Assembly (NCBI RefSeq): GCF_001049895.1
Contig: NZ_CVPE01000006.1
Span: forward strand, 468,957-532,956
Direction of reading: 5' to 3'
DNA length: 64,000 nt
Source: Rubeoparvulum massiliense
Lineage (GTDB): Bacteria > Bacillota > Bacilli > Rubeoparvulales > Rubeoparvulaceae
Shown here: piece after piece, positions 1 to 64,000 of the stretch
Layout of the letters: each line of letters begins with the position of its first letter
How positions within the stretch are numbered: the first letter of the stretch is position 1
Notes under the pieces: generated by a model
The model's database searches: none
Seen by the model: only the letters and a program-made list of their open reading frames with translations
Told to the model about the DNA's origin: nothing
Translations under genes and position numbers: made by a program

Positions 1-426
1 CCGGGCACCCCTATGACACCAACGCCAGGATTTATGCCAAATTTTCCAGTCAACCCTCCACCACCAGGAATGACTCAGCCCCTTCCTGGTCAACCTACAG
101 TTCCACCCATGCCCAGCGGACAGATCATTCCTGGAACCATGGCGCCACAGGTTTCACCATTTATTGAGCAGTCCTATATTGAGAATGTGCTCCGTGCTAA
201 TATTGGCAAAAAAATAACCGCTTTCATGTCCTTCGATAGTGAACAACAGACCTTTACCGGGATCATCGAAGCGGCAGCTCGTGACCATTTCGTCTTATCT
301 GATCCAGTAACGGGAAAGCGTTACTTACTTTTAATGGTTTATCTCGATTATATCACCAGTGATGAAGAACTAAACTATATCCAGATCCCCTTCCCTGAGC
401 AGGTCCGACCTGTACCTACCCGTTAA
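1..426 (+). CDS. gerQ: Spore coat protein GerQ, 5' end outside the window
   Basis: GerQ is a spore inner-coat protein needed for normal cortex hydrolysis during germination, and it is cross-linked by transglutaminase in Bacillus. The C-terminal ~85 residues carry the family signature: SYIENVLRANIGKK, then FTGIIEAAARDHFVLSDP and TGKRYLLLMVYLDYI. The preceding ~50 residues are proline- and methionine-rich, the low-complexity N-terminal part seen in GerQ. The frame is open to base 1, so the ATG at 13 is probably not the true start; GerQ in Bacillus is about 180 residues. A strong terminator follows directly. The family call rests on the conserved block and is secure; only the N-terminus is uncertain. 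Confidence 0.93.
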   Translation, partial: PGTPMTPTPGFMPNFPVNPPPPGMTQPLPGQPTVPPMPSGQIIPGTMAPQVSPFIEQSYIENVLRANIGKKITAFMSFDSEQQTFTGIIEAAARDHFVLSDPVTGKRYLLLMVYLDYITSDEELNYIQIPFPEQVRPVPTR

Positions 427-465
427 CCTATTTCTACTCATAATGGAAGGTATTACTTAATGCCG

Positions 466-494
466 AAAAAGCCAGTTTAAATGACTGGCTTTTT
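466..494 (+). terminator. Rho-independent terminator after gerQ
   Basis: An 11-bp inverted repeat (AAAAAGCCAGT / ACTGGCTTTTT) with a short AT loop and a T-tract lies 40 bases past the gerQ stop. Confidence 0.85.
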
Positions 495-660
495 CTTATT
501 TTATGCGATTATTTCTCCAATTTCATCCGCCTATTTATCCTTTTTTGGTGGTTATTGGAGCCCCTATGATTTCTTCACGCATGCTATAGTGTGGATGGAA
601 GTGAGGTAAAAATTGTACCAACTAGGGGGTATCAACCATCACAAGAAGGGAGAAGGATCA

Positions 661-1560
661 ATGAAGCAAAATCTTATACGCTCTTTCTTGATCGCTTTGA
701 TATTACTCATGTCAATCAGCTCCATTTCCGTTACAGCAGGTACTGCAAGTACAGCTACCAATGTGGTAGAGAGGTCTCAGCAATTGGTGGGAAGATCCCT
801 GCAAGGTTACACTCCTGAAGACTTTTTAACCTACCTCTTTCGTCGCGAAGGAATTCAACTCTCTGGTAGTTTAGAGCAGATGAGTCGTCAAGGTAGCTAT
901 GTATCACAATCATCCCTACAGCGTGGAGATGTCCTGTTCTATGGAACCGATGGCAACCACCTGCTCGGGGCAGGGATCTATGATGGCCAAGGTCATGTGG
1001 TCATCGCATCCTCAAAGCTATCGAAGATTCGCTCATTTTCCGTTACGAGTTCAACCATTACTCCCTATTATCTCGGTGCGGTTCGCTTCACTCCACAAGC
1101 AAAAACAAATACAAATAGCCAAGGTGAGACGATCATCCAAGCTGGGCTTCGTTACCTTGGGACACCCTATGAATATGGTTCAAGCCGCAGTACCAAGCGA
1201 ACCATGGATTGCTCAGAATTCACCATGTGGGCTGTCAAAGAAGGTGTCAATATCACTCTTCCAACCACTTCCAATCGTCAGGCCAACTACGTCAAGAGTT
1301 TAGGGCATTCCACAAGCTCATGGCAACAACTACAGCGTGGTGATCTCATGTTCTTCATGGATTATCTCGGCTGGCAATTGAGTAATTATAATGGGGTCAA
1401 TCCTGCAGGTCAGAGAGCAACACATGTGGGTATCTACCTAGGTGATGGCAAGATCCTCCATACCTACTCGAAGGAATCTGGCGGCGTCTGCATCAGCAGT
1501 CTACCAGGTACCCATTGGGAGAAACGCTTCATCTTTGGTGGTAGTGTGATTCCCCAATAA
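661..1560 (+). CDS. Secreted NlpC/P60 cell-wall endopeptidase with a degenerate second copy
   Basis: This is a 299-residue exported protein. Residues 1-27 form a signal peptide (KQNLIRS, then a hydrophobic stretch, then SVTAG). The C-terminal half is an NlpC/P60 papain-like domain that should cleave peptidoglycan stem peptides: Cys184 in MDCSEF, His255 in THVGIYLG and His267 in LHTY fit the catalytic triad. Residues ~35-145 look like a second, decayed NlpC/P60 domain (LQRGDVLFYG, AGIYDGQGHVV, LGAVRF) with no cysteine or histidine in the active positions. I chose ATG 661 over the in-frame TTG at 613 because AGAAGGGAGAAGG precedes it at normal spacing and it begins the signal peptide. A terminator follows. 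Confidence 0.88.
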   Translation: MKQNLIRSFLIALILLMSISSISVTAGTASTATNVVERSQQLVGRSLQGYTPEDFLTYLFRREGIQLSGSLEQMSRQGSYVSQSSLQRGDVLFYGTDGNHLLGAGIYDGQGHVVIASSKLSKIRSFSVTSSTITPYYLGAVRFTPQAKTNTNSQGETIIQAGLRYLGTPYEYGSSRSTKRTMDCSEFTMWAVKEGVNITLPTTSNRQANYVKSLGHSTSSWQQLQRGDLMFFMDYLGWQLSNYNGVNPAGQRATHVGIYLGDGKILHTYSKESGGVCISSLPGTHWEKRFIFGGSVIPQ

Positions 1561-1590
1561 TCACAGCTAATCAGAACATCAATACATAGA

Positions 1591-1632
1591 ACCCGCTGTA
1601 TCGGCTAACACCATGACACAGCGGGCTTTTTC
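1591..1632 (+). terminator. Terminator after the NlpC/P60 gene
   Basis: Inverted repeat ACCCGCTGT / ACAGCGGG followed by CTTTTT, in the convergent gap between the NlpC/P60 gene and the Lon-like protease. Confidence 0.7.
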
Positions 1633-1648
1633 ATCGTTTCTTTTAAGA

Positions 1649-4189
1649 TTATTCCGCAGAATTGGGACTCTCTTCTCTCTCTTCTCCCTCTTCTATCTTA
1701 TCTCCTTCAGAATTCCTCATAGCTTCTTCAACTTGATTTGCAACATCATTCTTCTTTGCCCCATTCTTTCTCCCTATCACAGCTTGAAACATCTGATTGA
1801 GTCGTGCATCCACCCTAGCATAGATGGTTCCTTCTGGAAAATGTCCAGCTTCATCCCGTTCAGCACCTGCTGGAATTCCAGTTAAGATCTCGATCCCTTC
1901 AGCCACATGACATACTGCCCAGAGATGAAATTGACCGGTACGAATTGCCTCTACTACTTCATCATTTAGCATTAGATGCTTCACATTTTGCTCAGGAATG
2001 ATCACCCCTTGCTCACCTGAAAAGCCCTTCAATTTGCAAATATGATAGAAACCCTCAATCTTTTCATTCACACCACCGATGGGCTGGATCTCTCCCCACT
2101 GATTCACGGAGCCTGTTACTGCAATCCCTTGCTTAATGGGTGCATTTGCTAAGGAGGATAGTAGAATATATAGCTCTGAGCTTGAGGCACTATCGCCATC
2201 TACCATATTATAGGTTTGCTCGAATGTGATACTGGCCGATAAGGGGAGCGGACGATTCTGGGCAAATTGACCGGAGAGATAGCCACTAAGGATGAGTAAC
2301 CCTTTATTATGAATCTGACCACTCATGGCAGTCTCCCGCTCGATATGCATGATCCCACTACGTCCTAAAAAGGTTTGAGCAGTGATTCTACTGGGCAAAC
2401 CAAAGTAAGCATCACCGGTGGAGAGAATGGTTAAGCCGTTGATCTGACCCACGCGCTCACCTTCTGTATCCACCATCAGCGTACCATCGGCGATCATCTC
2501 CTGCCAGGTCTCTGTTAGCCGATTAGCACGGTAGCGTTGCTCTTGTAGTGCCTTCCGGATGTGAGTTTCATCTACAAAAGTCGCTCCCTCTTTTTCAGCC
2601 CAGAATGAAGATTCTACTAATAGCTTACTAATCTCTTGAAAGCGGGTGGAAAGCTTCCGCTGATCTTCCACAAGTCGTGAGCTGAAGTCAATGACCCGCG
2701 CTACCCCACGCCGATGGAAGGGAAGAAGCTGATGCTGCTCCCCATAGTTTTTCACAAAGGCTGCAAGCTGATAGAGATTCTCTTCATTGCGCTCCATCTG
2801 TAAGGCAAACTCTACTTTTACCTTAAACAGTTTATGAAAGTCCTCATCATACGCTGCAAGCAGCTGATAGAGATCAGGTGTCCCGATGAGGATCACCTTC
2901 AGTTCGATAGGGATGGCTTCAGGCTTCAGACTGGTCGCTGCTACACCAATTCGGTCATCAAACAGATTCTCCATTTGGAGAAGACTAGATTTTAGGGTTC
3001 GCTTCAAAATTGCCCAAGCATAGGGCTGTTGAAGGAGCTCCGTTGCTTGAAGAATCAGATATCCACCATTGGCCTGATGAAGGGCGCCCGCTTTAATCTG
3101 TGTAAAATCGGTGACCCAGTTCCCCATACTCCCTTGGTATTCAACACGTCCCATCAGATTGGATGCAGTGGGATTCAACTCCATCACCACGGGAGCACCA
3201 TTGGATGGATCATGATGGACTAATACATTCACCTTATACCGAAGCCTTCGCCGCTCAGAACCCTCAGAGAACATATTGAGAAGTGATGGCTCTGCTTCTT
3301 CCTTTTTTACGAATAGCTCAACGTTATTGACTACATCTTCTTGGTAATCACGGAGATATTGTAGGATCTTCTGTTCTTTTTCATACTGGTGGTTAAGAGG
3401 ATCGAATAGATAAGCAATGGTGGCGCTGGCACGGCGGCGAACATTCTGCTCTAGCTCCTCCCGCATGGAGGTTTCGATTCGACGCATCTGATTGATGAGA
3501 TTCTCCATGCGCTCCTCGATCTGCTGGCCCTTCTTCTTCAGCTCTTCCTTCATCTCATCCGAAAGTTGATTGAATTCCTCTTGCTTCATGGGCCGACCAA
3601 AGTGGAGAGGATAGGTTGAAAAGCCATTGGGTGTTCGTTCGATCATAAAGTTTTCCTGTTTTGCGAACGCTCGTAAATCCTTCCATAGCTCTTCACTGCT
3701 CTCTTCATGCTTGCGCATAATTGAGCGTTTCTCTTCTTCAAACTCATGACTTTCCATCATCTGTTGAAGCTCATGCTCAACCTTTCGTTCAAGGCGATGG
3801 ATCGTAGCTTGAAACTTACCAGCTTCCCCAGCTGGTAGAGATAAGGCAATGGGCTGATCTGGTTGCTTAAAATTATAGACATAAACCCAATCCTTCGGTA
3901 CTGGTTTATCTTTTGCAAAATGAGCCACCTTCGCTTTAGTGTACGTGGTACGTCCGGTACCTGATGCTCCCACGACAAAGAGATTGTAGCCAGTTTGTTC
4001 CACGGCGAGACCAAACTCCATCGCTTCAACAGCGCGCTTTTGTCCGATAATCTCTTTATGGGTTAATTGAAAGTCTGCCGTGGACTCAAAGGAAAATTGC
4101 TCTGGTAGACAATGATTACATAATTGCGTAACAGGGACTCGCCAGGACTCACACAGCGTATGCTTCGGCTTCGTCAGTACCATTTCCAA
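1649..4189 (-). CDS. Lon-like ATP-dependent protease (AAA_32 plus Lon proteolytic domain)
   Basis: An ~846-residue LonB/LonC-type peptidase of the soluble AAA_32 family. It begins with a Walker A loop (GASGTGRTT, about residues 74-82, with Arg in place of the usual Lys). A long charged helical insertion follows at ~100-290, then the rest of the ATPase. The C-terminal Lon protease domain has Ser667 in GDSASSSE and Lys710 in GGVNEKIEGF, exactly 43 residues apart as expected for the Ser-Lys dyad. The start is a TTG at 4189 (or ATG at 4183): AGGGGTGA sits just upstream, after the stop of the CBS gene, so the two genes are probably cotranslated. The tail is Glu-rich and unstructured. The role is presumably protein quality control; substrates are unknown. 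Confidence 0.85.
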   Translation of the reverse strand: MEMVLTKPKHTLCESWRVPVTQLCNHCLPEQFSFESTADFQLTHKEIIGQKRAVEAMEFGLAVEQTGYNLFVVGASGTGRTTYTKAKVAHFAKDKPVPKDWVYVYNFKQPDQPIALSLPAGEAGKFQATIHRLERKVEHELQQMMESHEFEEEKRSIMRKHEESSEELWKDLRAFAKQENFMIERTPNGFSTYPLHFGRPMKQEEFNQLSDEMKEELKKKGQQIEERMENLINQMRRIETSMREELEQNVRRRASATIAYLFDPLNHQYEKEQKILQYLRDYQEDVVNNVELFVKKEEAEPSLLNMFSEGSERRRLRYKVNVLVHHDPSNGAPVVMELNPTASNLMGRVEYQGSMGNWVTDFTQIKAGALHQANGGYLILQATELLQQPYAWAILKRTLKSSLLQMENLFDDRIGVAATSLKPEAIPIELKVILIGTPDLYQLLAAYDEDFHKLFKVKVEFALQMERNEENLYQLAAFVKNYGEQHQLLPFHRRGVARVIDFSSRLVEDQRKLSTRFQEISKLLVESSFWAEKEGATFVDETHIRKALQEQRYRANRLTETWQEMIADGTLMVDTEGERVGQINGLTILSTGDAYFGLPSRITAQTFLGRSGIMHIERETAMSGQIHNKGLLILSGYLSGQFAQNRPLPLSASITFEQTYNMVDGDSASSSELYILLSSLANAPIKQGIAVTGSVNQWGEIQPIGGVNEKIEGFYHICKLKGFSGEQGVIIPEQNVKHLMLNDEVVEAIRTGQFHLWAVCHVAEGIEILTGIPAGAERDEAGHFPEGTIYARVDARLNQMFQAVIGRKNGAKKNDVANQVEEAMRNSEGDKIEEGEEREESPNSAE

Positions 4190-4202
4190 CCTACTCACCC
4201 CT

Positions 4203-4937
4203 TCACCCATTCTCACCATTTCCATTTTTTGAGAACATCTTAATCACATCAATAGGTGTAATTAATCCTAAAAGAGGTTCATCCATCCTACCCTGCTCTG
4301 TAATCAGGATGGCATCAAGACGGTGAACTCCCTTCTCTAAATGCTGTATAAAAATATCTCGTGCATCATATATGGTGGCTTGTGCTGAGATGACTGCATA
4401 ATTTTTTTCTGTCCGCTCATGTGCTAATACATCCCGCACCCGTACAGTATTCAATGTAATTAAATCTAAATCCTGGTGATGTGCTAGCCATTCAGCGATT
4501 CCATGATGGGTTAGGAGACCGATAAATTTTTTGCCATTCCCATTATAAATAGGAAACTGTGTATACGAATAACGCTTAATCACTCCTAATACATGGGTTA
4601 ATGGTTCATCCATTTGATAGGTAAAAACCCGCCGCTTATAGCGTGGGATGACACGCTCTGGTTGGGTTAGCTCGTGTAAAATAAATTCCATCTGTTGCAC
4701 GACGGAATCATGTGGTTCTGCGATGACCATGCCAGGCTTCACCCGTTCATGCACGATGGCATTACGTAACTCTGCATACTCTTTTAAATCCTGTTCATAC
4801 TCACGAATGATAGGATTCTTCTTTTTACAGAGATCGATCAATTGGTAGAAAGATAAATGCCGATCCGTTCCTAGTTGTTCCTCCATATATTTCTGCATTT
4901 GATTGATCGCCACAAGAAATCGTTCAGAATTGAGCAT
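4203..4937 (-). CDS. CBS-pair protein with an RNAIVH-containing helical N-terminus
   Basis: A 244-residue soluble protein. Residues ~1-85 are helical and contain LRNAIVHER, an Rx4H-type motif like those in HEPN-fold domains. Residues ~110-240 are two CBS repeats (TYQMDEPLTHVLGVI, FPIYNGNGKKFIGLLT, ISAQATIYDARDIF, DEPLLGLITPIDVIKMF), which usually bind adenosyl nucleotides. The start is ATG 4937, with GGAGGTGAATGG directly upstream, rather than further-upstream codons. The stop lies 14 bases before the Lon-like start, so the two are likely one operon and this protein might be a nucleotide-sensing partner of the protease (inference). HEPN assignment is by motif only. Confidence 0.7.
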   Translation of the reverse strand: MLNSERFLVAINQMQKYMEEQLGTDRHLSFYQLIDLCKKKNPIIREYEQDLKEYAELRNAIVHERVKPGMVIAEPHDSVVQQMEFILHELTQPERVIPRYKRRVFTYQMDEPLTHVLGVIKRYSYTQFPIYNGNGKKFIGLLTHHGIAEWLAHHQDLDLITLNTVRVRDVLAHERTEKNYAVISAQATIYDARDIFIQHLEKGVHRLDAILITEQGRMDEPLLGLITPIDVIKMFSKNGNGENG

Positions 4938-4990
4938 CCATTCACCTCCAATCGGGTTCATCTTACCTTCACTATACCACATTTTAAAAG

Positions 4991-5042
4991 GGGGTCAGAC
5001 CCCCAGTACGTTAAAGCACTAACGTAATGGGGGTCTGACCCC
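4991..5042. repeat. Nested palindrome built on GGGGTCAGACCCC
   Basis: Two 23-bp arms (4991-5013 and 5020-5042) match at 22 of 23 positions around a 6-base loop. Each arm itself contains the odd-centre palindrome GGGGTC-A-GACCCC. It lies two bases past the HAD-gene stop and before the CBS gene start. It could act as a terminator hairpin, but it has no T-tract, and it resembles REP-type intergenic palindromes. I saw no second copy in the window. Confidence 0.75.
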
Positions 5043-5043
5043 A

Positions 5044-6222
5044 CTATAGTAATTCATTCACATTTTCCAGAAGTAAAACAGCACCTAACTCAATAAAAGC
5101 AGCTTTACGCTGTTCTGAATCCATTCCGCTATATACACCAGCAAAGGGCACACCTAAATCCTTGGCAGCCAAGGCATCGGCAATGGAATCACCGACAATT
5201 AAGTAGTCATCAGCATCCTGCAGGGGCAAAGATGTTCTACACGCCTCTACACATTCCTCAACTGCATCAGTCCGACTACGAATGGCTTGCAGGTAACAGT
5301 AAGGATGTGGCTTCGAGAGACGAAAGGCTGAACCTCCACGCTTCTCTGCATCCATCACCTCATCGGCTGTTACCACCCGCTCTGTATCCAAGTATTGAAA
5401 GATACCCAGGCTTGTCAGCGGAACCTCCGTCTCCAAGCGAGGACGACCTGTAGCAATGCCCAGGGTAATTCCACGTTCATGGAGCTCACGGAAGAATGCT
5501 TGGAGCTCTTCAGGTGGCAATAAAGGTATCTCCGCTTGTAAAAAGCCACGCTTTCCTTCCTGACGTAATGGGTCATGAAGCTGACGCGTATACGCTTCAC
5601 CAATATACCACTCTTGAAAAATATCGTGACCAAGCTGCCAGAAGGTACGGGAGGAAGAGAATGGTCCCTCCCCTTCAGCAAAATCAAGACCTAAACGCTC
5701 CTTGGCATGGCGATCGAGGCAGGTTCCCTGCAAGAGGGAATCCTTATCACTCTCAGCAAGCCAGGCTAAATAAGCATCATGCCGCAGGAAATCTGGAAAG
5801 GTAAAATCAGCGCAATCGGCCTGAAGACCTTGCAACCGTTGGTCCGTGATCGGTTGTGCCAACCATGCCTTCACCTCATTACGACTCATCTGTCCATTCT
5901 CCATCAATGTCGCCAGCCATTCAATGAGATAATAGCCCGCCAACAGATAGACCATCTGCCAATTGGAATTGAGACCCTTCGCCTTAAACTGATGAAGGAT
6001 CGCTTCCTGTGCAAAGACATGTTGACGTACTTCCTGCATCACTGCTTCATCGGGGGTTGGTGTAAAGGGAATACGGCTAGGCAGATGGAGATAGGGCTCA
6101 CTGGTCAATAACTCCCAAACCGTCAGCGTTGTTGCATCGAAGCACCGCTCCTCACTGAGTAAAACCCCATCCACATCAAAAATGATCATCTTTGGTTGCT
6201 TTATCTTGTTTATCGTGTTCAT
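5044..6222 (-). CDS. HAD-superfamily hydrolase with a very large cap
   Basis: The core carries all four HAD motifs: IIFDVDGVLL (nucleophile and acid Asp), GIATGR (Thr), SKPHP (Lys) and IVGDSIADALAAK (acidic motif IV). This fits a phosphatase of the phosphoglycolate/pyrophosphatase-like group, but the substrate is unknown. The protein is ~392 residues, whereas such enzymes are typically ~220. The extra ~190 residues lie between motifs I and II, where a cap domain sits, and include LLQGTCLDRHAKERLGLDF. ATG 6222 is preferred over the GTG at 6231 that overlaps the thiI stop, because GGGAG lies at better distance. It follows thiI directly and is probably cotranscribed. Confidence 0.8.
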   Translation of the reverse strand: MNTINKIKQPKMIIFDVDGVLLSEERCFDATTLTVWELLTSEPYLHLPSRIPFTPTPDEAVMQEVRQHVFAQEAILHQFKAKGLNSNWQMVYLLAGYYLIEWLATLMENGQMSRNEVKAWLAQPITDQRLQGLQADCADFTFPDFLRHDAYLAWLAESDKDSLLQGTCLDRHAKERLGLDFAEGEGPFSSSRTFWQLGHDIFQEWYIGEAYTRQLHDPLRQEGKRGFLQAEIPLLPPEELQAFFRELHERGITLGIATGRPRLETEVPLTSLGIFQYLDTERVVTADEVMDAEKRGGSAFRLSKPHPYCYLQAIRSRTDAVEECVEACRTSLPLQDADDYLIVGDSIADALAAKDLGVPFAGVYSGMDSEQRKAAFIELGAVLLLENVNELL

Positions 6223-6227
6223 CGCGC

Positions 6228-7448
6228 TCACTCTCCCAGGTCGAAATAAGCGGAAAACTCCTCATCATGTCGTTGGCTAAACTGATCAAAGCTGATAATT
6301 TCTCGGTTCTTCACGGCTTCATTGACAAGACGCTCCCATTCCAATTGGGCCTCTTCATGACGTGCTGTTTCTAAGCGTGGCTTGGTCTCAGGCGATTTTG
6401 GCAAAAAGACGGTACAGCAGTCCTCATAGGGTTGAATGGAGGTCTCATACGTCCCAATATCTTGAGCGATCCGCATGATCTCCAATTTATCTGCACTAAT
6501 GAGAGGACGTAAGATGGGCATAGTGGTTACATCATTGATGGCCACCATACTCTCTAAGGTCTGGCTGGCTACCTGCCCTACACTCTCCCCGGTTGCTAAG
6601 GCCAAACACCGTTCCTCGTGAGCGATCTGCGTCGCGATGCGGAACATTAAACGACGCATCACCGTAATGGAATAGCTCGGCTTCACTTGCTTCCGAATCT
6701 CTGTCTGAATCTCTGTAAATGGAACAAGGTGAAGACGAATCGGACCGGTAAAGCGGGTGATCATCCGTGCTAGATCCTCTACCTTTTGCCGTGCCCGTTC
6801 ACTGGTATAAGGATAGCTGTAAAAATGGACTGCCTCCACCTTTACCCCACGTTTCGCTGTGAGGTAGCCTGCTACAGGGCTATCGATCCCGCCAGAGAGT
6901 AATAGTAACGCCTTGCCGCTGATCCCAACAGGTAAGCCACCTCGTCCCGCAAAATGATCCTGGTAAACATAGGCTCCCTGCTCACGAACCTCCACCCGTA
7001 AGGTGACTTCAGGTTGATGCACATCCACCGTAATCTGCTCCGTATTACGTAACACATGGGCCCCGATAACCTGATTCAATTCATCAGAGACCACTGGAAA
7101 AGCCTTATTAGAACGACGGGAGCGTACCTTGAAAGTGGTGGGCTGCCCATCATGCTCCTTCATCAGACTTAAAGCGGCATCTTTAATCGCTTCCAGATCT
7201 AAAGGGGTACGGAGCACTGGTGAGATCCCTACGATCCCAAAGACATCCTGCGTCGCTTCAATCACTGCATTCGCATCCTCACCATGAAGTAGTACGGTCA
7301 AACGACCATACATCTTCTCCACCTTGGCCTTGGGAAATGGGCGGAGCTTCTGACGAAGATTACGAACCAGCTGCTCCTCAAAAAGGTAACGGTTCTTTCC
7401 CTTTAATGCTAATTCGCCATATTTAATAAGTAGGTTATCATACTGCAT
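6228..7448 (-). CDS. thiI: tRNA 4-thiouridine synthase ThiI
   Basis: ThiI transfers sulfur to uridine 8 of tRNA and in many bacteria to ThiS for thiazole synthesis. The 406-residue protein has the N-terminal NFLD/THUMP region (IKYGELALKGKNR; KVRSRRSNKAFP) and a PP-loop ATPase (LLLSGGIDSPVAGY, about residues 182-195). There is no C-terminal rhodanese domain, as in Gram-positive ThiI proteins. GGAGAT precedes ATG 7448. It lies 4 bases after the cysteine desulfurase stop, the usual NifZ-ThiI arrangement of Bacillus in which the desulfurase supplies persulfide sulfur. Confidence 0.97.
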   Translation of the reverse strand: MQYDNLLIKYGELALKGKNRYLFEEQLVRNLRQKLRPFPKAKVEKMYGRLTVLLHGEDANAVIEATQDVFGIVGISPVLRTPLDLEAIKDAALSLMKEHDGQPTTFKVRSRRSNKAFPVVSDELNQVIGAHVLRNTEQITVDVHQPEVTLRVEVREQGAYVYQDHFAGRGGLPVGISGKALLLLSGGIDSPVAGYLTAKRGVKVEAVHFYSYPYTSERARQKVEDLARMITRFTGPIRLHLVPFTEIQTEIRKQVKPSYSITVMRRLMFRIATQIAHEERCLALATGESVGQVASQTLESMVAINDVTTMPILRPLISADKLEIMRIAQDIGTYETSIQPYEDCCTVFLPKSPETKPRLETARHEEAQLEWERLVNEAVKNREIISFDQFSQRHDEEFSAYFDLGE

Positions 7449-7452
7449 CGAT

Positions 7453-8604
7453 CTATCTCCTCACTTCATGGCGCAGGCGTTGAACACTCTTCACAATCGC
7501 TTCTGCGGCCTGTTCCATCTCTTTTCGTGTTGTATAAGCGCCTTGACTAATTCGAATGGTGCCTTCAGCAAAATCATCAGATAAACCGCATGCTGCTAAG
7601 ACCCGACTGGGTAGATGCTTCTTCGAGGAACAAGCGGAGCGCGTAGAAACATACACCCCTTCTTCCTCCAACGCATGCACCAGTACCTCACCGCGTAAAC
7701 CGGCAAAAGAAAGGCTTAAAATATGGGGAGCCCCACCTGTAAAGCTGGTATCACCATTAATATGCATCCTTTCCAGCCCTTGAATGCTCTCCAATAAGAG
7801 CTCTTTATTCTCCTGCCAAGCTTGACGATGCGCGGACAATTGCTTCATACTATCCTGCATCGCCCTAACCATCGCAGCAATGCCTGGAACATTCACCGTA
7901 CCAGAACGCAGTCCACTTTCTTGACCGCCACCTGCCAGCAAAGGCTCTAACTGCACACCCTTCCGCACAAACAGGAGGCCAGTCCCCTTCGGTCCATGGA
8001 ACTTATGACCGGAGATGGAGAGCAGATCGATCCCTGCTAACGCATCAGGCAATGGTACCTTGGCATAGGCTTGTACCGCATCCACATGAAAGAATACCTT
8101 CGGATAGTCAGTAAGCAACTGGGCGATCTCTGCAATGGGTTGAACGGTGCCAATCTCATTATTCACCGCCATTACCGAGACGAGAATCGTATCATCACGC
8201 AAAGCATCCTTTAATTGCGCTACGGAAACACGGCCCTTTTGGTCTGTAGGCAACACCGTCATGGTAAAACCGCGCTTCTGCAGCTGTTCAAATGCCAAGT
8301 ATACGGAAGCATGCTCTACCTCGGTGGTGATAATATGCTTACCCCGCTCCATATATTGTAAGGCCACCCCTTTGATGGCCATATTATTACTCTCTGTTCC
8401 TCCTGATGTGAAAACAATCTCGCTCGGATCCACCCCGAACTGGCGAGCAGCCACTTGACGGGCTTGGCTGAGCAAACGATCCGCTTTATGCCCGATACCA
8501 TGGATGGAAGCAGGATTGCCATAGACTTGATGCATGGCATCTTCATAAACATGAATGACTGCATCAGAAGGCTGCGTCGTAGCGCTATTATCTAAATAGA
8601 TCAT
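7453..8604 (-). CDS. Cysteine desulfurase (NifS/IscS family), ThiI partner
   Basis: A PLP-dependent enzyme that removes sulfur from cysteine as a protein persulfide. The 383-residue protein starts MIYLDNSATTQPS, has the PLP Schiff-base Lys201 in SGHKFHGPKGTG, and the persulfide Cys325 in STRSACSSKKH on the mobile loop. Its place immediately before thiI suggests it is the dedicated sulfur donor for tRNA thiolation, equivalent to Bacillus NifZ/YrvO, rather than a general Fe-S cluster donor (inference from context). AAAGAGG lies 11 bases before the ATG. Confidence 0.95.
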   Translation of the reverse strand: MIYLDNSATTQPSDAVIHVYEDAMHQVYGNPASIHGIGHKADRLLSQARQVAARQFGVDPSEIVFTSGGTESNNMAIKGVALQYMERGKHIITTEVEHASVYLAFEQLQKRGFTMTVLPTDQKGRVSVAQLKDALRDDTILVSVMAVNNEIGTVQPIAEIAQLLTDYPKVFFHVDAVQAYAKVPLPDALAGIDLLSISGHKFHGPKGTGLLFVRKGVQLEPLLAGGGQESGLRSGTVNVPGIAAMVRAMQDSMKQLSAHRQAWQENKELLLESIQGLERMHINGDTSFTGGAPHILSLSFAGLRGEVLVHALEEEGVYVSTRSACSSKKHLPSRVLAACGLSDDFAEGTIRISQGAYTTRKEMEQAAEAIVKSVQRLRHEVRR

Positions 8605-8704
8605 ATGGGTACGCCTCTTTCTTCGATTTTCCTTCCTGATTTCTTATCTTGAGATCAACGCATATGCTAGTCCGCAAAGAATGGTTAATTCATCCGTAAG
8701 AATA

Positions 8705-9256
8705 TCACATTCCTTTACGGGGGTAAAGGGAAGTTCCATGCCGTGCTTCCCATGCCTCAGCTCGTTCTCGAAGTATATCGCTTCGATCCCGGAGACGATG
8801 CTTCTCTTGAATGGATTCAGGAACCCCTTCCTTCCCTGTCATGTCCACAACACCCCATGCCATCGCTCGCTCCTTACATGCTTGCAGGAGGCTTACATCT
8901 TCGATCTGCAGTTGTAACGGACGATACACTTCTCCATGTTCAAGCCCTTGGAGCCGTCCTTCCACCTCCTGACACAAGGCTTGGGCAGCCACCCCTAATT
9001 GCTGAAGTTGACCCTGTACCTTCGGTTTCCGGAAAATGGGCACTACCTTCTTTAAAAGCTTTTGTGCACCATGGAAATTGCCACGTCGATGGTGGTAGAG
9101 AGCCACCGCCAGTTGAATCCAAGCGACCCACACAGGACGCCAGTTCTCATCCTGCTCTTCTTTCCAGTATGCTTCTAAGATCTCATGACATTCAAAATAA
9201 TCGCCTGTATATTGAAAATGTACGAGATAATCAACCCATGCTTGGGGCCAAGCCAT
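8705..9256 (-). CDS. DUF309 family protein
   Basis: A 183-residue soluble protein. The N-terminal ~70 residues carry the DUF309 hallmark DYFECHEILEAYWKEE followed by a helical IQLAVALYHHRRGNF segment. The family fold is all-helical, and its conserved HE pair suggests metal or ligand binding; no reaction is established. The C-terminal ~80 residues are charged and less conserved-looking. AGGAGGT sits 6 bases before ATG 9256. A TATAAT-like sequence at 9296-9301 lies in the divergent gap shared with the HesB-like gene. Confidence 0.85.
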   Translation of the reverse strand: MAWPQAWVDYLVHFQYTGDYFECHEILEAYWKEEQDENWRPVWVAWIQLAVALYHHRRGNFHGAQKLLKKVVPIFRKPKVQGQLQQLGVAAQALCQEVEGRLQGLEHGEVYRPLQLQIEDVSLLQACKERAMAWGVVDMTGKEGVPESIQEKHRLRDRSDILRERAEAWEARHGTSLYPRKGM

Positions 9257-9365
9257 GACGGTACCTCCTCTATTTCCCTGTACTTTCCTCTATGATATAA
9301 TAACAGAAAATTGCGATGAGACGTGATAAGATCATAATAAGATCATATAGAAAGGAGCGTGCATC

Positions 9366-9704
9366 ATGTTACAGCTCACATCTCAAGCCATTGAAGCACT
9401 ACGTACCCAGGAGATTCCCACTGGATCATTGCTACGCTTCGATGCGGAGTTAAGCGGAGGCTGCAGTACCTTGGTCCAATTTTTCTTACGAATCGATGAA
9501 GGGCGTCAAGGGGATACAACTATTCAGGTTGAGGATCTTTCCATCGTGGTGGATCCCTTTACACAACGCTATTTAGACAACAATACCGTGCTAGATTATA
9601 CAATAGAAGAAGGCTATATTTTACGAAGTGATGAGGAGATTTGGGCAGAGGGGATCCCCTTCCTTGCCCAGGGAGAAGTCCTGACCAAAGGTCGTTCTTG
9701 TTAA
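9366..9704 (+). CDS. HesB/IscA-like iron-sulfur biosynthesis family protein
   Basis: A 112-residue protein with the A-type-carrier fold pattern (LTSQAIEALR, LRFDAELSGGCSTLVQF, VVDPFTQRYLD, LDYTIEEGYILRSDEE). It resembles Bacillus YqkB-type proteins rather than canonical IscA. Only one internal cysteine (GGCS) and one near the C-terminus (RSC) are present, so the usual three-cysteine cluster site is incomplete and cluster carriage is uncertain. AAAGGAG lies 8 bases before the ATG. The next gene follows closely and is likely cotranscribed. Confidence 0.65.
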   Translation: MLQLTSQAIEALRTQEIPTGSLLRFDAELSGGCSTLVQFFLRIDEGRQGDTTIQVEDLSIVVDPFTQRYLDNNTVLDYTIEEGYILRSDEEIWAEGIPFLAQGEVLTKGRSC

Positions 9705-9721
9705 GATGGGAGATGAAGCCA

Positions 9722-10429
9722 ATGTGTGGACGTTTTCACTTAATCACACCATGGGATCAATTACAGCTACGCTTTCATCTCGCCTCTTTGCAGAGCGAGC
9801 AGGCAAGTGGTGAATCACTGGGTCTCCAATCCCGTTATAATATTTCCCCCGGTCAACCCATTCTTACGGTGATTTCCGATGGGAAGGAACGACGTGCCGG
9901 CTTTCTCCAATGGGGACTCATTCCCAGCTGGAGTAAGGATCCTAAGATCGCTTACAAGATGATTAATGCCCGTTCTGAATCCCTTGCAGAAAAGCCCAGC
10001 TTCCGCACGCCCTTCCGTCGTCAACGCTGTCTCATCCTCGCTGATGGCTTCTATGAATGGCATGAGGAAGCCCATGGACGCCAAGCTTATCGGATTCATC
10101 TCCGTGATAACCGTTCCTTTGCCATGGCAGGACTCTGGGATCGTTGGCTCTCCCCAGAAGGTGAGAAGCGCTACACCTGTACGATTATCACGACACAAGC
10201 CTCATCCACGATCTCAAGACTGCATCATCGCATGCCTGTGATTTTACAGCCTGAGGTTGAGGAAGCCTGGCTCAACCCACCAGAGCAAGCACCTGCACTA
10301 CTCCAACCTCTCTTGGAACAAAATCTTGGCGATGAACTCCAGTATCATCCAGTCTCATCACTTGTAAATAATGGACGAATTGATGAGCCTGCATGTATGG
10401 AGCCAGTCTCCCCTTTCGACATCCAATGA
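9722..10429 (+). CDS. SRAP/HMCES-type abasic-site DNA-protein crosslinker (YedK family)
   Basis: The SOS-response-associated peptidase family shields abasic sites in single-stranded DNA through a thiazolidine link to Cys2. The 235-residue protein shows MCGRF at the N-terminus, the NARSE motif with the conserved Asn, GFYEW with the catalytic Glu, and HHRMPVIL with the catalytic His. The start must be ATG 9722, because Met removal has to expose the Cys; the upstream in-frame ATG at 9713 would bury it. GGGAGA lies upstream. It overlaps nothing and ends before a bidirectional terminator. Confidence 0.95.
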   Translation: MCGRFHLITPWDQLQLRFHLASLQSEQASGESLGLQSRYNISPGQPILTVISDGKERRAGFLQWGLIPSWSKDPKIAYKMINARSESLAEKPSFRTPFRRQRCLILADGFYEWHEEAHGRQAYRIHLRDNRSFAMAGLWDRWLSPEGEKRYTCTIITTQASSTISRLHHRMPVILQPEVEEAWLNPPEQAPALLQPLLEQNLGDELQYHPVSSLVNNGRIDEPACMEPVSPFDIQ

Positions 10430-10548
10430 CAGTTTCTCTCTTGCGCATCGACGCGCTCCCATTCTTCATGCACTAGTCTTGCACTAATCTTGTCATTCCC
10501 TGCCTAATCCTGCGCTTGCCTGGGAAATACTACAGAAGCTCTGATGAT

Positions 10549-10584
10549 AAAAAGAACCGTCCAATCCATTGAACGGTTCTTTTT
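10549..10584. terminator. Bidirectional terminator
   Basis: A 17-bp inverted repeat with one mismatch (AAAAAGAACCGTCCAAT / ATTGAACGGTTCTTTTT) and a 2-base loop. It has A- and T-tracts on both sides and can serve the converging HMCES and DUF255 genes. Confidence 0.85.
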
Positions 10585-10597
10585 CTTTGAATTTCAT

Positions 10598-12703
10598 TCA
10601 TTCAATATTACTTGTAAGCATCTCAACCAATTGATCAACGGTATCCACTGGATCCTGGCAGGAATAGTTTTCACAGACATAGGCTGTTACACCATCATGC
10701 TTTCGTTCATAGGAGCGGAGGTATTCTGGTAGAAAGTCAGGAACCGCATCCCCTAATGGCTTACCTTTCTCATTCGTCACAAAGGCAAAATGGATGTGAT
10801 GGGGAAGAAAATGTACTGCCATTACATGGTGCATCTCTTCCAGCACAGACGAATCTTCCTCTGAACCAATCAACACCACCTCTTGCCCCTGATGAAAATG
10901 CTCCTGCAGTGCCATAAGAGAGACCGTATAGGGAGTGGCATGAGCTTGTAATTCATCCATTCGAGTTTTCAAGATCTGCACGGCGCGTTCTTGCCATATG
11001 GGATCACCGAGATACTTACTTAAGCGCATCCACTGCCAGAGAATGACACCATTTCCTGATGGCATGGCGCCATCATACCATTCCTTTGGCCGAATAATGA
11101 GCTCTTCGCCATCAATGGGATTAAAGAAGAAGCCACCTGCCACTTCATCGCGGAAGAGCACCCATGTCTCTTCACTATAGGCTCTTGCTAAGTCGAGATA
11201 GCTCTGCTGAGATGTTGCTTCATACAGTTCAAGGCTGGCCCAGATCATGAAGGCATAATCATCGATAAAGGCAAGATGCGCTGCATCATCTTCACGATAA
11301 CGCGCCAATAGTCGGCAATCCTCTTCTCGCACTAAATTCTTATGAATAAAGCGTAATGCTCGTTCAGCCATCGCCAACCAATCTTCTCGTTGAAAGACGG
11401 CACCAGCACGGGCCAGGGCTGCAATCATTAGAGCATTCCAGGAAGTAAGAATCTTATCGTCTTTATGTGGCGCTGGACGCTTTTGTCGCGCTTCTAAGAG
11501 GCGTGATTTCATGTCGAGGAGACGAGCTTCAGAGATCTCCAAAGCCTGCTGAACGCTTGCAGCGCTCAAATGAAAATCCAAGCCGATCAGATTAGGAATA
11601 CTATTCCCCTCAAAGTTTCCATTCCCTGTGATTCCATAATGATGGTTCCACCAGTTCCCATCCTCTTCTCCTAGCACATCGAGGACCTGCTCAGGTGTCC
11701 AGACATAGTACTTCCCCTCCACTCCCTCTGCATCAGCATCAATGGCGGAATAGAATCCCCCTTTGGGATGAGTCATCTCCCTTTGGATAAAGGAAACGAT
11801 GCCTTGGGCAACCTCTTGAAAAAGCGGTCGCTTCGTTGCTTGGTAAGCTTCGCTATAAAGCATGAGTAAGAGCGCATTATCATAGAGCATTTTTTCAAAA
11901 TGAGGGATCAACCAGCTGGGATCGGTGGAGTATCGGGCAAATCCGCCTCCTACATGGTCATAGATTCCTCCCTTGTACATAGAGAAGAGCGTCTGTTCTA
12001 CCATACCCAGCGCATGATCTTCTTTAGTATCATGCCAGTAGCGCAGGAGAAACATCATTTGATGGGGGCTAGGAAAAAGCGGCGCTGCTGAGAATCCTCC
12101 GAAGATGGGATTAAAGCCTGCAGCAAGATGTCGATAGCCATCCATGATCGGTTCTTCATTAAGTTCATGGATTTCTTCAACGGCTTCAGGCTCGCGGAGG
12201 AAGCAAGTGACCTTCTCCGCTACCTCGACGACCTTCTCCTGACTCTCATTCCACCTTTTCGCAATGGTCTCCAAAATATAGACAAGGCCCATCCGTTTGC
12301 CAATATTCTCCTTTGAGAAATAGGTCCCTGCAAAAAATGGGCGCTGATCCGGTGTCATAATGATGGTCAACGGCCAACCACCCTGTCCTGTCATCGCTTG
12401 ACAGACGGTCATATAAATTTGATCGATATCAGGGCGTTCCTCCCGATCCACCTTAATGGCGACATAGTTTTCATTTAATAAAGCGGCGACCTCTTCATCC
12501 TCAAACGATTCGTTTTCCATGACATGGCACCAATGGCAGCAGCTGTACCCTATGCTAAGGAAGATGGGTTTATTCTCACGGGTTGCCTTTTCAAAAGCTT
12601 CTGGGCTCCATTCATACCAATCCACGGGGTTATAAGCATGTTGAAGTAAATATGGTGATTTTGCATGAATTAAGCGATTAGATTGTCGTTCTTCTGTCTC
12701 CAT
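10598..12703 (-). CDS. DUF255 thioredoxin-fold / glycosidase-like protein (YyaL/SPATA20 family)
   Basis: A 701-residue soluble protein. The first ~170 residues are a thioredoxin-like domain with [22 protein letters not shown] and [12 protein letters not shown], all family hallmarks. The rest is an (alpha/alpha)-barrel-like region ([58 protein letters not shown]) resembling six-hairpin glycosidases. Length and motif order match full-length family members. The cellular role is not established; a redox or sugar function has been suggested for homologues. It is a single gene between terminators. Confidence 0.92.
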
Positions 12704-12776
12704 GATGTAGATACCTCCGTTCTAACCTCTTTCAAATTGCCTTGTCTAGGTTAATATTACCCAAAGGCGTAAGAAA

Positions 12777-12816
12777 AAGACACAAAGATGCACTTAAGAA
12801 TGTGCCTTTGTGTCTT
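12777..12816 (-). terminator. Terminator after the small secreted protein
   Basis: Inverted repeat AAGACACAAAG / CTTTGTGTCTT with an inner GCAC/GTGC pairing. The T-tract is on the minus strand, so it serves the gene ending at 12857. Confidence 0.8.
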
Positions 12817-12856
12817 GATTTTGCTACTTGGTGAACTTTACATAAAATATTATACG

Positions 12857-13144
12857 TCATCTGCTATTAACGACGGTTGTTATTACCTTTGTAAGTTTAT
12901 AGCCGTCCGGAACATCAATGTTTCCACCTTTAATAATCCTTTTTAGGGCATCCTCATCCTCTTGAACATATTCGGTATAAGTCCCATTAGCATCCGATTT
13001 GCTAATCGTTAACTTTCCAAAATCGTTGGTAATTTGATACTTAGTTGAACTTGAAACGTTCGGCTCATCACTAGAATTTTGTACTAAGACACTAGTTGAC
13101 AAAACTAACAAAAAGGACAGTACTAATGGAGACGATTTCTTCAC
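12857..13144 (-). CDS. Small secreted hypothetical protein
   Basis: A 95-residue protein of no recognised family. Residues 1-22 look like a signal peptide (two Lys, then SSPLVLSFLLVLSTSVLV); the remaining ~70 residues are polar, with a short beta-rich pattern (KYQITNDFGKLTISKSD) and a basic C-terminus. No cysteine follows the hydrophobic segment, so it is probably not a lipoprotein. GGGGGATTACGAAGG lies upstream of the ATG. The surrounding sequence is more AT-rich than the flanking housekeeping genes. Dedicated terminator downstream. Confidence 0.55.
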   Translation of the reverse strand: MKKSSPLVLSFLLVLSTSVLVQNSSDEPNVSSSTKYQITNDFGKLTISKSDANGTYTEYVQEDEDALKRIIKGGNIDVPDGYKLTKVITTVVNSR

Positions 13145-13259
13145 CTTCGTAATCCCCCTATAATCAATTTATTTATATGATGGCATAGTTAACATTATTT
13201 GTTATCTGCATTATAAGAATATTAATTTTCACAACATAATTGAAACATTAATCAGCTTT

Positions 13260-13853
13260 TTATTTGCTAGTTTTTATATTGTAGTTATTGCTAGTATATT
13301 TTACATACTCTACAATTGGAAGATTATTATCATCAAACCATGATACTTTAATAAGAATGTAAGGAATTTCCTCCAAAACGTCATTTAAATTTTTGTTTTC
13401 AAAATACACCATATTGGAGCTAACTGAGATCTCCTTGATTTCTCCATTTGGTACAAGATCATAATTTTTCTTCAATGACTTATCTGCTTTTTTTACAGCA
13501 ATAATATTTGATACTAAAGAATGTGGAGTATTAAGATAGCGTAGTATATTATCTCCTAAAAAAGCTGAAACGAAGACTTGATTCATGGGTACTTTTGGGT
13601 TAAACACATTTACTTCAAATGTAACTCGACCATCGGAAAAATCATAAATGATGACTTCTAGATCAAAATGTGGCGAGCTTTCAGAAATCTTATTCTCATC
13701 GATTGTTTTTATATCATTTATTTCTTCTTGAATGAATGTAACCACTGGATTTTCGAATAATTGAATATCTTTTTTTACGGAAATGAAGACCGCTATTATG
13801 ACAAAGAAGAATAGGAAAAGTGTTAACACAATAAGCGCTCCGGACTTTTTTAT
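13260..13853 (-). CDS. Membrane-anchored hypothetical protein with a possible AUA start
   Basis: A ~197-residue protein with one N-terminal transmembrane helix (ALIVLTLFLFFFVIIAVFIS) and an extracellular-looking beta-rich region (~30-190). No family is recognised. The first ordinary start is GTG 13829, which has no ribosome-binding site and cuts into the helix. A strong GGGGAGG lies further upstream, and exactly 6 bases after it is ATA (13853), in frame, followed by KKSG and then the helix. The natural start may therefore be a non-canonical AUA (or AUU at 13856), or an ATG damaged by mutation. AT-rich, as is its neighbour. Confidence 0.5.
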   Translation of the reverse strand: MKKSGALIVLTLFLFFFVIIAVFISVKKDIQLFENPVVTFIQEEINDIKTIDENKISESSPHFDLEVIIYDFSDGRVTFEVNVFNPKVPMNQVFVSAFLGDNILRYLNTPHSLVSNIIAVKKADKSLKKNYDLVPNGEIKEISVSSNMVYFENKNLNDVLEEIPYILIKVSWFDDNNLPIVEYVKYTSNNYNIKTSK

Positions 13854-14006
13854 AATAAGCCTCCCCTTCCATTATAAACCTTTCCTTCCAATTATGTTAG
13901 CATATTATAGATAATTCCTCCAACCATTCACTGCTTGTTTTCCTTTTTATCACAATTAGGGGGCTGGGCAGAAAAACTCTGAACCTGATTCACCTGACCT
14001 TCAAGA

Positions 14007-14672
14007 TCATACCGATCCCTTTACTTTCTCCATTTGAATCGGCGATAGCGTTCCCGCATCAAACTCAAATACTTCATCACACAACAGGCGAATATCATCC
14101 AGGATGTGACTGGATAACAGAACCGTTACACCCTGATCCACTTTGCTTTGTATCAGCTCTCGAATCTTCGTAACTCCACTTTTATCGAGACCATTCATCG
14201 GTTCATCGAAGATGAGTAATTTGGGATTTTCCATTATGGCTTGAGCGATGGCAAGTCGTTGTTTCATCCCTAGAGAATAGTGTTTTACTGCCTTTTTATT
14301 TTGTGGACTTAATCCCACTGCTTCAATGGCTTGATTGATTTGCTCAAGTGTGATCTGCTTGCGGATCGCCGCAAGATAGCTGAGGTTTTGAAAGCCTGAG
14401 TAATCGGGCATAAAGCCAGGATGCTCAATCACAATGCCTGTCTCCTCAGCAAAGTCAAGCTCTTTACCAAGTTCCTTTCCAAATAAATGGATCGTACCTT
14501 CATCAGGAAGTAGCAGCCCGCAAACCAACTTAAAAAAAACAGACTTACCACTTCCATTATGTCCAATGAATCCATAACATCTTCCCTTTTGAAGTTCCAG
14601 ATTAATAGCCTGTAGAACGGGCTCTCCCTTAAAGGACTTCGACAGATTCTTAACTTCTACAGCAAGCTCCAT
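14007..14672 (-). CDS. ABC transporter ATPase of a three-permease exporter
   Basis: A 221-residue nucleotide-binding subunit: Walker A GHNGSGKS (~37-44), signature YSLGMKQRLAIAQA, Walker B KLLIFDEPMNGLD and the H-loop LLSSHILDD. It belongs to the BcrA/multidrug-lantibiotic-immunity type. GGAGG lies 9 bases before the ATG. It is the last gene of a tight four-gene operon with three distinct membrane subunits, so it should power export or immunity; the substrate is unknown. Confidence 0.88.
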   Translation of the reverse strand: MELAVEVKNLSKSFKGEPVLQAINLELQKGRCYGFIGHNGSGKSVFFKLVCGLLLPDEGTIHLFGKELGKELDFAEETGIVIEHPGFMPDYSGFQNLSYLAAIRKQITLEQINQAIEAVGLSPQNKKAVKHYSLGMKQRLAIAQAIMENPKLLIFDEPMNGLDKSGVTKIRELIQSKVDQGVTVLLSSHILDDIRLLCDEVFEFDAGTLSPIQMEKVKGSV

Positions 14673-14695
14673 ATCTGTGTTCCTCCAATTACTTT

Positions 14696-15487
14696 TTATT
14701 CTACTATGCGATCGAACTTCTTACGTTTGGCAGCTAGTATCAGAATTGAAAAAAACGCGACCATATAACCACTGTGAATGACAAGAAAGGTAAACCAAGA
14801 ATCTGAGAAACCGTACAATAACTGATAACTTCCTGGTTTCACATGACCACCAGGACCATATTGAAAATCAAACATGAGGTTCATCGCATAGACAATCGTT
14901 ACGAGAATGTATGATGTCCCGATCTTATTGGTCCAGAAATGGATTAGCATTTGGATGAGGACGAGAGTAAAGGTGCCGAATAGCTGTAAGACCACGAAGG
15001 AGAGCAGCACTTGCTCAAAAGGAGCATGCAATTCCAGTGCAAAATTTTGAATCAAAGACGACAGTGTCAACGAATAATCATCATATAGAAACTCAAAACA
15101 TGCCCATGTTATAAGGTTTACGATGATGAGAAATGTCAATGTAAATAAAAATAAGGCAAACACATGTGAAAGGAGCCAACTTCTCGCAGAAGTGATTCGT
15201 AACAGCGTATAATAAATATTCTTTTTCATCCCTTGTTCGATATAGGACTCAACAAGATACATCAGCAAGAGATAAGGGAGAAGATGATGAACCATGAGTA
15301 AGAAGGGAAATTGCTTGGCTGGATAAAGTCCAACATGGAGAATAAAAGCATCGGTTACCGTTACAACGTTTCGAAAGTATGTACCTGTAAATATAGCCAG
15401 GATGATTAATACACAGATTGTAATGAACCATTGTCTTCGCGAAAAAGTTCGCAGGTGACACCGTACTAGATTCCAGTTTTGTACCAT
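14696..15487 (-). CDS. ABC transporter permease subunit 3 (hypothetical membrane protein)
   Basis: A 263-residue integral membrane protein with about six hydrophobic segments (ITICVLIILAIFTGTYF near the N-terminus, FPFLLMVHHLLPYLLLMYLV, LLSHVFALFLFTLTFLIIVN, and the C-terminal FLVIHSGYMVAFFSILILAA). It resembles ABC-2 exporter permeases only in topology. Its start overlaps the preceding stop as TAATG, so translation is coupled to subunit 2. Position before the ATPase supports the transporter role. Confidence 0.65.
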   Translation of the reverse strand: MVQNWNLVRCHLRTFSRRQWFITICVLIILAIFTGTYFRNVVTVTDAFILHVGLYPAKQFPFLLMVHHLLPYLLLMYLVESYIEQGMKKNIYYTLLRITSARSWLLSHVFALFLFTLTFLIIVNLITWACFEFLYDDYSLTLSSLIQNFALELHAPFEQVLLSFVVLQLFGTFTLVLIQMLIHFWTNKIGTSYILVTIVYAMNLMFDFQYGPGGHVKPGSYQLLYGFSDSWFTFLVIHSGYMVAFFSILILAAKRKKFDRIVE

Positions 15488-16284
15488 TACTCATTCCCCA
15501 ACTCGATTTTTTTATTGGTAAACCATAAAACAGAATACATAGAGATGATTGATGCCATCACACCTGTGTTATATCTGAACAAAAATTGAGGCAGACCTTG
15601 ATGCTCACGAATCAATGCCACATAGTCCGTGCTGATCGAAAGGAATGGAAGCCATTGCATAAGAAAATTCACACTCACCAAGCGATTTGCAAACAATATT
15701 AAAAAGCACACCATAAATGCCTTCACATGTTGGTTTTTTCGCGTATGGCGAAAAACTAGTAAATATACACTCGTGATAAACCATGCGCTTAATAAATAAC
15801 GAATCGAAAGAGCTCCATAAGCCACAACGGGAATGATTAATGTCTGGTAACCAAACTCATAGTCTATGCCCCAATGAGATCCATAGCCTTGGAGAAGGAA
15901 TGCACCCATTGTTACAAGTACGAGATATAATACCGTGAAAAGCGTTCCAACAGTCAGGATACTCAGCACCTTTGAAGCCAGCCAGTTGAATCTTCTTCCT
16001 AAGCGAAGAGCTACATATCTACCTACATTCTGTTCATGGCAAATTTCATACGAATAGAGTAGTAAATATGGAAGAAAGAAGAATAGATAATAATTATTAT
16101 TTTTTAAGATACTAAGAAGTAGATCCCAGCCATTGCTCTGCCCTCCTCGCATCCGAGAATTCCCGAGGATGATATTCTCCATGAGCAGTATTCCAATGGT
16201 CGCTAAGATTAATATCATGGTGCGTTTGGAAAAGATGGTGACTTTCATCTTCTGTCGATAATAGTTTTGAAGACGTTTATCCAT
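15487..16284 (-). CDS. ABC transporter permease subunit 2 (hypothetical membrane protein)
   Basis: A 265-residue integral membrane protein, about six transmembrane segments (TMILILATIGILLMENIIL; YYLFFFLPYLLLYSYEI; VGTLFTVLYLVLVTMGAFLL; HVKAFMVCFLILFANRLV). No named family is evident. The start overlaps the subunit 1 stop by 8 bases. The SYEICHEQNVGRY loop after the second helix has a counterpart in the other two permeases (SYWEERQTKYQY; ESYIEQGMKKNIYY), which suggests the three are divergent paralogues. Confidence 0.65.
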   Translation of the reverse strand: MDKRLQNYYRQKMKVTIFSKRTMILILATIGILLMENIILGNSRMRGGQSNGWDLLLSILKNNNYYLFFFLPYLLLYSYEICHEQNVGRYVALRLGRRFNWLASKVLSILTVGTLFTVLYLVLVTMGAFLLQGYGSHWGIDYEFGYQTLIIPVVAYGALSIRYLLSAWFITSVYLLVFRHTRKNQHVKAFMVCFLILFANRLVSVNFLMQWLPFLSISTDYVALIREHQGLPQFLFRYNTGVMASIISMYSVLWFTNKKIELGNE

Positions 16285-17095
16285 TGATTTTCACCATTTT
16301 TCCTCGATATTCAAAGATAATCATCGAAGCAGCAATCAATAGAATAATGGACGAATACATGATGAATGGATCTGCATGAAAACTATTCATCATATTAATC
16401 CATTGTAGAGGCGAGAAAGCAAACCAGCCTAGGAAGCCTTCAAGAAGAATGCCTGTTCCCATATACAATAGGAAGGGTAATACATAGATAACAATCTTCT
16501 TTTTCGTGAACGTTGAAATGCACATTCCCATGGCCGCAAATGTGCAGCCAATTAGAAAATGTGTCAATAACACGATGCCAATATAAAGTTCCGGTAAAGA
16601 AAAATATAATTCTGAAAATGGACCAGTAGCTTGATAAACTGGCGCAGCAAGGACTTCATTTCGGAATAGGATCGTAATAACGATATAGTATAGGAACTCG
16701 GGGATGAAAATGGCCAATCCTCCCACAAGACCGTTGACGATAAATTTTGTTCGAACATACTGATGCAAGGATGTTCGAGCTACAATATAATATTGATATT
16801 TCGTCTGCCGCTCTTCCCAATACGATGCGGAATAAGGTAACATCACAAGCAATGGAAATAAAATACCGATAAAACTGAAGCTTTTCAGCCATATTTGATA
16901 CTTGTTATATCCATTAGACTGAATGAATTCCATCGCTTCAGTATTTCCTTCTAGATCTGGTGCCTTTAAATCAGCGAATGTCATCGTATCAAAAATCGCA
17001 CTATAGTCTGACAGAAGAAATAGAAAGATTGCGATAAGAACAACCAATAACATTCTTCCGTTAATCAAGCCGCGCTTTAAGTCTGTAAGGAACAT
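16277..17095 (-). CDS. ABC transporter permease subunit 1 (ABC-2 type)
   Basis: A 272-residue integral membrane protein of ABC-2 permease topology: helix 1 MLLVVLIAIFLFLLSDYSAIF, helix 2 FSFIGILFPLLVMLPYSASYW followed by EERQTKYQYYIVARTS, then four further helices. ATG 17095 is preferred over the GTG at 17137, because GGGAAGTGA lies upstream and the longer start has no ribosome-binding site. This is the first gene of the operon; an imperfect dyad (GATATACCAT / ATGGTATC, ~17150-17186) upstream may be an operator. Confidence 0.7.
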   Translation of the reverse strand: MFLTDLKRGLINGRMLLVVLIAIFLFLLSDYSAIFDTMTFADLKAPDLEGNTEAMEFIQSNGYNKYQIWLKSFSFIGILFPLLVMLPYSASYWEERQTKYQYYIVARTSLHQYVRTKFIVNGLVGGLAIFIPEFLYYIVITILFRNEVLAAPVYQATGPFSELYFSLPELYIGIVLLTHFLIGCTFAAMGMCISTFTKKKIVIYVLPFLLYMGTGILLEGFLGWFAFSPLQWINMMNSFHADPFIMYSSIILLIAASMIIFEYRGKMVKING

Positions 17096-17264
17096 TTTTA
17101 CTTCACTTCCCAAACAATCATTGTTTTGCACTCCCACCTTTAAATGATGTCAGATATACCATTTATTTCAATAGTGATATGGTATCATTTACAGTAAAAA
17201 CTACTAGATCCTTCTACCATTTTGAGTATGTAGGGTTTAAGTATCCAGGATGATTGAGAAAAGT

Positions 17265-17312
17265 GAAGGGAGTGTTGCTAACTACTTCAGAAAGTAGTTT
17301 TGCGACACCCCC
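17265..17312 (-). terminator. Terminator after the glycosyltransferase
   Basis: Long imperfect hairpin (GGGTGTCGCAAAACTACTT / AAGTAGTTAGCAACACTCCC on the minus strand) directly after the glycosyltransferase stop. Confidence 0.6.
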
Positions 17313-17314
17313 TT

Positions 17315-18454
17315 TTAAGATCGCACCTTCCCCAATGCCACCAATTCTTTCTTGCCATGCGGTGTCCGCACCCAAGTATGATTACGAAAGGTGAGCAAAG
17401 CATAGAAGACAAGCACGAATTGGATAAAGAGGTACGGAATATGCAGGAGCAGCCCAGGTAGGGCAACAAACCCTCGGTCCAGCATGGCCCAGATTGCCAC
17501 AATTCCCATGGATCCAAGGAGACCCCAAATTGAGTAACCATAATAAAAAATTGGAATGATACTCAACACCGTAGCAAATGGAATGGCAAGATACATGGAG
17601 AACTCAAAATCCTTGCGAATCAAGCGATGGAAATAGCGGAAAAAGACCTGCCATTGACCCCTCGCCCAGCGCAAACGTTGCCGGATGCCAGTGCGAATCC
17701 CCTGCGGCTTTTCGTCATAGCAAATAAGTTTTGGATTATAGGAGATGCGAATTCCTTCAACACGAAGCATTGCTGAATACTCTAAGTCATCGGATACAGA
17801 GGAGACAGCAAATGGCACCCGTTCCAAGATAGACAGACGAATCCCCCAGCCTGTCCCTCCAAGGACAGAGGAGCGGTTCCAGCGTTCTCGTCCCCAATAG
17901 AAAGACCGGAGCATAAAGTGATAATTCGTTGCATACCATCTTGTCTGTAGATTATCGGTACAGTTTAGTGTTGCAATATAGCCCTGTACCACTTCATTCT
18001 GGCCCAATGAGTAGACCAACTGGGCAAAATAATTGGATTCGATCCTATTATCTGCATCCAATACAGTCACAAGAATCTCCGGGTTAGCCCCGTACTCTGC
18101 TAGTAACTCGGTAAAGATCTCCTTCAACAGATGCTGTTTACCAGGAAGTCCTGTCACCCGTTCATACACTTCAACCTGTTGCCTTCTAGCCATCTCTACT
18201 GTACCATCGGTGCAACGATCGGCGCCAATGATCAACCGGACTGCAATCTCTGGTGTTGTAGCCATGGCTTTTTTTACACTCTCAATCATCCGTTCAATGA
18301 CTTTCTCCTCATTATGAGCAGGAACAACCACGACCACTTCCTTAATATGAGTCTTATTTCTTTGCTCTCGACATTTCATGGGCAACAAGGAAAATACGAA
18401 TACAATGATCGTCCACACGTAGAATATGAATAAGAGTATATTTACGACTAACAT
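17315..18454 (-). CDS. Processive family-2 glycosyltransferase (poly-GlcNAc-synthase-like)
   Basis: A 379-residue membrane enzyme with one N-terminal helix (~1-25), a GT-A domain and C-terminal helices. The motifs are VVVPAHNEEKVIERMI, TVLDADNRI (metal-binding DxD), SSVSDDLEYS (catalytic Asp) and QRLRWARGQWQ (QxxRW, typical of processive synthases). It should extend a cell-surface polysaccharide from an NDP-sugar at the inner face of the membrane; the sugar is not deducible. It is a single gene, so accessory export or deacetylase genes of a PNAG locus are absent here. Confidence 0.87.
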   Translation of the reverse strand: MLVVNILLFIFYVWTIIVFVFSLLPMKCREQRNKTHIKEVVVVVPAHNEEKVIERMIESVKKAMATTPEIAVRLIIGADRCTDGTVEMARRQQVEVYERVTGLPGKQHLLKEIFTELLAEYGANPEILVTVLDADNRIESNYFAQLVYSLGQNEVVQGYIATLNCTDNLQTRWYATNYHFMLRSFYWGRERWNRSSVLGGTGWGIRLSILERVPFAVSSVSDDLEYSAMLRVEGIRISYNPKLICYDEKPQGIRTGIRQRLRWARGQWQVFFRYFHRLIRKDFEFSMYLAIPFATVLSIIPIFYYGYSIWGLLGSMGIVAIWAMLDRGFVALPGLLLHIPYLFIQFVLVFYALLTFRNHTWVRTPHGKKELVALGKVRS

Positions 18455-18649
18455 GTTTCTCCTCCAAATTGGACATGGGTTTAGTGATTTGGTTTATCCA
18501 TATTTTTTCCACCAGACCATATTACACCATTCAAATAAGTTCAGTCTGTAGGCATCACTACTCATTACGATACGAATATAAAAGAAAAATGATCTATTGA
18601 TGCAATATAGGAAGCGTTCATTGCGGATTCGTTCTGAACACGCCTTTAC

Positions 18650-18702
18650 AAAAAAAGATGGTGGAGACAGGATTTCAAAATCCGTCTCCACCATCTTTTT
18701 TT
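18650..18702 (-). terminator. Strong terminator, minus strand
   Basis: An ~24-bp inverted repeat with a single-base bulge (AAAAAAGATGGTGGAGAC... / ...GTCTCCACCATCTTTTTT). It lies just past the end of the truncated DUF2935 gene. Confidence 0.85.
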
Positions 18703-18735
18703 CTTTCACGCTTTTCCTAAACGCAGCATGACTAA

Positions 18736-18999
18736 TCACCTTTTAATTATGAACGTGTTGGGCAGTGGAACCAATCCTAGTTGTGCTAATTTATTCAGGT
18801 AATAGCATTCTTTCCTTGCCATATGGTCAGGCGTTAAGGAACTGATGATATCCAGCACCTCTGCTCTTAATTCCATCTCCTCTAACTCAAGGAGGAACTT
18901 ATAGAAAAGAGTCATCTCGAAATTAATTTCTTCATGAAAATGGCGAAAAGCAGGAAAATCTTGTAGACCCGTTCGCATATACCCTGCCATCTCTGCCAT
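18736..18999 (-). pseudogene. C-terminal remnant of a DUF2935 protein
   Basis: The 87-residue frame matches the end of the second DUF2935 four-helix unit: FHEEINFEMTLFYKFLLELEEMEL and LTPDHMARKECYYLNKLAQLG. Full-length proteins are ~260-270 residues with two such units. In-frame sequence upstream of the ATG still reads QLWLSD, which matches the family pattern, but it is cut by a TGA four codons earlier and then meets the DUF2512 gene. So the N-terminal two-thirds has been lost. A short product could still be translated; function is doubtful. Confidence 0.6.
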
Positions 19000-19040
19000 A
19001 TCAGATAACCATAGCTGTCATTGAAGGTGAAGTAAATCCA

Positions 19041-19400
19041 TCATGAAGCTGGGGATTTCTCTGCTCGACCAGTTCGGATCAACCAGCGATGGGTGAAATA
19101 TTCCACCACTGTTAATAATCCTGCGGTAAGAATCGCTCCAAATACCGAAACTACCGCATCCATAAACAGATTGGAAATTAAATAAACCAATAGGGCGGTG
19201 GCGATAAAATCAAGGACAGTACTTATCCAAAGCGTACCTTTTCGTAAAACTAAGTATTCTAGAAAAAAGCCTGCTATCGCTAAGAGCAGTCCTACAACCA
19301 ATGGTTGATACAGCCCAGCATAATATACATTGGGAAAAAGCCAGCCAGCAACTGCCACACCGATGGGGCAGATTAAGATCTTCATCATCAAACTAGACAT
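19041..19400 (-). CDS. DUF2512 family membrane protein (YndM-like)
   Basis: A 119-residue protein with four hydrophobic segments (MKILICPIGVAVAGWLFP; LYQPLVVGLLLAIAGFFLEYLVL; LWISTVLDFIATALLVYLI; AVVSVFGAILTAGLLTVVEYF). The pattern and length fit DUF2512, found mainly in spore-formers. No biochemical role is known. GGAGGTGTGCC immediately precedes ATG 19400. Confidence 0.75.
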   Translation of the reverse strand: MSSLMMKILICPIGVAVAGWLFPNVYYAGLYQPLVVGLLLAIAGFFLEYLVLRKGTLWISTVLDFIATALLVYLISNLFMDAVVSVFGAILTAGLLTVVEYFTHRWLIRTGRAEKSPAS

Positions 19401-19509
19401 GGCACACCTCCATGAATTCTCTTCCTATCTATTCTCTGCTGCACTTGACATAATTATGTACAGAGATAGATAAGCATTGAGATGTGTATGACCCCGCTGA
19501 GACCATATG

Positions 19510-20445
19510 CTAAGCTTCTGTAGCGACCAGTGCTTTTTTCTCCGGTTGAAAAACAGCAAGCACCACGCCGGTAATCACCATCACCATACCGATGTATTGC
19601 TGCCAAAGCACCGGTGAACCATAGAGGAGAACTGCGATCCAGGTGGCATTGATCGGAACCAAATTGATCAATAAGCTAGCCTTGCTTGCCCCCACCTCAT
19701 GAACCCCCTTATTCCAGAGAAAGAACGCGATCACAGTAGCAAAGAGCGCCATGTAGAACATCTCGCCCCAGGATTGTAAGGAGAGTGCTGGCACACTCCC
19801 CCACCCCTTCTCAAATAAGGAGAGGAGGAGCAGAAATACTCCGCCCATCACCGTCGTTATCGTGGTTGTAAGGAGTGGTGGAACCTCCCTCATGACGATC
19901 TTACCAACCAAGCCATATACCACCCAGCTTAATAATGAGACAACGATAAACAAGTCCCCTTGATTAAAGGTAAAGGTGAGCAAGGTGCTGAGGGAGCCGC
20001 CTGTAATCACCACCAATACTCCACCTAAGGAGAGAACCATGCCTAATCCTAAGCGAAGATTCCAACGTTCCTTCAAAAAAAGCACTGCACCCAATGTGGT
20101 TAATACGGGATTCACTGCAATAATTAAGGACCCATTGATGGCAGAGGTATATTGTAGACCGGCGTAAAAGAACACATTATATGCGAAGACACCAGTGAGA
20201 GCCATCATGAGTAAGCCTACCCAATTTCTTTTTACAATGACAGTTTGCCATCCATTTCTAATAAAGAGGAGTAATAACAAGATCAGACCCGCTAAGATAA
20301 AACGTAGTGCTGCCGTTGTAATAGGTGGCAGCTCTGTCACCACATGCTGTGCCGCTGGGAACGCACCACCCCAAAAGAGTGGAACCAATAATAATAACAG
20401 ATAACCACCGATGCTTGGACGAGCTTGCTTCTGCATCGTATACAC
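19510..20445 (-). CDS. DMT-superfamily transporter (EamA family)
   Basis: A 311-residue membrane protein with ten predicted helices arranged as two EamA repeats. Key stretches are LLLVPLFWGGAFPAAQHV, TTAALRFILAGLILLLL, LGAVLFLKERWNLRLGLG and the second-repeat equivalent LYGSPVLWQQYIGMVMVI. It probably exports small metabolites. The start is GTG 20445 or the ATG at 20436; GGAAAGG lies upstream of both. It is upstream of no obvious partner gene. Confidence 0.88.
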   Translation of the reverse strand: MYTMQKQARPSIGGYLLLLLVPLFWGGAFPAAQHVVTELPPITTAALRFILAGLILLLLLFIRNGWQTVIVKRNWVGLLMMALTGVFAYNVFFYAGLQYTSAINGSLIIAVNPVLTTLGAVLFLKERWNLRLGLGMVLSLGGVLVVITGGSLSTLLTFTFNQGDLFIVVSLLSWVVYGLVGKIVMREVPPLLTTTITTVMGGVFLLLLSLFEKGWGSVPALSLQSWGEMFYMALFATVIAFFLWNKGVHEVGASKASLLINLVPINATWIAVLLYGSPVLWQQYIGMVMVITGVVLAVFQPEKKALVATEA

Positions 20446-20472
20446 AGCCTTTCCTTTTAGATGAATGAAAAG

Positions 20473-21570
20473 TTAAACAGGATAGGGAGCCAAAAAGACA
20501 TGCTGAGAAGCTGTATGTAGATCACGCCAGATTCGATTTAGTGTAGTTCCTTCCATCACCGCAGACATTCCTAGGTAGGGAAAAACCGCTTCTACCGCTT
20601 GTACAGCAGTTCTCGTGGTTGCTTTACATAAGTGACTGAAGTGAAGTTGCTCTTCATTAGAAAGTACTTTTTGCTTCGTAAAGCTTGTCCAGGCCTCATC
20701 AATCCCCGCAGAGAAGGCGATGATTACTTTTTTTAGCTTCTTCTCTTCATTTTTAATCTGCTTCCATACTGCAGGGTAGCGCTCTAGTTGCGATTGGGAC
20801 CAGCCCTCTCTTCCTGCTTCTGTCAGGTCTCTTGCTTCATCAAAGAAATGGCGGACCATACCGATGACCACTGCAGTAAATGAAGCCTCAGAGAATTGAA
20901 GAAAGGGAAATTGATAGATCAAATGAGGGTATGCTAAGGGCTCCTCCATTATTGAAAAGGTATGATCCTCATGGATTAAACAAGCTTCAACTTCGATGGA
21001 ATGACTGCCAGTGGCTTTCATTCCATAAGCATCCCAGTCCTGAATGATCTTTACTTGGCTCGGTTTAAGTATGAAGGAACGAATGGCGTGAGTATTTTCG
21101 GTATTCTTACCCTGACCCGTATCATCCTGTAAACCTGCTTTCACATAGCAATTGGCAGTAAATAAGGTGGCATAGGTGGAGCCACTACAATATTTCCAGC
21201 GACCCTGTACGATATAACCTCCTTCAACACGCTGCGCAATCCCTGCTGGAAAACCACTGCCTGCAATCACAGCATCCCGTGGGGTTAACAAGACTTGGCT
21301 CACAGCTGGTTCCATAAATGGTGTAAAAAAACCGCCACCAGCCCCCACCGTCACCAACCAGCCAAAGCTACTATCGATCCAAGCAGCCTGTTCAAAAATT
21401 TGCAAAGCTTCAGGTAGTGTACAGAGGCGACCACCTAACTCCTCAGGAACAAAGAGCTTAAATAATTGTTGCTCATAGATAAAATCAAGAACCTCTTGCT
21501 TAAGTCTGCCTTCCCTCTCCATGTCAGGGGATGCTGCTCTGATCATGGCTACAATTTGGTCTGAAAACAT
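20473..21570 (-). CDS. Acyl-CoA-dehydrogenase-like flavoprotein
   Basis: A 365-residue protein with the acyl-CoA dehydrogenase layout: N-terminal helices (FVPEELGGRLCTLPEALQIFE), the beta-domain (GSGFPAGIAQRVEGGYIVQGRWKYCSGS; DWDAYGMKATGSHSIEVEACLI) and a helical C-terminus. The divergent termini resemble the flavin-dependent monooxygenase branch (HsaA/DszC-like) rather than classical beta-oxidation dehydrogenases. There are no fatty-acid genes next to it. GGAGGAGATTGCA precedes ATG 21570. Confidence 0.75.
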   Translation of the reverse strand: MFSDQIVAMIRAASPDMEREGRLKQEVLDFIYEQQLFKLFVPEELGGRLCTLPEALQIFEQAAWIDSSFGWLVTVGAGGGFFTPFMEPAVSQVLLTPRDAVIAGSGFPAGIAQRVEGGYIVQGRWKYCSGSTYATLFTANCYVKAGLQDDTGQGKNTENTHAIRSFILKPSQVKIIQDWDAYGMKATGSHSIEVEACLIHEDHTFSIMEEPLAYPHLIYQFPFLQFSEASFTAVVIGMVRHFFDEARDLTEAGREGWSQSQLERYPAVWKQIKNEEKKLKKVIIAFSAGIDEAWTSFTKQKVLSNEEQLHFSHLCKATTRTAVQAVEAVFPYLGMSAVMEGTTLNRIWRDLHTASQHVFLAPYPV

Positions 21571-21638
21571 TGCAATCTCCTCCCCGCTTCTATGTCTCTT
21601 ACATACGCTACTATCTTATAACTCCAAATAACAAAAAA

Positions 21639-21659
21639 TTCGCCGATTCATTAGGCGAA
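21639..21659 (-). terminator. Terminator, minus strand
   Basis: TTCGCC / GGCGAA hairpin followed on the minus strand by a run of six T. It serves the small gene ending at 21726. Confidence 0.7.
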
Positions 21660-21725
21660 CAGGAATGAGGATCACGATCTAGAGGACTATCATCTCTATG
21701 AATATTATCTTATATACGAGAACAC

Positions 21726-21926
21726 TTAAGTCAAAACACCGCCATCGCCACTTTCAAAGGGTGAATTGGATGGGGTTCTTCGCATAATCGCACGCAGTAT
21801 ATTATTATAGCGAGTGCGTGCAATTCTTCGTACCCCCATTGGGCGATTACAATCATCGATTAATGCACGCAACTCCTCTAGCATTTTTTGTTCCACAGGC
21901 GTGATTTGTAGTTGATCTTTTTTCAT
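21726..21926 (-). CDS. Small hypothetical protein (66 residues)
   Basis: No family recognised. A basic, helical small protein (VEQKMLEELRALIDDCNR; GVRRIARTRYNNILRAIMRR) with a Gly/Ser-rich tail. It is likely real because AAAGGGGGACATCTAG places a perfect ribosome-binding site before the ATG and a terminator follows. The repeated Arg residues would allow nucleic-acid binding, but that is only a compositional remark. Confidence 0.5.
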   Translation of the reverse strand: MKKDQLQITPVEQKMLEELRALIDDCNRPMGVRRIARTRYNNILRAIMRRTPSNSPFESGDGGVLT

Positions 21927-22004
21927 CTAGATGTCCCCCTTTCCACGAATCCCTTCATCTACAATATATACCATATTATGAGATAGCATCAAGTAAGGAA
22001 CTAG

Positions 22005-22550
22005 TCAAAGTGGCAAATTGATTTCATGATCCTTGCCTACATTCTTACCCACTTCTACTTTCTTACTTTCATCTAAGCCCTTGCTTTGCTTCTCGCGGAT
22101 ATAGGCTAGCCCTGCAAATCCAGCTAAAAAGGAGGTGCCAATTAAGGCATACTCATTTTCGGTGCCAGAGATGGTCAACGTCACCTTGGCGAGAATGGCT
22201 GTACCAATTCCCACAAGAATATCACCGAGAAAGCCCAGATCAATAATGATGGGATTGAGGCGATCCTCTACAAAACGAATACCGATCAAAGATAATAAAA
22301 ACAAGACGATTTTGAAGGGGGTATATAATAACCAGCGTATCCAATTATCACGACGATGACTAGGATTTCTTAAGCGTTGATCTAAGCGTTCAATGGTTTC
22401 TCCTCGAACATAAGAGATATAGATTAATGGAAACTGGATCGTTCCTCCCTTTGCATAGTGACCGATTAAGGCTCCGATGAGACTACTACCGATGGGAAGC
22501 TTAAAGGCCTCCCATAGATCTGCAAAGGTTCCTATTGATTCAAGCTCCAT
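22005..22550 (-). CDS. Hypothetical membrane protein
   Basis: A 181-residue protein. It has a hydrophobic Gly-rich segment (PIGSSLIGALIGHYAKGG), a basic loop (ERLDQRLRNPSHRRDNWIRW), then three helices (LYTPFKIVLFLLSLIGIRF; LGDILVGIGTAILAKVTLTI; ALIGTSFLAGFAGLAYI) and a charged cytoplasmic tail. No family is recognised. Single gene, no clear partner; AAGGG lies ~15 bases upstream of the ATG, which is weak. Confidence 0.55.
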   Translation of the reverse strand: MELESIGTFADLWEAFKLPIGSSLIGALIGHYAKGGTIQFPLIYISYVRGETIERLDQRLRNPSHRRDNWIRWLLYTPFKIVLFLLSLIGIRFVEDRLNPIIIDLGFLGDILVGIGTAILAKVTLTISGTENEYALIGTSFLAGFAGLAYIREKQSKGLDESKKVEVGKNVGKDHEINLPL

Positions 22551-22700
22551 TCCAACACAACCCTTCCCACCATTTACTGAATGTTTCGTGATCTGATGCG
22601 ATTTTCCTTCCTACTCTATCTTTATTATTTTCGTACCATCATCAATACCTCAATTTACACTGAACTCTACTTAATGATGATGCCTTCTTTTTCTGTTGCT

Positions 22701-22994
22701 TTATTTTGATTTTACCTTCTTCTGTGCCAGAAACATCACAATAAAATCTATGACACAGCTAAAAACAAAAGTAATACCGATAATAATTGCCCCAAAGGTA
22801 AAAACATGTCCATCTCCAGCATAGAAGAGCCACCAGAGAAAAGAAGAACCATAGAGGATAAGATTAATTAACATGGGTGGAAGGAGACCGTGACGAAATG
22901 AGCGCCGTGCTTCCATAAACGCTTCAAAAAGGGTAATGAAGAAAGGAACCAATGTCACCAATAATAACATCAGCATATCTAATAAGGTAAACAT
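22701..22994 (-). CDS. Small membrane protein (97 residues)
   Basis: Three transmembrane helices (LDMLMLLLVTLVPFFITLFEAF; PPMLINLILYGSSFLWWLFY; VFTFGAIIIGITFVFSCVIDFIVM) with a basic C-terminus (QKKVKSK). No family recognised. GGTAGGTTG precedes the ATG. It is separate from neighbours by >200 bases on both sides. Confidence 0.5.
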   Translation of the reverse strand: MFTLLDMLMLLLVTLVPFFITLFEAFMEARRSFRHGLLPPMLINLILYGSSFLWWLFYAGDGHVFTFGAIIIGITFVFSCVIDFIVMFLAQKKVKSK

Positions 22995-23072
22995 GACGAC
23001 AACCTACCTTTCCACTCGTTCCTCGTCTGCATAAAAACATTATCCCCTGTTCTTAAAGATCGTACACAAAAA

Positions 23073-23113
23073 ACAACACCCACAAAGAAAAGCGATTTTC
23101 TCTGTGAGTGTTA
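23073..23113 (-). terminator. Terminator of the amidohydrolase operon
   Basis: Hairpin AACACTCACAGAGAAAAT / TTTTCTTTGTGGGTGTT on the minus strand, followed by TGTTTTTT. It lies 110 bases past the end of the AbgA-like gene; the intervening bases hold nothing I recognise. Confidence 0.75.
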
Positions 23114-23221
23114 TTGACCAATTAAGGGGTGTTAGTTCTCAAGAAGTAAACGTACAGACTGTAAATATTTACGAACGAATTCACACTAACATATGGTTTA
23201 ATACTAACGTACGATTTAATC

Positions 23222-24520
23222 TTAGCGAGCGATTTGTAGAACAGAGCGTACCACTAATTCTACACCTACAGCTAAGGCTGTTTCATCAAAATCAAAATGG
23301 TTGTCATGATGACCTGCAGCGCGGTTTGCTCCGATCATATAATACGTTCCTTTACCACCATGGGCTTGCACGGTGCTCATCATATGAGCATAGTCCTCTG
23401 CAGCACCAAAGTCTGCATATTCAATGATATTGGTGAAGTATGGAATCTTCTCTGCTTCTGCTTTGAGGACCTTAGCAACCTCAAGGTCGCTTTGGCCGCC
23501 ACTGGTTCCACCAACCATTTGCATATCGCACTTCACATCATACATAGCAGCAGCAGCTTGAATCATCCGCTTTGCTTCATTCACCATATATTGGTCAATT
23601 CCACTTGTTTCACCGCGTGTTTCAAGCTTAATCACAGCATTCGGTGGAAGGATGTTACGTCCTTGTCCAGCATGCAATACCCCAACATTGATGCGGGATG
23701 CGCCTTCGCCATGGCGAGAAATCGCATGCAAGTTCAGAGCAGCTGTAGCTGCTGCGAGTAAGGCATTCTTACCTTCTTGAGGAGCAGCTCCAGCATGGGC
23801 AGGTACACCAGTAAATTCAGCATCAATTTTCGTCGTTGCTAAGAATTTACCCGTTGCACAGATTAAATCCCCAGTATGAGCTGCCTTAAAGCCAATATGA
23901 CCACCGATAATATAATCAACATCATCAACAACGCCTGCTTCTACCATGGCACGGGCACCACGTACCCCTTCTTCACCAGGTTGGAAAATAAAGCGGATGG
24001 TACCATGGAGCTGATCCTTCATGGAAGCTAGCAATTCTGCAGCACCCAATCCCATGGACATATGACCATCATGACCACAAGCATGCATTGCCCCAGCATT
24101 CTTCGAAGCAAATCCTTCACGGTAAGGACGATGCTCTTCCTCCAGTGCTTCTTGAATATCATTGGAGTCAATATCGAAGCGGAGAGCGATGACGGGACCT
24201 TCTCCACAATCTAATTCTGCGACGAGACCTGTTTTACCACCAGCCATTTGGGCTACTAATTCAGGATCTGCACCTTGAGCAATGGCTCGTTCCATCTCTT
24301 GTCCTAGCTTTTCTTTTGATGGTACGCCCATCATGGCATCTTCAGCGATTACATCAGCACCGAAGCGAATTTGGTAACCCCATTCTTGTAAGTAATGAAT
24401 AATCTTAGAAGTGGTACGGAATTCTGTCCATGCAGGTTCAGGATATTGGTGAAAATTACGACGATATTGAACCAATTTTCCTTCAACATGTGCTAATTGT
24501 TCTTTCATCCGATCTTCCAT
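23222..24520 (-). CDS. M20-family amidohydrolase, AbgA-like
   Basis: A 432-residue zinc amidohydrolase resembling subunit A of p-aminobenzoyl-glutamate hydrolase. The motifs are RRNFHQYPEPAWTEF, the metal site HACGHDGHM, FQPGEEGVRGARAMVE with the catalytic Glu pair, and the C-terminal GAAEDYAHMM and GANRAAGHHDNHFDF. The insertion at ~60-100 (MMGVPSKEKLGQEMERAIAQ) is typical of the AbgA branch. ATG 24520 follows the previous stop by one base, with GGAGGGTGAG as ribosome-binding site; longer starts would overlap the neighbour without one. It likely hydrolyses an N-acyl amino acid; the exact substrate is unproven. Confidence 0.82.
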   Translation of the reverse strand: MEDRMKEQLAHVEGKLVQYRRNFHQYPEPAWTEFRTTSKIIHYLQEWGYQIRFGADVIAEDAMMGVPSKEKLGQEMERAIAQGADPELVAQMAGGKTGLVAELDCGEGPVIALRFDIDSNDIQEALEEEHRPYREGFASKNAGAMHACGHDGHMSMGLGAAELLASMKDQLHGTIRFIFQPGEEGVRGARAMVEAGVVDDVDYIIGGHIGFKAAHTGDLICATGKFLATTKIDAEFTGVPAHAGAAPQEGKNALLAAATAALNLHAISRHGEGASRINVGVLHAGQGRNILPPNAVIKLETRGETSGIDQYMVNEAKRMIQAAAAMYDVKCDMQMVGGTSGGQSDLEVAKVLKAEAEKIPYFTNIIEYADFGAAEDYAHMMSTVQAHGGKGTYYMIGANRAAGHHDNHFDFDETALAVGVELVVRSVLQIAR

Positions 24521-24521
24521 T

Positions 24522-25766
24522 TTACTCACCCTCCATTGAAAGCTGATATACCGTATGCAACAAGACATTGGCACCTAAGGCAATATCATCAATCGCTGTG
24601 AACTCGGCAATATTATGGCTGATCCCTGCCTGACTGGGAACAAAGATCATTCCCACATCGGTGATTGGCACCAGATTCATGGCATCATGACCTGCACCAC
24701 TATGCATCACATGGTAAGGATAATTTAATTTCTCCGTGACAGCTTGAATCGACTGGATAATCCGTGGACAGAGCTGAACAGGAACCTCATCAGATAGCAT
24801 TTCATATTTAACTTTCAACCCACGTTGCTGCGCAACCTCGTCTAGCTTCTCGAGGAGAAGTTGGACTGCTTTTTTCTTATCCTCAAGAGCAATATCACGA
24901 ATATCCACCCATAATTGGACTTCACCAGGGATGACATTCATCGCACCAGGCTTCACACTCACATCACCTACGGTACCAACGGTATGTTCACCTGCTTTGG
25001 CTTTTGCAATCTCTTCAATCGCAAGGATAATTTCACAAGCTCCTGCTAATGCATCTTGGCGCATGTTCATCGGTGTATTCCCCGAATGATCTGCCTTCCC
25101 CTCAATCGTAATATGCATACGAGTTGGAGCAGCAATGGCTGTAACGATACCAATCTTCTTATCAAGGCGCTCTAATACTGGACCTTGTTCGATATGCATT
25201 TCAATAAATGCATGGTAGGCTCCTGGAGCCAGCTTTACTGCATCCAGTTGTTCTGGATGATAGCCAGCATTTTGTAGTGCTTGATAAAATGAGATTTCTT
25301 CTTTATCTACCATTTTGTGCATTTTTTCACTAGTAATTGCACCTTTCACTGCCTTACTACCGATAGTACTAGCACGAAAGCGGCTGGATTCTTCTGCAGT
25401 AAAATTGATGATCTCAATGGGTCTTTCTGTGATAATACCTGCGTCGTTAAGGGTTCGTATCACTTCAAGAGCGCTGGTCACGCCGACGATCCCATCATAG
25501 TTACCACCTTCTGGAACGGTATCTAAGTGAGAGCCTAGCAAGACAGGTGGAAGATTTTTCTTCCCTTCACGACGCCCATAGATATTACCTACCGCATCAA
25601 CTCTTACATCCAGTTTTGCCTGCTTCATTGCCTCAATGAAGTAGGTCCTTGCCTTCATGTCCAAGTCTGATAAAGCAAGGCGGGTAACCCCGCCTTGTGG
25701 GAGTTTACCAAATTGAGCAATCTGCTCTAGGTCGTTTTGAATTCGATCTTTCTCTATATTCATCAA
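24522..25766 (-). CDS. M20-family N-carbamoyl-amino-acid / allantoate-type amidohydrolase
   Basis: A ~414-residue metallo-hydrolase of the HyuC/AllC/beta-ureidopropionase group: LLGSHLDTVPEGGNYDGIVGV (first metal His and bridging Asp), NFTAEESSRF (Glu pair), AFIEMHIEQGPVLE, and the C-terminal HSGAGHDAM. These motifs separate it from the AbgA-like neighbour. The start is TTG 25766 or ATG 25763, both after AGGAGG. Cotranscribed between the DcuC-type transporter and the AbgA-like gene, so it probably acts on the imported compound or its product. Confidence 0.85.
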   Translation of the reverse strand: MMNIEKDRIQNDLEQIAQFGKLPQGGVTRLALSDLDMKARTYFIEAMKQAKLDVRVDAVGNIYGRREGKKNLPPVLLGSHLDTVPEGGNYDGIVGVTSALEVIRTLNDAGIITERPIEIINFTAEESSRFRASTIGSKAVKGAITSEKMHKMVDKEEISFYQALQNAGYHPEQLDAVKLAPGAYHAFIEMHIEQGPVLERLDKKIGIVTAIAAPTRMHITIEGKADHSGNTPMNMRQDALAGACEIILAIEEIAKAKAGEHTVGTVGDVSVKPGAMNVIPGEVQLWVDIRDIALEDKKKAVQLLLEKLDEVAQQRGLKVKYEMLSDEVPVQLCPRIIQSIQAVTEKLNYPYHVMHSGAGHDAMNLVPITDVGMIFVPSQAGISHNIAEFTAIDDIALGANVLLHTVYQLSMEGE

Positions 25767-25827
25767 TGTAATCCTCCTATTAAGCTTCCTCGACGATTCA
25801 TGTTGTCATTCTAGATGTGAAGAAGTA

Positions 25828-27084
25828 TTACAGAAGGATGATCATCGCAACAATGGCAGCAATGATCATACCTGGTGCATTCCGTTTGGCTACTTCCATT
25901 GGATTAACCTTGGCAATACCTGCAACAACGATGGTAGCTCCGCAGATTGGTGACATGGTACGACCGAGTGCTCCACCTAATGCAGCAATACTTCCCATAT
26001 TGATCGGATCTACACCAAATTGTTGGGCGAATGGTGTAACCGCTTCGTTGAATGCAAAGGCCGCAGCGTCTCCAGAACCTGAGATAACACCAAGCAAGAA
26101 AGGTCCGAAGGTAGCGGCAATATTTACGATGGATGGAGAGTTATTCATGGCATTAATAAATGCGTCAACGAGTCCGATGGCATTCATCCCACCAACAAAC
26201 ACAGCAGCTGCGATGATAATCCCCATAATATCGCCATAGGCTTTACCCATTCCAGTGAAGAAAGCTTTGGTGAGTTCTGTTGGGCTCTTTCTTGTAACGA
26301 TTAAGGCAATTAAAGCACCGATGATCATGGCCTGAGGTACGCCCATTTCAAGTACTGGTACTTTGGTAGAACCAAGAACAAGGATAAGGACAGGAATAAT
26401 TGGCACTAAAGCATACAAGATATTGACTTTGCCTGAAGTACTATCTACTTCTTCTTCAGATTTATAGCCTTTATGCTCTTTAAAGATAAATGCCATGATA
26501 GTAAGAGAGATTGCACCAATAACACCAGAAGCGATGGTAGCTGTAGAATGAACACTAATAACATCTAATGCTTGGACACCAGCGATCTCGGCAATGAAAG
26601 GATTATGAGATAAACCTGGATTAAGCATGCTACCAAAAGTTCCTGCTAGTACAGCTGCAGCAGCAATGGCTGGATTGACACCTGCACCGATCATAACTGG
26701 AATAAAAATTGCACCTACAGCAGCGGCAGTACCTGCTGCACTTGGTAAAGCAATATTAATTAAGAATGTAGCAATGACAGCACCTGGAATCAAGAAAAGC
26801 CCCATCTTTTTCAAGCCACCAGCAACGAGGTTGACCATGTGCTTGTCACATTCAGTATATTTCATAACAAATGCAAAACCCATTACGGAAAGAATAGCTT
26901 GTATAAGTCCACCTGTGACCATCCGATCAGCAAATGCATCAAAAGCTGACATTGGATTTCCTGCGATAAGCGCCATCAATAAACCTGCTGCAATTAAGAT
27001 CATCCGTGCTTCAACACGTTTAATCAAGAAGTAGATGGTGGCAATGATGATAATAACTCCAGCGATTACATAGAGATTACTCAT
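25828..27084 (-). CDS. DcuC/YfcC-like transporter of the amidohydrolase operon
   Basis: A 418-residue secondary transporter with ~12 helices: IAGVIIIIATIYFLIKRVEAR, GAVIATFLINIALPSAAGTAA, AGTFGSMLNPGLSHNPFIAE, and SGSGDAAAFAFNEAVTPFA near the C-terminus. The Asn/Ser/Gly-rich hairpins match C4-dicarboxylate DcuC proteins. The start is ATG 27084, with GGAGG seven bases upstream; the longer reading to 27135 has no such site. As first gene of the operon it probably imports the substrate of the two M20 enzymes, so the real cargo may be an N-substituted amino acid rather than succinate (inference). Confidence 0.82.
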   Translation of the reverse strand: MSNLYVIAGVIIIIATIYFLIKRVEARMILIAAGLLMALIAGNPMSAFDAFADRMVTGGLIQAILSVMGFAFVMKYTECDKHMVNLVAGGLKKMGLFLIPGAVIATFLINIALPSAAGTAAAVGAIFIPVMIGAGVNPAIAAAAVLAGTFGSMLNPGLSHNPFIAEIAGVQALDVISVHSTATIASGVIGAISLTIMAFIFKEHKGYKSEEEVDSTSGKVNILYALVPIIPVLILVLGSTKVPVLEMGVPQAMIIGALIALIVTRKSPTELTKAFFTGMGKAYGDIMGIIIAAAVFVGGMNAIGLVDAFINAMNNSPSIVNIAATFGPFLLGVISGSGDAAAFAFNEAVTPFAQQFGVDPINMGSIAALGGALGRTMSPICGATIVVAGIAKVNPMEVAKRNAPGMIIAAIVAMIILL

Positions 27085-27135
27085 GTGTTTTCCTCCGATT
27101 TTTAGGATCTTTTTGTTGAATATGTGCATTCGCAA

Positions 27136-27482
27136 GTGATTTATTTCACATATCCAGGATTATCAATCCCCTCCTCCTGTCCATACAATGTATGAATACC
27201 AAAATTAAGAAATTGCCATTTCGTAGAGTTAATGACATTAAATTTTATTTCTTAACTTTGTGTTTATTATTATCCATATTATTAATAGGTCATGCAACAC
27301 GATCTCAAATAATAATTTTTTTATTTTGTGAATACAGATATTACCTTAGCCATGGATATTTATATTTAGTTTGAGTTAAATAATATCCAGTATTTTTTAT
27401 GTTTATACAAAATGGACCTCACTTTTGATGAGGCCCACCACAACAATTTCAAATGAGGGTATTGGAAGGCGCAATTTATTCC
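27136..27482. other. AT-rich intergenic stretch upstream of the transporter operon
   Basis: About 350 bases without a convincing gene. It is strongly AT-rich from 27190 to 27410 and should contain the promoter for the divergent-facing operon on the minus strand. The only short frame (27192-27374, plus) lacks a ribosome-binding site and has biased hydrophobic composition from AT content. Confidence 0.5.
27413..27437 (-). terminator. Terminator after the HsmA gene
   Basis: TGGGCCTCA / TGAGGTCCA hairpin on the minus strand followed by TTTTG, 45 bases past the HsmA stop. Confidence 0.6.
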
Positions 27483-27860
27483 TTATGCCCCTACTCCACT
27501 CATTATTCCATAAATCATTCCAGATACATAGGGAATTAACCAGAGTGACCAGACAGCTAAGCTAAATTTATGAAACTTCACCTTCATCGCTTCATCATTT
27601 TTCGTCAACACATAGGTGGCCCACAGTACATGCCCTAACATGAGCAAGATAGCAAGAAGGCCGGTGATCCCATGGAAGTCAAATTGAAAGCTCCCATTCG
27701 TTAATGTACTCATCACAAAAGTACCCGTAGTATCAAATACTAGACCAATCCAAAAAATAATTAAATGCCATCTTTTTAGTTCTAATTGCTTTTTCTCACT
27801 CCATACACCAATGGTGTAAAACAATAATGCCGAGGAGATAAAGATTATTGCATATAACAT
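27483..27860 (-). CDS. HsmA family membrane protein (TIGR03987-like)
   Basis: A ~125-residue protein with four helices (IIFISSALLFYTIGVWSEKK; HLIIFWIGLVFDTTGTFVMS; FHGITGLLAILLMLGHVLWATYVL; FSLAVWSLWLIPYVSGMIYG). Conserved His residues (FHGITG, GHVLW, FHKFS) could bind haem or metal, but no function is established. ATG 27860 is preferred over the ATG at 27869 because AAAGGATGA is then correctly spaced. Two copies of a TGAAC-N3-GTTCA palindrome lie upstream, and a third lies at the TetR start, so this gene is probably the TetR target. Confidence 0.72.
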   Translation of the reverse strand: MLYAIIFISSALLFYTIGVWSEKKQLELKRWHLIIFWIGLVFDTTGTFVMSTLTNGSFQFDFHGITGLLAILLMLGHVLWATYVLTKNDEAMKVKFHKFSLAVWSLWLIPYVSGMIYGIMSGVGA

Positions 27861-27910
27861 ATTAATCATCCTTTCAATTTTTAAGACTAGATTCGTTTCA
27901 TGCTTTCAAA

Positions 27911-27923
27911 TGAACATTGTTCA
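27911..27923. promoter_or_regulatory. TetR operator candidate 1
   Basis: TGAAC-ATT-GTTCA, a perfect 5-3-5 palindrome ~50 bases upstream of the HsmA start. Confidence 0.65.
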
Positions 27924-27983
27924 TATTTACTCAAAAAAAATTGGTCATAAGTAGCATGTGCTCAATTGAAATATGAAGTGTGG

Positions 27984-27996
27984 TGAACATCGTTCA
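27984..27996. promoter_or_regulatory. TetR operator candidate 2
   Basis: TGAAC-ATC-GTTCA, same palindrome, between the TetR stop and HsmA, 73 bases (about seven helical turns) from copy 1. Confidence 0.65.
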
Positions 27997-28022
27997 TTTG
28001 ATTCCAAAAGAAAATGCTGTCT

Positions 28023-28580
28023 TTACAGCACTTCTTTTAATAGCTTTTCAAAAGACTCATATTTAAAAAATGGCATCTGAATGATAGTGATAAAATTGGC
28101 AACAATGAAGGTTGCTATTTCATAGGAACTGAATCTTAAATGGAATGATGGATTGGATTTCTCCTCCTCTAGAAGGATTGATTCCACAAAACGAACCAGC
28201 TTTTCCATATAGATATCTTCCCGTTCCAGACTTTTTTTCAAGGATTCTGGAGTGTCATAGAGGTCAGCGCTTAACCAGACCTCCTTAAAGGTGTTGAGAA
28301 ATTTACTCAACTCCATATAGACCTGCTTTAACCTCGAAAATAGATCGAGACGTTGTGTTGTGGACTGCTTCAAGGTGTGAAAATACTCGATCCAATACTC
28401 CTCCATCATTTCTGTAACCAGATCAGCCTTCGTGGGATAATAATTATAGATCGTTCCAAGGGCAATCTTACAGGACTTGGCCACATTACGCATGCTCAAT
28501 TTTTTATAGCCCTCTTTATACATAATCTCCTTTGCATGCTCCATGATCAACTGCCTTGGATTCTCTATCATTCGAGCCAT
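28023..28580 (-). CDS. TetR/AcrR family transcriptional regulator
   Basis: A 185-residue repressor-type protein. Residues ~8-55 are the TetR helix-turn-helix domain (QLIMEHAKEIMYKEGYKKLS, MRNVAKSCKIALGTIYNYYP, TKADLVTEMMEEY); the rest is a helical ligand and dimer domain. GGAGTGA precedes ATG 28580. It precedes hsmA in the same direction. The three TGAACNNNGTTCA palindromes at both promoters suggest it represses itself and hsmA; the ligand is unknown. Confidence 0.9.
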   Translation of the reverse strand: MARMIENPRQLIMEHAKEIMYKEGYKKLSMRNVAKSCKIALGTIYNYYPTKADLVTEMMEEYWIEYFHTLKQSTTQRLDLFSRLKQVYMELSKFLNTFKEVWLSADLYDTPESLKKSLEREDIYMEKLVRFVESILLEEEKSNPSFHLRFSSYEIATFIVANFITIIQMPFFKYESFEKLLKEVL

Positions 28581-28601
28581 TCAATCGTCACTCCGTTCAA
28601 C

Positions 28602-28614
28602 TGAACACTGTTCA
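28602..28614. promoter_or_regulatory. TetR operator candidate 3 (autoregulatory)
   Basis: TGAAC-ACT-GTTCA, 21 bases upstream of the TetR start codon and preceded by an overlapping GTTCAACTGAAC dyad. Confidence 0.65.
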
Positions 28615-28797
28615 TTTTAATTTGATTTTGCATTCTTGTCAATACCATTATACGCTTTTTTTCATCATACTTCTCGATGAAAGATGAATGGAATATCCAT
28701 CAATGGTGTCCATAAAATAAACATAAGCAAAAAGATCTAGCAAGCAATACAGAACAGATTCCATACTTCGAACAAATGGAATGGAGGGAATGAGAGA

Positions 28798-29577
28798 ATG
28801 TCAGAGGAACAACAAAAATTAGGTGGGGTGGAGCTTCGACCAGATCTTTTTACGCTTCGTACGCTACTTGTGAATCTTTGTTTCATAGGTGAGCCGAGGA
28901 GCTCATCTTGGGTTCTCGTCGATACGGGCCTCTTTCACTATGCAGAGAGGATAAGTAAGCTGGCTGAGGAACGCTTCTCTTCACCCCCTCAAGCCATCAT
29001 CCTTACCCATGGTCATTTCGATCATGTAGGATCGGTTCAATCATTATTGAAGCGCTGGGATGTTCCTGTCTATGCACATCCCATGGAACTCCCCTATTTA
29101 CAAGGTAAAGCCAGCTATCCCCCTGCTGATCCTTCCGTTGGCGGAGGCTTGCTATCACTATTCTCAGCCCTCTTTCCCAATGAAGGCTTAAACCTAGGGG
29201 ATCAAGTTCGAGCTCTACCTGCTGATGGGACGATCCCTTACCTTCCTCAGTGGCAGTGGATTCATACACCTGGTCATACTCCGGGTCACATCTCCCTCTT
29301 CCGTGAACAGGATCGAATCGTCATCGCAGGAGATGCTTTTCTCACAGTGAAACAGGAGTCTGCTCTCGCTGTCCTCAACCAAGAAAAAGCGATCCATGGG
29401 CCCCCCAAGTATTTCACGATCAATTGGACTGAAGCGATGAGATCGCTACAACGAATTGCTGACTTAAAGCCAGATCTAGCTATAACTGGACACGGTCACC
29501 CCATGGAAGGTGAAGAATTGCGATTAGGTCTTGAAAGCTTAATTAATCACTTTTCAGTAGAAGCGATACCTGAGTAA
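28798..29577 (+). CDS. MBL-fold metallo-hydrolase
   Basis: A 259-residue metallo-beta-lactamase-fold enzyme: THGHFDHVGS (HxHxDH metal motif), HTPGHTPGHISLF, AGDAFL (bridging Asp) and a late GHGHPM His. It resembles general glyoxalase-II/YflN-type hydrolases; the substrate is not deducible. GGAGGG lies ~10 bases before ATG 28798. Single gene, convergent with yhaM. Confidence 0.87.
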   Translation: MSEEQQKLGGVELRPDLFTLRTLLVNLCFIGEPRSSSWVLVDTGLFHYAERISKLAEERFSSPPQAIILTHGHFDHVGSVQSLLKRWDVPVYAHPMELPYLQGKASYPPADPSVGGGLLSLFSALFPNEGLNLGDQVRALPADGTIPYLPQWQWIHTPGHTPGHISLFREQDRIVIAGDAFLTVKQESALAVLNQEKAIHGPPKYFTINWTEAMRSLQRIADLKPDLAITGHGHPMEGEELRLGLESLINHFSVEAIPE

Positions 29578-29611
29578 GGGAGATATGTGGATTAGAAGGA
29601 ATGAAGACTTG

Positions 29612-30556
29612 CTAATCATTTTTCCGTCGGTAGATTTTCCGTCCTAGTGTCCAGACCTTCCCAGACATCTCACCTCGATTAGTATTCTCCAACGCCTTTT
29701 TCATATCAAACATGGCAGCATCCATCATATCGAGGTAGTGGAGTACCTCCCCTTCTGGGATCATGGGAGCCTTTGGTGAACCCCATTCTCCCTTATAATG
29801 ATGAGAGATGACCAAATGCTGAAGCAAGAGACTCACCTCTTCATCAGCGCTGAGCTCTCGGGCAACCCGATCGATATTTTTCACACCCATCACCAAATGC
29901 CCTAGAAGCTGGCCAGGAATAGTATAATCGCTGACCACCCCTAATTCATTGGCCTCCATCTCTTCTAATTTATAGAGATCATGCAGGATGACGCCAGCAT
30001 AGAGGTAGTCCGTATTTAGAAAGGGATAGACCTCAGCGATTTTCTCTGCGCTCATCAGCATTGTGGTAATATGATAGAGCCAACCAGAGCGAATGGCATG
30101 ATGATTCTGCATGGCTGCTGGATAATAAGGTAGCTTCTCAGCATTCTCACTTAGTAATGTGGCAACGATTCCCGCAATATCTGGATGCTCAATTTTTCTG
30201 ATATAATCCTTGATCAAAGCCAGCATTTGGGCTGGATCTTCTGGGGCTGATGGGACAAAATCAGTAATATGTACACCATCTTCTGGCTTAGATAAACGGA
30301 TCCGATCGATATTGAGCTGAGGTTGACCATTCCACTCTCGTACCTGCCCTTGCACCTTGACGAGCATATTAGCAAAGAAGGTCTCCTCATCCAGGGAAGA
30401 AGCCTCCCATAGCTTGGCATTGACCTCCCCTGTTCGATCCACTAGCGCAAAATCTAAGAATCTTTTCTTTGTGGTAGTCTCCTTCACTTCTACACTTTTA
30501 ATTAAAAAGAAACCGGTGATCTGCTCACCTGTAACAAATTCTCCAATGGTTTGCAT
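29612..30556 (-). CDS. yhaM: 3'-5' exoribonuclease YhaM
   Basis: YhaM is a metal-dependent 3'-5' exonuclease acting on RNA and DNA ends in Firmicutes. The ~314-residue protein has an N-terminal OB-fold (GFFLIKSVEVKETTTKKRF; VKVQGQVREWNGQPQLNI) and a C-terminal HD domain (HHAIRSGWLYHITTML; GVILHDLYKLEE with the HD pair; LVISHHYKGEWGSP). Length and motif order match family members. Start TTG 30565 or ATG 30556; GGGGAA suits the latter. Confidence 0.95.
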   Translation of the reverse strand: MQTIGEFVTGEQITGFFLIKSVEVKETTTKKRFLDFALVDRTGEVNAKLWEASSLDEETFFANMLVKVQGQVREWNGQPQLNIDRIRLSKPEDGVHITDFVPSAPEDPAQMLALIKDYIRKIEHPDIAGIVATLLSENAEKLPYYPAAMQNHHAIRSGWLYHITTMLMSAEKIAEVYPFLNTDYLYAGVILHDLYKLEEMEANELGVVSDYTIPGQLLGHLVMGVKNIDRVARELSADEEVSLLLQHLVISHHYKGEWGSPKAPMIPEGEVLHYLDMMDAAMFDMKKALENTNRGEMSGKVWTLGRKIYRRKND

Positions 30557-30742
30557 CGTTTCCAATTCCCCTTGTCTCTCGATTTTTCTTCGTGCAGTTA
30601 TAATTCATCGTCAGCTACTATCTTATATTCTCTCTTTCACAAGGGTGAAATGCAAGGAGGAAAAGGATTGACATCCTCACTTTCTGGCAATAGTAAGGAA
30701 TAGAGGATCTGTGGAAGAACAAGCAGAGAAGGAGGATGTGAG

Positions 30743-31453
30743 TTGGGGGATTTCGTTGAAGTCATACTACGTTCCACCGCCGCTTTCGCAGTCATGATGG
30801 TCATCGCCCGTATTCTTGGTAAGCCCACCATTTCTCAAATGACCTATCATGATTTTGTTGCTGCCATCACCCTTGGTGCTCTAACTGCAAATATCACCTT
30901 TAACTTAAAAATGAACATTTGGCTATTGCTCACTGCCCTTCTTACCTTCAGTGGAATCGCGTACTTATTAATGGTATTAGCCATCAAAAGCCGCCTCTTC
31001 CGCAAGTGGATCTCTGGACGTCCCACCATGCTCATTCAAGAAGGCAAAATTCTTGAAGAGAATATGCGTAAGCTAAAAATTACTTTAGATACCTTGAATC
31101 AAGAGCTGCGGGAAAAAAACATCTTTAACATCGAGGAAGTGCAATATGCTGTCTTGGAACAGAACGGAAAGATCTCTGTGCTTCGAAAGCCAGAGTTTCT
31201 CCCTGTGATTCATAAGGATCTCAATATACAATCGCAATCCCCGCAGACCTTTCCTATAGAACTGATCATGGATGGTGAAATTATTACTACAAATTTACAG
31301 CAAAATAATCTAAAGAAGGATTGGCTAATGTCTCAGCTAAAAACACGAAATTTATCCTTGGAAAAGGTTAGTTACGCGGTGATTAGCTCCAATGGGCAGT
31401 TATTTTTTGACCGTTATGATGACAAGATCAAGCATCCTATCGATCAAGAATAA
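30743..31453 (+). CDS. DUF421 membrane protein (YetF/YrbG family)
   Basis: A 236-residue protein with three N-terminal helices and a cytoplasmic C-terminal domain. The hallmark motifs are FAVMMVIARILGKPTISQMT, YHDFVAAITLGALTANI and SGRPTMLIQEGKI, then the alpha/beta DUF421 domain (LDTLNQELREKNIFNIEEVQYAV; KPEFLPVI). The role is unknown; homologues are linked to spore or envelope stress. The start is TTG 30743, chosen for GGAGGATGTGAG directly upstream. Confidence 0.88.
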   Translation: MGDFVEVILRSTAAFAVMMVIARILGKPTISQMTYHDFVAAITLGALTANITFNLKMNIWLLLTALLTFSGIAYLLMVLAIKSRLFRKWISGRPTMLIQEGKILEENMRKLKITLDTLNQELREKNIFNIEEVQYAVLEQNGKISVLRKPEFLPVIHKDLNIQSQSPQTFPIELIMDGEIITTNLQQNNLKKDWLMSQLKTRNLSLEKVSYAVISSNGQLFFDRYDDKIKHPIDQE

Positions 31454-31488
31454 AAGGAATTTTCATACCAAGTAGAGAAATTGGGAGC

Positions 31489-31566
31489 TTGAAACTCGAA
31501 GATGGTAACATTTTTGAAATTCGTCAACAGCTAGGCATCTGTGAAGAACAGTATGCTCGGTGGTAA
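31489..31566 (+). pseudogene. Possible short coding remnant after the DUF421 gene
   Basis: A frame reading KLEDGNIFEIRQQLGICEEQ has coding-like composition but is only 25 codons from the TTG at 31489. It continues upstream in frame to ~31450 without a start. No family is recognised. It may be the tail of a lost gene or chance. Confidence 0.2.
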
Positions 31567-31575
31567 TATCCACAT

Positions 31576-31612
31576 GAAAAAGCAAGCTGACAGGATACTT
31601 TGAGTCAGCTTG
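31576..31612 (-). terminator. Terminator after the nicotinamidase gene
   Basis: Perfect 10-bp arms GCAAGCTGAC / GTCAGCTTGC, with TTTTTC on the minus strand. Confidence 0.8.
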
Positions 31613-31651
31613 CCAAGTCTTCTTGCCAATTCAAATTGTTCACTCCATCAC

Positions 31652-32287
31652 TTAAAGTCGATGAGCGGGATCTAGCACTTGCTCAGAGCTTATGAGAGTT
31701 GCCCCTTGATCCTTCATCTCTTGAAATGCCTCTTCAGAATCAGTTGGCTTAAGATTCACGCCACGGCAAGCATCGGTGATCACATTCACCTTGTAGCCTA
31801 AGTGAAGGCCATCCAAAACAGTGTATTTCACACAATAGTCGGTGGCAATACCCACAACATAGAGCTCATCGATGCCATGCTTTTGTAAAAGCTGGTGCAT
31901 CTCTGTCTCCTTCCGTCTTCCATTATCAAAAAAACCGCTATAAGAATCGATCTCTGGATCTGTACCCTTTTGCACTACGAACGGAATGGGAAGAAGCTCT
32001 GAATGGAAGGCTGATCCTACCGTACCCTGCACACAATGCTCAGGCCACCATACTTGCGGAAGCCCATGTAATTGCCCCACTTCGCCAAGCTTGCCACCAG
32101 AATTAGCAGCGAAGCTCCCATGATTCTGGGGATGCCAATCCTGGGTTGCAACCGCTAGTTTATCTGATTCTTGAAATTTTTCGATTAGCTGATTTACCGT
32201 AGGAATGATCTGAGAGCCTTCACGAACAGCTAGTGATCCACCCTCACAGAAGTCATTTTGAATATCCACCACAATTAATGCCTTCAT
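31652..32287 (-). CDS. pncA: Nicotinamidase (PncA, isochorismatase-fold)
   Basis: The enzyme converts nicotinamide to nicotinate for NAD salvage. The 211-residue protein shows LIVVDIQNDFCEGGSLAV (catalytic Asp8), QDWHPQNHGSF (metal-binding His pair), PFVVQKGTDPEIDSYSGF (catalytic Lys) and GIATDYCVKYTV (nucleophile Cys with the preceding cis-peptide Thr). GGGAGGGGATTGAG precedes ATG 32287; the longer reading to 32368 is not supported. Single gene with its own terminator. Confidence 0.92.
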   Translation of the reverse strand: MKALIVVDIQNDFCEGGSLAVREGSQIIPTVNQLIEKFQESDKLAVATQDWHPQNHGSFAANSGGKLGEVGQLHGLPQVWWPEHCVQGTVGSAFHSELLPIPFVVQKGTDPEIDSYSGFFDNGRRKETEMHQLLQKHGIDELYVVGIATDYCVKYTVLDGLHLGYKVNVITDACRGVNLKPTDSEEAFQEMKDQGATLISSEQVLDPAHRL

Positions 32288-32462
32288 CTCAATCCCCTCC
32301 CTTTCTAACACATGGCATTCATCATAATCTATCCTCTTGATTGTATCAGAAAGTTCATGTCTTGACACCTGAATATACTTATCAAATGAACATGTTTATA
32401 GCGATAACACATGCAAGGTAGCAAATACAACGAAGGTGATGAAGCTTAAGATGAAAACTATG

Positions 32463-33722
32463 TTAAAAAGATGAGACTTCTCCATTTCTACGCTGCTCCA
32501 GCTCAGGCATGATGGAACGATATAGATAGATCCCCACCATTCCTGTGGCAAAAAAGAGTGTTGCCATCACCATAGGAGGTAGCCATGCCCCCAATGTAAC
32601 AGACAACGATGCGATCACCATACTCCCATTGAAGGTCATGCCATTGACAGCCATGTAGGAGCTTCTTGCATTATCAGGAGGAATGCTAGCTAAATAGGAT
32701 TGCTCAACAGGAACTCGCATCAGCTCACCTATGGTTACAAAGAGCATGACGATGACCAATACCCAGATATTATTCATAAATGTGAGCAGAGAATACCCTG
32801 CTGTAAAAAGGAAAACGCCAGCATAAAGCACCTTTCGATCATCCAATCCCTTGATCGTACGTAAAATCAACGCAGCCAGTAAGACAACCAAAATCGTATT
32901 CTCTGTACGTAGAATCCCTAGCATATTTACCCCACTAATCTCCCAATTGAACATCCTTTGGACAGGCATTCCCTCTTCTAAGCGAATGGCAATATAATTC
33001 GTAAGATGCATTTCCAGGCTTAAGATCAGCATACTGGCTAGCACGAAGATCATGAAGATCTTATCCTTTGCAACTACGGTATAATTATTAAAAATCTCTC
33101 TAATGACATCCTGTTTTGTTTTCTTTTCCTTCAATTCAGCGCTGGCAGGTGCATGGCTCTCCTTGATAAAGAATGCGATCATAAGCAAGGAGATGAAAGC
33201 ACCCACAGACAAGCAGATTAAAAGCTCGAAAAAGTAATCCTCAAAAAGAAATGCCCCAATTGCCCCTCCTATGGCCATGGACAGATTATTAGCCCAATAG
33301 GAGATCGAGTACATAAATTTCCGTTGTTCTGGTGTACTTACATCAATTAGCATGGCTTGAGAAGCTGGATTGGCAAGTCCCCAGCAAATGGAGTTCACCG
33401 TCATCATCAAGAACGTGATGATAGCAGAATAAAAGAATGGTGAATTGGCAAATGCCATCACAACGAAGGCAGTAAAACGGATGGTCTCTGCTGTCACCAT
33501 GATTTTTTTTCGTCCAAATTTGTCTGAATAATAACCGCCATAAAAGCCCACTAACATTCCAATAATAATGTTGAATAGGAGTAGAATCCCAGTTAACGAC
33601 TTACCAAAATGAGCAGATAGGTAGATGGCCATGAATGGGAAGACCAAGGTCCCCACAAAACGACTTACAAAGGTTTGAATAATACGAATTTTGATATTAG
33701 GATGTAGATCACGAAAACGGAT
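32463..33722 (-). CDS. MFS transporter (multidrug-efflux type) with a possible AUC start
   Basis: A ~420-residue, 12-helix major facilitator: FPFMAIYLSAHFGKSLTGI, the signature loop GGYYSDKFGRKKIMV after helix 2, and SICWGLANPASQAMLIDV. It resembles the YttB/MdtG-type drug exporters. The first ordinary start, GTG 33656, falls inside helix 1. In-frame sequence upstream reads LHPNIKIRIIQTFVSRF, the typical N-terminus of this group, back to a TGA at 33737. A strong GAGGGGGG (33736-33729) lies 6 bases before an ATC codon at 33722, so the start may be AUC. Confidence 0.75.
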   Translation of the reverse strand: MRFRDLHPNIKIRIIQTFVSRFVGTLVFPFMAIYLSAHFGKSLTGILLLFNIIIGMLVGFYGGYYSDKFGRKKIMVTAETIRFTAFVVMAFANSPFFYSAIITFLMMTVNSICWGLANPASQAMLIDVSTPEQRKFMYSISYWANNLSMAIGGAIGAFLFEDYFFELLICLSVGAFISLLMIAFFIKESHAPASAELKEKKTKQDVIREIFNNYTVVAKDKIFMIFVLASMLILSLEMHLTNYIAIRLEEGMPVQRMFNWEISGVNMLGILRTENTILVVLLAALILRTIKGLDDRKVLYAGVFLFTAGYSLLTFMNNIWVLVIVMLFVTIGELMRVPVEQSYLASIPPDNARSSYMAVNGMTFNGSMVIASLSVTLGAWLPPMVMATLFFATGMVGIYLYRSIMPELEQRRNGEVSSF

Positions 33723-33737
33723 AAGGATCCCCCCTCA

Positions 33738-34075
33738 TTTTAACTAGCAAGATAATAGCATCGTTCATTAGTATAACCGTTGGGATCTGCGATGTCGGAG
33801 ATGGCGTCAATATTTCATTCAACTTTTCTGGATTATCTTTATATTCGCTACATAAATACATAAACCTTCCACAAAAAAGTTTCATCGCCTAAAGAGGTAT
33901 CACTTCAAATTAAGTCTGTTTTAGAACAATTCAGCCATTTTATTGACTTTAGATGATAAGCATAATAACATAGAAATATTATTTTTGCTCAGAAACATCA
34001 ACGATAAATACACCTCAAAGGGATGAGGAGCAATCCTGTTGTGTTTGGGAAAACGAGCAGCTAAGGAGAAGACCA
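33738..34075. other. Divergent intergenic region, promoter-bearing
   Basis: A 338-base gap between the MFS gene and the sodium-dependent transporter. No reading frame of interest. A good promoter for the plus strand lies at 33943-33971. Confidence 0.5.
33943..33971 (+). promoter_or_regulatory. SigA-type promoter candidate
   Basis: TTGACT (33943-33948), 17 bases, TAACAT (33966-33971). It would drive the sodium-dependent transporter with a ~95-base leader. Confidence 0.45.
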
Positions 34076-35422
34076 ATGCGTGAAAACTGGACATCGAAGG
34101 CAGGCTTTATTTTAGCAGCCACTGGCTCAGCAGTTGGCTTAGGAAATCTATGGAAGTTCCCTTACACGGTGGGGATGAATGGGGGCGGCGCGTTTGTCCT
34201 GATCTACCTCTTTTTAGTCTTCGTGATTGGTATACCGTTAATGCTAACAGCGATTACCTTAGGGCGGAAGACCCAGTTATCTGTCTATGGAGCCTATAAG
34301 AGTATTGATCGACGCTGGACCTTCGTAGGCGCATTAGGAGTTATCTGTAGCTTTATTGTACTGGCATTCTACTCTACTGTCGGAGGCTGGACCCTCTACT
34401 ATTTTAAAACAGCTCTGTTTGGCGATCTTGTTACCACAGATTCTGAGGCACTCCAGAAAATCTTTCATGATCTCATGACATCCCCAGGGAACCTCATTTT
34501 TTACCAGACGATTTTTCTGCTTGCCACTGCCCTCATCGTTTTAAAAGGAATTCAGCAGGGCATTGAAAAATACTCAAAATGGATGATGTCTTCCCTCTTC
34601 ATCCTGTTATTGATGATTACAGTCCGAAGCCTCACATTACCTGGAAGTATGGAAGGAATTAAATATTTATTTATTCCTGATTTCTCCATGGTTACGCCAA
34701 CTGTGCTGAAGAATGCGCTCGGTCAGATGTTCTTCTCCCTTAGTATTGGGATGGGGTCGATGATTACCTATGGAAGCTATCTCAGTAAGAAAATCAATCT
34801 TCTTCACTCGGCTGTGATGATTCCTATCCTAGATACAAGCGTTGCACTCATCGCTGGACTAGCCATCATCCCAGCTGTCTTCGCCTTTGGCTTTGAGCCA
34901 AGTGAAGGCCCTAGTCTCATGTTTATTACCTTACCAGCTGTTTTTGCCTCCATGCCAATGGGTACTCTATTTGCCATTCTCTTTTTCATTCTCGTGATTT
35001 TTGCGGCTATCACCTCATCCATCTCGATGCTGGAGATTGCCGTCTCCTACTTTGTTGATGAACGCAAGACTTCACGCAATCATGCCACAATAATTACAAC
35101 TGGCATAATTTACGTCTTGGGAATCCCTGCTTCCCTTTCTCTATCAGGGTATTATCCAATCAATGTAGGTCATCTGTCATTATTCGATCTTTATGACCAA
35201 TTAAGCTCCAATATTCTCCTTACCACGGGCGCCTTTTTCATGACCATCTTTGTGGGCTGGGTACTGAAACCGAAGAATGCCATTGCGGAGATTGAGTCCT
35301 CTAGTATTCATTTTCGATTGGCGCCTATCTGGAGCGTTTTGGTTCGTTATGTACTCCCAATCGCCATCCTGACCATCTTAATCGAATCGTATCGGAACTT
35401 TTTCCAAGCACTCTTCCACTAA
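34076..35422 (+). CDS. Neurotransmitter:sodium symporter family amino-acid transporter
   Basis: A 448-residue, ~11-helix symporter of the LeuT/MhsT fold. The N-terminus carries the hallmark WTSKAGFILAATGSAVGLGN followed by LWKFPYTVGMNGGGAFVLIY, the unwound helix-1 Na+/substrate site. Helix 6 reads QMFFSLSIGMGSMITYGSYL. Likely Na+-driven uptake of an amino acid, probably hydrophobic as in MhsT (inference). TAAGGAG lies 8 bases before the ATG. Followed by a strong terminator. Confidence 0.93.
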   Translation: MRENWTSKAGFILAATGSAVGLGNLWKFPYTVGMNGGGAFVLIYLFLVFVIGIPLMLTAITLGRKTQLSVYGAYKSIDRRWTFVGALGVICSFIVLAFYSTVGGWTLYYFKTALFGDLVTTDSEALQKIFHDLMTSPGNLIFYQTIFLLATALIVLKGIQQGIEKYSKWMMSSLFILLLMITVRSLTLPGSMEGIKYLFIPDFSMVTPTVLKNALGQMFFSLSIGMGSMITYGSYLSKKINLLHSAVMIPILDTSVALIAGLAIIPAVFAFGFEPSEGPSLMFITLPAVFASMPMGTLFAILFFILVIFAAITSSISMLEIAVSYFVDERKTSRNHATIITTGIIYVLGIPASLSLSGYYPINVGHLSLFDLYDQLSSNILLTTGAFFMTIFVGWVLKPKNAIAEIESSSIHFRLAPIWSVLVRYVLPIAILTILIESYRNFFQALFH

Positions 35423-35462
35423 TCGATCCCGATTCACTTTTGTAATCATCGAACAGATCATA

Positions 35463-35510
35463 ACGAAGGTTCAAGAGCGAGTAACAACTCGTTCCGAACC
35501 TTCGTCTTTT
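35463..35510 (+). terminator. Terminator after the sodium symporter
   Basis: ACGAAGGTTC / GAACCTTCGT outer stem with inner AGCGAGT/AACTCGTT pairing, then CTTTT. Confidence 0.85.
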
Positions 35511-35608
35511 ATTTCATATGAGTTAGTAGGCAAGGGGGTAGCCCAATGTCTCTCGGTGGCTACGTGGATCTATTTGGTCAGGATATAGATATTGACGCTA
35601 GCTTTTCC

Positions 35609-36904
35609 CTATCCTTGCACTTTACGTACTTCGATTCGTTCAATATGATGGCCATCCATAGCTAAGACTTTAAATTCATAGGAATCAAAGGATAACGTCT
35701 CTCCCACTTGGATGGTGATCTGATTGGTTAACATCCATCCCCCAATGGTGTCTACCTCTTCCTCATCGATGTGGATCCCGAGTAGATCATTCACATCTTC
35801 AATAAGAACCATACCATCTAAGATATAATGCTGCTCCGCAATCTTTTGGATTAGAGGTGCTTCATCCTCATCAAATTCATCACGGATCTCACCAACGATC
35901 TCTTCAAGAATATCTTCGATAGTAACTAAGCCAGCAGTTCCTCCATACTCATCGAGAAGAATGGCAATATGCTCCCGTTTCTTCTGCATCTGTACGAGTA
36001 AGTCATGAATAGGAATCGTTTCTATGGCTAGTAGCACAGGCTTTACATAGGGGGTAATTACGCTTGGAGATTGGCGATGATGGAGCAAGTCAGCATAAAC
36101 TTCCTTCAGGTTAATATAGCCAATAATATTATCCTTATCGCCATCAGAAATCGGATAGCGGGTAAAATTCGACTCCTTCACAATCTTTAGTAGATCTTCG
36201 ATGGTCGCTTCTTTCGGAATGGTCACCATCTCGGTTCGTGGAACCATAATCTCCTTAGCAATCCGATCATCAAATTCAAAGATATTATTCACATAGCGAA
36301 ATTCTGATTGATTAATCTCCCCACTCTTATAGCTCTCAGATAAGATAATGCGAAGCTCTTCTTCCGTATGTGCCATCTCATGATCTGAGATGGGCTGCGC
36401 TCCGAATAAGCGAGCTGTACCACGAGCTGCACTGTTCAGAACCCAAATGAATGGATACATCACCTTGTAGAAGAGAATGAGTGGTCGTGCTACTGCAAGG
36501 GCAACGCGCTCAGCACTCTGGATGGCTAAGGTCTTCGGGGCTAACTCACCTAAAACCACGTGAATAAAGGTAATGAGGGCAAAAGCAATAATAAATGAAA
36601 CAACACTGGAAACAGGTTCTGCAACATGCAATTTTTCAAAAATCGGTTGGAGAATCCGTTGAAATGTGGGCTCCCCTAACCACCCTAATCCTAGTGATGT
36701 AATGGTGATCCCTAGCTGACAAGCTGAGAGAAACTCATCGAGATGCGTGACTACCCGCTTTGCAGAAACTGCTTTTTTATTTCCTTCTGCCACCAGCTGA
36801 TCAATTCGTGTTCTTCGTACTTTCACAATTGCAAATTCAGTGGCCACGAAAAAAGCTGTGAATGCAATGAGTAGGATAACTAAGAGTAAGTTTACTAGTA
36901 TCAA
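35609..36904 (-). CDS. CNNM/HlyC-type membrane protein with CBS pair
   Basis: A 431-residue protein: DUF21/CNNM transmembrane domain (~1-190; [40 protein letters not shown]), CBS pair (~205-335; [40 protein letters not shown]) and CorC_HlyC C-terminal domain. Called hemolysin-like by homology, this family is better linked to Mg2+ or other divalent-cation export. A single gene. Length matches the family. Confidence 0.92.
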
Positions 36905-37074
36905 TCGTTCTCCTTACCTCGTAGACGAGGCAGGGATACACCTCCCAGGAAAATTGTTGATAGGAATGGCTTAGCCTGATGTAATTGTATCTAATTGACA
37001 TAGATCCAGCAAGACGTAGTTTATCTCAGCTCATAATAAATACTCCCCCCTCTGTAGGGGAGAGAAAAGTGATG

Positions 37075-37698
37075 CTATTCGTTCGTAATACTCAGTTCTT
37101 TATATTTGCGAATTAATTGGGTGTATTTAATAATTGGAAGCAATAATATGACGGAGACAACTCCCAAAATCACAGTCCCCACCTGATTTACTGGAATCAT
37201 AAATAATCCTGGGATGCTACTTCCGATAGCGAGGAACAAACAAAATAGGACACCCCAGACGTATAGATTGCGAATGGGCTTGTAATATTGGATAAGATCC
37301 TGATAATCGCTATGAAGTTGAAGTGGTTTACCATCATTCACTTTTTCTACAATGATTAGCTCTCGATTAAAGCTTCCTGGATTGGTGGCAATTTGACCTG
37401 CTTTTTTTGCGTAAGGACGCCAACGTAATTTTCCCAAAGAGTAATTAATATTCAAATTCTTCGTAAACGTTTGGTAGCCTAGCTCTTCTAGAAAAGCGCG
37501 ATACTCTTTGGCTTCTCGATAAGATTTGTCGCCTACGAATTCTACACCGTAGACATACTGATTAGGCTGACATGATTGAAACTCATAATCAAATCTTCCA
37601 ACCTTAACAAGTCTCCAACCTTGCGCTGCCATATTATTCAACCACTCTTCTTGGGTTTCAAAAAAACTAAAAAAGTGTCGAATCACCCTTTTACGCAT
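37075..37698 (-). CDS. DUF2812 membrane protein, PadR-operon partner
   Basis: A 207-residue protein. The N-terminal ~130 residues are soluble and match DUF2812 (FFSFFETQEEWLNNMAAQGW; RLVKVGRFDYEFQ; YGVEFVGDKSYREAKEYRAF). Two C-terminal helices follow (LYVWGVLFCLFLAIGSSIP; VGTVILGVVSVILLLPIIKY). ATG 37698 overlaps the PadR stop, with GGGGGTG upstream, so translation is coupled. DUF2812 genes are habitually paired with PadR regulators; the role is unknown. Confidence 0.85.
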   Translation of the reverse strand: MRKRVIRHFFSFFETQEEWLNNMAAQGWRLVKVGRFDYEFQSCQPNQYVYGVEFVGDKSYREAKEYRAFLEELGYQTFTKNLNINYSLGKLRWRPYAKKAGQIATNPGSFNRELIIVEKVNDGKPLQLHSDYQDLIQYYKPIRNLYVWGVLFCLFLAIGSSIPGLFMIPVNQVGTVILGVVSVILLLPIIKYTQLIRKYKELSITNE

Positions 37699-38023
37699 TG
37701 TTCGCACCCCCAACAATTCTCTTCGCAATCCTCGCAACTTGCTCCAGGCGTTCAATTTCTGTGTTTACGATCTTCTTGCCTTCTTGGGTAATGATATATT
37801 CCTTTTTACGAGAGCTTTCATCTTCATCCAACGGAGTGATCCAGCCCTTCTTAACCAAAGTATTAAGAGCACCATAGAGTGTCCCAGCACCCAATGTTAA
37901 TCGCCCATGGGTTTCACTTTCAGTAAATTGCATGATTCCATACCCATGATTCGGTTCATATAAGGATAGAAGAATAAAAAGTGTTGTTTCTGTTAGAGCA
38001 CCGCCTTTTACATTATCCCGCAT
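37691..38023 (-). CDS. PadR family transcriptional regulator
   Basis: A 110-residue winged-helix protein: LTETTLFILLSLYEPNHGYG, LTLGAGTLYGALNTLVKKGW, DEDESSRKKEYIITQEGKKI, then a C-terminal dimer helix. It overlaps and precedes a DUF2812 gene. TTACTGTAATA-type repeats directly upstream (38038-38093) are probable binding sites, suggesting autorepression. Confidence 0.93.
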   Translation of the reverse strand: MRDNVKGGALTETTLFILLSLYEPNHGYGIMQFTESETHGRLTLGAGTLYGALNTLVKKGWITPLDEDESSRKKEYIITQEGKKIVNTEIERLEQVARIAKRIVGGANNA

Positions 38024-38037
38024 TTTACCACCTCACA

Positions 38038-38093
38038 TATTACAGTATTCTATATATCGTTTACTGTAATATATTATATCACTTACTGTAATA
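38038..38093. promoter_or_regulatory. PadR operator cluster
   Basis: TATTACAGTA at 38038 is an inverted partner of TTACTGTAATA at 38061, and the latter is repeated exactly at 38083, 22 bases (two helical turns) apart. They lie between the divergent PadR and UgtP-like genes. A looser ATTTACAGTATTTTTACAG occurs at ~38154. Confidence 0.65.
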
Positions 38094-38262
38094 GTTGTAA
38101 ACCAGAATGAAAATATATGAATTTTTATCCCAATTTACTAAGGATACTCTTGATTTACAGTATTTTTACAGAAATCCATCAATGATTTACAACCTTTTTG
38201 CAACAAATCTTACCATTCATCCGTACAATAGATGGAGCGGTTGTAAAAAGGGGGATTCATCC

Positions 38263-39363
38263 ATGACAACCAAATCAAAACGGGTCCTAATCTTTTCTGA
38301 GCCATTCGGTTCTGGTCATACCCGTGTTGCTACAGCCATTCTTGAAGATATTCGTCTCCATTACCCAGATTGGGATGCGAAGGTTTATGAGATTGGTAAA
38401 GAACTACATCCTATGCGACATCATTGGTTCGTTAATAGTTACTTAAAATTACTGAATATTTCACCACGTGCCTGGGGGCATCTCTATCATTTTCGTCAGT
38501 ATCGTCCCATGCTCCCTCAGCTAGAGACCATGCTTTATCAGGTTTTCTATACGAAGATCTACACATTTTTGAAGGAGAACCAGCCTGACTTAATCATCTG
38601 TACACATCCCTTCCCCAGTGCTGCTATCTCCTGCTTAAAAAGAAGAGGAATCCGCATTCCTCTTTATACTGTAATCACCGATTACGGGATTCATGGAAGT
38701 TGGATTAGCTCAGGGGTAGATCGCTACTATGTTCCAACCTGGAAATCCTACGAAAAGCTAAGGCAGCTCAACATTCCTAAAGAGAAAATCTGGGTTAGCG
38801 GACTACCTGTTCATCCTTGCTTCTACCAACAAACAGATCAGGCCATTGCACGGGAGCAGTTAGGGCTAAAGCAGTTACCTACGCTGCTCTGCATGGGTGG
38901 AGGCTTCGGCTTTGGTCTCTCAGCGAAATTACTCGACGCATTGCTACCCTATCAGGATCAACTACAAATCCTTATTGTAGCTGGTAAAAATCAAGATCTC
39001 TATGAGGAGTTGGCTCAGCATCCTCTCCTGAAAAATTCTAATGTTCATCTCTATGGTTTTATTGAACAGGTGAATCTTCTCATGGATGCTGCTGATCTGA
39101 TTTTAACGAAGCCCGGTGGAGTGACTTGTACTGAAGCCATTGTGAAGGGAATTCCCCTTCTCTTCTATCATCCACTGCCTGGACAAGAGCAAGAGAACCT
39201 ACAATACTTCGTGAATCAAGGATATGGCTTAGAGGTGAAGAATGAACAACATGTGGCTCATCTCGTAGCACAATATCTGAACAACGCATCTTTAAATAAG
39301 CAAAAACCATCTACACATCACCCTACTCATCATTTACGTACCCTGGCTACAACACTGTTATAG
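38263..39363 (+). CDS. UgtP-like diacylglycerol/undecaprenol glycosyltransferase (MGDG-synthase family)
   Basis: A 366-residue GT28-type enzyme: RVLIFSEPFGSGHTRVATAI (N-terminal MGDG_synth motif), HPFPSAAISCLKRRGIRIPL, GGGFGFGLS (donor loop) and LILTKPGGVTCTEAIVKGIP (C-terminal nucleotide-sugar motif). Homologues transfer sugar to diacylglycerol to make the glycolipid anchor for lipoteichoic acid. ATG 38263 is chosen because AAAAAGGGGGA precedes it and the motif starts there; sequence back to 38107 is regulatory. Possibly influenced by the neighbouring PadR sites. Confidence 0.82.
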   Translation: MTTKSKRVLIFSEPFGSGHTRVATAILEDIRLHYPDWDAKVYEIGKELHPMRHHWFVNSYLKLLNISPRAWGHLYHFRQYRPMLPQLETMLYQVFYTKIYTFLKENQPDLIICTHPFPSAAISCLKRRGIRIPLYTVITDYGIHGSWISSGVDRYYVPTWKSYEKLRQLNIPKEKIWVSGLPVHPCFYQQTDQAIAREQLGLKQLPTLLCMGGGFGFGLSAKLLDALLPYQDQLQILIVAGKNQDLYEELAQHPLLKNSNVHLYGFIEQVNLLMDAADLILTKPGGVTCTEAIVKGIPLLFYHPLPGQEQENLQYFVNQGYGLEVKNEQHVAHLVAQYLNNASLNKQKPSTHHPTHHLRTLATTLL

Positions 39364-39364
39364 A

Positions 39365-39398
39365 AAAAGGACATGGTTCTTGGTAACCATGTCCTTTT
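39365..39398. terminator. Bidirectional terminator
   Basis: Perfect 14-bp arms AAAAGGACATGGTT / AACCATGTCCTTTT in the convergent gap of the UgtP-like and SLH genes. Confidence 0.88.
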
Positions 39399-39404
39399 CT
39401 TTGC

Positions 39405-40760
39405 TTAATATGTGGGTATCCAAAGAATTCCCTGAAAGCGATAATACCTTGCTGCTTCATACCATTCATTCTTCCACAATGAAGGCTGTAGAGCTATTTC
39501 GTTAGGCACAGGTGCAAGCAGTACCATCTTTTCCGGAGTAAGCGAAGCAGTCCATTCATGAATGATCTGTTGGGTTCCCTCAAACCATGAGGTTAGAGCG
39601 AAAGAACCTTGCCCCCATATGAAGCCTTTGGGATACACATAAAAGCATCCAACCTGCTCCTTTAGTTCTTGCTCCAATTGTTTTGCATCCCAGGTTGCTG
39701 GAAGAATAAGGTCCACTGGGATGACTGAACTCCCCTTCTTGACCTTTAGTTCTTGAATCAATGATACTAGATCAGAGGATTTAGGCTGTTTTAGATCAGC
39801 TGGAAGATAGAGAAGAATCCGTTGCCAGTTCGCTGCTCCCTGCTGTAGCTCTTCCTTGATAGAAGTGACCACCTTCTCCTTGGATCCTGCATCCTTGAGC
39901 AGTTGATTCCAACTAGCAGTTTCCATAGTAACTAAGAGTTGCTGCTGTTGCTTCGCCAATCCCTCTTGAATTACAGGTCCCTTTTCCACGGGACTCCACG
40001 GAATTACCACTGAAGCAATTCCACTCTCCTCATCTAGCTTCAGCAACTTCGTATTGGGAAGCTGTAAATAGGAGGTAGTGAGAGAACGAGCTTCATTCTC
40101 TTTTTTCACCATCCGCGCTAACAACGCTACACCTTCCCGTCGGCTCAGTGATGCTGTAGGTCGAAATTGACCATCTGGATCCCCAACCATCATACCGATG
40201 GAAGCAGTATATGCAATATAGGGGCGATACTCCTCTCGACATGCTTCTCCATCGGTGAAGGGATGGGCAATCCACCATTCCTTCCACCCTTTACTCAACC
40301 ATTCTCCACGCTCTACCGCTGGAACTCGTTGGAGAAGATAGCCACCAATCATCCGCGCCACTTCCTGACGTTCAATGGCTTTTGCTGGCTGAAAGCTACG
40401 ACTTTCTAGAAGATGATCGATGATCTGGTATTGATATCCTCTCATGACGTAGGGATAAGACCAATGACTCTTCGGTAGATCAGCAAAGCGGAACTCTTCA
40501 CGGACGGAGATATCCTTTAGCTTCATCGTCACCGCAAACAGTTTGGTCCACTCTTCTCGGCTCAAGGCTTGATCAGGGCGGAAGGTATGATCCGGATATC
40601 CTTCGACCACCTGTAATAAGGTTAAGAGCTGCAAAGAAGAGTAAGCCCAATCCGTTCTCTTCATATCCTGGTATGAGCTCATACTAGCTGCCCCTATCGG
40701 TATGAGAAGGAGCCATGTAAATAATAATAGGAGAACGAGTAGCTGTTTCGCTCTTTTCAT
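39405..40760 (-). CDS. Secreted S-layer-homology (SLH) protein
   Basis: A ~451-residue exported protein. A signal peptide (~1-25, KRAKQLLVLLLLFTWLLLIP) precedes three SLH repeats (~30-215; LLQVVEGYPDHTFRPDQALS, SFQPAKAIERQEVARMIGGY, MMVGDPDGQFRPTASLSRRE) that anchor to pyruvylated wall polymer. The remaining ~230 residues have no obvious family. Their alternating strands and the end YEAARYYRFQGILWIP resemble a degenerate GH18-like barrel without the DxxDxDxE site (weak inference). ATG 40760 follows GGGGG by six bases. Confidence 0.8.
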   Translation of the reverse strand: MKRAKQLLVLLLLFTWLLLIPIGAASMSSYQDMKRTDWAYSSLQLLTLLQVVEGYPDHTFRPDQALSREEWTKLFAVTMKLKDISVREEFRFADLPKSHWSYPYVMRGYQYQIIDHLLESRSFQPAKAIERQEVARMIGGYLLQRVPAVERGEWLSKGWKEWWIAHPFTDGEACREEYRPYIAYTASIGMMVGDPDGQFRPTASLSRREGVALLARMVKKENEARSLTTSYLQLPNTKLLKLDEESGIASVVIPWSPVEKGPVIQEGLAKQQQQLLVTMETASWNQLLKDAGSKEKVVTSIKEELQQGAANWQRILLYLPADLKQPKSSDLVSLIQELKVKKGSSVIPVDLILPATWDAKQLEQELKEQVGCFYVYPKGFIWGQGSFALTSWFEGTQQIIHEWTASLTPEKMVLLAPVPNEIALQPSLWKNEWYEAARYYRFQGILWIPTY

Positions 40761-40870
40761 CAACATCCCCCTGTTCTCTTATGACATATCTTAAGTCTAC
40801 TAATTTTTCGGAGAGCAATGGTGATTAAATTAGTACAATATCCGATCAATTACCAACTACACACCATTGA

Positions 40871-41497
40871 TCAGAAAAACTTACTCAATGCCGAGAGTAA
40901 TATACGTCCAGCAAAGAAGAGAAGTACTGCACCTAGGATTCGATCGAACCAGTGCCGCCACTGCTCGTAGTAATGGCGAAAGTGTGGTGAGGATACTAAA
41001 TAAGCCACAAGCAAGAACCAGAGGATCACCGCTGCGATCACTTCTCCACCGTAGATCCAATGTACATAGTTAGGGGAGCCTGCACCAATAAACTGTGAGA
41101 AGATGCTCAGAAAGAATAAGGCGGCTTTTGGATTCAATACATTACAGAGAAAGCCATCACGGAAGCCTTGCCAACTATTGACTGAATCCATCCCTAAAGG
41201 GATCGCCTCCTTTTCATTGTTAGATGGTGCTGAACGGATGGCATGAAGGCCAAGCCAGATCAAATAGAACGCACCAAGAAGCTGAATTAAGCCAAATAAG
41301 GCAGGCCATTGCTGTAGTAAGATGGAAAAACCAGCGATGGTATAGGTGATATGAATGAGCAGGGCACTACCAATCCCGAGGGCTGTTGCCATCCCAATTC
41401 TTCTTCCGTAGCTTAGGCTATTTTTCATCACCACAAAGAAATCTGGTCCTGGCGAAATGGCAGCTAAAATTCCCACAAGAAATACTTGCATAAACAT
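40871..41497 (-). CDS. LysE/RhtB family amino-acid exporter
   Basis: A 208-residue, six-helix exporter. Hallmarks are VGILAAISPGPDFFVVMKNS and SYGRRIGMATALGIGSALLI after helix 1, plus GFLCNVLNPKAALFFLSIFS. Likely exports an amino acid or homoserine-lactone-like metabolite. AGGAGGT six bases before ATG 41497 decides the start over the longer reading to 41563. It ends near the SLH gene's promoter. Confidence 0.9.
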   Translation of the reverse strand: MFMQVFLVGILAAISPGPDFFVVMKNSLSYGRRIGMATALGIGSALLIHITYTIAGFSILLQQWPALFGLIQLLGAFYLIWLGLHAIRSAPSNNEKEAIPLGMDSVNSWQGFRDGFLCNVLNPKAALFFLSIFSQFIGAGSPNYVHWIYGGEVIAAVILWFLLVAYLVSSPHFRHYYEQWRHWFDRILGAVLLFFAGRILLSALSKFF

Positions 41498-41545
41498 AAT
41501 TGTACCTCCTACAATGGATTCAATACGAGAGCAAAATTTCTCGTA

Positions 41546-41749
41546 ACCTCTGAGCGAAATCAACCTGAAGATATTATCGAACTACTGAAAGAAATGAATC
41601 AAAAATTAGATCATCGGATCGCTCTACTGGAACAGCGACAAGATAATCTAGTAGTCCGCTTTAGCTATGTAGATGCGAAGCACGATCTAGAGATCCGCGA
41701 TATTCAGAAAAAAATTGATTATGTTAAAGAGACGAAGAAGAAGCTATAA
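41546..41749 (+). pseudogene. Orphan coiled-coil fragment
   Basis: A plus-strand frame reads ERNQPEDIIELLKEMNQKL, then LEQRQDNLVVRFSYVDAKHD, then a Lys-rich end; this is coding-like and coiled-coil. No start with a ribosome-binding site precedes it (the frame runs back through the LysE start), so it looks like the 3' remnant of a larger gene. A 51-residue version from the ATG at 41594 is possible. No family recognised. Confidence 0.35.
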
Positions 41750-42712
41750 CGAATCAACCTTCTCCACTTCACAAGCATAGGAAGTGCCCTTCTCGGTATG
41801 ACCTCGTCCTTCCCGCCAAACAGCCACACTCACACCTAGCAGAATAAAGAGAGCCCCAATCCAAAAATTGATTGTCAATTTTTCATTCAAGATCCACCAG
41901 CCTAAAAGGGCTCCAACCACGGGTTGAAAAAAGAAGAAAAAAGAGCCTACCCCCGCCTCCATCAAAGCCATCCCACGATTCCATAAAAAGAACGCAATCG
42001 CTGTTGCAACAATTCCAAGATACAGAATGCCTATGGTCACCCATGGTGTAGCAAATAATTGCTCATAAAAATTGAACTGGGTCACCCTCCATTCCCAAAG
42101 CATTGCTGGCGTGATATAAAGAATGGCAAACAGTAATGCATAGGTGGTGATTGTTAAGGAATGATGGGAGCTCGATACCTTCTTCACAAAGACCGAGAGT
42201 AAGGCCCAGGTGATAGCCGCGCCAAAGAGATAAAGATTCCCGAAGAACGATTCGTCCCATGATTGGGGTAGACCAATCACAATCAACACTCCGATGGTTG
42301 CTACTAGAAGGGCACTCACCTTCCTCTTTGTAATGGATTCCTTTAAGATCCCCCAGGCAAACAATAAGATAAATGCAGGAGATGCCGCTGTAATCAAAGC
42401 ACCCGTATGGGCATCAGAAAGCTTTGTTCCCATAAATTGTAGCGCTACCGAAATGAAATATCCCACAAATCCAATGAGGGCAAACCATTGCCAATCGCTA
42501 CTGGTCAGCACGATCTTTATTTCTTGGCGAAGCTGAATGGATTGCAAAATGATGTACAGCAGAACAAAGGCAAGCACATAACGCATCCAGAGCAAAGTAA
42601 ACGGCGGTATATAAGCCAAGACATACTTGCTTACTACATACATACCGCCCCAGATACTTGCTGCTGTTGTTAAGTAAAGTGCACCCCGTAGCTTCATGCC
42701 CTGCCCCATCAT
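41744..42712 (-). CDS. DMT-superfamily transporter (EamA family)
   Basis: A ~322-residue, ten-helix transporter with two EamA repeats (LYLTTAASIWGGMYVVSKYV, FAWGILKESITKRKVSALLV, LFGAAITWALLSVFVKKV, GVGSFFFFFQPVVGALLGWW, IGALFILLGVSVAVW). GGGAAGGGAAG precedes the start. Function presumably metabolite export; not the same subgroup as the EamA protein at 19.5-20.4 kb by sequence. Confidence 0.9.
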   Translation of the reverse strand: MMGQGMKLRGALYLTTAASIWGGMYVVSKYVLAYIPPFTLLWMRYVLAFVLLYIILQSIQLRQEIKIVLTSSDWQWFALIGFVGYFISVALQFMGTKLSDAHTGALITAASPAFILLFAWGILKESITKRKVSALLVATIGVLIVIGLPQSWDESFFGNLYLFGAAITWALLSVFVKKVSSSHHSLTITTYALLFAILYITPAMLWEWRVTQFNFYEQLFATPWVTIGILYLGIVATAIAFFLWNRGMALMEAGVGSFFFFFQPVVGALLGWWILNEKLTINFWIGALFILLGVSVAVWREGRGHTEKGTSYACEVEKVDSL

Positions 42713-43018
42713 TTCTCTTCCCTTCGCTTCCCTCTTCTATCTTATTAAGGATCTATTATAACCCAGTGATCAGCAAAATCATAGCAATTGACTGAATAAT
42801 TACAAATTTGTATTGAAAAACACGCCAATAACGCTGTTGTTTCACGATAATCTCTTTTGAGCTATTTCCATTGTTGAGTCACAGCCCCTTCATTTGGTTA
42901 TGCTATAGAACATGGGAACCACCTAAGGGTGTGCTTATTATTTCCTTGTTTGTCATTGACTCTATCCTCAACCTGCCAGATACTAAAAATGAATCCAAGA
43001 AGAAAAGAGGGATTACCA
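42713..43018. other. Intergenic region upstream of dps
   Basis: About 300 bases. No gene seen. GGTTAT, 12 bases, GGGAAC at ~42896-42919 loosely resembles a SigB-type promoter, which would suit dps, but the match is partial. Confidence 0.3.
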
Positions 43019-43459
43019 ATGGAAAACCAAGACATCACCAAGATCTTGAATCAACAAGTAGCCAACTGGAGTCTGCTCTATGTAAAACTCCACAACTATC
43101 ATTGGCTGGTACGCGGCATTCACTTCTATGAGCTCCACCTTAAGTTTGAAGAACTCTACAATGAAGCTGCCCTCAATGTAGATCAACTTGCTGAGCGCAT
43201 TCTGGCAGTTCAAGGCAAACCATTGGCTACATTGAAAGAATTTTTGGCAGAGGCTTCTCTCAAGGAAGCAACAGGCACAGAAACACCAGAACAGATGATC
43301 GAAACTTTAGCCAATGACTTCGAAATGCTCTCCTTCCAACTGAAGGATGGTATTGAAGTAGCTAATCAGACCAATGATGACGTAACCGCCGACCTGCTCA
43401 CTCAGATCCGTGTGAGCGTGGAAAAACATCTCTGGATGTTCCGGGCATTTTTGGGTTAG
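43019..43459 (+). CDS. dps: Dps-family DNA-protecting ferritin
   Basis: A 146-residue mini-ferritin that oxidises and stores iron as a dodecamer and protects DNA. WSLLYVKLHNYHWLVRGIHF carries the ferroxidase His residues, HLKFEELYNEAALNVDQLAE the acidic ligands, and the C-terminal helix ends KHLWMFRAFLG. The ATG at 43019 follows AGAGGG; earlier ATGs give an unrelated hydrophobic leader and are rejected. A perfect terminator follows. Confidence 0.93.
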   Translation: MENQDITKILNQQVANWSLLYVKLHNYHWLVRGIHFYELHLKFEELYNEAALNVDQLAERILAVQGKPLATLKEFLAEASLKEATGTETPEQMIETLANDFEMLSFQLKDGIEVANQTNDDVTADLLTQIRVSVEKHLWMFRAFLG

Positions 43460-43514
43460 TTCATTGATTCAAATATAAGCCATATTCAATTGGAATGTGC
43501 CATTCAAACATATT

Positions 43515-43547
43515 AAGGGAAACCCCAAGATGAGGGTTTCCCTTTTT
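43515..43547 (+). terminator. Terminator after dps
   Basis: Perfect arms AAGGGAAACCC / GGGTTTCCCTT followed by TTT. Confidence 0.9.
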
Positions 43548-43612
43548 AATTCCAGTACATTTGCTTCAATACTAGTTTACTATTCGAGTGTCAAATACAG
43601 GTATTGTTTCTC

Positions 43613-44826
43613 TTATGAGATTTGAAGAAAACAGTAAACAATAATCAATAAGGAGATGAACGGCCGCTCCCATCTTATCAAGGAGAATATTCCCCATGCC
43701 AACACCAATTCATGATAATAATTAATGGCTGTAATTGAAAAGCCAAGGGAAAACTGCTCACTTAATACCTGTATGCCTGTGGTCACAAGGGATAGCAGGA
43801 TCGCTGCAACAGCGAGAACAAGGGCGATACGTTTAAGCCATAGAGTAATTCGTGCTAATATCGAGGTTGGTTCGATGGAAACTCTACCAAACCAGTCTTG
43901 TAAACGACTTCGTTGTAAAGAGCTTTCTATATGAAGATAGATGGGTTGCAGATAAGGAATCTTATCAAAGAGTAGTTCTTTCCCCCATTGAAGATCTACA
44001 TTGGCAATTTTAAGAATTTCGTTGGGCTTGGCTTCTTCATCCGACGTAGTTACTGGATACAGAATCACGGGATCAAGCTCTGTCTCAATCGAAAAGATGA
44101 CACGTTGATCCTCTAAAGATCAAAATAGCGTTGACTCCATTGTGTACGGTATTCTGCTAGAAGATACTGCCAAGGCCCCCTCTTCACCGTGTTCGCCATG
44201 CTCACATCCACAGGAATCCAACCTTCATGTTCTAGAAACACTTCATTCCACATATGATACTAACCATTCCCAACGAACGCCCCTACTAAAGTGCGGCAGG
44301 GAATCCCTTGAGAACGGCACAAGGCAGCATATAGCCATGACATCTCACCACAATCTCCCTCTTTTGAGTGAAGAAAGCTCTCTGTTCCCCGCTCTTTCGG
44401 CGGAAAAATGTACTTATAATGGTTTCGAATATGACGAAAAATTGCGAAGGCTTTCTCTTTGTCGGAGATTTTTCCTCTAGTGATGTCATTACCGAGTAAT
44501 TTCACTTCATTGGTTATTTTTACAATTGGTGTGGAGCGTAGATAGAATGCTCTTTCCTCTTCGGTTAGTACTGTGGGACTATTCTTGTATGGGGTAGGAT
44601 GGATCTCTATCTCATATTGGTTGCTGATATGCTCACCTTGTGATAACTCATAATAGGAGAGTGCGTTCCCAGCAGGGTCTCTAGAGAGTAGTTCTGTTGC
44701 TTTTGCACCATTGGAAATGTAGGATCGAACGGTTTGAGCATGATTGCTAGGAGGATTAGCTAACCAGACTTTTGTTACACTCTCTCTACGGTTCGTATAC
44801 GTAAAGACATATTGGTAGATTGCCAA
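43613..44826 (-). pseudogene. Transglutaminase-like membrane protein, broken by a stop and a frameshift
   Basis: The 5' part (TTG 44826 with AAAGGAGG upstream) reads ~188 residues to the transglutaminase cysteine motif (EGDCGEMSWLYAALCRSQGI, Cys159) and then meets an in-frame TAG at 44260-44262. Directly beyond it the same frame reads YHMWNEVFLEHEGWIPVDV, the expected catalytic His and Asp motif, so the stop interrupts one domain. A second lesion, a one-base frameshift near 44111-44120 (YFDL into EDQRVIFSIETELDP), separates the C-terminal membrane part (two or three helices). Two independent lesions make this a pseudogene rather than a readthrough gene. Confidence 0.8.
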
Positions 44827-44862
44827 ATCTTCATCCTCCTTTTATCACCTTTTTCTGTTTTC

Positions 44863-45021
44863 TTGAGACTCCCATGTCTAAAGACGCAAGCCCTCTACCT
44901 TACGGTATCCAGGTGGGATTCTTGCATGACTAAGCGTTCGCAGTCCATTTCTGTTTTGAACAGCCTGCAAGATGAGGGCATCTCATTGCCCCTCCTAAGA
45001 CAGTGCATCTAGCATCTTAGG
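44863..45021 (-). ncRNA. Probable TnpB guide RNA (omega-RNA / reRNA)
   Basis: The 150 bases between the tnpB stop and the right end are non-coding but structured on the minus strand. CCTAAGA / TCTTAGG starts within the tnpB stop codon, followed by GGGCA / TGCCC and an ACCGTAAGGT hairpin close to the terminal TCAA. This is where TnpB omega-RNAs are encoded, with the guide beginning just past the element end. Assignment is by position and structure only. Confidence 0.5.
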
Positions 45022-46360
45022 CCGATTGACTATGACCATCAATCACAGGTGCGTATCGAATATTCATCGCACCGACTAAATCCCTATGTTTCTGGAAGCC
45101 ACATTCGCATGTATATTTCCGGTCCTGTGCCTTATTTTTAGCGGAACACTTTGGACATGTTTGACTTGTGTAGGCAGGATTCACATACTCCACTTTAATA
45201 CCCGCTAAATTCGCTTTGTATTCAATAAATTGAGACAAGCGATAGAATGACCAGTTGTGCAAATTCTTTTCGTTTTTACGGCTTGTTCTTGCCGTCTGTC
45301 GGATGTTCGCTAATTGTTCTAAGCGAATGACAGAAACCTTATTTTCTTTAGCAAAATTTATGATTGCACGGCTAACCTTGTGGTCTTGGTCTTTCATATA
45401 TCGCTGTTCTTTATCATCGAGATTGCGAATGGCGTTTAATTTCTTTAGTTTCCCTAATTTCTTGCGTTTGGATTTGAACATACGTCTGACATACTTGTTC
45501 TGTCTGCCGTTCCCAAAGAAACGTACCTTTTCATCCTCTGTTACCGCAACCGCAGGGACTTTCAAACCTAAATCTACGCCCATGGTCTTTGTTCCTGTTT
45601 TTTCACTTCTAGGAATGGTGACGGAAATTTGTGCAATCCATTTGTTTGATTTTTTTGTGATACGAAGTGTACCTAATTGGTGCTTCAACAAATCGAAAGT
45701 ACGGTTATGTTTATCAACCAACAATGCACGAACAGGCACTTTCTTTGCTTTTCCATCCATCATCAAAGGTAGAGCGATATAAGAGGAGTCCAATGAATAG
45801 TTTTGGTTATTCCATACGCAAACAGGTTTCTTGAGGATAGGAATCATCGTGTATTTACTTTTCTTCACTTTTTGAAACACGCTTTTTGCATCTTGAATCG
45901 CTTGGTTTTTCACTGCACTTGGAAGATGTGCCCGGACATCTTTTGTCGTCTTTTTCGTGCTTTTCTTTTCAGCGACCATTTCAGAAACAAGTGTGTTAAT
46001 TGTAGAGATATATTCTTTGCCCATAGCGGTTAAGATAGAGGTTTGTTCTTTTGTTGGAAGCAATTTGACTTTCACTGTGATTGTTTGTGACATACGTTTC
46101 ACCCCCTTGATTTTTGCCATAATACTAGCGGGACTAAGTGTTGGCAGTGCATTTAGAAGCAGATGTGTATGGTCTTTGTCACACTCTAAAGCAACAATGA
46201 CAACTTCTAATTCTTCACATATTTCTTGTACCAACTGTTTGAAGCGTTTCTCTACATCAGCACGAAGGAATATTTTTCTTCTATATCGAGGGCAAAAAAC
46301 GAAATGATACTTAATTAATGATATGGTTGTGTTTGTTCGTCTGTATTCGTTCATATGCAC
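45017..46360 (-). CDS. Truncated TnpA fused in frame to TnpB (RNA-guided nuclease)
   Basis: Residues 1-88 are the front of an IS200/IS605 Y1 transposase (LIKYHFVFCPRYRRKIFL; HUH motif DHTHLLLNA, His64/His66). It ends at SPASIMAKIKGV, so the last ~45 residues with the catalytic Tyr are missing. From Met90 the protein is a full-length TnpB: RuvC residues Asp263 (GVDLG), Glu348 (RLEQL) and Asp427 (KHRDLVGAMNI), and a zinc ribbon (CPKC...CEC). AAGGGGGTGA lies six bases before the Met90 codon (46093), so the 358-residue TnpB can also be made alone. TnpA should be inactive; TnpB looks intact. Confidence 0.88.
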   Translation of the reverse strand: MHMNEYRRTNTTISLIKYHFVFCPRYRRKIFLRADVEKRFKQLVQEICEELEVVIVALECDKDHTHLLLNALPTLSPASIMAKIKGVKRMSQTITVKVKLLPTKEQTSILTAMGKEYISTINTLVSEMVAEKKSTKKTTKDVRAHLPSAVKNQAIQDAKSVFQKVKKSKYTMIPILKKPVCVWNNQNYSLDSSYIALPLMMDGKAKKVPVRALLVDKHNRTFDLLKHQLGTLRITKKSNKWIAQISVTIPRSEKTGTKTMGVDLGLKVPAVAVTEDEKVRFFGNGRQNKYVRRMFKSKRKKLGKLKKLNAIRNLDDKEQRYMKDQDHKVSRAIINFAKENKVSVIRLEQLANIRQTARTSRKNEKNLHNWSFYRLSQFIEYKANLAGIKVEYVNPAYTSQTCPKCSAKNKAQDRKYTCECGFQKHRDLVGAMNIRYAPVIDGHSQSA

Positions 46361-46410
46361 ATTGTATTAGCTGATTAATAAAACTACAACAATGAGATAT
46401 AAAAAGTAGT

Positions 46411-46480
46411 GAGGTTACGTTTTGGATACTTGAAGTACCACAAACCTTACGGTTTCCTGTGGTACTCCGTATCCAACCTC
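46411..46480. repeat. Left-end hairpin of the IS200/IS605 element
   Basis: A long interrupted stem: GAGGTT/AACCTC, GGATAC/GTATCC, GTACCACA/TGTGGTAC and AAACC-TTAC-GGTTT at the tip. It lies ~50 bases upstream of tnpA. Confidence 0.75.
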
Positions 46481-46556
46481 ACTTTCATCCTGCCCCTAAA
46501 GGGTGTGCTATCGCACAATAGCGGGCTTTCACGTTTGGAAAATCGGTAAGACTATC

Positions 46557-46631
46557 ATGACAGGGAAAACAAGGAATTATACAGAATATTTTAAAAAGCA
46601 GATCGTTGCACTGAGACAAAAAGGATGCTGA
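46557..46631 (+). pseudogene. Remnant of an IS3-family OrfA transposase
   Basis: Twenty-four codons starting ATG read TGKTRNYTEYFKKQIVALRQ, the usual N-terminus of IS3-group OrfA proteins, then stop at TGA. The helix-turn-helix that should follow is gone. A decayed fragment next to the IS605 element. Confidence 0.5.
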
Positions 46632-47074
46632 GTTCATGTATGATCCATCTTTAAACTCTCGAGTAAACCTATCCAAGATCAAAGTATACGCCTAATCCCA
46701 CGTCGGCAACCAATTGCAGTCGGTTTCCTTATATTACTTATTATTCCGTATTTTACTATTCATTGATTCTATATTTATATTTTAACCAGTAAGTCTCTCT
46801 CTTCAACTAACTTCTAGGGTAGGGACTAACCGAGGTAATCTCATGGATAGATCATATAAGAATTTTTACTGCTACGTAAAAACGTTAAGAGAATGTTGAA
46901 TACTCTATCAAGGTTAACTGAAAGATACGAGATAAGCGTAGTTTTTTGGCAATTGAATCCTATTGCTTAGACTGGATTCCGACCTAGTTCTACTTCCAGA
47001 ACTAGAATAATTCAATGAATACAATGATGAATATGGATTGGGCAAACCTTTCATTCGGGACTGATAGTCCAAAG
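46632..47074. other. Gene-poor, AT-rich accessory sequence
   Basis: No coding region seen on either strand. A perfect palindrome CTAGTTCT-N6-AGAACTAG lies at 46984-47005. The frame on the minus strand at 46485-46682 is not supported by a ribosome-binding site or family match. Confidence 0.5.
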
Positions 47075-47106
47075 AAATCCTCATGAATCAAAATTCATGA
47101 GGATTT
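47075..47106 (-). terminator. Terminator of the barstar-like pseudogene
   Basis: Perfect 14-bp arms AAATCCTCATGAAT / ATTCATGAGGATTT with a 4-base loop, directly after the pseudogene stop. Confidence 0.8.
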
Positions 47107-47110
47107 AGCT

Positions 47111-47645
47111 TTACAGCCTAGTTATTTCAATACTTTCAAGACCTAAATCAGAAAGCGTAGCTTCAATTAAATTCTCTTTTAAAGGCAAATTATGCAATAC
47201 TACATGAAAAGGTGTCGGTGGGGTTGGGAAGGAGTCATACTCTCTTCCATTAACCCACTCTCGAATAGTACAAATTAATATATCCTTAAATACTTTAAAA
47301 TCTTGACTACTACTTGTTAATAATTCATCAAAATTGCTAATTACTAGTATATAAACACATCGCCATCCAACCAATCTAAATCATTAATACATTCATCAAA
47401 GGCTGCCCAATTATCCCCAAAATAATTAGGAAACTGTAGCTTAAGAGCAAACTCATCGAATAATCCATCAATATTGGTACATTTTTTCCATCTATCACTT
47501 TAATTATTATGTTGCTTTTTTTGTATTCCTTAATTTGCTAAATAAACGAACTTTTGCTAGTCTCATCCGCTATTAATAAGTGTAAATATGGTTCTTGTAA
47601 GAGTGTTAAATTCTCACCTGATTTCACACTGTCACCCCACTATTC
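47111..47645 (-). pseudogene. Barstar-family immunity protein, decayed
   Basis: Joining three minus-strand frames gives a ~175-residue barstar-like protein. The N-terminal part reads WGDSVKSGENLTLLQEPYLH. It continues QIKEYKKSNIIIKVIDGK, then the barstar hallmark FALKLQFPNYFGDNWAAFDE and CINDLDWLDGDVF, then VISNFDELLTSSSQDFKVFK and RPP-type PTPPTPFHVVLH. Lesions are a TAG at 47538-47540, a frameshift in an A-run at 47482-47487 and another at ~47343-47355. No start codon is left at the 5' end. It was presumably an antidote to a secreted or CDI-type ribonuclease, and no toxin gene remains here. Confidence 0.72.
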
Positions 47646-47970
47646 AATTCTTATAAAACAGAGGCATAGCAACTGCAACTTTAAAACCATAGAAGAATAT
47701 CTTTGACCATTTTGTTTTAAGAATTGTAATATTTTTCTTTTCAGGTCTGGGGTGGTTACCCCAACAAACAATTGTTAAGAATGACCGGAGGGAAATTATT
47801 GAAAATGTACAAGTGTCAATACACTTGTACTGCTTGCCAATTAGCAGAAAGCTAAAAATACCCATAATACACCAAAGAAGTATACGATTGTGTTTACATA
47901 AACAGCAAAAAATATCAAGTTTAAAGTTCAGGCTAGATTGATAATATTTATGAAAGGAGCGGTGGAATAA
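47646..47970. other. Intergenic region with a perfect hairpin, upstream of the C45 gene
   Basis: No convincing gene. A 73-residue minus-strand frame (47644-47865) shows no family or ribosome-binding site. GTACAAGTGT-CAAT-ACACTTGTAC at 47807-47830 is a perfect 10-bp inverted repeat. The promoter of the C45 gene should be here; GAAAGGAGCGG precedes its ATG. Confidence 0.5.
47807..47830. repeat. Perfect 10-bp inverted repeat
   Basis: GTACAAGTGT-CAAT-ACACTTGTAC, 140 bases upstream of the C45 acyltransferase. It could be an operator for the downstream AraC protein or a relic terminator; no T-tract is present. Confidence 0.6.
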
Positions 47971-49077
47971 ATGGAAGAAACAAAGGTGTATTTTAAAAAT
48001 TTTATAGGGTCAAGTTATGATGTAGGGACACAAATAGGTAAGTGGATTTTATCCACGCCCGAGTTATTACAGAAAGTATTACTCCCCCCTAATACTTACC
48101 CTCGCGAAAAGTTTATTGAAATTTTTAAATTGTTGGATTGTTATTGTCAAGGTATTAATGAAGAAATCAGAGGATTTTCAGATACGATTGGTGTATCCAA
48201 CGAACAGGTGCTTTTTTACGCAATGACCTATTTGGAACGAGGGTGCAGTTTAATGGCAACCTTGCCGCAAAAGACCCAAAGTGGTCATACTATAATGGCA
48301 AGAAATTACGATTTCAATGATAAAATGGAAGAAATGTGCTTCTCTTTTACCGACATTAAGGGAAAATATCGGTATATTGGCTCTACCTTAAATTTATTCG
48401 GTAGATGTGATGGAATGAATGAACACGGTCTTGCGGTGTGTAAGGCATCAAATGGTCTACCTGTCGGCAACTTCGAAGGTGGTCAAAAAGCAGGAATAAC
48501 AGGATTTAGTTTTTGGATAGTCGTTCGTAGCATACTTGAAAACTGCAAAAACGTAGATGAAGCAATTCAATGGACAATGGACGCGCCCATCGGTTATAAC
48601 ATTAATTTGATGTTGGCTGATAGCCATAACAAAATAGCCTTACTTCAATGTGTTGATGGTCATAAGGCTTACAAAATTTTGGACGGAAATAGTGATGAAA
48701 CTTACCTTAGTTCCACAAATCATGTGCTATTGGATGACATAAAGCCTTATGAGAAAATGCACATTGAAAATTCTGTAATCCGAAATGATAGGATTGTTAG
48801 CTTATTTGAAAGAGATAAACGAATATCAAAAAACAATATAAAGGAACTGCTTTCAACATCTTATCCCAATGGGCTTTGTTGTCATTATTATAGTGAATTT
48901 TTCGGAACACTACGCTCTATGATATTTGATGCAACTGATAAAACAATAGAAATGACGTTTGGCTCTCCGCAAGCTAACGAATGGCATACTTTTTCTGTTG
49001 GAACATTTGACATGGAAGAAATGAAAGTATCGTTGCCGCAAGAAAAGGCAAGACCAGATTTTTATAAAATTAACTAA
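47971..49077 (+). CDS. C45-family autoproteolytic acyltransferase/hydrolase
   Basis: A 368-residue Ntn-hydrolase-like protein of the acyl-CoA:6-aminopenicillanic acid acyltransferase family. The nucleophile is Cys92 in LERGCSLMA, where self-cleavage frees the N-terminal Cys, followed by GHTIMARNYDF and GRCDGMNEHGLAV, both typical. Family members hydrolyse or transfer acyl groups on amides; the substrate is unknown. It is more AT-rich than the core genes and forms a pair with an AraC regulator 38 bases on, so it looks acquired and locally controlled. Confidence 0.85.
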   Translation: MEETKVYFKNFIGSSYDVGTQIGKWILSTPELLQKVLLPPNTYPREKFIEIFKLLDCYCQGINEEIRGFSDTIGVSNEQVLFYAMTYLERGCSLMATLPQKTQSGHTIMARNYDFNDKMEEMCFSFTDIKGKYRYIGSTLNLFGRCDGMNEHGLAVCKASNGLPVGNFEGGQKAGITGFSFWIVVRSILENCKNVDEAIQWTMDAPIGYNINLMLADSHNKIALLQCVDGHKAYKILDGNSDETYLSSTNHVLLDDIKPYEKMHIENSVIRNDRIVSLFERDKRISKNNIKELLSTSYPNGLCCHYYSEFFGTLRSMIFDATDKTIEMTFGSPQANEWHTFSVGTFDMEEMKVSLPQEKARPDFYKIN

Positions 49078-49115
49078 TACATTACGTATTTATCAAGGGA
49101 GAGGAGGAACTGTCT

Positions 49116-49979
49116 TTGAATGACAAACAGATAATAGCTAAGGCCATTGTATTTATAGAGAACAACTTGTGTCAACCGATTGTTGCACGTGATGTCGCTG
49201 AGGCAGTTTCCTATTCCTACTATCACTTTCACCGTTATTTTCAAGCTATTATGGGCGAAACAATAGGAAACTATATCAGAAGCCGACGGTTAACACAAGC
49301 GGCTTGGGATTTAGTGCATAGTGATAAAAAAGTATTAGATGTTGGACTTTCTCTTTATTTTGAAACAGCAGAAAGTTTTACAAGAGCTTTTAAGGATAGG
49401 TATTCCATGACTCCCTCAGAATACAGAAAAAACGGAATTGATGTTTTAATTGGAAACAGGCAATCCGCACAGAAATCTGATATGAGTATCATCACATATG
49501 CTGGTTTATCTCCAGAAATCCTTGTAATACCTGAAATATATCTCATGGGAATTCGTTTTAAAACAACCGTTTCTGGAAACAAAACCGTTACCATGTGGCA
49601 ACAGTTTAACAAGAAAGTTCCCCCTGATCTTCTTACCACTAAACGATATGGAATTTTTGAGACCTCTGAAACTTGTTCCTTTGATAAATTTAATACCGAT
49701 AGCGAAAGTATGGCATTTGTAGGAATTGAAATTTCAAAGAACGATCCTGTTTTAAATGATCTGCAAGTAAAAAAATTGTGTGGTGGAAAATATGCAAGGT
49801 TTGTCCATAGGGGAACAGTAGATACTTTAATACAAACATATCATTACATTTGGGGTTCTTGGTTCCCTAAGAGCGGTTTTGAACTTGCTAACCGCGACGA
49901 TTTTGAGTGTTATACAGAAAGGTTCACCGGGGCAAATGATAGCAACTCTGAAATTGATATTTATTTCCCCATTGAGTGA
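49116..49979 (+). CDS. AraC family regulator with GyrI-like ligand domain
   Basis: A 287-residue regulator. Residues ~5-105 are the double helix-turn-helix AraC domain (ARDVAEAVSYSYYHFHRYFQ; LDVGLSLYFETAESFTRAFK; YSMTPSEYRK). Residues ~130-287 form a GyrI/SOUL-type effector domain (LMGIRFKTTVSG; KLCGGKYARFVHRGTVDTL; ECYTERF). TTG 49116 follows GGAGAGGAGG. It is downstream of the C45 gene and probably controls it in response to a small molecule. Confidence 0.9.
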   Translation: MNDKQIIAKAIVFIENNLCQPIVARDVAEAVSYSYYHFHRYFQAIMGETIGNYIRSRRLTQAAWDLVHSDKKVLDVGLSLYFETAESFTRAFKDRYSMTPSEYRKNGIDVLIGNRQSAQKSDMSIITYAGLSPEILVIPEIYLMGIRFKTTVSGNKTVTMWQQFNKKVPPDLLTTKRYGIFETSETCSFDKFNTDSESMAFVGIEISKNDPVLNDLQVKKLCGGKYARFVHRGTVDTLIQTYHYIWGSWFPKSGFELANRDDFECYTERFTGANDSNSEIDIYFPIE

Positions 49980-50280
49980 ATGGATAATAGTTGGTGTCCA
50001 CCAATTAATTTAAAACCACATCGTAAAAACACTGAATATTGGGTCGGGTGCCGTTACTGATAATGCCACGCCCACCATGAGTTTGTGCTTCTTTTAGGAC
50101 ACTGTCTTAAAAGATACGCGTTGTCCGAAGCTGATTCACCTCATGGCTGAAGTCACGAGTGTTCTCGGCTATTCCGTTAAAAACAAGGCCCAGACAAAGC
50201 TTTGTGCTTCACCTGAACCTTATCATGTTATTTATGCATTATGTATGTATCGAATCGTAGAAATACAATGCATCCCATTC
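49980..50280. other. Intergenic region, possible gene remnants
   Basis: No intact gene. Minus-strand sequence at ~50085-50175 reads IAENTRDFSHEVNQLRTTRI and at ~50030-50100 reads KEAQTHGGRGIISNGTRPNI before stops; both look coding-like, but neither is identifiable. Confidence 0.3.
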
Positions 50281-50562
50281 CTATTCTTCAGTACGATTGT
50301 TCACTTGCTCTGCTTCTGCTGAATAACTTTGGCTCTCATTATCCATTGCATCGAGCTGCTGTCGTTTTTGGTCTTTTGCCTCGCGAACTCGCTCTTCTAT
50401 GGAAAACTCCTTCATCCCATCACGCATTCCCTCTTTAATCACTTCATAGAAATCATCTACGCTCTCTCGAATGGCATGCTTCACTGCTAATTTCACAATC
50501 AAATAGAGAATAAATGCATACATTGCAAGGATAAGAACACTAATTCCTGCTCCCGCTCCCAT
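50281..50562 (-). CDS. Small single-helix membrane protein with charged tail
   Basis: A 93-residue protein: one N-terminal helix (GAGAGISVLILAMYAFILYL, IVKLAVK) then a highly charged, probably coiled cytoplasmic tail (SIEERVREAKDQKRQQLDAM; AEAEQVNNRTEE). No family recognised. ATG 50562 is preferred because GGGAG lies ~10 bases upstream, while the ATG at 50583 lacks a site. It stands alone beside the PLD-helicase operon. Confidence 0.5.
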   Translation of the reverse strand: MGAGAGISVLILAMYAFILYLIVKLAVKHAIRESVDDFYEVIKEGMRDGMKEFSIEERVREAKDQKRQQLDAMDNESQSYSAEAEQVNNRTEE

Positions 50563-50636
50563 TATGTGACCGCTCCCTTCCATCTACTAACTCTATTATT
50601 CTGTACGTTTGCGTGAAGGCTGTCAAATCATAAAGA

Positions 50637-50675
50637 AAAACCAACCCTGATCTACTTCAAGATCAAAGCTGGTTC
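50637..50675 (-). terminator. Terminator overlapping the helicase stop codon
   Basis: AACCAGCTTTGATCT / AGATCAGGGTTGGTT on the minus strand, followed by TTTTC. It begins within the last codons of the PLD-helicase gene. Confidence 0.75.
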
Positions 50676-53144
50676 TTTTGATACGTCTCTATTCTTCTCG
50701 ATCTTCTCCATCTTTCTAGCAAAATAGGCATGTAGGCGATATTCACAGATCTCTTGCGTCATTCGATATAAAAAGCGCAACTCTGCTTCAATAGGATCTA
50801 CATGAAATTGAAACCTAACCCCATCATATGTTGCCCACCCTTTGGAACTTCCAGCCCACTTCGTCATGGGCATCTCTGCGAGCAATTGACTGATTGCTGT
50901 TTCCTCAAAACTGGCTTGAAATCTCAATCCCTTCTTATCAGACCAATCAAGTTTCATACGATAAGGTTTTTCAGTCATAAATTGATAGAAATCAAAAGCG
51001 ATTTCCTGTGGTGTTACTGGAAGAAACCACTCTTTCTCACCACGTTGTAGCATGAGATATAGTAGCACCATCTTATAGCTCTTCGTCATGGAGGTATGTT
51101 CAACCTCTCGGAACCATTGGGAAAAACGATCGTACGAAGTAAGCTCCTCTATACTCAGCTCTCCCATCCACGCAAGGAAGGCTACCCAAGAAGAGAATTC
51201 TTGTTTGAGCACATGACTATCCATAGCGTTCATTAGAGCAAATTCCTTATAGGAAGGCTGTCGACCTAATTCTGCTCGCAATTCTTCGTACGCATGGCGC
51301 AACTGCTCTTTTCGAGGTATCCTTTTCTTTGCCAGTTCCTCTAAGAGCTCAACAACTTGGGTCTCCAAATGGAGCTGACAGGTTGGTGGCAACGATTCTA
51401 CACCTGATTTTTCTGAACCAGTCTTCGCTTTTTCAGTTCCACCTGTTGCTCCTTGCAATGCTTGAAGCTTTAGATCTGCATAGCGATAGTTCCCTACCAA
51501 ATCAATGATCGTACAATACTCTTTGTCTGGATGTAGGCGTAAGCCTCGCCCCATTTGCTGAATAAAGAGAGGTAACGACTCGGTGGGTCGCACAAAGAGT
51601 AGAGTGTCTACCCGGGGAAGATCCGCCCCCTCATTGAGCATATCCACCGTAAATAGAAGCTCAAGGACCCCTGCATTGAGCTGCTGGATTAAACCTTGTC
51701 GCTCATCTGGGTTGGTCCCAGAATGAAGGCAGGCTGCCTTCCAGCCTTGTTGGCGAAAGAAGCGTGCCAGGTAATCTGCCTGGGGAATGGATGAACAAAA
51801 GACAAGCGTCCGTGATTGGCGATGATGTAACCAGGCTTCATAGATGGCTTGACCCACCTCTTTACGTAATTGGGCTTGCAGTAGTTGATTCGCATCATAT
51901 TTTTGCCCTAACCATCGTAGCTGTGAATAGTCAATGGGATCATAAACGCCATAGTAATGATAAGGAACTAACCATCCACGCTGGATCGCTTGAATGAAGT
52001 CTAGACGATAGGCAACATTTCCATCACAAATATTATAAACATCCCGCTGATCGGCCCGATCAGGAGTGGCAGTGATCCCCAATAAAAACTGGGGTTTGAA
52101 GTAAGCTAATATCCGTTGATATGTATTCGCAGCAGCATGGTGAAATTCGTCCACAATGATGCAGTCGAATTCATCAGGGGCAAACTGTTCCAAATGATAC
52201 TCCATTCCTAATGTATATACAGAAGCAAATAGACAGTCAACATCATGGTTCTTCTCCTTCTGATAATAAAAGCCACCTGAACGCTCAGGCATAACAGCAT
52301 GAAAGGAACGATAGGCTTGGTGGAGAATCTCCTCGCGATGAGCAATAAACAGCACTCGTTTAAATTTCCGTGCAAAAAAGGCTGCGAGATAGGTTTTACC
52401 TAGACCTGTAGCCATGACCACCATCGCCTTTGAATAACCATCTGCATAGGTTTCTTCCAGTGCCTCCAACGCTTCTTGCTGAGCTGGACGTGGCTGGATC
52501 TGATCAGGAGAAATATCTTCTGATGAATCGATCTCCATATTCGTATCATCATTTACTTGATCGAAACCATACATGAGTTGGATTGCTTCGCTTTCTACCC
52601 AAGCCTCCTGCAGCTTTGGATATTGACGATAATAGGTATCATAGGCCTCTTGATAGGCTTCCACCACACTCGGAGTAAGCGCAACCGCTTGTTCATGATA
52701 GAAGAGATGATAGAATTGCTCCCAAGCATCCTCTACTATCTGCATCTCTCGCTCCGTATCTAGTGCAAGATTCCATTCAGTTCCTGTGGTTAAGGCACTA
52801 TAAGAAAGATTAGAAGAACCAACGATAACTTGGTCTCCTCCCATGCCACGAAATAGATACGACTTGGGATGAAATGAGACCCCGTTACTATAATAGAGAT
52901 GGATCTCCATTTCTTGATGATAAGGAAGTAATTGTTCCAGTGCTTCTGGCTGTGTTACATAGAGATAGTCACCAAGCAGCCATTGAATTTTCACACCCCG
53001 CTTAAGTGCAGCTTCCAGATCTGGACGAATAAGCTGAACCCCTGATTTCATCACGAAAGAAGTAAGAAATGCAACGGAATGAGCTTGCTGAAGCGCTTGT
53101 TGGAGGGAGCGGACCAGCTGATTCGTTACAAGCTGAAGCTTCAA
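50652..53144 (-). CDS. PLD-nuclease / SF2 helicase fusion protein
   Basis: An 830-residue protein in three parts. Residues 1-150 are a phospholipase-D-fold nuclease domain (SFHPKSYLFRG, His92/Lys94; VGSSNLSYSAL). Residues ~215-560 are a superfamily-2 helicase: Walker A MATGLGKTYLA (~245-255), DEFH box (332-335), TAT (358-360) and motif VI QQMGRGLRLHPD. The C-terminal ~270 residues include YEELRAELGRQPSYKEFALM, like the small DNA-binding repeat of homing endonucleases, and a DUF3427-like region. The combination suggests ATP-driven DNA remodelling plus cleavage. It overlaps the MazG-like gene by 4 bases (ATGA). Confidence 0.85.
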   Translation of the reverse strand: MKLQLVTNQLVRSLQQALQQAHSVAFLTSFVMKSGVQLIRPDLEAALKRGVKIQWLLGDYLYVTQPEALEQLLPYHQEMEIHLYYSNGVSFHPKSYLFRGMGGDQVIVGSSNLSYSALTTGTEWNLALDTEREMQIVEDAWEQFYHLFYHEQAVALTPSVVEAYQEAYDTYYRQYPKLQEAWVESEAIQLMYGFDQVNDDTNMEIDSSEDISPDQIQPRPAQQEALEALEETYADGYSKAMVVMATGLGKTYLAAFFARKFKRVLFIAHREEILHQAYRSFHAVMPERSGGFYYQKEKNHDVDCLFASVYTLGMEYHLEQFAPDEFDCIIVDEFHHAAANTYQRILAYFKPQFLLGITATPDRADQRDVYNICDGNVAYRLDFIQAIQRGWLVPYHYYGVYDPIDYSQLRWLGQKYDANQLLQAQLRKEVGQAIYEAWLHHRQSRTLVFCSSIPQADYLARFFRQQGWKAACLHSGTNPDERQGLIQQLNAGVLELLFTVDMLNEGADLPRVDTLLFVRPTESLPLFIQQMGRGLRLHPDKEYCTIIDLVGNYRYADLKLQALQGATGGTEKAKTGSEKSGVESLPPTCQLHLETQVVELLEELAKKRIPRKEQLRHAYEELRAELGRQPSYKEFALMNAMDSHVLKQEFSSWVAFLAWMGELSIEELTSYDRFSQWFREVEHTSMTKSYKMVLLYLMLQRGEKEWFLPVTPQEIAFDFYQFMTEKPYRMKLDWSDKKGLRFQASFEETAISQLLAEMPMTKWAGSSKGWATYDGVRFQFHVDPIEAELRFLYRMTQEICEYRLHAYFARKMEKIEKNRDVSKEPALILK

Positions 53145-53464
53145 TCTTTCACCTCATGTAAAAAGATGCGCTCTTGGAATGCGCCCCGTTGCTCCGCCTT
53201 CTTCTTACGGATCTCCTCCAACTGTTCCATGTCGCAACCATGGAGAGTAACTAGTGCTCTCATCACTTCTAGAATATCAGCAAGCTCTTCCAGTGCCTCC
53301 TCATCCTTAACAGCGGTTTCATACTCCTTTACTTCTTCGAGTAACTTCTTTTTTAACTCGATGCTGTAGGTAACTTCATCAAGCGTAGAGACTCGACACT
53401 CCTTCCCTGCGGCTTCGATAATAGCTGGTATCCGATCACGAACGAGTTTTTCATAGACTGGCAC
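53141..53464 (-). CDS. MazG-like nucleotide pyrophosphohydrolase
   Basis: A 107-residue helical protein of the all-alpha NTP-pyrophosphohydrolase superfamily. Family motifs are YEKLVRDRIPAIIEAAGKEC, LLEEVKEYETAVKDEEALEE and LADILEVMRALVTLHG, with the acidic EExxE...ExxD metal pattern. It resembles the phosphoribosyl-ATP pyrophosphohydrolase-like branch. Expected reaction: (d)NTP to (d)NMP plus PPi; the preferred nucleotide is unknown. GTG 53464 follows AAGGGG. Translation is coupled to the PLD-helicase gene. Confidence 0.85.
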   Translation of the reverse strand: MPVYEKLVRDRIPAIIEAAGKECRVSTLDEVTYSIELKKKLLEEVKEYETAVKDEEALEELADILEVMRALVTLHGCDMEQLEEIRKKKAEQRGAFQERIFLHEVKD

Positions 53465-53493
53465 GAGCTGAACCCCTTCCTAGTCAATAGATG

Positions 53494-53874
53494 TTAGCCA
53501 TCATATGGGACAAGATTAGGTATGGCATTCCGAATGCCCCCACGTGGATTGGGGACATCCCCTTGATACCGGGGAATGAGATGAACATGGAGATGCATAA
53601 TGGTCTGACCGCCCCATTCTCCCACATTCACACCAATATTGTAGCCATCAGGATGGTACGTCTCATCGAGTAATTCCTTCCCTTTACGCAGGAGATCATC
53701 AATCGCCTGGATCTCCTCTGGGGTAGCATCAAAATAAGTGGGGACATGACGCTTGGGAACGATGAGTAAATGTCCGCGTTGCACAGGAAAATGATCAAAG
53801 AATGCCTTTACCCATTGATTCTCTAATACAATTTCCTGCTGATCTTTTTCACAAAATACGCAGGCCACAATCAA
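53494..53874 (-). CDS. HIT-family nucleotide hydrolase
   Basis: A 126-residue histidine-triad protein: CVFCEKDQQEIVLENQWVKA near the N-terminus, RGHLLIVPKRHVPTYF, and the triad HLHVHLIPRYQGD. It belongs to the Hit/Fhit-like branch that hydrolyses dinucleotide polyphosphates or AMP-adducts. It precedes the MazG-like gene by 30 bases in the same direction, so all three genes are probably one transcript centred on nucleotides and nucleic acids. Confidence 0.92.
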   Translation of the reverse strand: MIVACVFCEKDQQEIVLENQWVKAFFDHFPVQRGHLLIVPKRHVPTYFDATPEEIQAIDDLLRKGKELLDETYHPDGYNIGVNVGEWGGQTIMHLHVHLIPRYQGDVPNPRGGIRNAIPNLVPYDG

Positions 53875-54105
53875 CGCTCCTTCTATACAATTCTGTTAGT
53901 CTGATTATACCATAGTTTCCCTTCTTAACTTCTTACTCCTTTATCTCACCCGTCTCAGCAATCTTTGCTATTTTGTCATAATTAACTGCCCATTACCTCT
54001 TTGCTCTGTGTTACGATTTTAATTGTTCGTGTTACTAATATATAATTCAATGATTGTAAATCGCTTCCTACATCACAAGAAGGAGCCGTTTACAATGAGA
54101 CAGGA

Positions 54106-55752
54106 GTGAAGAGATTGGTACGGAAACATTTTGGATGGTTGATCTTGCTTCTCATCATTCCCGCCCTCTTATTATCTGGGTGTGGTGATGCCAAAACAGC
54201 TGAGGGGACACAAGATTCTGCAAAAGCAGGAGAGCAAGTTTCAGGTAATCTTGTAAAAGAGGAACTAGTTCTCGCCATTGGCTATGAGCCTGAAAATGGC
54301 TTCGACCCTACCACCGGCTGGGGACGTTACGGTTCTCCCCTTTTCCAAAGCACCTTATTAGCTCGTGATCATGAGATGAACATCATCTATGATCTCGCTA
54401 CAGAATATAGTCTAGACCCCAATGGCTTGGTATGGACGGTGAAGATTCGCGATGATGTGAAGTTCTCTGATGGTGAGCCATTAACTGCCGAAGATGTGGT
54501 CTATACCTTCGAGACCGCTGCCCAAAGTGGATCCGTCATCGACTTAAACAATCTAGAAAAAGCAGAGATCATCGATAGTAATTCGGTGCAATTCACTTTG
54601 AAACAACCTCAATCTACTTTCTTACACGCACTCTGCTCACTGGGGATTGTACCCAAGCATGCCCATGGTGATGATTATGCACAGCATCCCATCGGCTCCG
54701 GTCCCTTCCAGCTTGTTCAGTGGGATAAAGGCCAACAGATCATTGTGGAGGCCAATCCGTATTATTATGGAGAGCCCTCTCCGTTCAAGCGCCTCACTTT
54801 CTTATTCCTTGAGGAGGATGCCGCCTTCGCCGCTGCCCAAGCTGGTCAAGTGGATATGGCATTCGTGCTTCCTACCTATGCCAATCAAGAGGTCGCAGGG
54901 ATGCACCTCGTCCGTTTAGCAAGTGTAGATAATCGTGGGATTCTCTTCCCCTATGTTCCTGCTGGTGAACAAACAGCCGATGGTTACCCCATTGGTAATG
55001 ATGTCACTACAGATATTGCCATTCGTAAAGCCATTAATATTGCCTTAGATCGTGAAGCATTGGTAGAAGGTGTCTTCGAAGGCTATGGTACACCTGCCTA
55101 CTCCGTTTGTGATGGCCTACCTTGGTTTAATACAGAAACGGTTTTTGAAGATGGTGAGCTAGAGAAAGCTCAACAAATTCTCAGCGAGGCAGGTTGGAAG
55201 GATCAAGATGGTGACGGTATTCTGGAAAAAGGTGATCTCAAGGCACAGTTTACCTTAATCTATCTTGCCAATGATGCTTCTCGGCAATCCCTCTCCATCG
55301 CCATTGCAGATATGCTGAAGCCCCTTGGCATTCAAGTAGATCTCAAAGGGGAAAGCTGGGATGGGATCGCCAAAGCCATGTACTCTACCCCCATTCTCTT
55401 TGGCTGGGGCAGTCAAGATCCCTTGGAACTCTATAATCTCTATAGCAGCACCACCGTTGGAAATGGTTGGTATAATACTGGTTATTATCAGAATGCTGTG
55501 GTAGATGAGCATATGGAAAAAGCTTTAGCTGCTACCTCTGAGGAGGAAGCACTACAATATTGGAAATTAGCACAATGGGATGGCAAAACAGGCTGTAGCG
55601 CCCTCGGCGATGCGCCTTGGGCTTGGCTCGTCAATCGGGACCACCTCTATTTAGTTCGTGATGGACTAGAAATCGGCGAGGAAGCGATCCAACCTCATAG
55701 TCATGGCTGGCCAGTGACCGCCAATATTGCCCAATGGCATTGGCAAGAATAA
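54106..55752 (+). CDS. Peptide/nickel-class ABC substrate-binding lipoprotein
   Basis: A ~548-residue SBP_bac_5 lipoprotein. The signal and lipobox LLLSGC are near residues 20-26, followed by a Ser/Ala/Gln-rich linker, then YEPENGFDPTTGWGRYGSPL and VKIRDDVKFSDGEPLTAEDV, both typical of NikA/OppA-like proteins. It binds a small peptide, opine or metal chelate outside the membrane. GTG 54106 overlaps the stop of a 4-codon leader (ATG at 54094, AAGGAG upstream); TTG 54115 is an alternative start. First gene of a complete five-gene importer. Confidence 0.88.
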   Translation: MKRLVRKHFGWLILLLIIPALLLSGCGDAKTAEGTQDSAKAGEQVSGNLVKEELVLAIGYEPENGFDPTTGWGRYGSPLFQSTLLARDHEMNIIYDLATEYSLDPNGLVWTVKIRDDVKFSDGEPLTAEDVVYTFETAAQSGSVIDLNNLEKAEIIDSNSVQFTLKQPQSTFLHALCSLGIVPKHAHGDDYAQHPIGSGPFQLVQWDKGQQIIVEANPYYYGEPSPFKRLTFLFLEEDAAFAAAQAGQVDMAFVLPTYANQEVAGMHLVRLASVDNRGILFPYVPAGEQTADGYPIGNDVTTDIAIRKAINIALDREALVEGVFEGYGTPAYSVCDGLPWFNTETVFEDGELEKAQQILSEAGWKDQDGDGILEKGDLKAQFTLIYLANDASRQSLSIAIADMLKPLGIQVDLKGESWDGIAKAMYSTPILFGWGSQDPLELYNLYSSTTVGNGWYNTGYYQNAVVDEHMEKALAATSEEEALQYWKLAQWDGKTGCSALGDAPWAWLVNRDHLYLVRDGLEIGEEAIQPHSHGWPVTANIAQWHWQE

Positions 55753-55792
55753 TTGTTTTAGTAGATATAAGTCGTAAGGAGGTATGCAGATC

Positions 55793-56785
55793 GTGAAGTC
55801 TCATCAGATATTACGCTACGTCACAGGAAAATTAGTACGAATCACCACATTAATCCTTGCGCTCTGCATTCTCTCCTTCTGGCTCGTGAGTAACTCTCCC
55901 ATCGATCCAGTCCAGGCCTATGTTGGTGCAGATCTTATGCGCGTAGGTCCAGAGCAGCGTGCCATGATCGCCGCCTATTGGGGGCTGGATCAGCCACCGC
56001 TGGAGCAATTTATGCACTGGGGGAAGGCCGCCCTCCAAGGTGATTCGGGAACCTCCATGATCTTTCGTCAACCTGTAATCGAGGTGCTTGGGGAGCGATT
56101 TCGTGCTTCCCTTGCCTTGATGGGGGTAGCCTGGGTCATTTCAGGAATCCTGGGCTTCCTGCTAGGAGTCATCGCAGGCATGGGTCCAGGAACCTGGGTA
56201 GATCGGATCATTCAATGGTATTGCTTTACCCTTGCCTCCACGCCCACGTTCTGGTTAGGGATGCTCTTTCTCATGATTTTTGCCGTTTGGCTCGGATGGT
56301 TCCCGGTGGGACTGGGCGTACCTGCTGGTGTCCTCGCAGAAGAGGTTACCCTAGGAGCAAGGATTCATCATCTCATTCTTCCAGCCTTAACGCTGAGCCT
56401 ACTCGGTGTGGCCAATGTTGCACTGCATACACGACAAAAGGTGATCGATGTATTAGATAGCGACTATATTCTCTATGCGAAGGCGCAAGGTGTGCAGGGA
56501 CTCCCCTTGGTATGGCGGCACATTGTCCGAAATGTTGCTTTACCAGCCATTACCTTACAGTTTGCTGCATTGGGAGAGCTCTTTGGTGGGTCTGTCCTTG
56601 CGGAACAAGTCTTCTCCTATCCTGGTTTAGGGCAAGCGACCATACAAGCTGGCTTACGCGGTGATGTCCCCTTATTGTTAGGCATCGTCATCTTTAGTGC
56701 CCTCTTTGTCTTTATGGGTAATCTGCTTGCGGATTTAATCTATCGGGTGGTTGATCCGAGAATAAGGAGGGGACAGATTCGATGA
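55793..56785 (+). CDS. ABC importer permease, NikB/OppB type
   Basis: A 330-residue permease of the binding-protein-dependent family with six helices (ITTLILALCILSFWLVSNSP near the start; ISGILGFLLGVIAGMG; FWLGMLFLMIFAVWLGWFPV) and an EAA-type loop (YILYAKAQGVQGLPLVWRHI). AAGGAGGT lies 8 bases before GTG 55793, which is preferred over the ATG at 55784 that abuts the site. It overlaps the next permease by 4 bases. Confidence 0.92.
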   Translation: MKSHQILRYVTGKLVRITTLILALCILSFWLVSNSPIDPVQAYVGADLMRVGPEQRAMIAAYWGLDQPPLEQFMHWGKAALQGDSGTSMIFRQPVIEVLGERFRASLALMGVAWVISGILGFLLGVIAGMGPGTWVDRIIQWYCFTLASTPTFWLGMLFLMIFAVWLGWFPVGLGVPAGVLAEEVTLGARIHHLILPALTLSLLGVANVALHTRQKVIDVLDSDYILYAKAQGVQGLPLVWRHIVRNVALPAITLQFAALGELFGGSVLAEQVFSYPGLGQATIQAGLRGDVPLLLGIVIFSALFVFMGNLLADLIYRVVDPRIRRGQIR

Positions 56786-57672
56786 ATGATACCAATCATT
56801 GTGAGATGAATAGTGATCAACTGGATCTTCCAGTACCACGATTCAAGCGCTTCTGTCTAAATCGGCGCCAATGGACCATTGTGACTACCGTGGTCTCCTT
56901 CTTAATTCTCCTTAGTATTTTTTTAAGTGGCTGGCTGATGGGGAACGAACGTCTGACGACAAACTTCGCTGTGCGGAATCAGGCACCCTCCCTCTCCTAT
57001 CTTTTTGGTACCGATTGGTTAGGGCGAGATATGCTAATTCGGACCGTGAAGGGACTCTCCTTAAGTATCAGTGTGGGAATCATGGCAGCAGCCATCAGTG
57101 CTGTTATCGCTTTGGCCTTAGGGATGTTAGCCGCCACCATGGGTAAATGGATGGATGCCTTCATCTCCTGGTTGGTGGACCTTTTTTTAGGGGTCCCCCA
57201 TCTGGTAATCCTCATTTTGATTGCCTTCACCTTAGGCGGTGGTGCCAAGGGGGTCATCGTAGGGATCGCTTTAACCCATTGGCCCAGTCTGACCCGGGTG
57301 ATCCGCGCGGAAGTATTACAATTACGGTCGGCAGAGTATATTCAAGTCTCACGACGTTTGGGAAGATCTCGTTGGTGGATCGCTTCTCGTCATATGCTGC
57401 CCCATCTCCTTCCGCAGCTCTTGATCGGGTTTATCTTACTCTTCCCTCATGCGATCTTACATGAAGCAGCCATTACCTTTTTGGGACTGGGATTATCGCC
57501 CCATCAACCAGCGATTGGGATCATCCTAGCCGAGTCCATGCGTTATCTATCTACCGGGATGTGGTGGTTAGCCTTCTTCCCTGGGCTCACCTTACTCTTG
57601 GTGGTCCGTACCTTCGATATTGTGGGTCATAATCTACAGCAACTATTCGATCCCCACCATGCCCATCAGTGA
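56782..57672 (+). CDS. ABC importer permease, NikC/OppC type
   Basis: A 296-residue permease: one N-terminal helix (IVTTVVSFLILLSIFLSGWL), then LFGTDWLGRDMLIRTVKGLS, the hallmark OppC loop, five more helices, and the EAA loop YIQVSRRLGRSRWWIASRHM. ATG 56782 overlaps the previous stop (ATGA). It pairs with the upstream permease to form the transport channel. Confidence 0.93.
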   Translation: MNDTNHCEMNSDQLDLPVPRFKRFCLNRRQWTIVTTVVSFLILLSIFLSGWLMGNERLTTNFAVRNQAPSLSYLFGTDWLGRDMLIRTVKGLSLSISVGIMAAAISAVIALALGMLAATMGKWMDAFISWLVDLFLGVPHLVILILIAFTLGGGAKGVIVGIALTHWPSLTRVIRAEVLQLRSAEYIQVSRRLGRSRWWIASRHMLPHLLPQLLIGFILLFPHAILHEAAITFLGLGLSPHQPAIGIILAESMRYLSTGMWWLAFFPGLTLLLVVRTFDIVGHNLQQLFDPHHAHQ

Positions 57673-57704
57673 TACGCCATGACCTGGCAGAAAGGAGCAA
57701 ACCC

Positions 57705-58661
57705 ATGGATCAAACAAGTAAAGCAATCTCCTCCCCATCCCCTTTACTGAAAGTGAAGGATTTAAGCGTCTCCTTTCGCCAGTATACGAAGGGTCTGCGC
57801 AAAACCGTCACCCAGGTGATCTCCAATCTCGATGTAGAGATCCATGCTGGTGAGGTCCTCGCCGTGGTGGGTTCCAGTGGTTCGGGCAAAAGTCTGCTCG
57901 CCCATGCCATTCTTGGCATCCTCCCAGCCAATGCTACAATCACGGGAATCTTGCAATTTCGAGGTGAAGAACTAACCTCAAAGAAACAGGCTGCTTTACG
58001 AGGTAAACAGTTGGCTCTGATCCCTCAATCGGTGAACTATCTGGACCCATTAATGCAGGTGGGCAAACAGGTACAGCATGCTGTGAGAGGCAAGGATGCT
58101 CGCGCTGTACAAGAAGCGGTCTTTGCCCGCTACCAGCTTGTCCCTGAAGTGGCAAGCTTCTATCCCTTCCAATTGTCTGGCGGCATGGCACGGCGCGTAC
58201 TCATTGCTAATGCCTTGGTACGTGATGCACAATTGATTATCGCCGATGAGCCGACAACGGGTCTCGATGGGAGTGTAATTGCTGAAACACTAGGCCATTT
58301 TCGTCAATTGGCTGATGAAGGACGTGGTGTCATGATGATCACCCATGATATTGAGGCAGCGCTCTCCATTGCAGATCGGATTGCCATCTTTTACGCTGGG
58401 ACTACGGTAGAGATTGCTCCCGTCGCTAACTTCTGTGGTGAAGGTGATGCCCTTCGTCATCCCTATAGCCGTGCACTTTGGCAAGCACTCCCCCAGAATC
58501 AGTTTCGACCCATTCCCGGCTTTCAGCCCCAGCCCCATCAGCTACCCACAGGTTGCTTGTTCCATCCCCGCTGTTCCATGGCGACAGCAGCCTGTAAAAC
58601 CGTAGCACCTGAAGCACGTCAGGTGCGTGGAGGAATGGTGAGGTGTCTTCATGCAACTTAA
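57705..58661 (+). CDS. ABC importer ATPase, NikD/OppD type
   Basis: A 318-residue ATPase: Walker A VGSSGSGKSLLAHAI (~53-67), signature LSGGMARRVLIANALV, Walker B LIIADEPTTGLD and the C-terminal oligopeptide-type extension with TGCLFHPRCSMATAACK, a cysteine-bearing segment that can hold an iron-sulfur cluster in OppD/NikD proteins. ATG 57705 is chosen for AGAAAGGAG; the earlier start at 57669 has none. Its 3' end overlaps the last gene by 11 bases. Confidence 0.92.
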   Translation: MDQTSKAISSPSPLLKVKDLSVSFRQYTKGLRKTVTQVISNLDVEIHAGEVLAVVGSSGSGKSLLAHAILGILPANATITGILQFRGEELTSKKQAALRGKQLALIPQSVNYLDPLMQVGKQVQHAVRGKDARAVQEAVFARYQLVPEVASFYPFQLSGGMARRVLIANALVRDAQLIIADEPTTGLDGSVIAETLGHFRQLADEGRGVMMITHDIEAALSIADRIAIFYAGTTVEIAPVANFCGEGDALRHPYSRALWQALPQNQFRPIPGFQPQPHQLPTGCLFHPRCSMATAACKTVAPEARQVRGGMVRCLHAT

Positions 58662-59289
58662 TGCAAGTAATCTTGGCTTCCATTATCCGAATGGGCCATG
58701 GATCTTCCGTCATCTTGATATCACATTACAAACCGGTGAAGTGGTTGGTTTAACTGGTCCAAGTGGGAGCGGTAAGACCACCTTGGCACGAATCTTAGCT
58801 GGCTATGAGGAGCCTCATGAGGGTCAGGTAACCCTCCATGGTGGAATGCCCTCCAGTTCTGCGTCACATACTGCAGCTTTTCACCCAGTACAATTGATCT
58901 TTCAGCATCCAGAGAAGGCTGTGAACCCACGCTGGCGTATGCGCCAAACCTTATATGAAGGCTGGAATCCTCCTGATGAGTTCCTACACGACCTAGGGAT
59001 TGAACAAGCATGGCTGAATCGCTGGCCTAATGAATTATCCGGCGGCGAGCTGCAACGCTTCTGTGTGGCCCGCGCCCTAAGTCCAGCAACCCAATTCCTC
59101 ATCGCAGACGAAATGACAGCTATGCTGGATGCCATCACTCAAGCACAGATCTGGCAGGTGATTCAAAGTAAAGTAGAAGCCCAGCAACTGGGTGTACTCA
59201 TGATTAGTCATGATCAGCATCTCCTTCAGCGACTAGCTACACGAATGATCTCCTTATCCCCCTATCATGGAAAGGAACCTTCAATATAA
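58651..59289 (+). CDS. ABC importer ATPase, NikE/OppF type (short)
   Basis: A 212-residue ATPase: Walker A TGPSGSGKTTLAR, signature LSGGELQRFCVARAL, Walker B FLIADEMTAMLD (Met in the position usually Pro) and H-loop MISHD. It is shorter than OppF (~310) and lacks the C-terminal cysteine extension, as in NikE/CntF-type subunits. It is the last gene of the importer; a strong terminator follows. Confidence 0.9.
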   Translation: MQLNASNLGFHYPNGPWIFRHLDITLQTGEVVGLTGPSGSGKTTLARILAGYEEPHEGQVTLHGGMPSSSASHTAAFHPVQLIFQHPEKAVNPRWRMRQTLYEGWNPPDEFLHDLGIEQAWLNRWPNELSGGELQRFCVARALSPATQFLIADEMTAMLDAITQAQIWQVIQSKVEAQQLGVLMISHDQHLLQRLATRMISLSPYHGKEPSI

Positions 59290-59322
59290 TTTACTATCAA
59301 TCAATACAACGAGAAACCTGAT

Positions 59323-59373
59323 AAAAATGCCTGTACCTAAGATTACCACGTAATCATTGATACAGGCATTTTT
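59323..59373 (+). terminator. Terminator of the ABC importer operon
   Basis: Perfect 13-bp arms AAAAATGCCTGTA / TACAGGCATTTTT with a nested GATTAC/GTAATC stem. Confidence 0.9.
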
Positions 59374-59428
59374 AACTAAACTAGCCAAGAAGTCTCCCAC
59401 ATCCATCATTAGCTAGATTGTAAGGAGT

Positions 59429-59644
59429 TTACAGATCTTCTTCACTTTTATACTCTAAAATATCCCCAGGCTGGCATTCTAATGCTTTGCATATTGCTTC
59501 TAAAGTTGAAAGCCTAATTGCTTTTGCCTTTCCATTTTTCAATATAGAAAGGTTAGCCATCGTAATTCCAACCCTCTCCGAAAGTTCTGTTACGCTCATT
59601 TTTCTTTTAGCCAGCATCACATCAATGTTGATTATAATCGCCAT
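59429..59644 (-). CDS. XRE/Cro-type helix-turn-helix regulator (YozG-like)
   Basis: A 71-residue single-domain DNA-binding protein (MLAKRKMSVTELSERVGIT, LSILKNGKAKAIRLSTLEAI, CKALECQPGDIL). ATG 59644 has GAGGTGA at the right distance; the GTG at 59653 is too close. Cotranscribed after a DUF2975 membrane protein, a recurrent pair in Firmicutes; function unknown. Confidence 0.9.
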   Translation of the reverse strand: MAIIINIDVMLAKRKMSVTELSERVGITMANLSILKNGKAKAIRLSTLEAICKALECQPGDILEYKSEEDL

Positions 59645-59654
59645 ACTATTCACC

Positions 59655-60137
59655 TCAGACCGTTAAATCATTTTCTGATTTTATCTTAATCGCTTCTTGT
59701 AAAAGTCTTTGGAGAACAGCAGCAAAGACTGCGATAACCATAGAGGCAAAAATAAAGAGCATTCCAATCAATATGACACCTGGGGCATCGTCTAACTCCG
59801 CAAAGATATAGAAAAATGGCATCGCAACTACGTATAAGCCACTGATGATGATTGCACAATATTTAATATTTTTTAAAGCCCTTACAGATATTTCTGAGAA
59901 CGCTTCGTTCTTGTCAATATAGCATAAAAGTTTAAAAGCCTGATATAATGCAACGAAAAACGGTATCACCGATACATACATAACGATTACGATACCATAT
60001 AGTACAAAAGCGAAATTCGAACTACTTTCAACTGCTTCTTTCGCTAGTATAGGCAACCCAAATATACATAAAGCAAGAACTGGAGTTCCAATAAGAATAA
60101 CAGCGAGCTTTAAAAATAGTGTTGATCCTCGTTTCAT
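59655..60137 (-). CDS. DUF2975 membrane protein
   Basis: A 160-residue four-helix protein (LAVILIGTPVLALCIFGLP; FAFVLYGIVIVMYVSVIPFF; IKYCAIIISGLYVVAMPFFY; LIGMLFIFASMVIAVFAAVL) with the DUF2975 loop LLCYIDKNEAFSEISVRALK. ATG 60137 follows GAGGTG. The XRE regulator begins 10 bases after its stop, which is the usual partnership; a role as membrane anchor or sensor for the regulator is only inferred. Confidence 0.85.
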   Translation of the reverse strand: MKRGSTLFLKLAVILIGTPVLALCIFGLPILAKEAVESSSNFAFVLYGIVIVMYVSVIPFFVALYQAFKLLCYIDKNEAFSEISVRALKNIKYCAIIISGLYVVAMPFFYIFAELDDAPGVILIGMLFIFASMVIAVFAAVLQRLLQEAIKIKSENDLTV

Positions 60138-60312
60138 TAATAGCACCTCATCAATTTTTTCCTAAATAAAATTTAACACATTATTTATTGTTTCTCAATA
60201 TATTTTTATTGTTTAAAATATTATTTTATAATTAATAGCTTAACTGATGAAAAAAAAAAGCACTCTCTCACTTCTAAATGTGAAGGCATTTTTGTTTTCA
60301 TATACCTATTTT

Positions 60313-61062
60313 TTAAGTAATTTGTCCCACCACCATATAACCGAGCAATACCAAGGTTAGCGACCTGAGTAAATAGAGAGCTTGTTGCTGCGAAAGCTTC
60401 CGTGCCACAATTAAGGCCATCCGTGCACCGATCACTCCCCCCAAGGCTAAGGGGATACCTACCGACCAGGAAAAAAGACCAGCTAGATAATATGTGGCAA
60501 ATGCACCGATACAACTAAAAAATGTGTTCATTCGTGTTAAGGCAATGGATGTGAGATAAGAGAGCTGGTAATGCTGGAAGACGATCATCTGCATCGTTGC
60601 CTGACCTGGTCCAAGCATTCCATCGTAGAAGCTGAACCCCATCTGAATAGGATAGAGCGGAATAGGTAGCTTCACATGATGGCTCACGGTCCTCTTCTCC
60701 CCCTTCTGCCGATAAGTGAGAACAAAGGCAATGACTAGCAAAACAATAGCCACCCTCTGCATTGTCTGTGGTTTGAGGGAAGAAGCAAAGATCGCACCAA
60801 AAATTCCCCCTGTTAAGCTAAATGGAATGAAGAATAGTAATGCTTTCCCAGCGATCGCCTTTTGCCGAAAGAGGGTGATAAAGCTTGTGAAGGAGCTGAA
60901 GGTATTCGCAAACTTATTGGAGGCAATGGCTGTATGAATAGGAATACCCAACGCCATCATTGCTGGTAGATTAATAAAGCCACCACTTCCCCCTAAGGTG
61001 CCGATAAAAGTAGCCAACAGACCGATGCCAAACAGTAAAAACATCTCGAAAGTGAGCTCCAT
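60313..61062 (-). CDS. TauE/SafE (TSUP) family transporter
   Basis: A 249-residue, ~8-helix transporter of the sulfite/sulfonate exporter family: FGIGLLATFIGTLGGSGGFI near the N-terminus, LPAMMALGIPIHTAIASNKF, and the repeat-2 equivalent GFSFYDGMLGPGQATMQMIV. The substrate may be sulfite or an organosulfur compound. A LysR gene is divergent from it, with a palindrome in the gap. Downstream (60250-60296) a weak hairpin with a long T-run on the minus strand may terminate it. Confidence 0.88.
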   Translation of the reverse strand: MELTFEMFLLFGIGLLATFIGTLGGSGGFINLPAMMALGIPIHTAIASNKFANTFSSFTSFITLFRQKAIAGKALLFFIPFSLTGGIFGAIFASSLKPQTMQRVAIVLLVIAFVLTYRQKGEKRTVSHHVKLPIPLYPIQMGFSFYDGMLGPGQATMQMIVFQHYQLSYLTSIALTRMNTFFSCIGAFATYYLAGLFSWSVGIPLALGGVIGARMALIVARKLSQQQALYLLRSLTLVLLGYMVVGQIT

Positions 61063-61140
61063 CTGAACCCCTCCCTTCCTTTGATTTCAGTTTACATGGA
61101 AGAACATGATTGGTAAAATTTATATAATTGATAGTGGGAC

Positions 61141-61155
61141 ATAAGTATTTCTTAT
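61141..61155. promoter_or_regulatory. LysR-type operator candidate
   Basis: ATAAG-TATTT-CTTAT, a perfect 5-5-5 palindrome with the T-N11-A form of LysR sites, in the gap between the TSUP and LysR genes and just before the LysR ribosome-binding site. Confidence 0.5.
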
Positions 61156-61171
61156 CTTGGGAGGAAGATGG

Positions 61172-62059
61172 ATGGAACTAAGAGAGCTCGAACTTCTCCT
61201 TCTCTTAGCGGAGGAGAAGAATATTAGTAAAGCTGCCGCACGCGCATTTATTTCCCAGCCTGCCTTAACTCAGCGTCTGCAAGCCTTAGAGAAAGCATGG
61301 GGAACCACCCTATTTCTACGATCGAACAAGGGCTTAACGCTGACACCGGAAGGTGAAAAGGTGATCGCCTTTGCCCAGGAGACCACCGGTCGTCAGCAGC
61401 AAGTGATCGAGGAACTACAGGGTCTTACGGCGGAGATTCATGGTACCTTACACCTCGCTGTGGGAACCATTCTAGCACAGTATTGGCTCCCTGGGCGCTT
61501 AAGTGAATTTGTGAAGCGCTACCCCTTGGTTCATGTGGACTTACAAACAGGCTGGAGCAGTCATATGATGCGGAAAATGTATGATGATGAAAGCCACGTA
61601 GCCATTGTTCGGGGGAATCCAGAGTGGTCCGGCTGGAAGCAGCATCTCTTTAGTGATCCCTTGCTCTTGGTCGATACCACCATCCAATCTCTCGCTGAGC
61701 TAGAACATGTAAAGAAGCCCTTCCTGCAGGTAGACACCGATTCTACCTATCGTTATACCATTGAGCAGTGGTGGTATCATCAGTTCAAGCGTCAGCCTCC
61801 CCGTTCCATTCTGGTTGATCAATTTGAGACCTGCAAACAATTGGTCTTGCATGGTATTGGCTATGCTATCCTGCCAGGTACCAGCATCACAGAGAGGGAA
61901 ACTGCATTAAAAAAGTTGCCCATCTGTGATCCACAGGGGCAACCCATTTATCGAGATACCTGGTTAATTGTAAGTGAACCTGCACGCCAATTACCACAGG
62001 TGCAAGCCTTTATCCAACTACTTACCGAAGGAGATCCTTCCCCTACTGAGGAAGCGTAA
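61172..62059 (+). CDS. LysR family transcriptional regulator
   Basis: A 295-residue regulator: winged-helix domain at residues 1-60 (LELLLLLAEEKNISKAAARA; FISQPALTQRLQALEKAWGT) and a periplasmic-binding-protein-like effector domain (LHLAVGTILAQYWLPGRLSE; CKQLVLHGIGYAILPGTSI). ATG 61172 follows GGAGGAAGATGG; the TTG at 61157 is rejected. Divergent from the TauE/SafE transporter, so probably controls it. Its 3' end overlaps the convergent membrane-protein gene by 42 bases. Confidence 0.92.
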   Translation: MELRELELLLLLAEEKNISKAAARAFISQPALTQRLQALEKAWGTTLFLRSNKGLTLTPEGEKVIAFAQETTGRQQQVIEELQGLTAEIHGTLHLAVGTILAQYWLPGRLSEFVKRYPLVHVDLQTGWSSHMMRKMYDDESHVAIVRGNPEWSGWKQHLFSDPLLLVDTTIQSLAELEHVKKPFLQVDTDSTYRYTIEQWWYHQFKRQPPRSILVDQFETCKQLVLHGIGYAILPGTSITERETALKKLPICDPQGQPIYRDTWLIVSEPARQLPQVQAFIQLLTEGDPSPTEEA

Positions 62060-62488
62060 ACCCATGTCATACCACCCATTGAATTGACCATTCTGACGAT
62101 ACCAATAATAAGTAACAACGATGGTCGCAATGATCACACTTTGAATTGCAATCGCGATGAATAATCCCATCCCGACAATCCGAATCAGCTCAAGGAGGTA
62201 GAATCCAAGTGCACCAGCAATTCCTGCGAGCTTCCTTGATGCTAGAACACGGCTTGCATAAGGATTCCAGCCTGTATGCGCACCACCCTTTTTATACCAA
62301 TAATAGGTGAAGATCAGCGAAGCGATGATGGTGAGACTAGGTTCTTGGGCAATCCACCAAAATAGAAAGCCAATTGCGATTGCAACAGCAAGAATTCGCA
62401 TGAGCTCGAGGAGCACACAGGATGAACCTATAATGAGGTTACGTAGGGCAGTGAGACGTTGATGAGTTGATGGCTGTTGTTGCGACAT
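62018..62488 (-). CDS. Repeat-built hypothetical membrane protein
   Basis: A 156-residue protein of no recognised family. It is two copies of one unit: LLELMRILAVAIAIGF...IFTYYWYKKGGAHTGW and LLELIRIVGMGLFIAI...VVTYYWYRQNGQFNGW, each a pair of helices ending in TYYWY plus a basic Gly-Trp loop and ending R-(x)-LAS/FLS. The neighbouring gene upstream is a relative (VLAGKARGILVKIAFYLLQL, FTVMWYRTRSRN). Four transmembrane helices in total. The 3' end overlaps lysR convergently. Confidence 0.6.
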   Translation of the reverse strand: MSQQQPSTHQRLTALRNLIIGSSCVLLELMRILAVAIAIGFLFWWIAQEPSLTIIASLIFTYYWYKKGGAHTGWNPYASRVLASRKLAGIAGALGFYLLELIRIVGMGLFIAIAIQSVIIATIVVTYYWYRQNGQFNGWYDMGLRFLSRGRISFGK

Positions 62489-62531
62489 TCGATCCCCTCC
62501 TTATTCATCAGAACACGATTTACTAGTTCCA

Positions 62532-62936
62532 TTATAGCCTTTTATAGTAGTTATTGGAATACCTGTTATTTTTATTACGGCTACGTGTACGGTACCACAT
62601 TACTGTAAAAATAATGGCGGCTAAGGGTGGCATTCTGATCAGTACGGTTGTGAGAATGAACATTGCAAGAAAGCCAATTAGCTGAAGTAGATAAAAAGCA
62701 ATCTTTACGAGGATTCCCCTTGCCTTACCCGCCAATACTTGCTCATCCCTTGATTGACTGATCCATTTTGGCTTCCAAGGCAGTGCATATTTAATGTAGA
62801 GATAGAGCGTAAGGATGATTGCTAAGCTTATAAGTAGAAATGGGTATTCAATGCTCAGAGAAAAGATGAAGAATGAAGTAATAAGGACGAGAACGAAAAA
62901 TACTAGATCCAATAATGCTGTCATTGCATTGTGCAA
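62532..62936 (-). CDS. Membrane protein related to its neighbour, 5' end possibly frameshifted
   Basis: A 134-residue, four-helix protein whose second half matches the repeat unit of the 62.0 kb gene. TTG 62936 is the first start in this frame but has only a weak GGGA. Upstream in frame the sequence reads PSTTWDKLLHNAM, matching the neighbour's PSTHQRLTALRN. A better start, ATG 62989 with GGAGGGAG, lies in another frame and reads MALSKQASN. A one-base deletion near 62963 may have split the gene, so it could be a pseudogene. Confidence 0.5.
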   Translation of the reverse strand: MHNAMTALLDLVFFVLVLITSFFIFSLSIEYPFLLISLAIILTLYLYIKYALPWKPKWISQSRDEQVLAGKARGILVKIAFYLLQLIGFLAMFILTTVLIRMPPLAAIIFTVMWYRTRSRNKNNRYSNNYYKRL

Positions 62937-63083
62937 TAGCTTGTCCCAAGTAGTACTCGGATATTACTTGCTTGCTTACTCAATGCCATGCTATCTCCCT
63001 CCTTTCTACTTCTATCATATGGTTATTAGTATATTCTGTCAATTTTACTTTTAGTTACCATTCCATGGATTGGAGGCTTTTCC

Positions 63084-63551
63084 GTGAATTCTTATGTACA
63101 TGCCGTTATTCACCAATTAGAAGTCGCAAACCTTACCATTGATCAGATGATTTCTTTACTAGATCCTAAAGACTTTAACGTACGACTTGCTCAAAACAAG
63201 CGATCCCTTGGAGAATTAGTCAATCATCTTGTCCTCATCTACCATGCTGATCTTCTCATCGCTGATGGTGCATCTGAAACAGAGATGAATCAATTCTATG
63301 CACAGAGGAAGATCAATTCAATCGAAGAAATGCGATCCACGCTACATGCTGGATTCGAAGCATTGAAGGAAAGATATCGCGGTTATTCTAATGAACAATT
63401 AATGGAGCTGACAAGCTCTTACTGGGGTGTCTCCTATTCCCGATTTGAATGGTTTTTAGAAATCATTGCTCACATCTATCACCACCGTGGTCAATTGCAT
63501 ACTCTTCTCGTTAACCTGGGTACTGATCTACATATCTCACTATTTGAGTAG
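63084..63551 (+). CDS. DinB-like metal-binding four-helix protein
   Basis: A 155-residue helical protein. RSLGELVNHLVLIYHADLLI provides the first His position and IAHIYHHRGQLHTLLVNLG the C-terminal His pair typical of DinB/YfiT-like proteins, which bind a divalent metal and may act as thiol-dependent transferases. Substrate unknown. GTG/ATG context: the start at 63084 follows TGGAGGC. Single gene. Confidence 0.8.
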   Translation: MNSYVHAVIHQLEVANLTIDQMISLLDPKDFNVRLAQNKRSLGELVNHLVLIYHADLLIADGASETEMNQFYAQRKINSIEEMRSTLHAGFEALKERYRGYSNEQLMELTSSYWGVSYSRFEWFLEIIAHIYHHRGQLHTLLVNLGTDLHISLFE

Positions 63552-63647
63552 TAAGAAAATCAGTCTTGAAGATAGCCTGTAGACAATCGATGGAAACAAC
63601 CGGTATAGAGACATGCTTAGCTGTTGTTTTTGCATCTATAGTCCCTT

Positions 63648-63675
63648 TTGTTCACAAATTCGTCAATGTTATAAT
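63648..63675 (+). promoter_or_regulatory. Promoter candidate for the lipoprotein gene
   Basis: TTGTTC (63648-63653), 16 bases, TATAAT (63670-63675), 42 bases before the start codon at 63718. Confidence 0.5.
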
Positions 63676-63717
63676 TAGGAAGGTACCACAAAAACTTGTG
63701 AAAAAGTAGGTGATAAG

Positions 63718-64000
63718 ATGCAACGAATGAAGCTTAGCTGGACACTTCTTCTCCTAACCCTATTCCTCATTCCACTTGTTGCCTGTACCCAAGTTCCAGT
63801 TAATGAAGCTACCGTAATCCATATTTCCGACCCCTACTTAGAACAATTGGTTCGTGAACACCTGCAGATCGATGGCGAAATCACCAATAAGCATCTGCTT
63901 CAACTGGAACATCTGGAGTCCTGGGACCATCGTCCTGTTAAATCACTTAATGGACTACAATATGCGAAAAATCTAGAATGTATTATCCTTCCGTTTGCGC
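63718..64000 (+). CDS. Leucine-rich-repeat lipoprotein, 3' end outside the window
   Basis: The first 94 residues are visible. Residues 1-23 form a lipoprotein signal (KLSWTLLLLTLFLIPLVAC, lipobox LVAC). Then VIHISDPYLEQLVREHLQID and the beginning of leucine-rich repeats (LNGLQYAKNLECI), the pattern of internalin-like surface proteins. AGGTGATAAG precedes the ATG. The remainder lies beyond base 64000. Confidence 0.75.
   Translation, partial: MQRMKLSWTLLLLTLFLIPLVACTQVPVNEATVIHISDPYLEQLVREHLQIDGEITNKHLLQLEHLESWDHRPVKSLNGLQYAKNLECIILPFA

What the first reader, a model, noticed from the sequence alone, without database searches (positions are those of the whole stretch)
50652..53874. HIT / MazG-like / PLD-helicase operon: candidate nucleic-acid defence or repair module
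Three genes in one direction (30-base gap, then a 4-base ATGA overlap) encode a nucleotide-adduct hydrolase, an NTP pyrophosphohydrolase and an 830-residue PLD-nuclease/SF2-helicase fusion with a homing-endonuclease-like repeat. A nuclease-helicase coupled to nucleotide cleavage resembles the logic of several anti-phage systems, and it lies beside a decayed mobile region. No known defence system with exactly these parts comes to mind.
Basis: partly seen in the sequence, partly recalled or inferred. Interest (0 to 1): 0.6.

Follow-up and report, generated by a model that had tools for sequence, protein, structure and literature searches.

The report
Restriction-like nuclease with nucleotide-cleaning partners
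This is a three-gene bacterial operon that pairs a DNA-cutting motor enzyme, related to the restriction enzyme SauUSI, with two small nucleotide-processing enzymes; such nucleases turn out to travel almost always with a nucleotide-related partner enzyme and to sit in anti-phage defence regions, which suggests that an immune nuclease and nucleotide clean-up are linked.

Summary
The operon is real. HIT (53494-53868/53874), a COG4997/MazG-like NTP pyrophosphohydrolase (53141-53464) and an 830-aa PLD nuclease-SF2 helicase (50652-53144) share the minus strand. Corrections: the gap is 29 bases, the 4-base overlap is TTGA (TTG start), and the "homing-endonuclease repeat" is a helical coupler segment. 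The helicase is homologous to the type IV restriction enzyme SauUSI (PDB 7clg) through nuclease, motor and first coupler, with conserved catalytic residues, but has no SRA/DUF3427 target-recognition domain. In 82 of 97 Bacilli loci the MazG-like gene lies directly upstream; HIT is upstream in 14. Of 172 sampled PLD-helicases, 161 have a partner beside or fused to them: MazG-like and/or HIT, NUDIX (40 of 40 SauUSI-type Bacilli loci; 0 of 20 control regions), or a small SAM methyltransferase. Partner type tracks helicase clade. Neighbours of relatives are enriched in defence genes; in one family the module borders a hotspot with Thoeris, BREX, type I R-M, Dnd or GmrSD. The window itself shows no other defence gene. 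Best reading: a type IV-like defence nuclease whose partners sanitise noncanonical nucleotides, probably for self-protection. Defence context is shown; partner chemistry is inferred.

The parts
53494..53874 (-). HIT-family hydrolase gene (126 aa from TTG 53874; more likely 124 aa from GTG 53868)
   Evidence: PF01230 77.7 bits; HxHxH motif in 21 of 21 HIT hits checked; 65-72% identical to most HIT genes beside relatives of the helicase but only 32% to the other HIT gene of this genome
53877..53884 (-). Shine-Dalgarno AGAAGGAG of the HIT gene
   Evidence: read directly from the sequence
53904..53909 (-). possible -10 box TATAAT of the operon promoter, without a clear -35 box
   Evidence: read directly from the sequence; not reported as a promoter by the scan
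53141..53464 (-). COG4997/MazG-like all-alpha NTP pyrophosphohydrolase gene (107 aa, GTG start)
   Evidence: PF01503 E 4e-4; invariant E43-E44-x-x-E47 and E59/E60 with D63; AlphaFold pLDDT 96, best folds E. coli MazG, Bacillus MazG, PRA-PH
53141..53144 (-). 4-base TTGA overlap of the MazG-like stop codon and the helicase start codon
50652..53144 (-). PLD nuclease-SF2 helicase gene (830 aa, TTG start), SauUSI-like without the SRA domain
   Evidence: PDB 7clg E 2e-87 over residues 10-660; PADLOC mREase_IV E 4e-87
52722..53102 (-). PLD nuclease domain (residues 15-141): H92, K94, N112, E123
   Evidence: PF13091; these residues agree in essentially all 172 relatives
52056..52499 (-). SF2 motor domain 1 (residues 216-363): Walker A ATGLGKT, DEFH
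   Evidence: PF04851; invariant
51534..51842 (-). SF2 motor domain 2 (residues 435-537): QQMGRGLR
   Evidence: PF00271; invariant arginines
51174..51314 (-). HNH_repeat (residues 611-657), equivalent to the first helical subdomain of the SauUSI coupler (618-669)
   Evidence: PF18780 E 2.5e-6; alignment to 7clg; SauUSI domain limits from PMC7913695
50655..51167 (-). C-terminal domain (residues 660-830), almost all helical, in place of the SauUSI SRA domain
   Evidence: AlphaFold pLDDT 92, no beta-barrel; no significant PDB fold match; no DUF3427 match
50636..50677 (-). intrinsic terminator-like hairpin (18 pairs) overlapping the helicase stop codon
   Evidence: 2 found in the region against 2.9 expected in shuffles

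Best explanation
A chromosomal, type IV-like DNA-restriction (defence) module. The PLD-SF2 protein is an ATP-driven DNA-translocating nuclease that acts on foreign or chemically aberrant DNA. The MazG-like enzyme (with HIT in some genomes) removes modified or noncanonical nucleotides from the cell's pool, so that they do not enter the host's own DNA and turn it into a substrate, and perhaps also so that a phage is denied modified dNTPs. Shown here by sequence: the SauUSI-type nuclease and motor architecture with intact catalytic residues; absence of the SRA reader; conserved operon with the MazG-like gene; recurrent partner exchange (MazG-like, HIT, NUDIX, SAM methyltransferase) and fusion; defence-gene neighbourhoods in relatives. 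Inferred: that the nuclease acts in immunity in this organism, what DNA feature it recognises without an SRA domain, the partner's substrate, and self-protection as the reason for the pairing. My estimate is about 0.75 for an immune (restriction-type) role and about 0.45 for the sanitation/self-protection role of the partner.
For: Homology of residues 10-660 to SauUSI 7clg and to the PADLOC type IV restriction models. MazG-like gene directly upstream in 82 of 97 Bacilli loci with correlated divergence. NUDIX beside 40 of 40 SauUSI-type loci against 0 of 20 control regions, including a true SauUSI orthologue (1445 bits to 7clg) with NUDIX 2 bp upstream, and PGAP-annotated cases in S. aureus and L. 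plantarum. HIT fused to the helicase in Acidobacteriota/Verrucomicrobiota and methyltransferase fused in Pseudomonadota. 161 of 172 helicases with a partner, partner type tracking the tree. Defence neighbours: 149 and 150 PADLOC families among two sets of 80 flanking proteins against 25 for 80 random proteins, among them Septu PtuA, Wadjet JetC/JetD, ZacA, a MspI-type nuclease and cytosine methylases. In one family the module borders a hotspot with Thoeris, BREX, type I R-M, Dnd or GmrSD. Orphan MazG-like genes are common, partnerless intact helicases rare, as for protective partners. Chemistry precedent: the MazG-like enzyme DCTPP1 hydrolyses 5-methyl- and 5-formyl-dCTP (PMC7162842), and SauUSI cuts DNA with 5mC or 5hmC (PMC3874153).
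Against: No experiment here shows restriction or anti-phage activity. The SRA reader, the only known source of modification specificity in SauUSI, is absent, so modification dependence cannot be assumed. The substrate of COG4997 proteins is not known to me, and the Pfam score is marginal. A methyltransferase partner does not fit nucleotide sanitation in an obvious way. The module is widespread and mostly kept in some families (30 of 37 genomes of family f16), no full-length homologue above 40% identity was found on plasmids or phages, and the window itself lacks other defence genes. Orphan MazG-like genes are also what an independent housekeeping role would give. Four of the seven related plasmid-record loci examined have no detectable partner.
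Confidence: 0.5

Rival explanations
1. DNA repair and house-cleaning unit: the nuclease-helicase removes damaged DNA, and the MazG-like, HIT or NUDIX partner removes the corresponding damaged nucleotides; anti-phage activity is absent or secondary.
For: NUDIX_4/MutT-like and MazG-like enzymes are classic house-cleaning enzymes. The helicase domain resembles RadD (120 bits). Chromosomal and widely kept in some families. A LexA-type Peptidase_S24 domain inside relatives L131, L139, L148 suggests a link to the SOS response.
Against: The family-level match is to type IV restriction enzymes, and the RadD score is far below its cut-off of 720. Defence-gene neighbourhoods. Patchy presence and decay: 9 of 97 loci fragmented, remnants in L320, L323, L324.
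Confidence: 0.2
2. The partner is an effector, not a protector: on phage detection the MazG-like enzyme (or HIT/NUDIX) destroys dNTPs or phage-made modified dNTPs, while the nuclease cuts phage DNA.
For: Same architecture and context data. A 2026 machine-learning survey lists MazG among predicted but unvalidated defence domains that act on nucleotides (PMC13092281).
Against: The MazG-like gene is often kept alone after loss of the helicase (17 of 20 non-adjacent cases without any helicase trace, 3 with remnants), which is unexpected for a toxic effector.
Confidence: 0.17
3. The partners act on a nucleotide-derived signal or nucleotide-like toxin that controls or accompanies the nuclease (signal degradation or detoxification), which would also accommodate the SAM methyltransferase.
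For: HIT, NUDIX, MazG-like and a TehB-like methyltransferase can all act on small molecules; NUDIX and methyltransferase are fused to each other in L142.
Against: No nucleotide cyclase or other signal-making gene is conserved in the neighbourhood; only the module itself is conserved.
Confidence: 0.08
4. Plain co-transcription: the adjacency is historical and the proteins have unrelated roles.
For: Orphan MazG-like genes are common. HIT is present in only part of the loci.
Against: Adjacency holds in varied chromosomal contexts. Repeated replacement by enzymes of similar chemistry and direct fusions.
Confidence: 0.05

Closest known systems
[quoted passage not shown]
   Same: PLD nuclease, SF2 motor and first coupler subdomain align over residues 10-660. 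Catalytic residues are the same. SauUSI-type genes in Bacilli also have a nucleotide-hydrolase partner, NUDIX.
   Different: No SRA/DUF3427 target-recognition domain; a helical C-terminus instead. The partner is MazG-like plus HIT, not NUDIX. Only about 30-38% identity to SauUSI-type proteins.
PADLOC mREase_IV and PDC-S07
   Same: The helicase matches mREase_IV. PDC-S07, a phage-defence candidate, matches 7 of the 80 flanking proteins, the same number as NUDIX.
   Different: No PADLOC model matches the MazG-like gene or describes the combination.
Streptococcus SauUSI homologues with adjacent MutT homologues (PMC7641849, Fig. 9 legend)
   Same: Earlier published sighting of a nucleotide hydrolase next to a SauUSI homologue.
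   Different: One genus, mentioned in a legend without generalisation; no MazG-like, HIT or methyltransferase partner and no SRA-less form.
All-alpha NTP pyrophosphohydrolases (MazG, DCTPP1, PRA-PH)
   Same: Metal-binding motif and predicted fold of the 107-aa protein. DCTPP1 cleans C5-modified dCTP.
   Different: COG4997 branch with its own N-terminal KLVRDRIP motif; substrate unknown.
RadD and XPB DNA-repair helicases
   Same: SF2 motor domain.
   Different: Scores far below family cut-offs (120 against 720 for RadD); no PLD nuclease domain in the match.

Membership tests
SauUSI-type type IV restriction enzyme | N-terminal PLD nuclease with catalytic H, K, N, E | tested here: met
   PF13091; H92, K94, N112, E123 agree in essentially all of 172 relatives
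SauUSI-type type IV restriction enzyme | SF2 ATPase with intact Walker A and DExH | tested here: met
SauUSI-type type IV restriction enzyme | helical coupler after the motor | tested here: met
   residues 611-657 align with SauUSI 618-669; remainder almost all helical
SauUSI-type type IV restriction enzyme | C-terminal SRA target-recognition domain (DUF3427) | tested here: not met
   no DUF3427 match, no barrel in the model and no fold match; paralogue L082 does match DUF3427
SauUSI-type type IV restriction enzyme | cleavage only of DNA with 5mC or 5hmC | not testable with these tools
   needs purified enzyme
all-alpha NTP pyrophosphohydrolase (MazG superfamily, COG4997) | glutamate/aspartate metal-binding motifs (EExxE and ExxD) | tested here: met
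   motif in 80 of 84 homologues
all-alpha NTP pyrophosphohydrolase (MazG superfamily, COG4997) | curated family score | tested here: inconclusive
   PRA-PH 21.2 against cut-off 21.3; best Foldseek hits are MazG/PRA-PH with prob 0.85-0.91 but E above 0.2
all-alpha NTP pyrophosphohydrolase (MazG superfamily, COG4997) | hydrolysis of NTP/dNTP to NMP and PPi | not testable with these tools
   needs purified enzyme
HIT hydrolase | HIT domain with histidine triad | tested here: met
   77.7 bits against 21.5; HLHVHLIP in the sequence
RadD DNA-repair helicase | equivalog score of 720 bits | tested here: not met
   120.6 bits
homing endonuclease | HNH nuclease domain | tested here: not met
   only the helical HNH-associated repeat; no HNH domain
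anti-phage defence system | found in defence islands | tested here: met
   in relatives; not seen in the window itself
anti-phage defence system | protection against phage | not testable with these tools
   needs plating assay

The most novel reading that the evidence does not exclude
PLD-helicase nucleases of the SauUSI superfamily are not stand-alone restriction enzymes but nuclease-sanitiser pairs: a nuclease that punishes DNA containing aberrant bases and an exchangeable small enzyme (NUDIX, COG4997, HIT or SAM methyltransferase) that keeps such bases out of the host's own DNA, working like a toxin-antitoxin or restriction-modification pair in which the antidote acts on the nucleotide pool instead of on DNA.
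Probability: 0.35. Interest if true: 0.88.

Novelty: new variant of a known kind. Interest (0 to 1): 0.68.

Why it matters
SauUSI is a main barrier to gene transfer in Staphylococcus aureus and is treated as a single-protein enzyme in the paper I could read (PMC7913695, which mentions no NUDIX partner). If its whole superfamily carries a nucleotide-processing partner, there may be a second component in a well-studied restriction system, and a new self-protection logic for modification-dependent restriction: cleaning the nucleotide pool. It also gives a concrete, testable function for the uncharacterised COG4997 family and for the HIT and methyltransferase fusions.

Tried and rejected
Homing endonuclease or HNH activity was rejected: only the helical repeat is present. 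RadD/XPB-type repair helicase was rejected on score. Carriage on plasmids or phages was looked for: only SauUSI-like or helicase-core relatives below about 42% identity were found. A fold match for the C-terminal domain gave nothing significant. No wider syntenic block is conserved beyond the module. No Rfam RNA in the window. The NUDIX training profile contained one wrong protein (L076:8755-9150, not NUDIX); all 40 reported NUDIX neighbours were therefore checked for a relaxed Nudix box and have it, although a stricter pattern that I tried first matched none. The paper most likely to have prior predictions on nucleotide-centric conflict systems (PMC4678834) and the original SauUSI paper (PMC3141236) are not held, so priority claims are limited to what I could read.
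Full report
Observation. The three ORFs stand as described on the minus strand of the window (G000:C6:468957-532956). HIT ends at 53494; 29 bases later the 107-codon MazG-like gene starts with GTG (53464); its TGA stop overlaps the TTG start of the 830-codon helicase by TTGA (53144-53141). A stem with a T-rich tail overlaps the helicase stop codon, so a three-gene transcript is plausible. The HIT start is probably GTG 53868 (Shine-Dalgarno spacing).

What the proteins are. The helicase has a PLD nuclease domain, two RecA-like motor domains and a helical repeat. Its best solved relative is 7clg (E 2e-87, residues 10-660), which the SauUSI paper describes as nuclease, SF2 ATPase, helical coupler 618-805 and SRA domain 806-953 (PMC7913695). 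The window protein ends after coupler-like helices: its residues 598-830 are predicted with pLDDT 92 as almost all helical, with no barrel and no fold match, and no DUF3427 is detected, whereas the 937-aa paralogue L082 has it. Hence it is SauUSI-like but not a member by the target-recognition criterion. H92, K94, N112, E123, K250, D332, E333, H335, R533 and R536 are conserved in 172 relatives, with a single exception at H92. The 107-aa protein carries the EExxE and ExxD-type motifs and folds in prediction like MazG/PRA-PH (E-values not significant). The HIT protein is a distinct lineage: 65-72% identical to the HIT proteins of most other operons in which it occurs, 32% to the other HIT gene in this genome.

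Conservation. Among 399 genomes of the class, about 80 hold a full-length helicase orthologue (44-54% identity) and a further set holds only 950-1085-aa SauUSI-like relatives; 136 hold the MazG-like gene. In 97 Bacilli loci (a few represent the same genome twice) the MazG-like gene lies immediately upstream in 82, HIT immediately upstream of the helicase or of the pair in 14, and 7 intact helicases have neither; three of those 7 have a divergently oriented methyltransferase and one a methyltransferase downstream. Nothing else in the neighbourhood is conserved. Distances between homologues of the two proteins correlate (r 0.70). Nine loci hold fragmented helicases, and remnants follow the MazG-like gene in three further genomes. 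The reverse, a MazG-like gene with no helicase trace, is common (17 of 20 non-adjacent cases examined).

The wider rule. In other lineages the partner differs but is nearly always there: HIT fused to the N-terminus (L133, L134, L135, L137; Acidobacteriota and Verrucomicrobiota), a TehB-like SAM methyltransferase just upstream, usually overlapping (L130, L131, L132, L141, L145, L149-L151), or fused (L139, L148), and a NUDIX-methyltransferase fusion upstream (L142). For the SauUSI-type paralogues of Bacilli, 40 of 40 loci have a NUDIX gene, 38 of them directly adjacent, with a relaxed Nudix box in every one, against none of 20 control regions. One of these is a true SauUSI orthologue (1445 bits, full length) with NUDIX 2 bp upstream. 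Public annotation agrees independently: "(deoxy)nucleoside triphosphate pyrophosphohydrolase" upstream in an S. aureus record and in L. plantarum, where a "nucleotide pyrophosphohydrolase" also follows, and a class I methyltransferase in Pseudoalteromonas. The rule is not universal: four plasmid-record loci of other phyla show no partner, and one DUF3427 subclade (L034, L124, L129, L140) has none. On a FastTree tree of 98 representatives the NUDIX label needs 2 changes and the six labels together 23 (shuffled mean 55), while MazG-like, HIT and methyltransferase interchange several times in the other main clade.

Defence context. Proteins flanking the module in Bacilli (80 nearest and 80 next) match 149 and 150 PADLOC models at 1e-10, against 25 for 80 random proteins from genomes that carry it. 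Model redundancy inflates these counts, but the names differ in kind: PtuA, JetC, JetD, ZacA, MspI-type nuclease and cytosine methylases against generic ATPases and UvrD-like proteins plus one type IV enzyme. In family f16, 30 of 37 sampled genomes have the module (my count); in one genus its upstream flank and in the other its downstream flank is conserved while the opposite side is replaced from species to species, and that side carries Thoeris ThsB, type I R-M, BREX, DndF, GmrSD, Schlafen-type helicase and a cytosine methylase. This is the pattern of a defence hotspot. The window itself has no such genes: next to the operon lie an oligopeptide-type transporter, an AraC-type regulator and an acyltransferase.

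Mechanism. I commit to a type IV-like nuclease with a nucleotide-sanitising partner, most likely for self-protection. Shown: nuclease and motor architecture, partner association, defence context. Inferred: substrate and role. Precedents: SauUSI cuts DNA containing 5mC or 5hmC (PMC3874153), and the MazG-like enzyme DCTPP1 hydrolyses C5-modified dCTP in vitro (PMC7162842). The asymmetry of losses, partner often alone and helicase rarely alone, fits a protective partner but also an independent house-cleaning role. The methyltransferase is the weakest fit.

Novelty. MutT homologues next to SauUSI homologues were noted in a figure legend for Streptococcus (PMC7641849), and MazG appears among predicted but untested defence domains (PMC13092281). 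I found no description of the MazG-like/HIT operon, the SRA-less branch or the general partner rule; two relevant papers were not available. I file it as a new variant of a known kind.

Noticed in passing
window 45017-46360 (-): A 447-aa ORF joins a partial IS200-type Y1 transposase (residues 13-88) in frame to a TnpB-like protein with the Cas12f1-like TNB domain: an internally deleted IS200/IS605 element read as one frame.
   Followed up: no
L131:9959-13270, L139:2390-6247, L148:9362-13204: A LexA-type Peptidase_S24 domain lies between the motor and DUF3427 of these PLD-helicases, which suggests control by SOS-type self-cleavage.
   Followed up: no
L142:8925-9917: A single 330-aa protein fuses a NUDIX domain to a TehB-like methyltransferase and overlaps the PLD-helicase gene by 4 bases.
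   Followed up: partly
L075, L081-L083, L093, L105, L108, L117 and L054, L087: Many Bacillaceae and Planococcaceae loci hold a tandem of the SRA-less PLD-helicase with its MazG-like gene and a SauUSI-type paralogue (with NUDIX where checked), as if the two systems travel together.
   Followed up: partly
L325:842-1252 and L331:639-1085: MazG-like genes without a helicase have a NUDIX-like gene (recognised by eye) within 50 bp upstream in two genomes.
   Followed up: no
L139:6255-6689, L141:12550-14239: Vsr-type endonucleases (recognised by eye), in L141 with a neighbouring gene that looks like a cytosine methylase, lie right after PLD-helicases with methyltransferase partners.
   Followed up: no
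L048:10839-11714: A 291-aa gene that looks like a restriction endonuclease (by eye) lies between the MazG-like gene and the helicase, the one case of an insertion into the pair.
   Followed up: no
window 50281-50583 (-): A conceptual 100-aa small protein with a hydrophobic N-terminal stretch just downstream of the operon terminator; no significant family.
   Followed up: no
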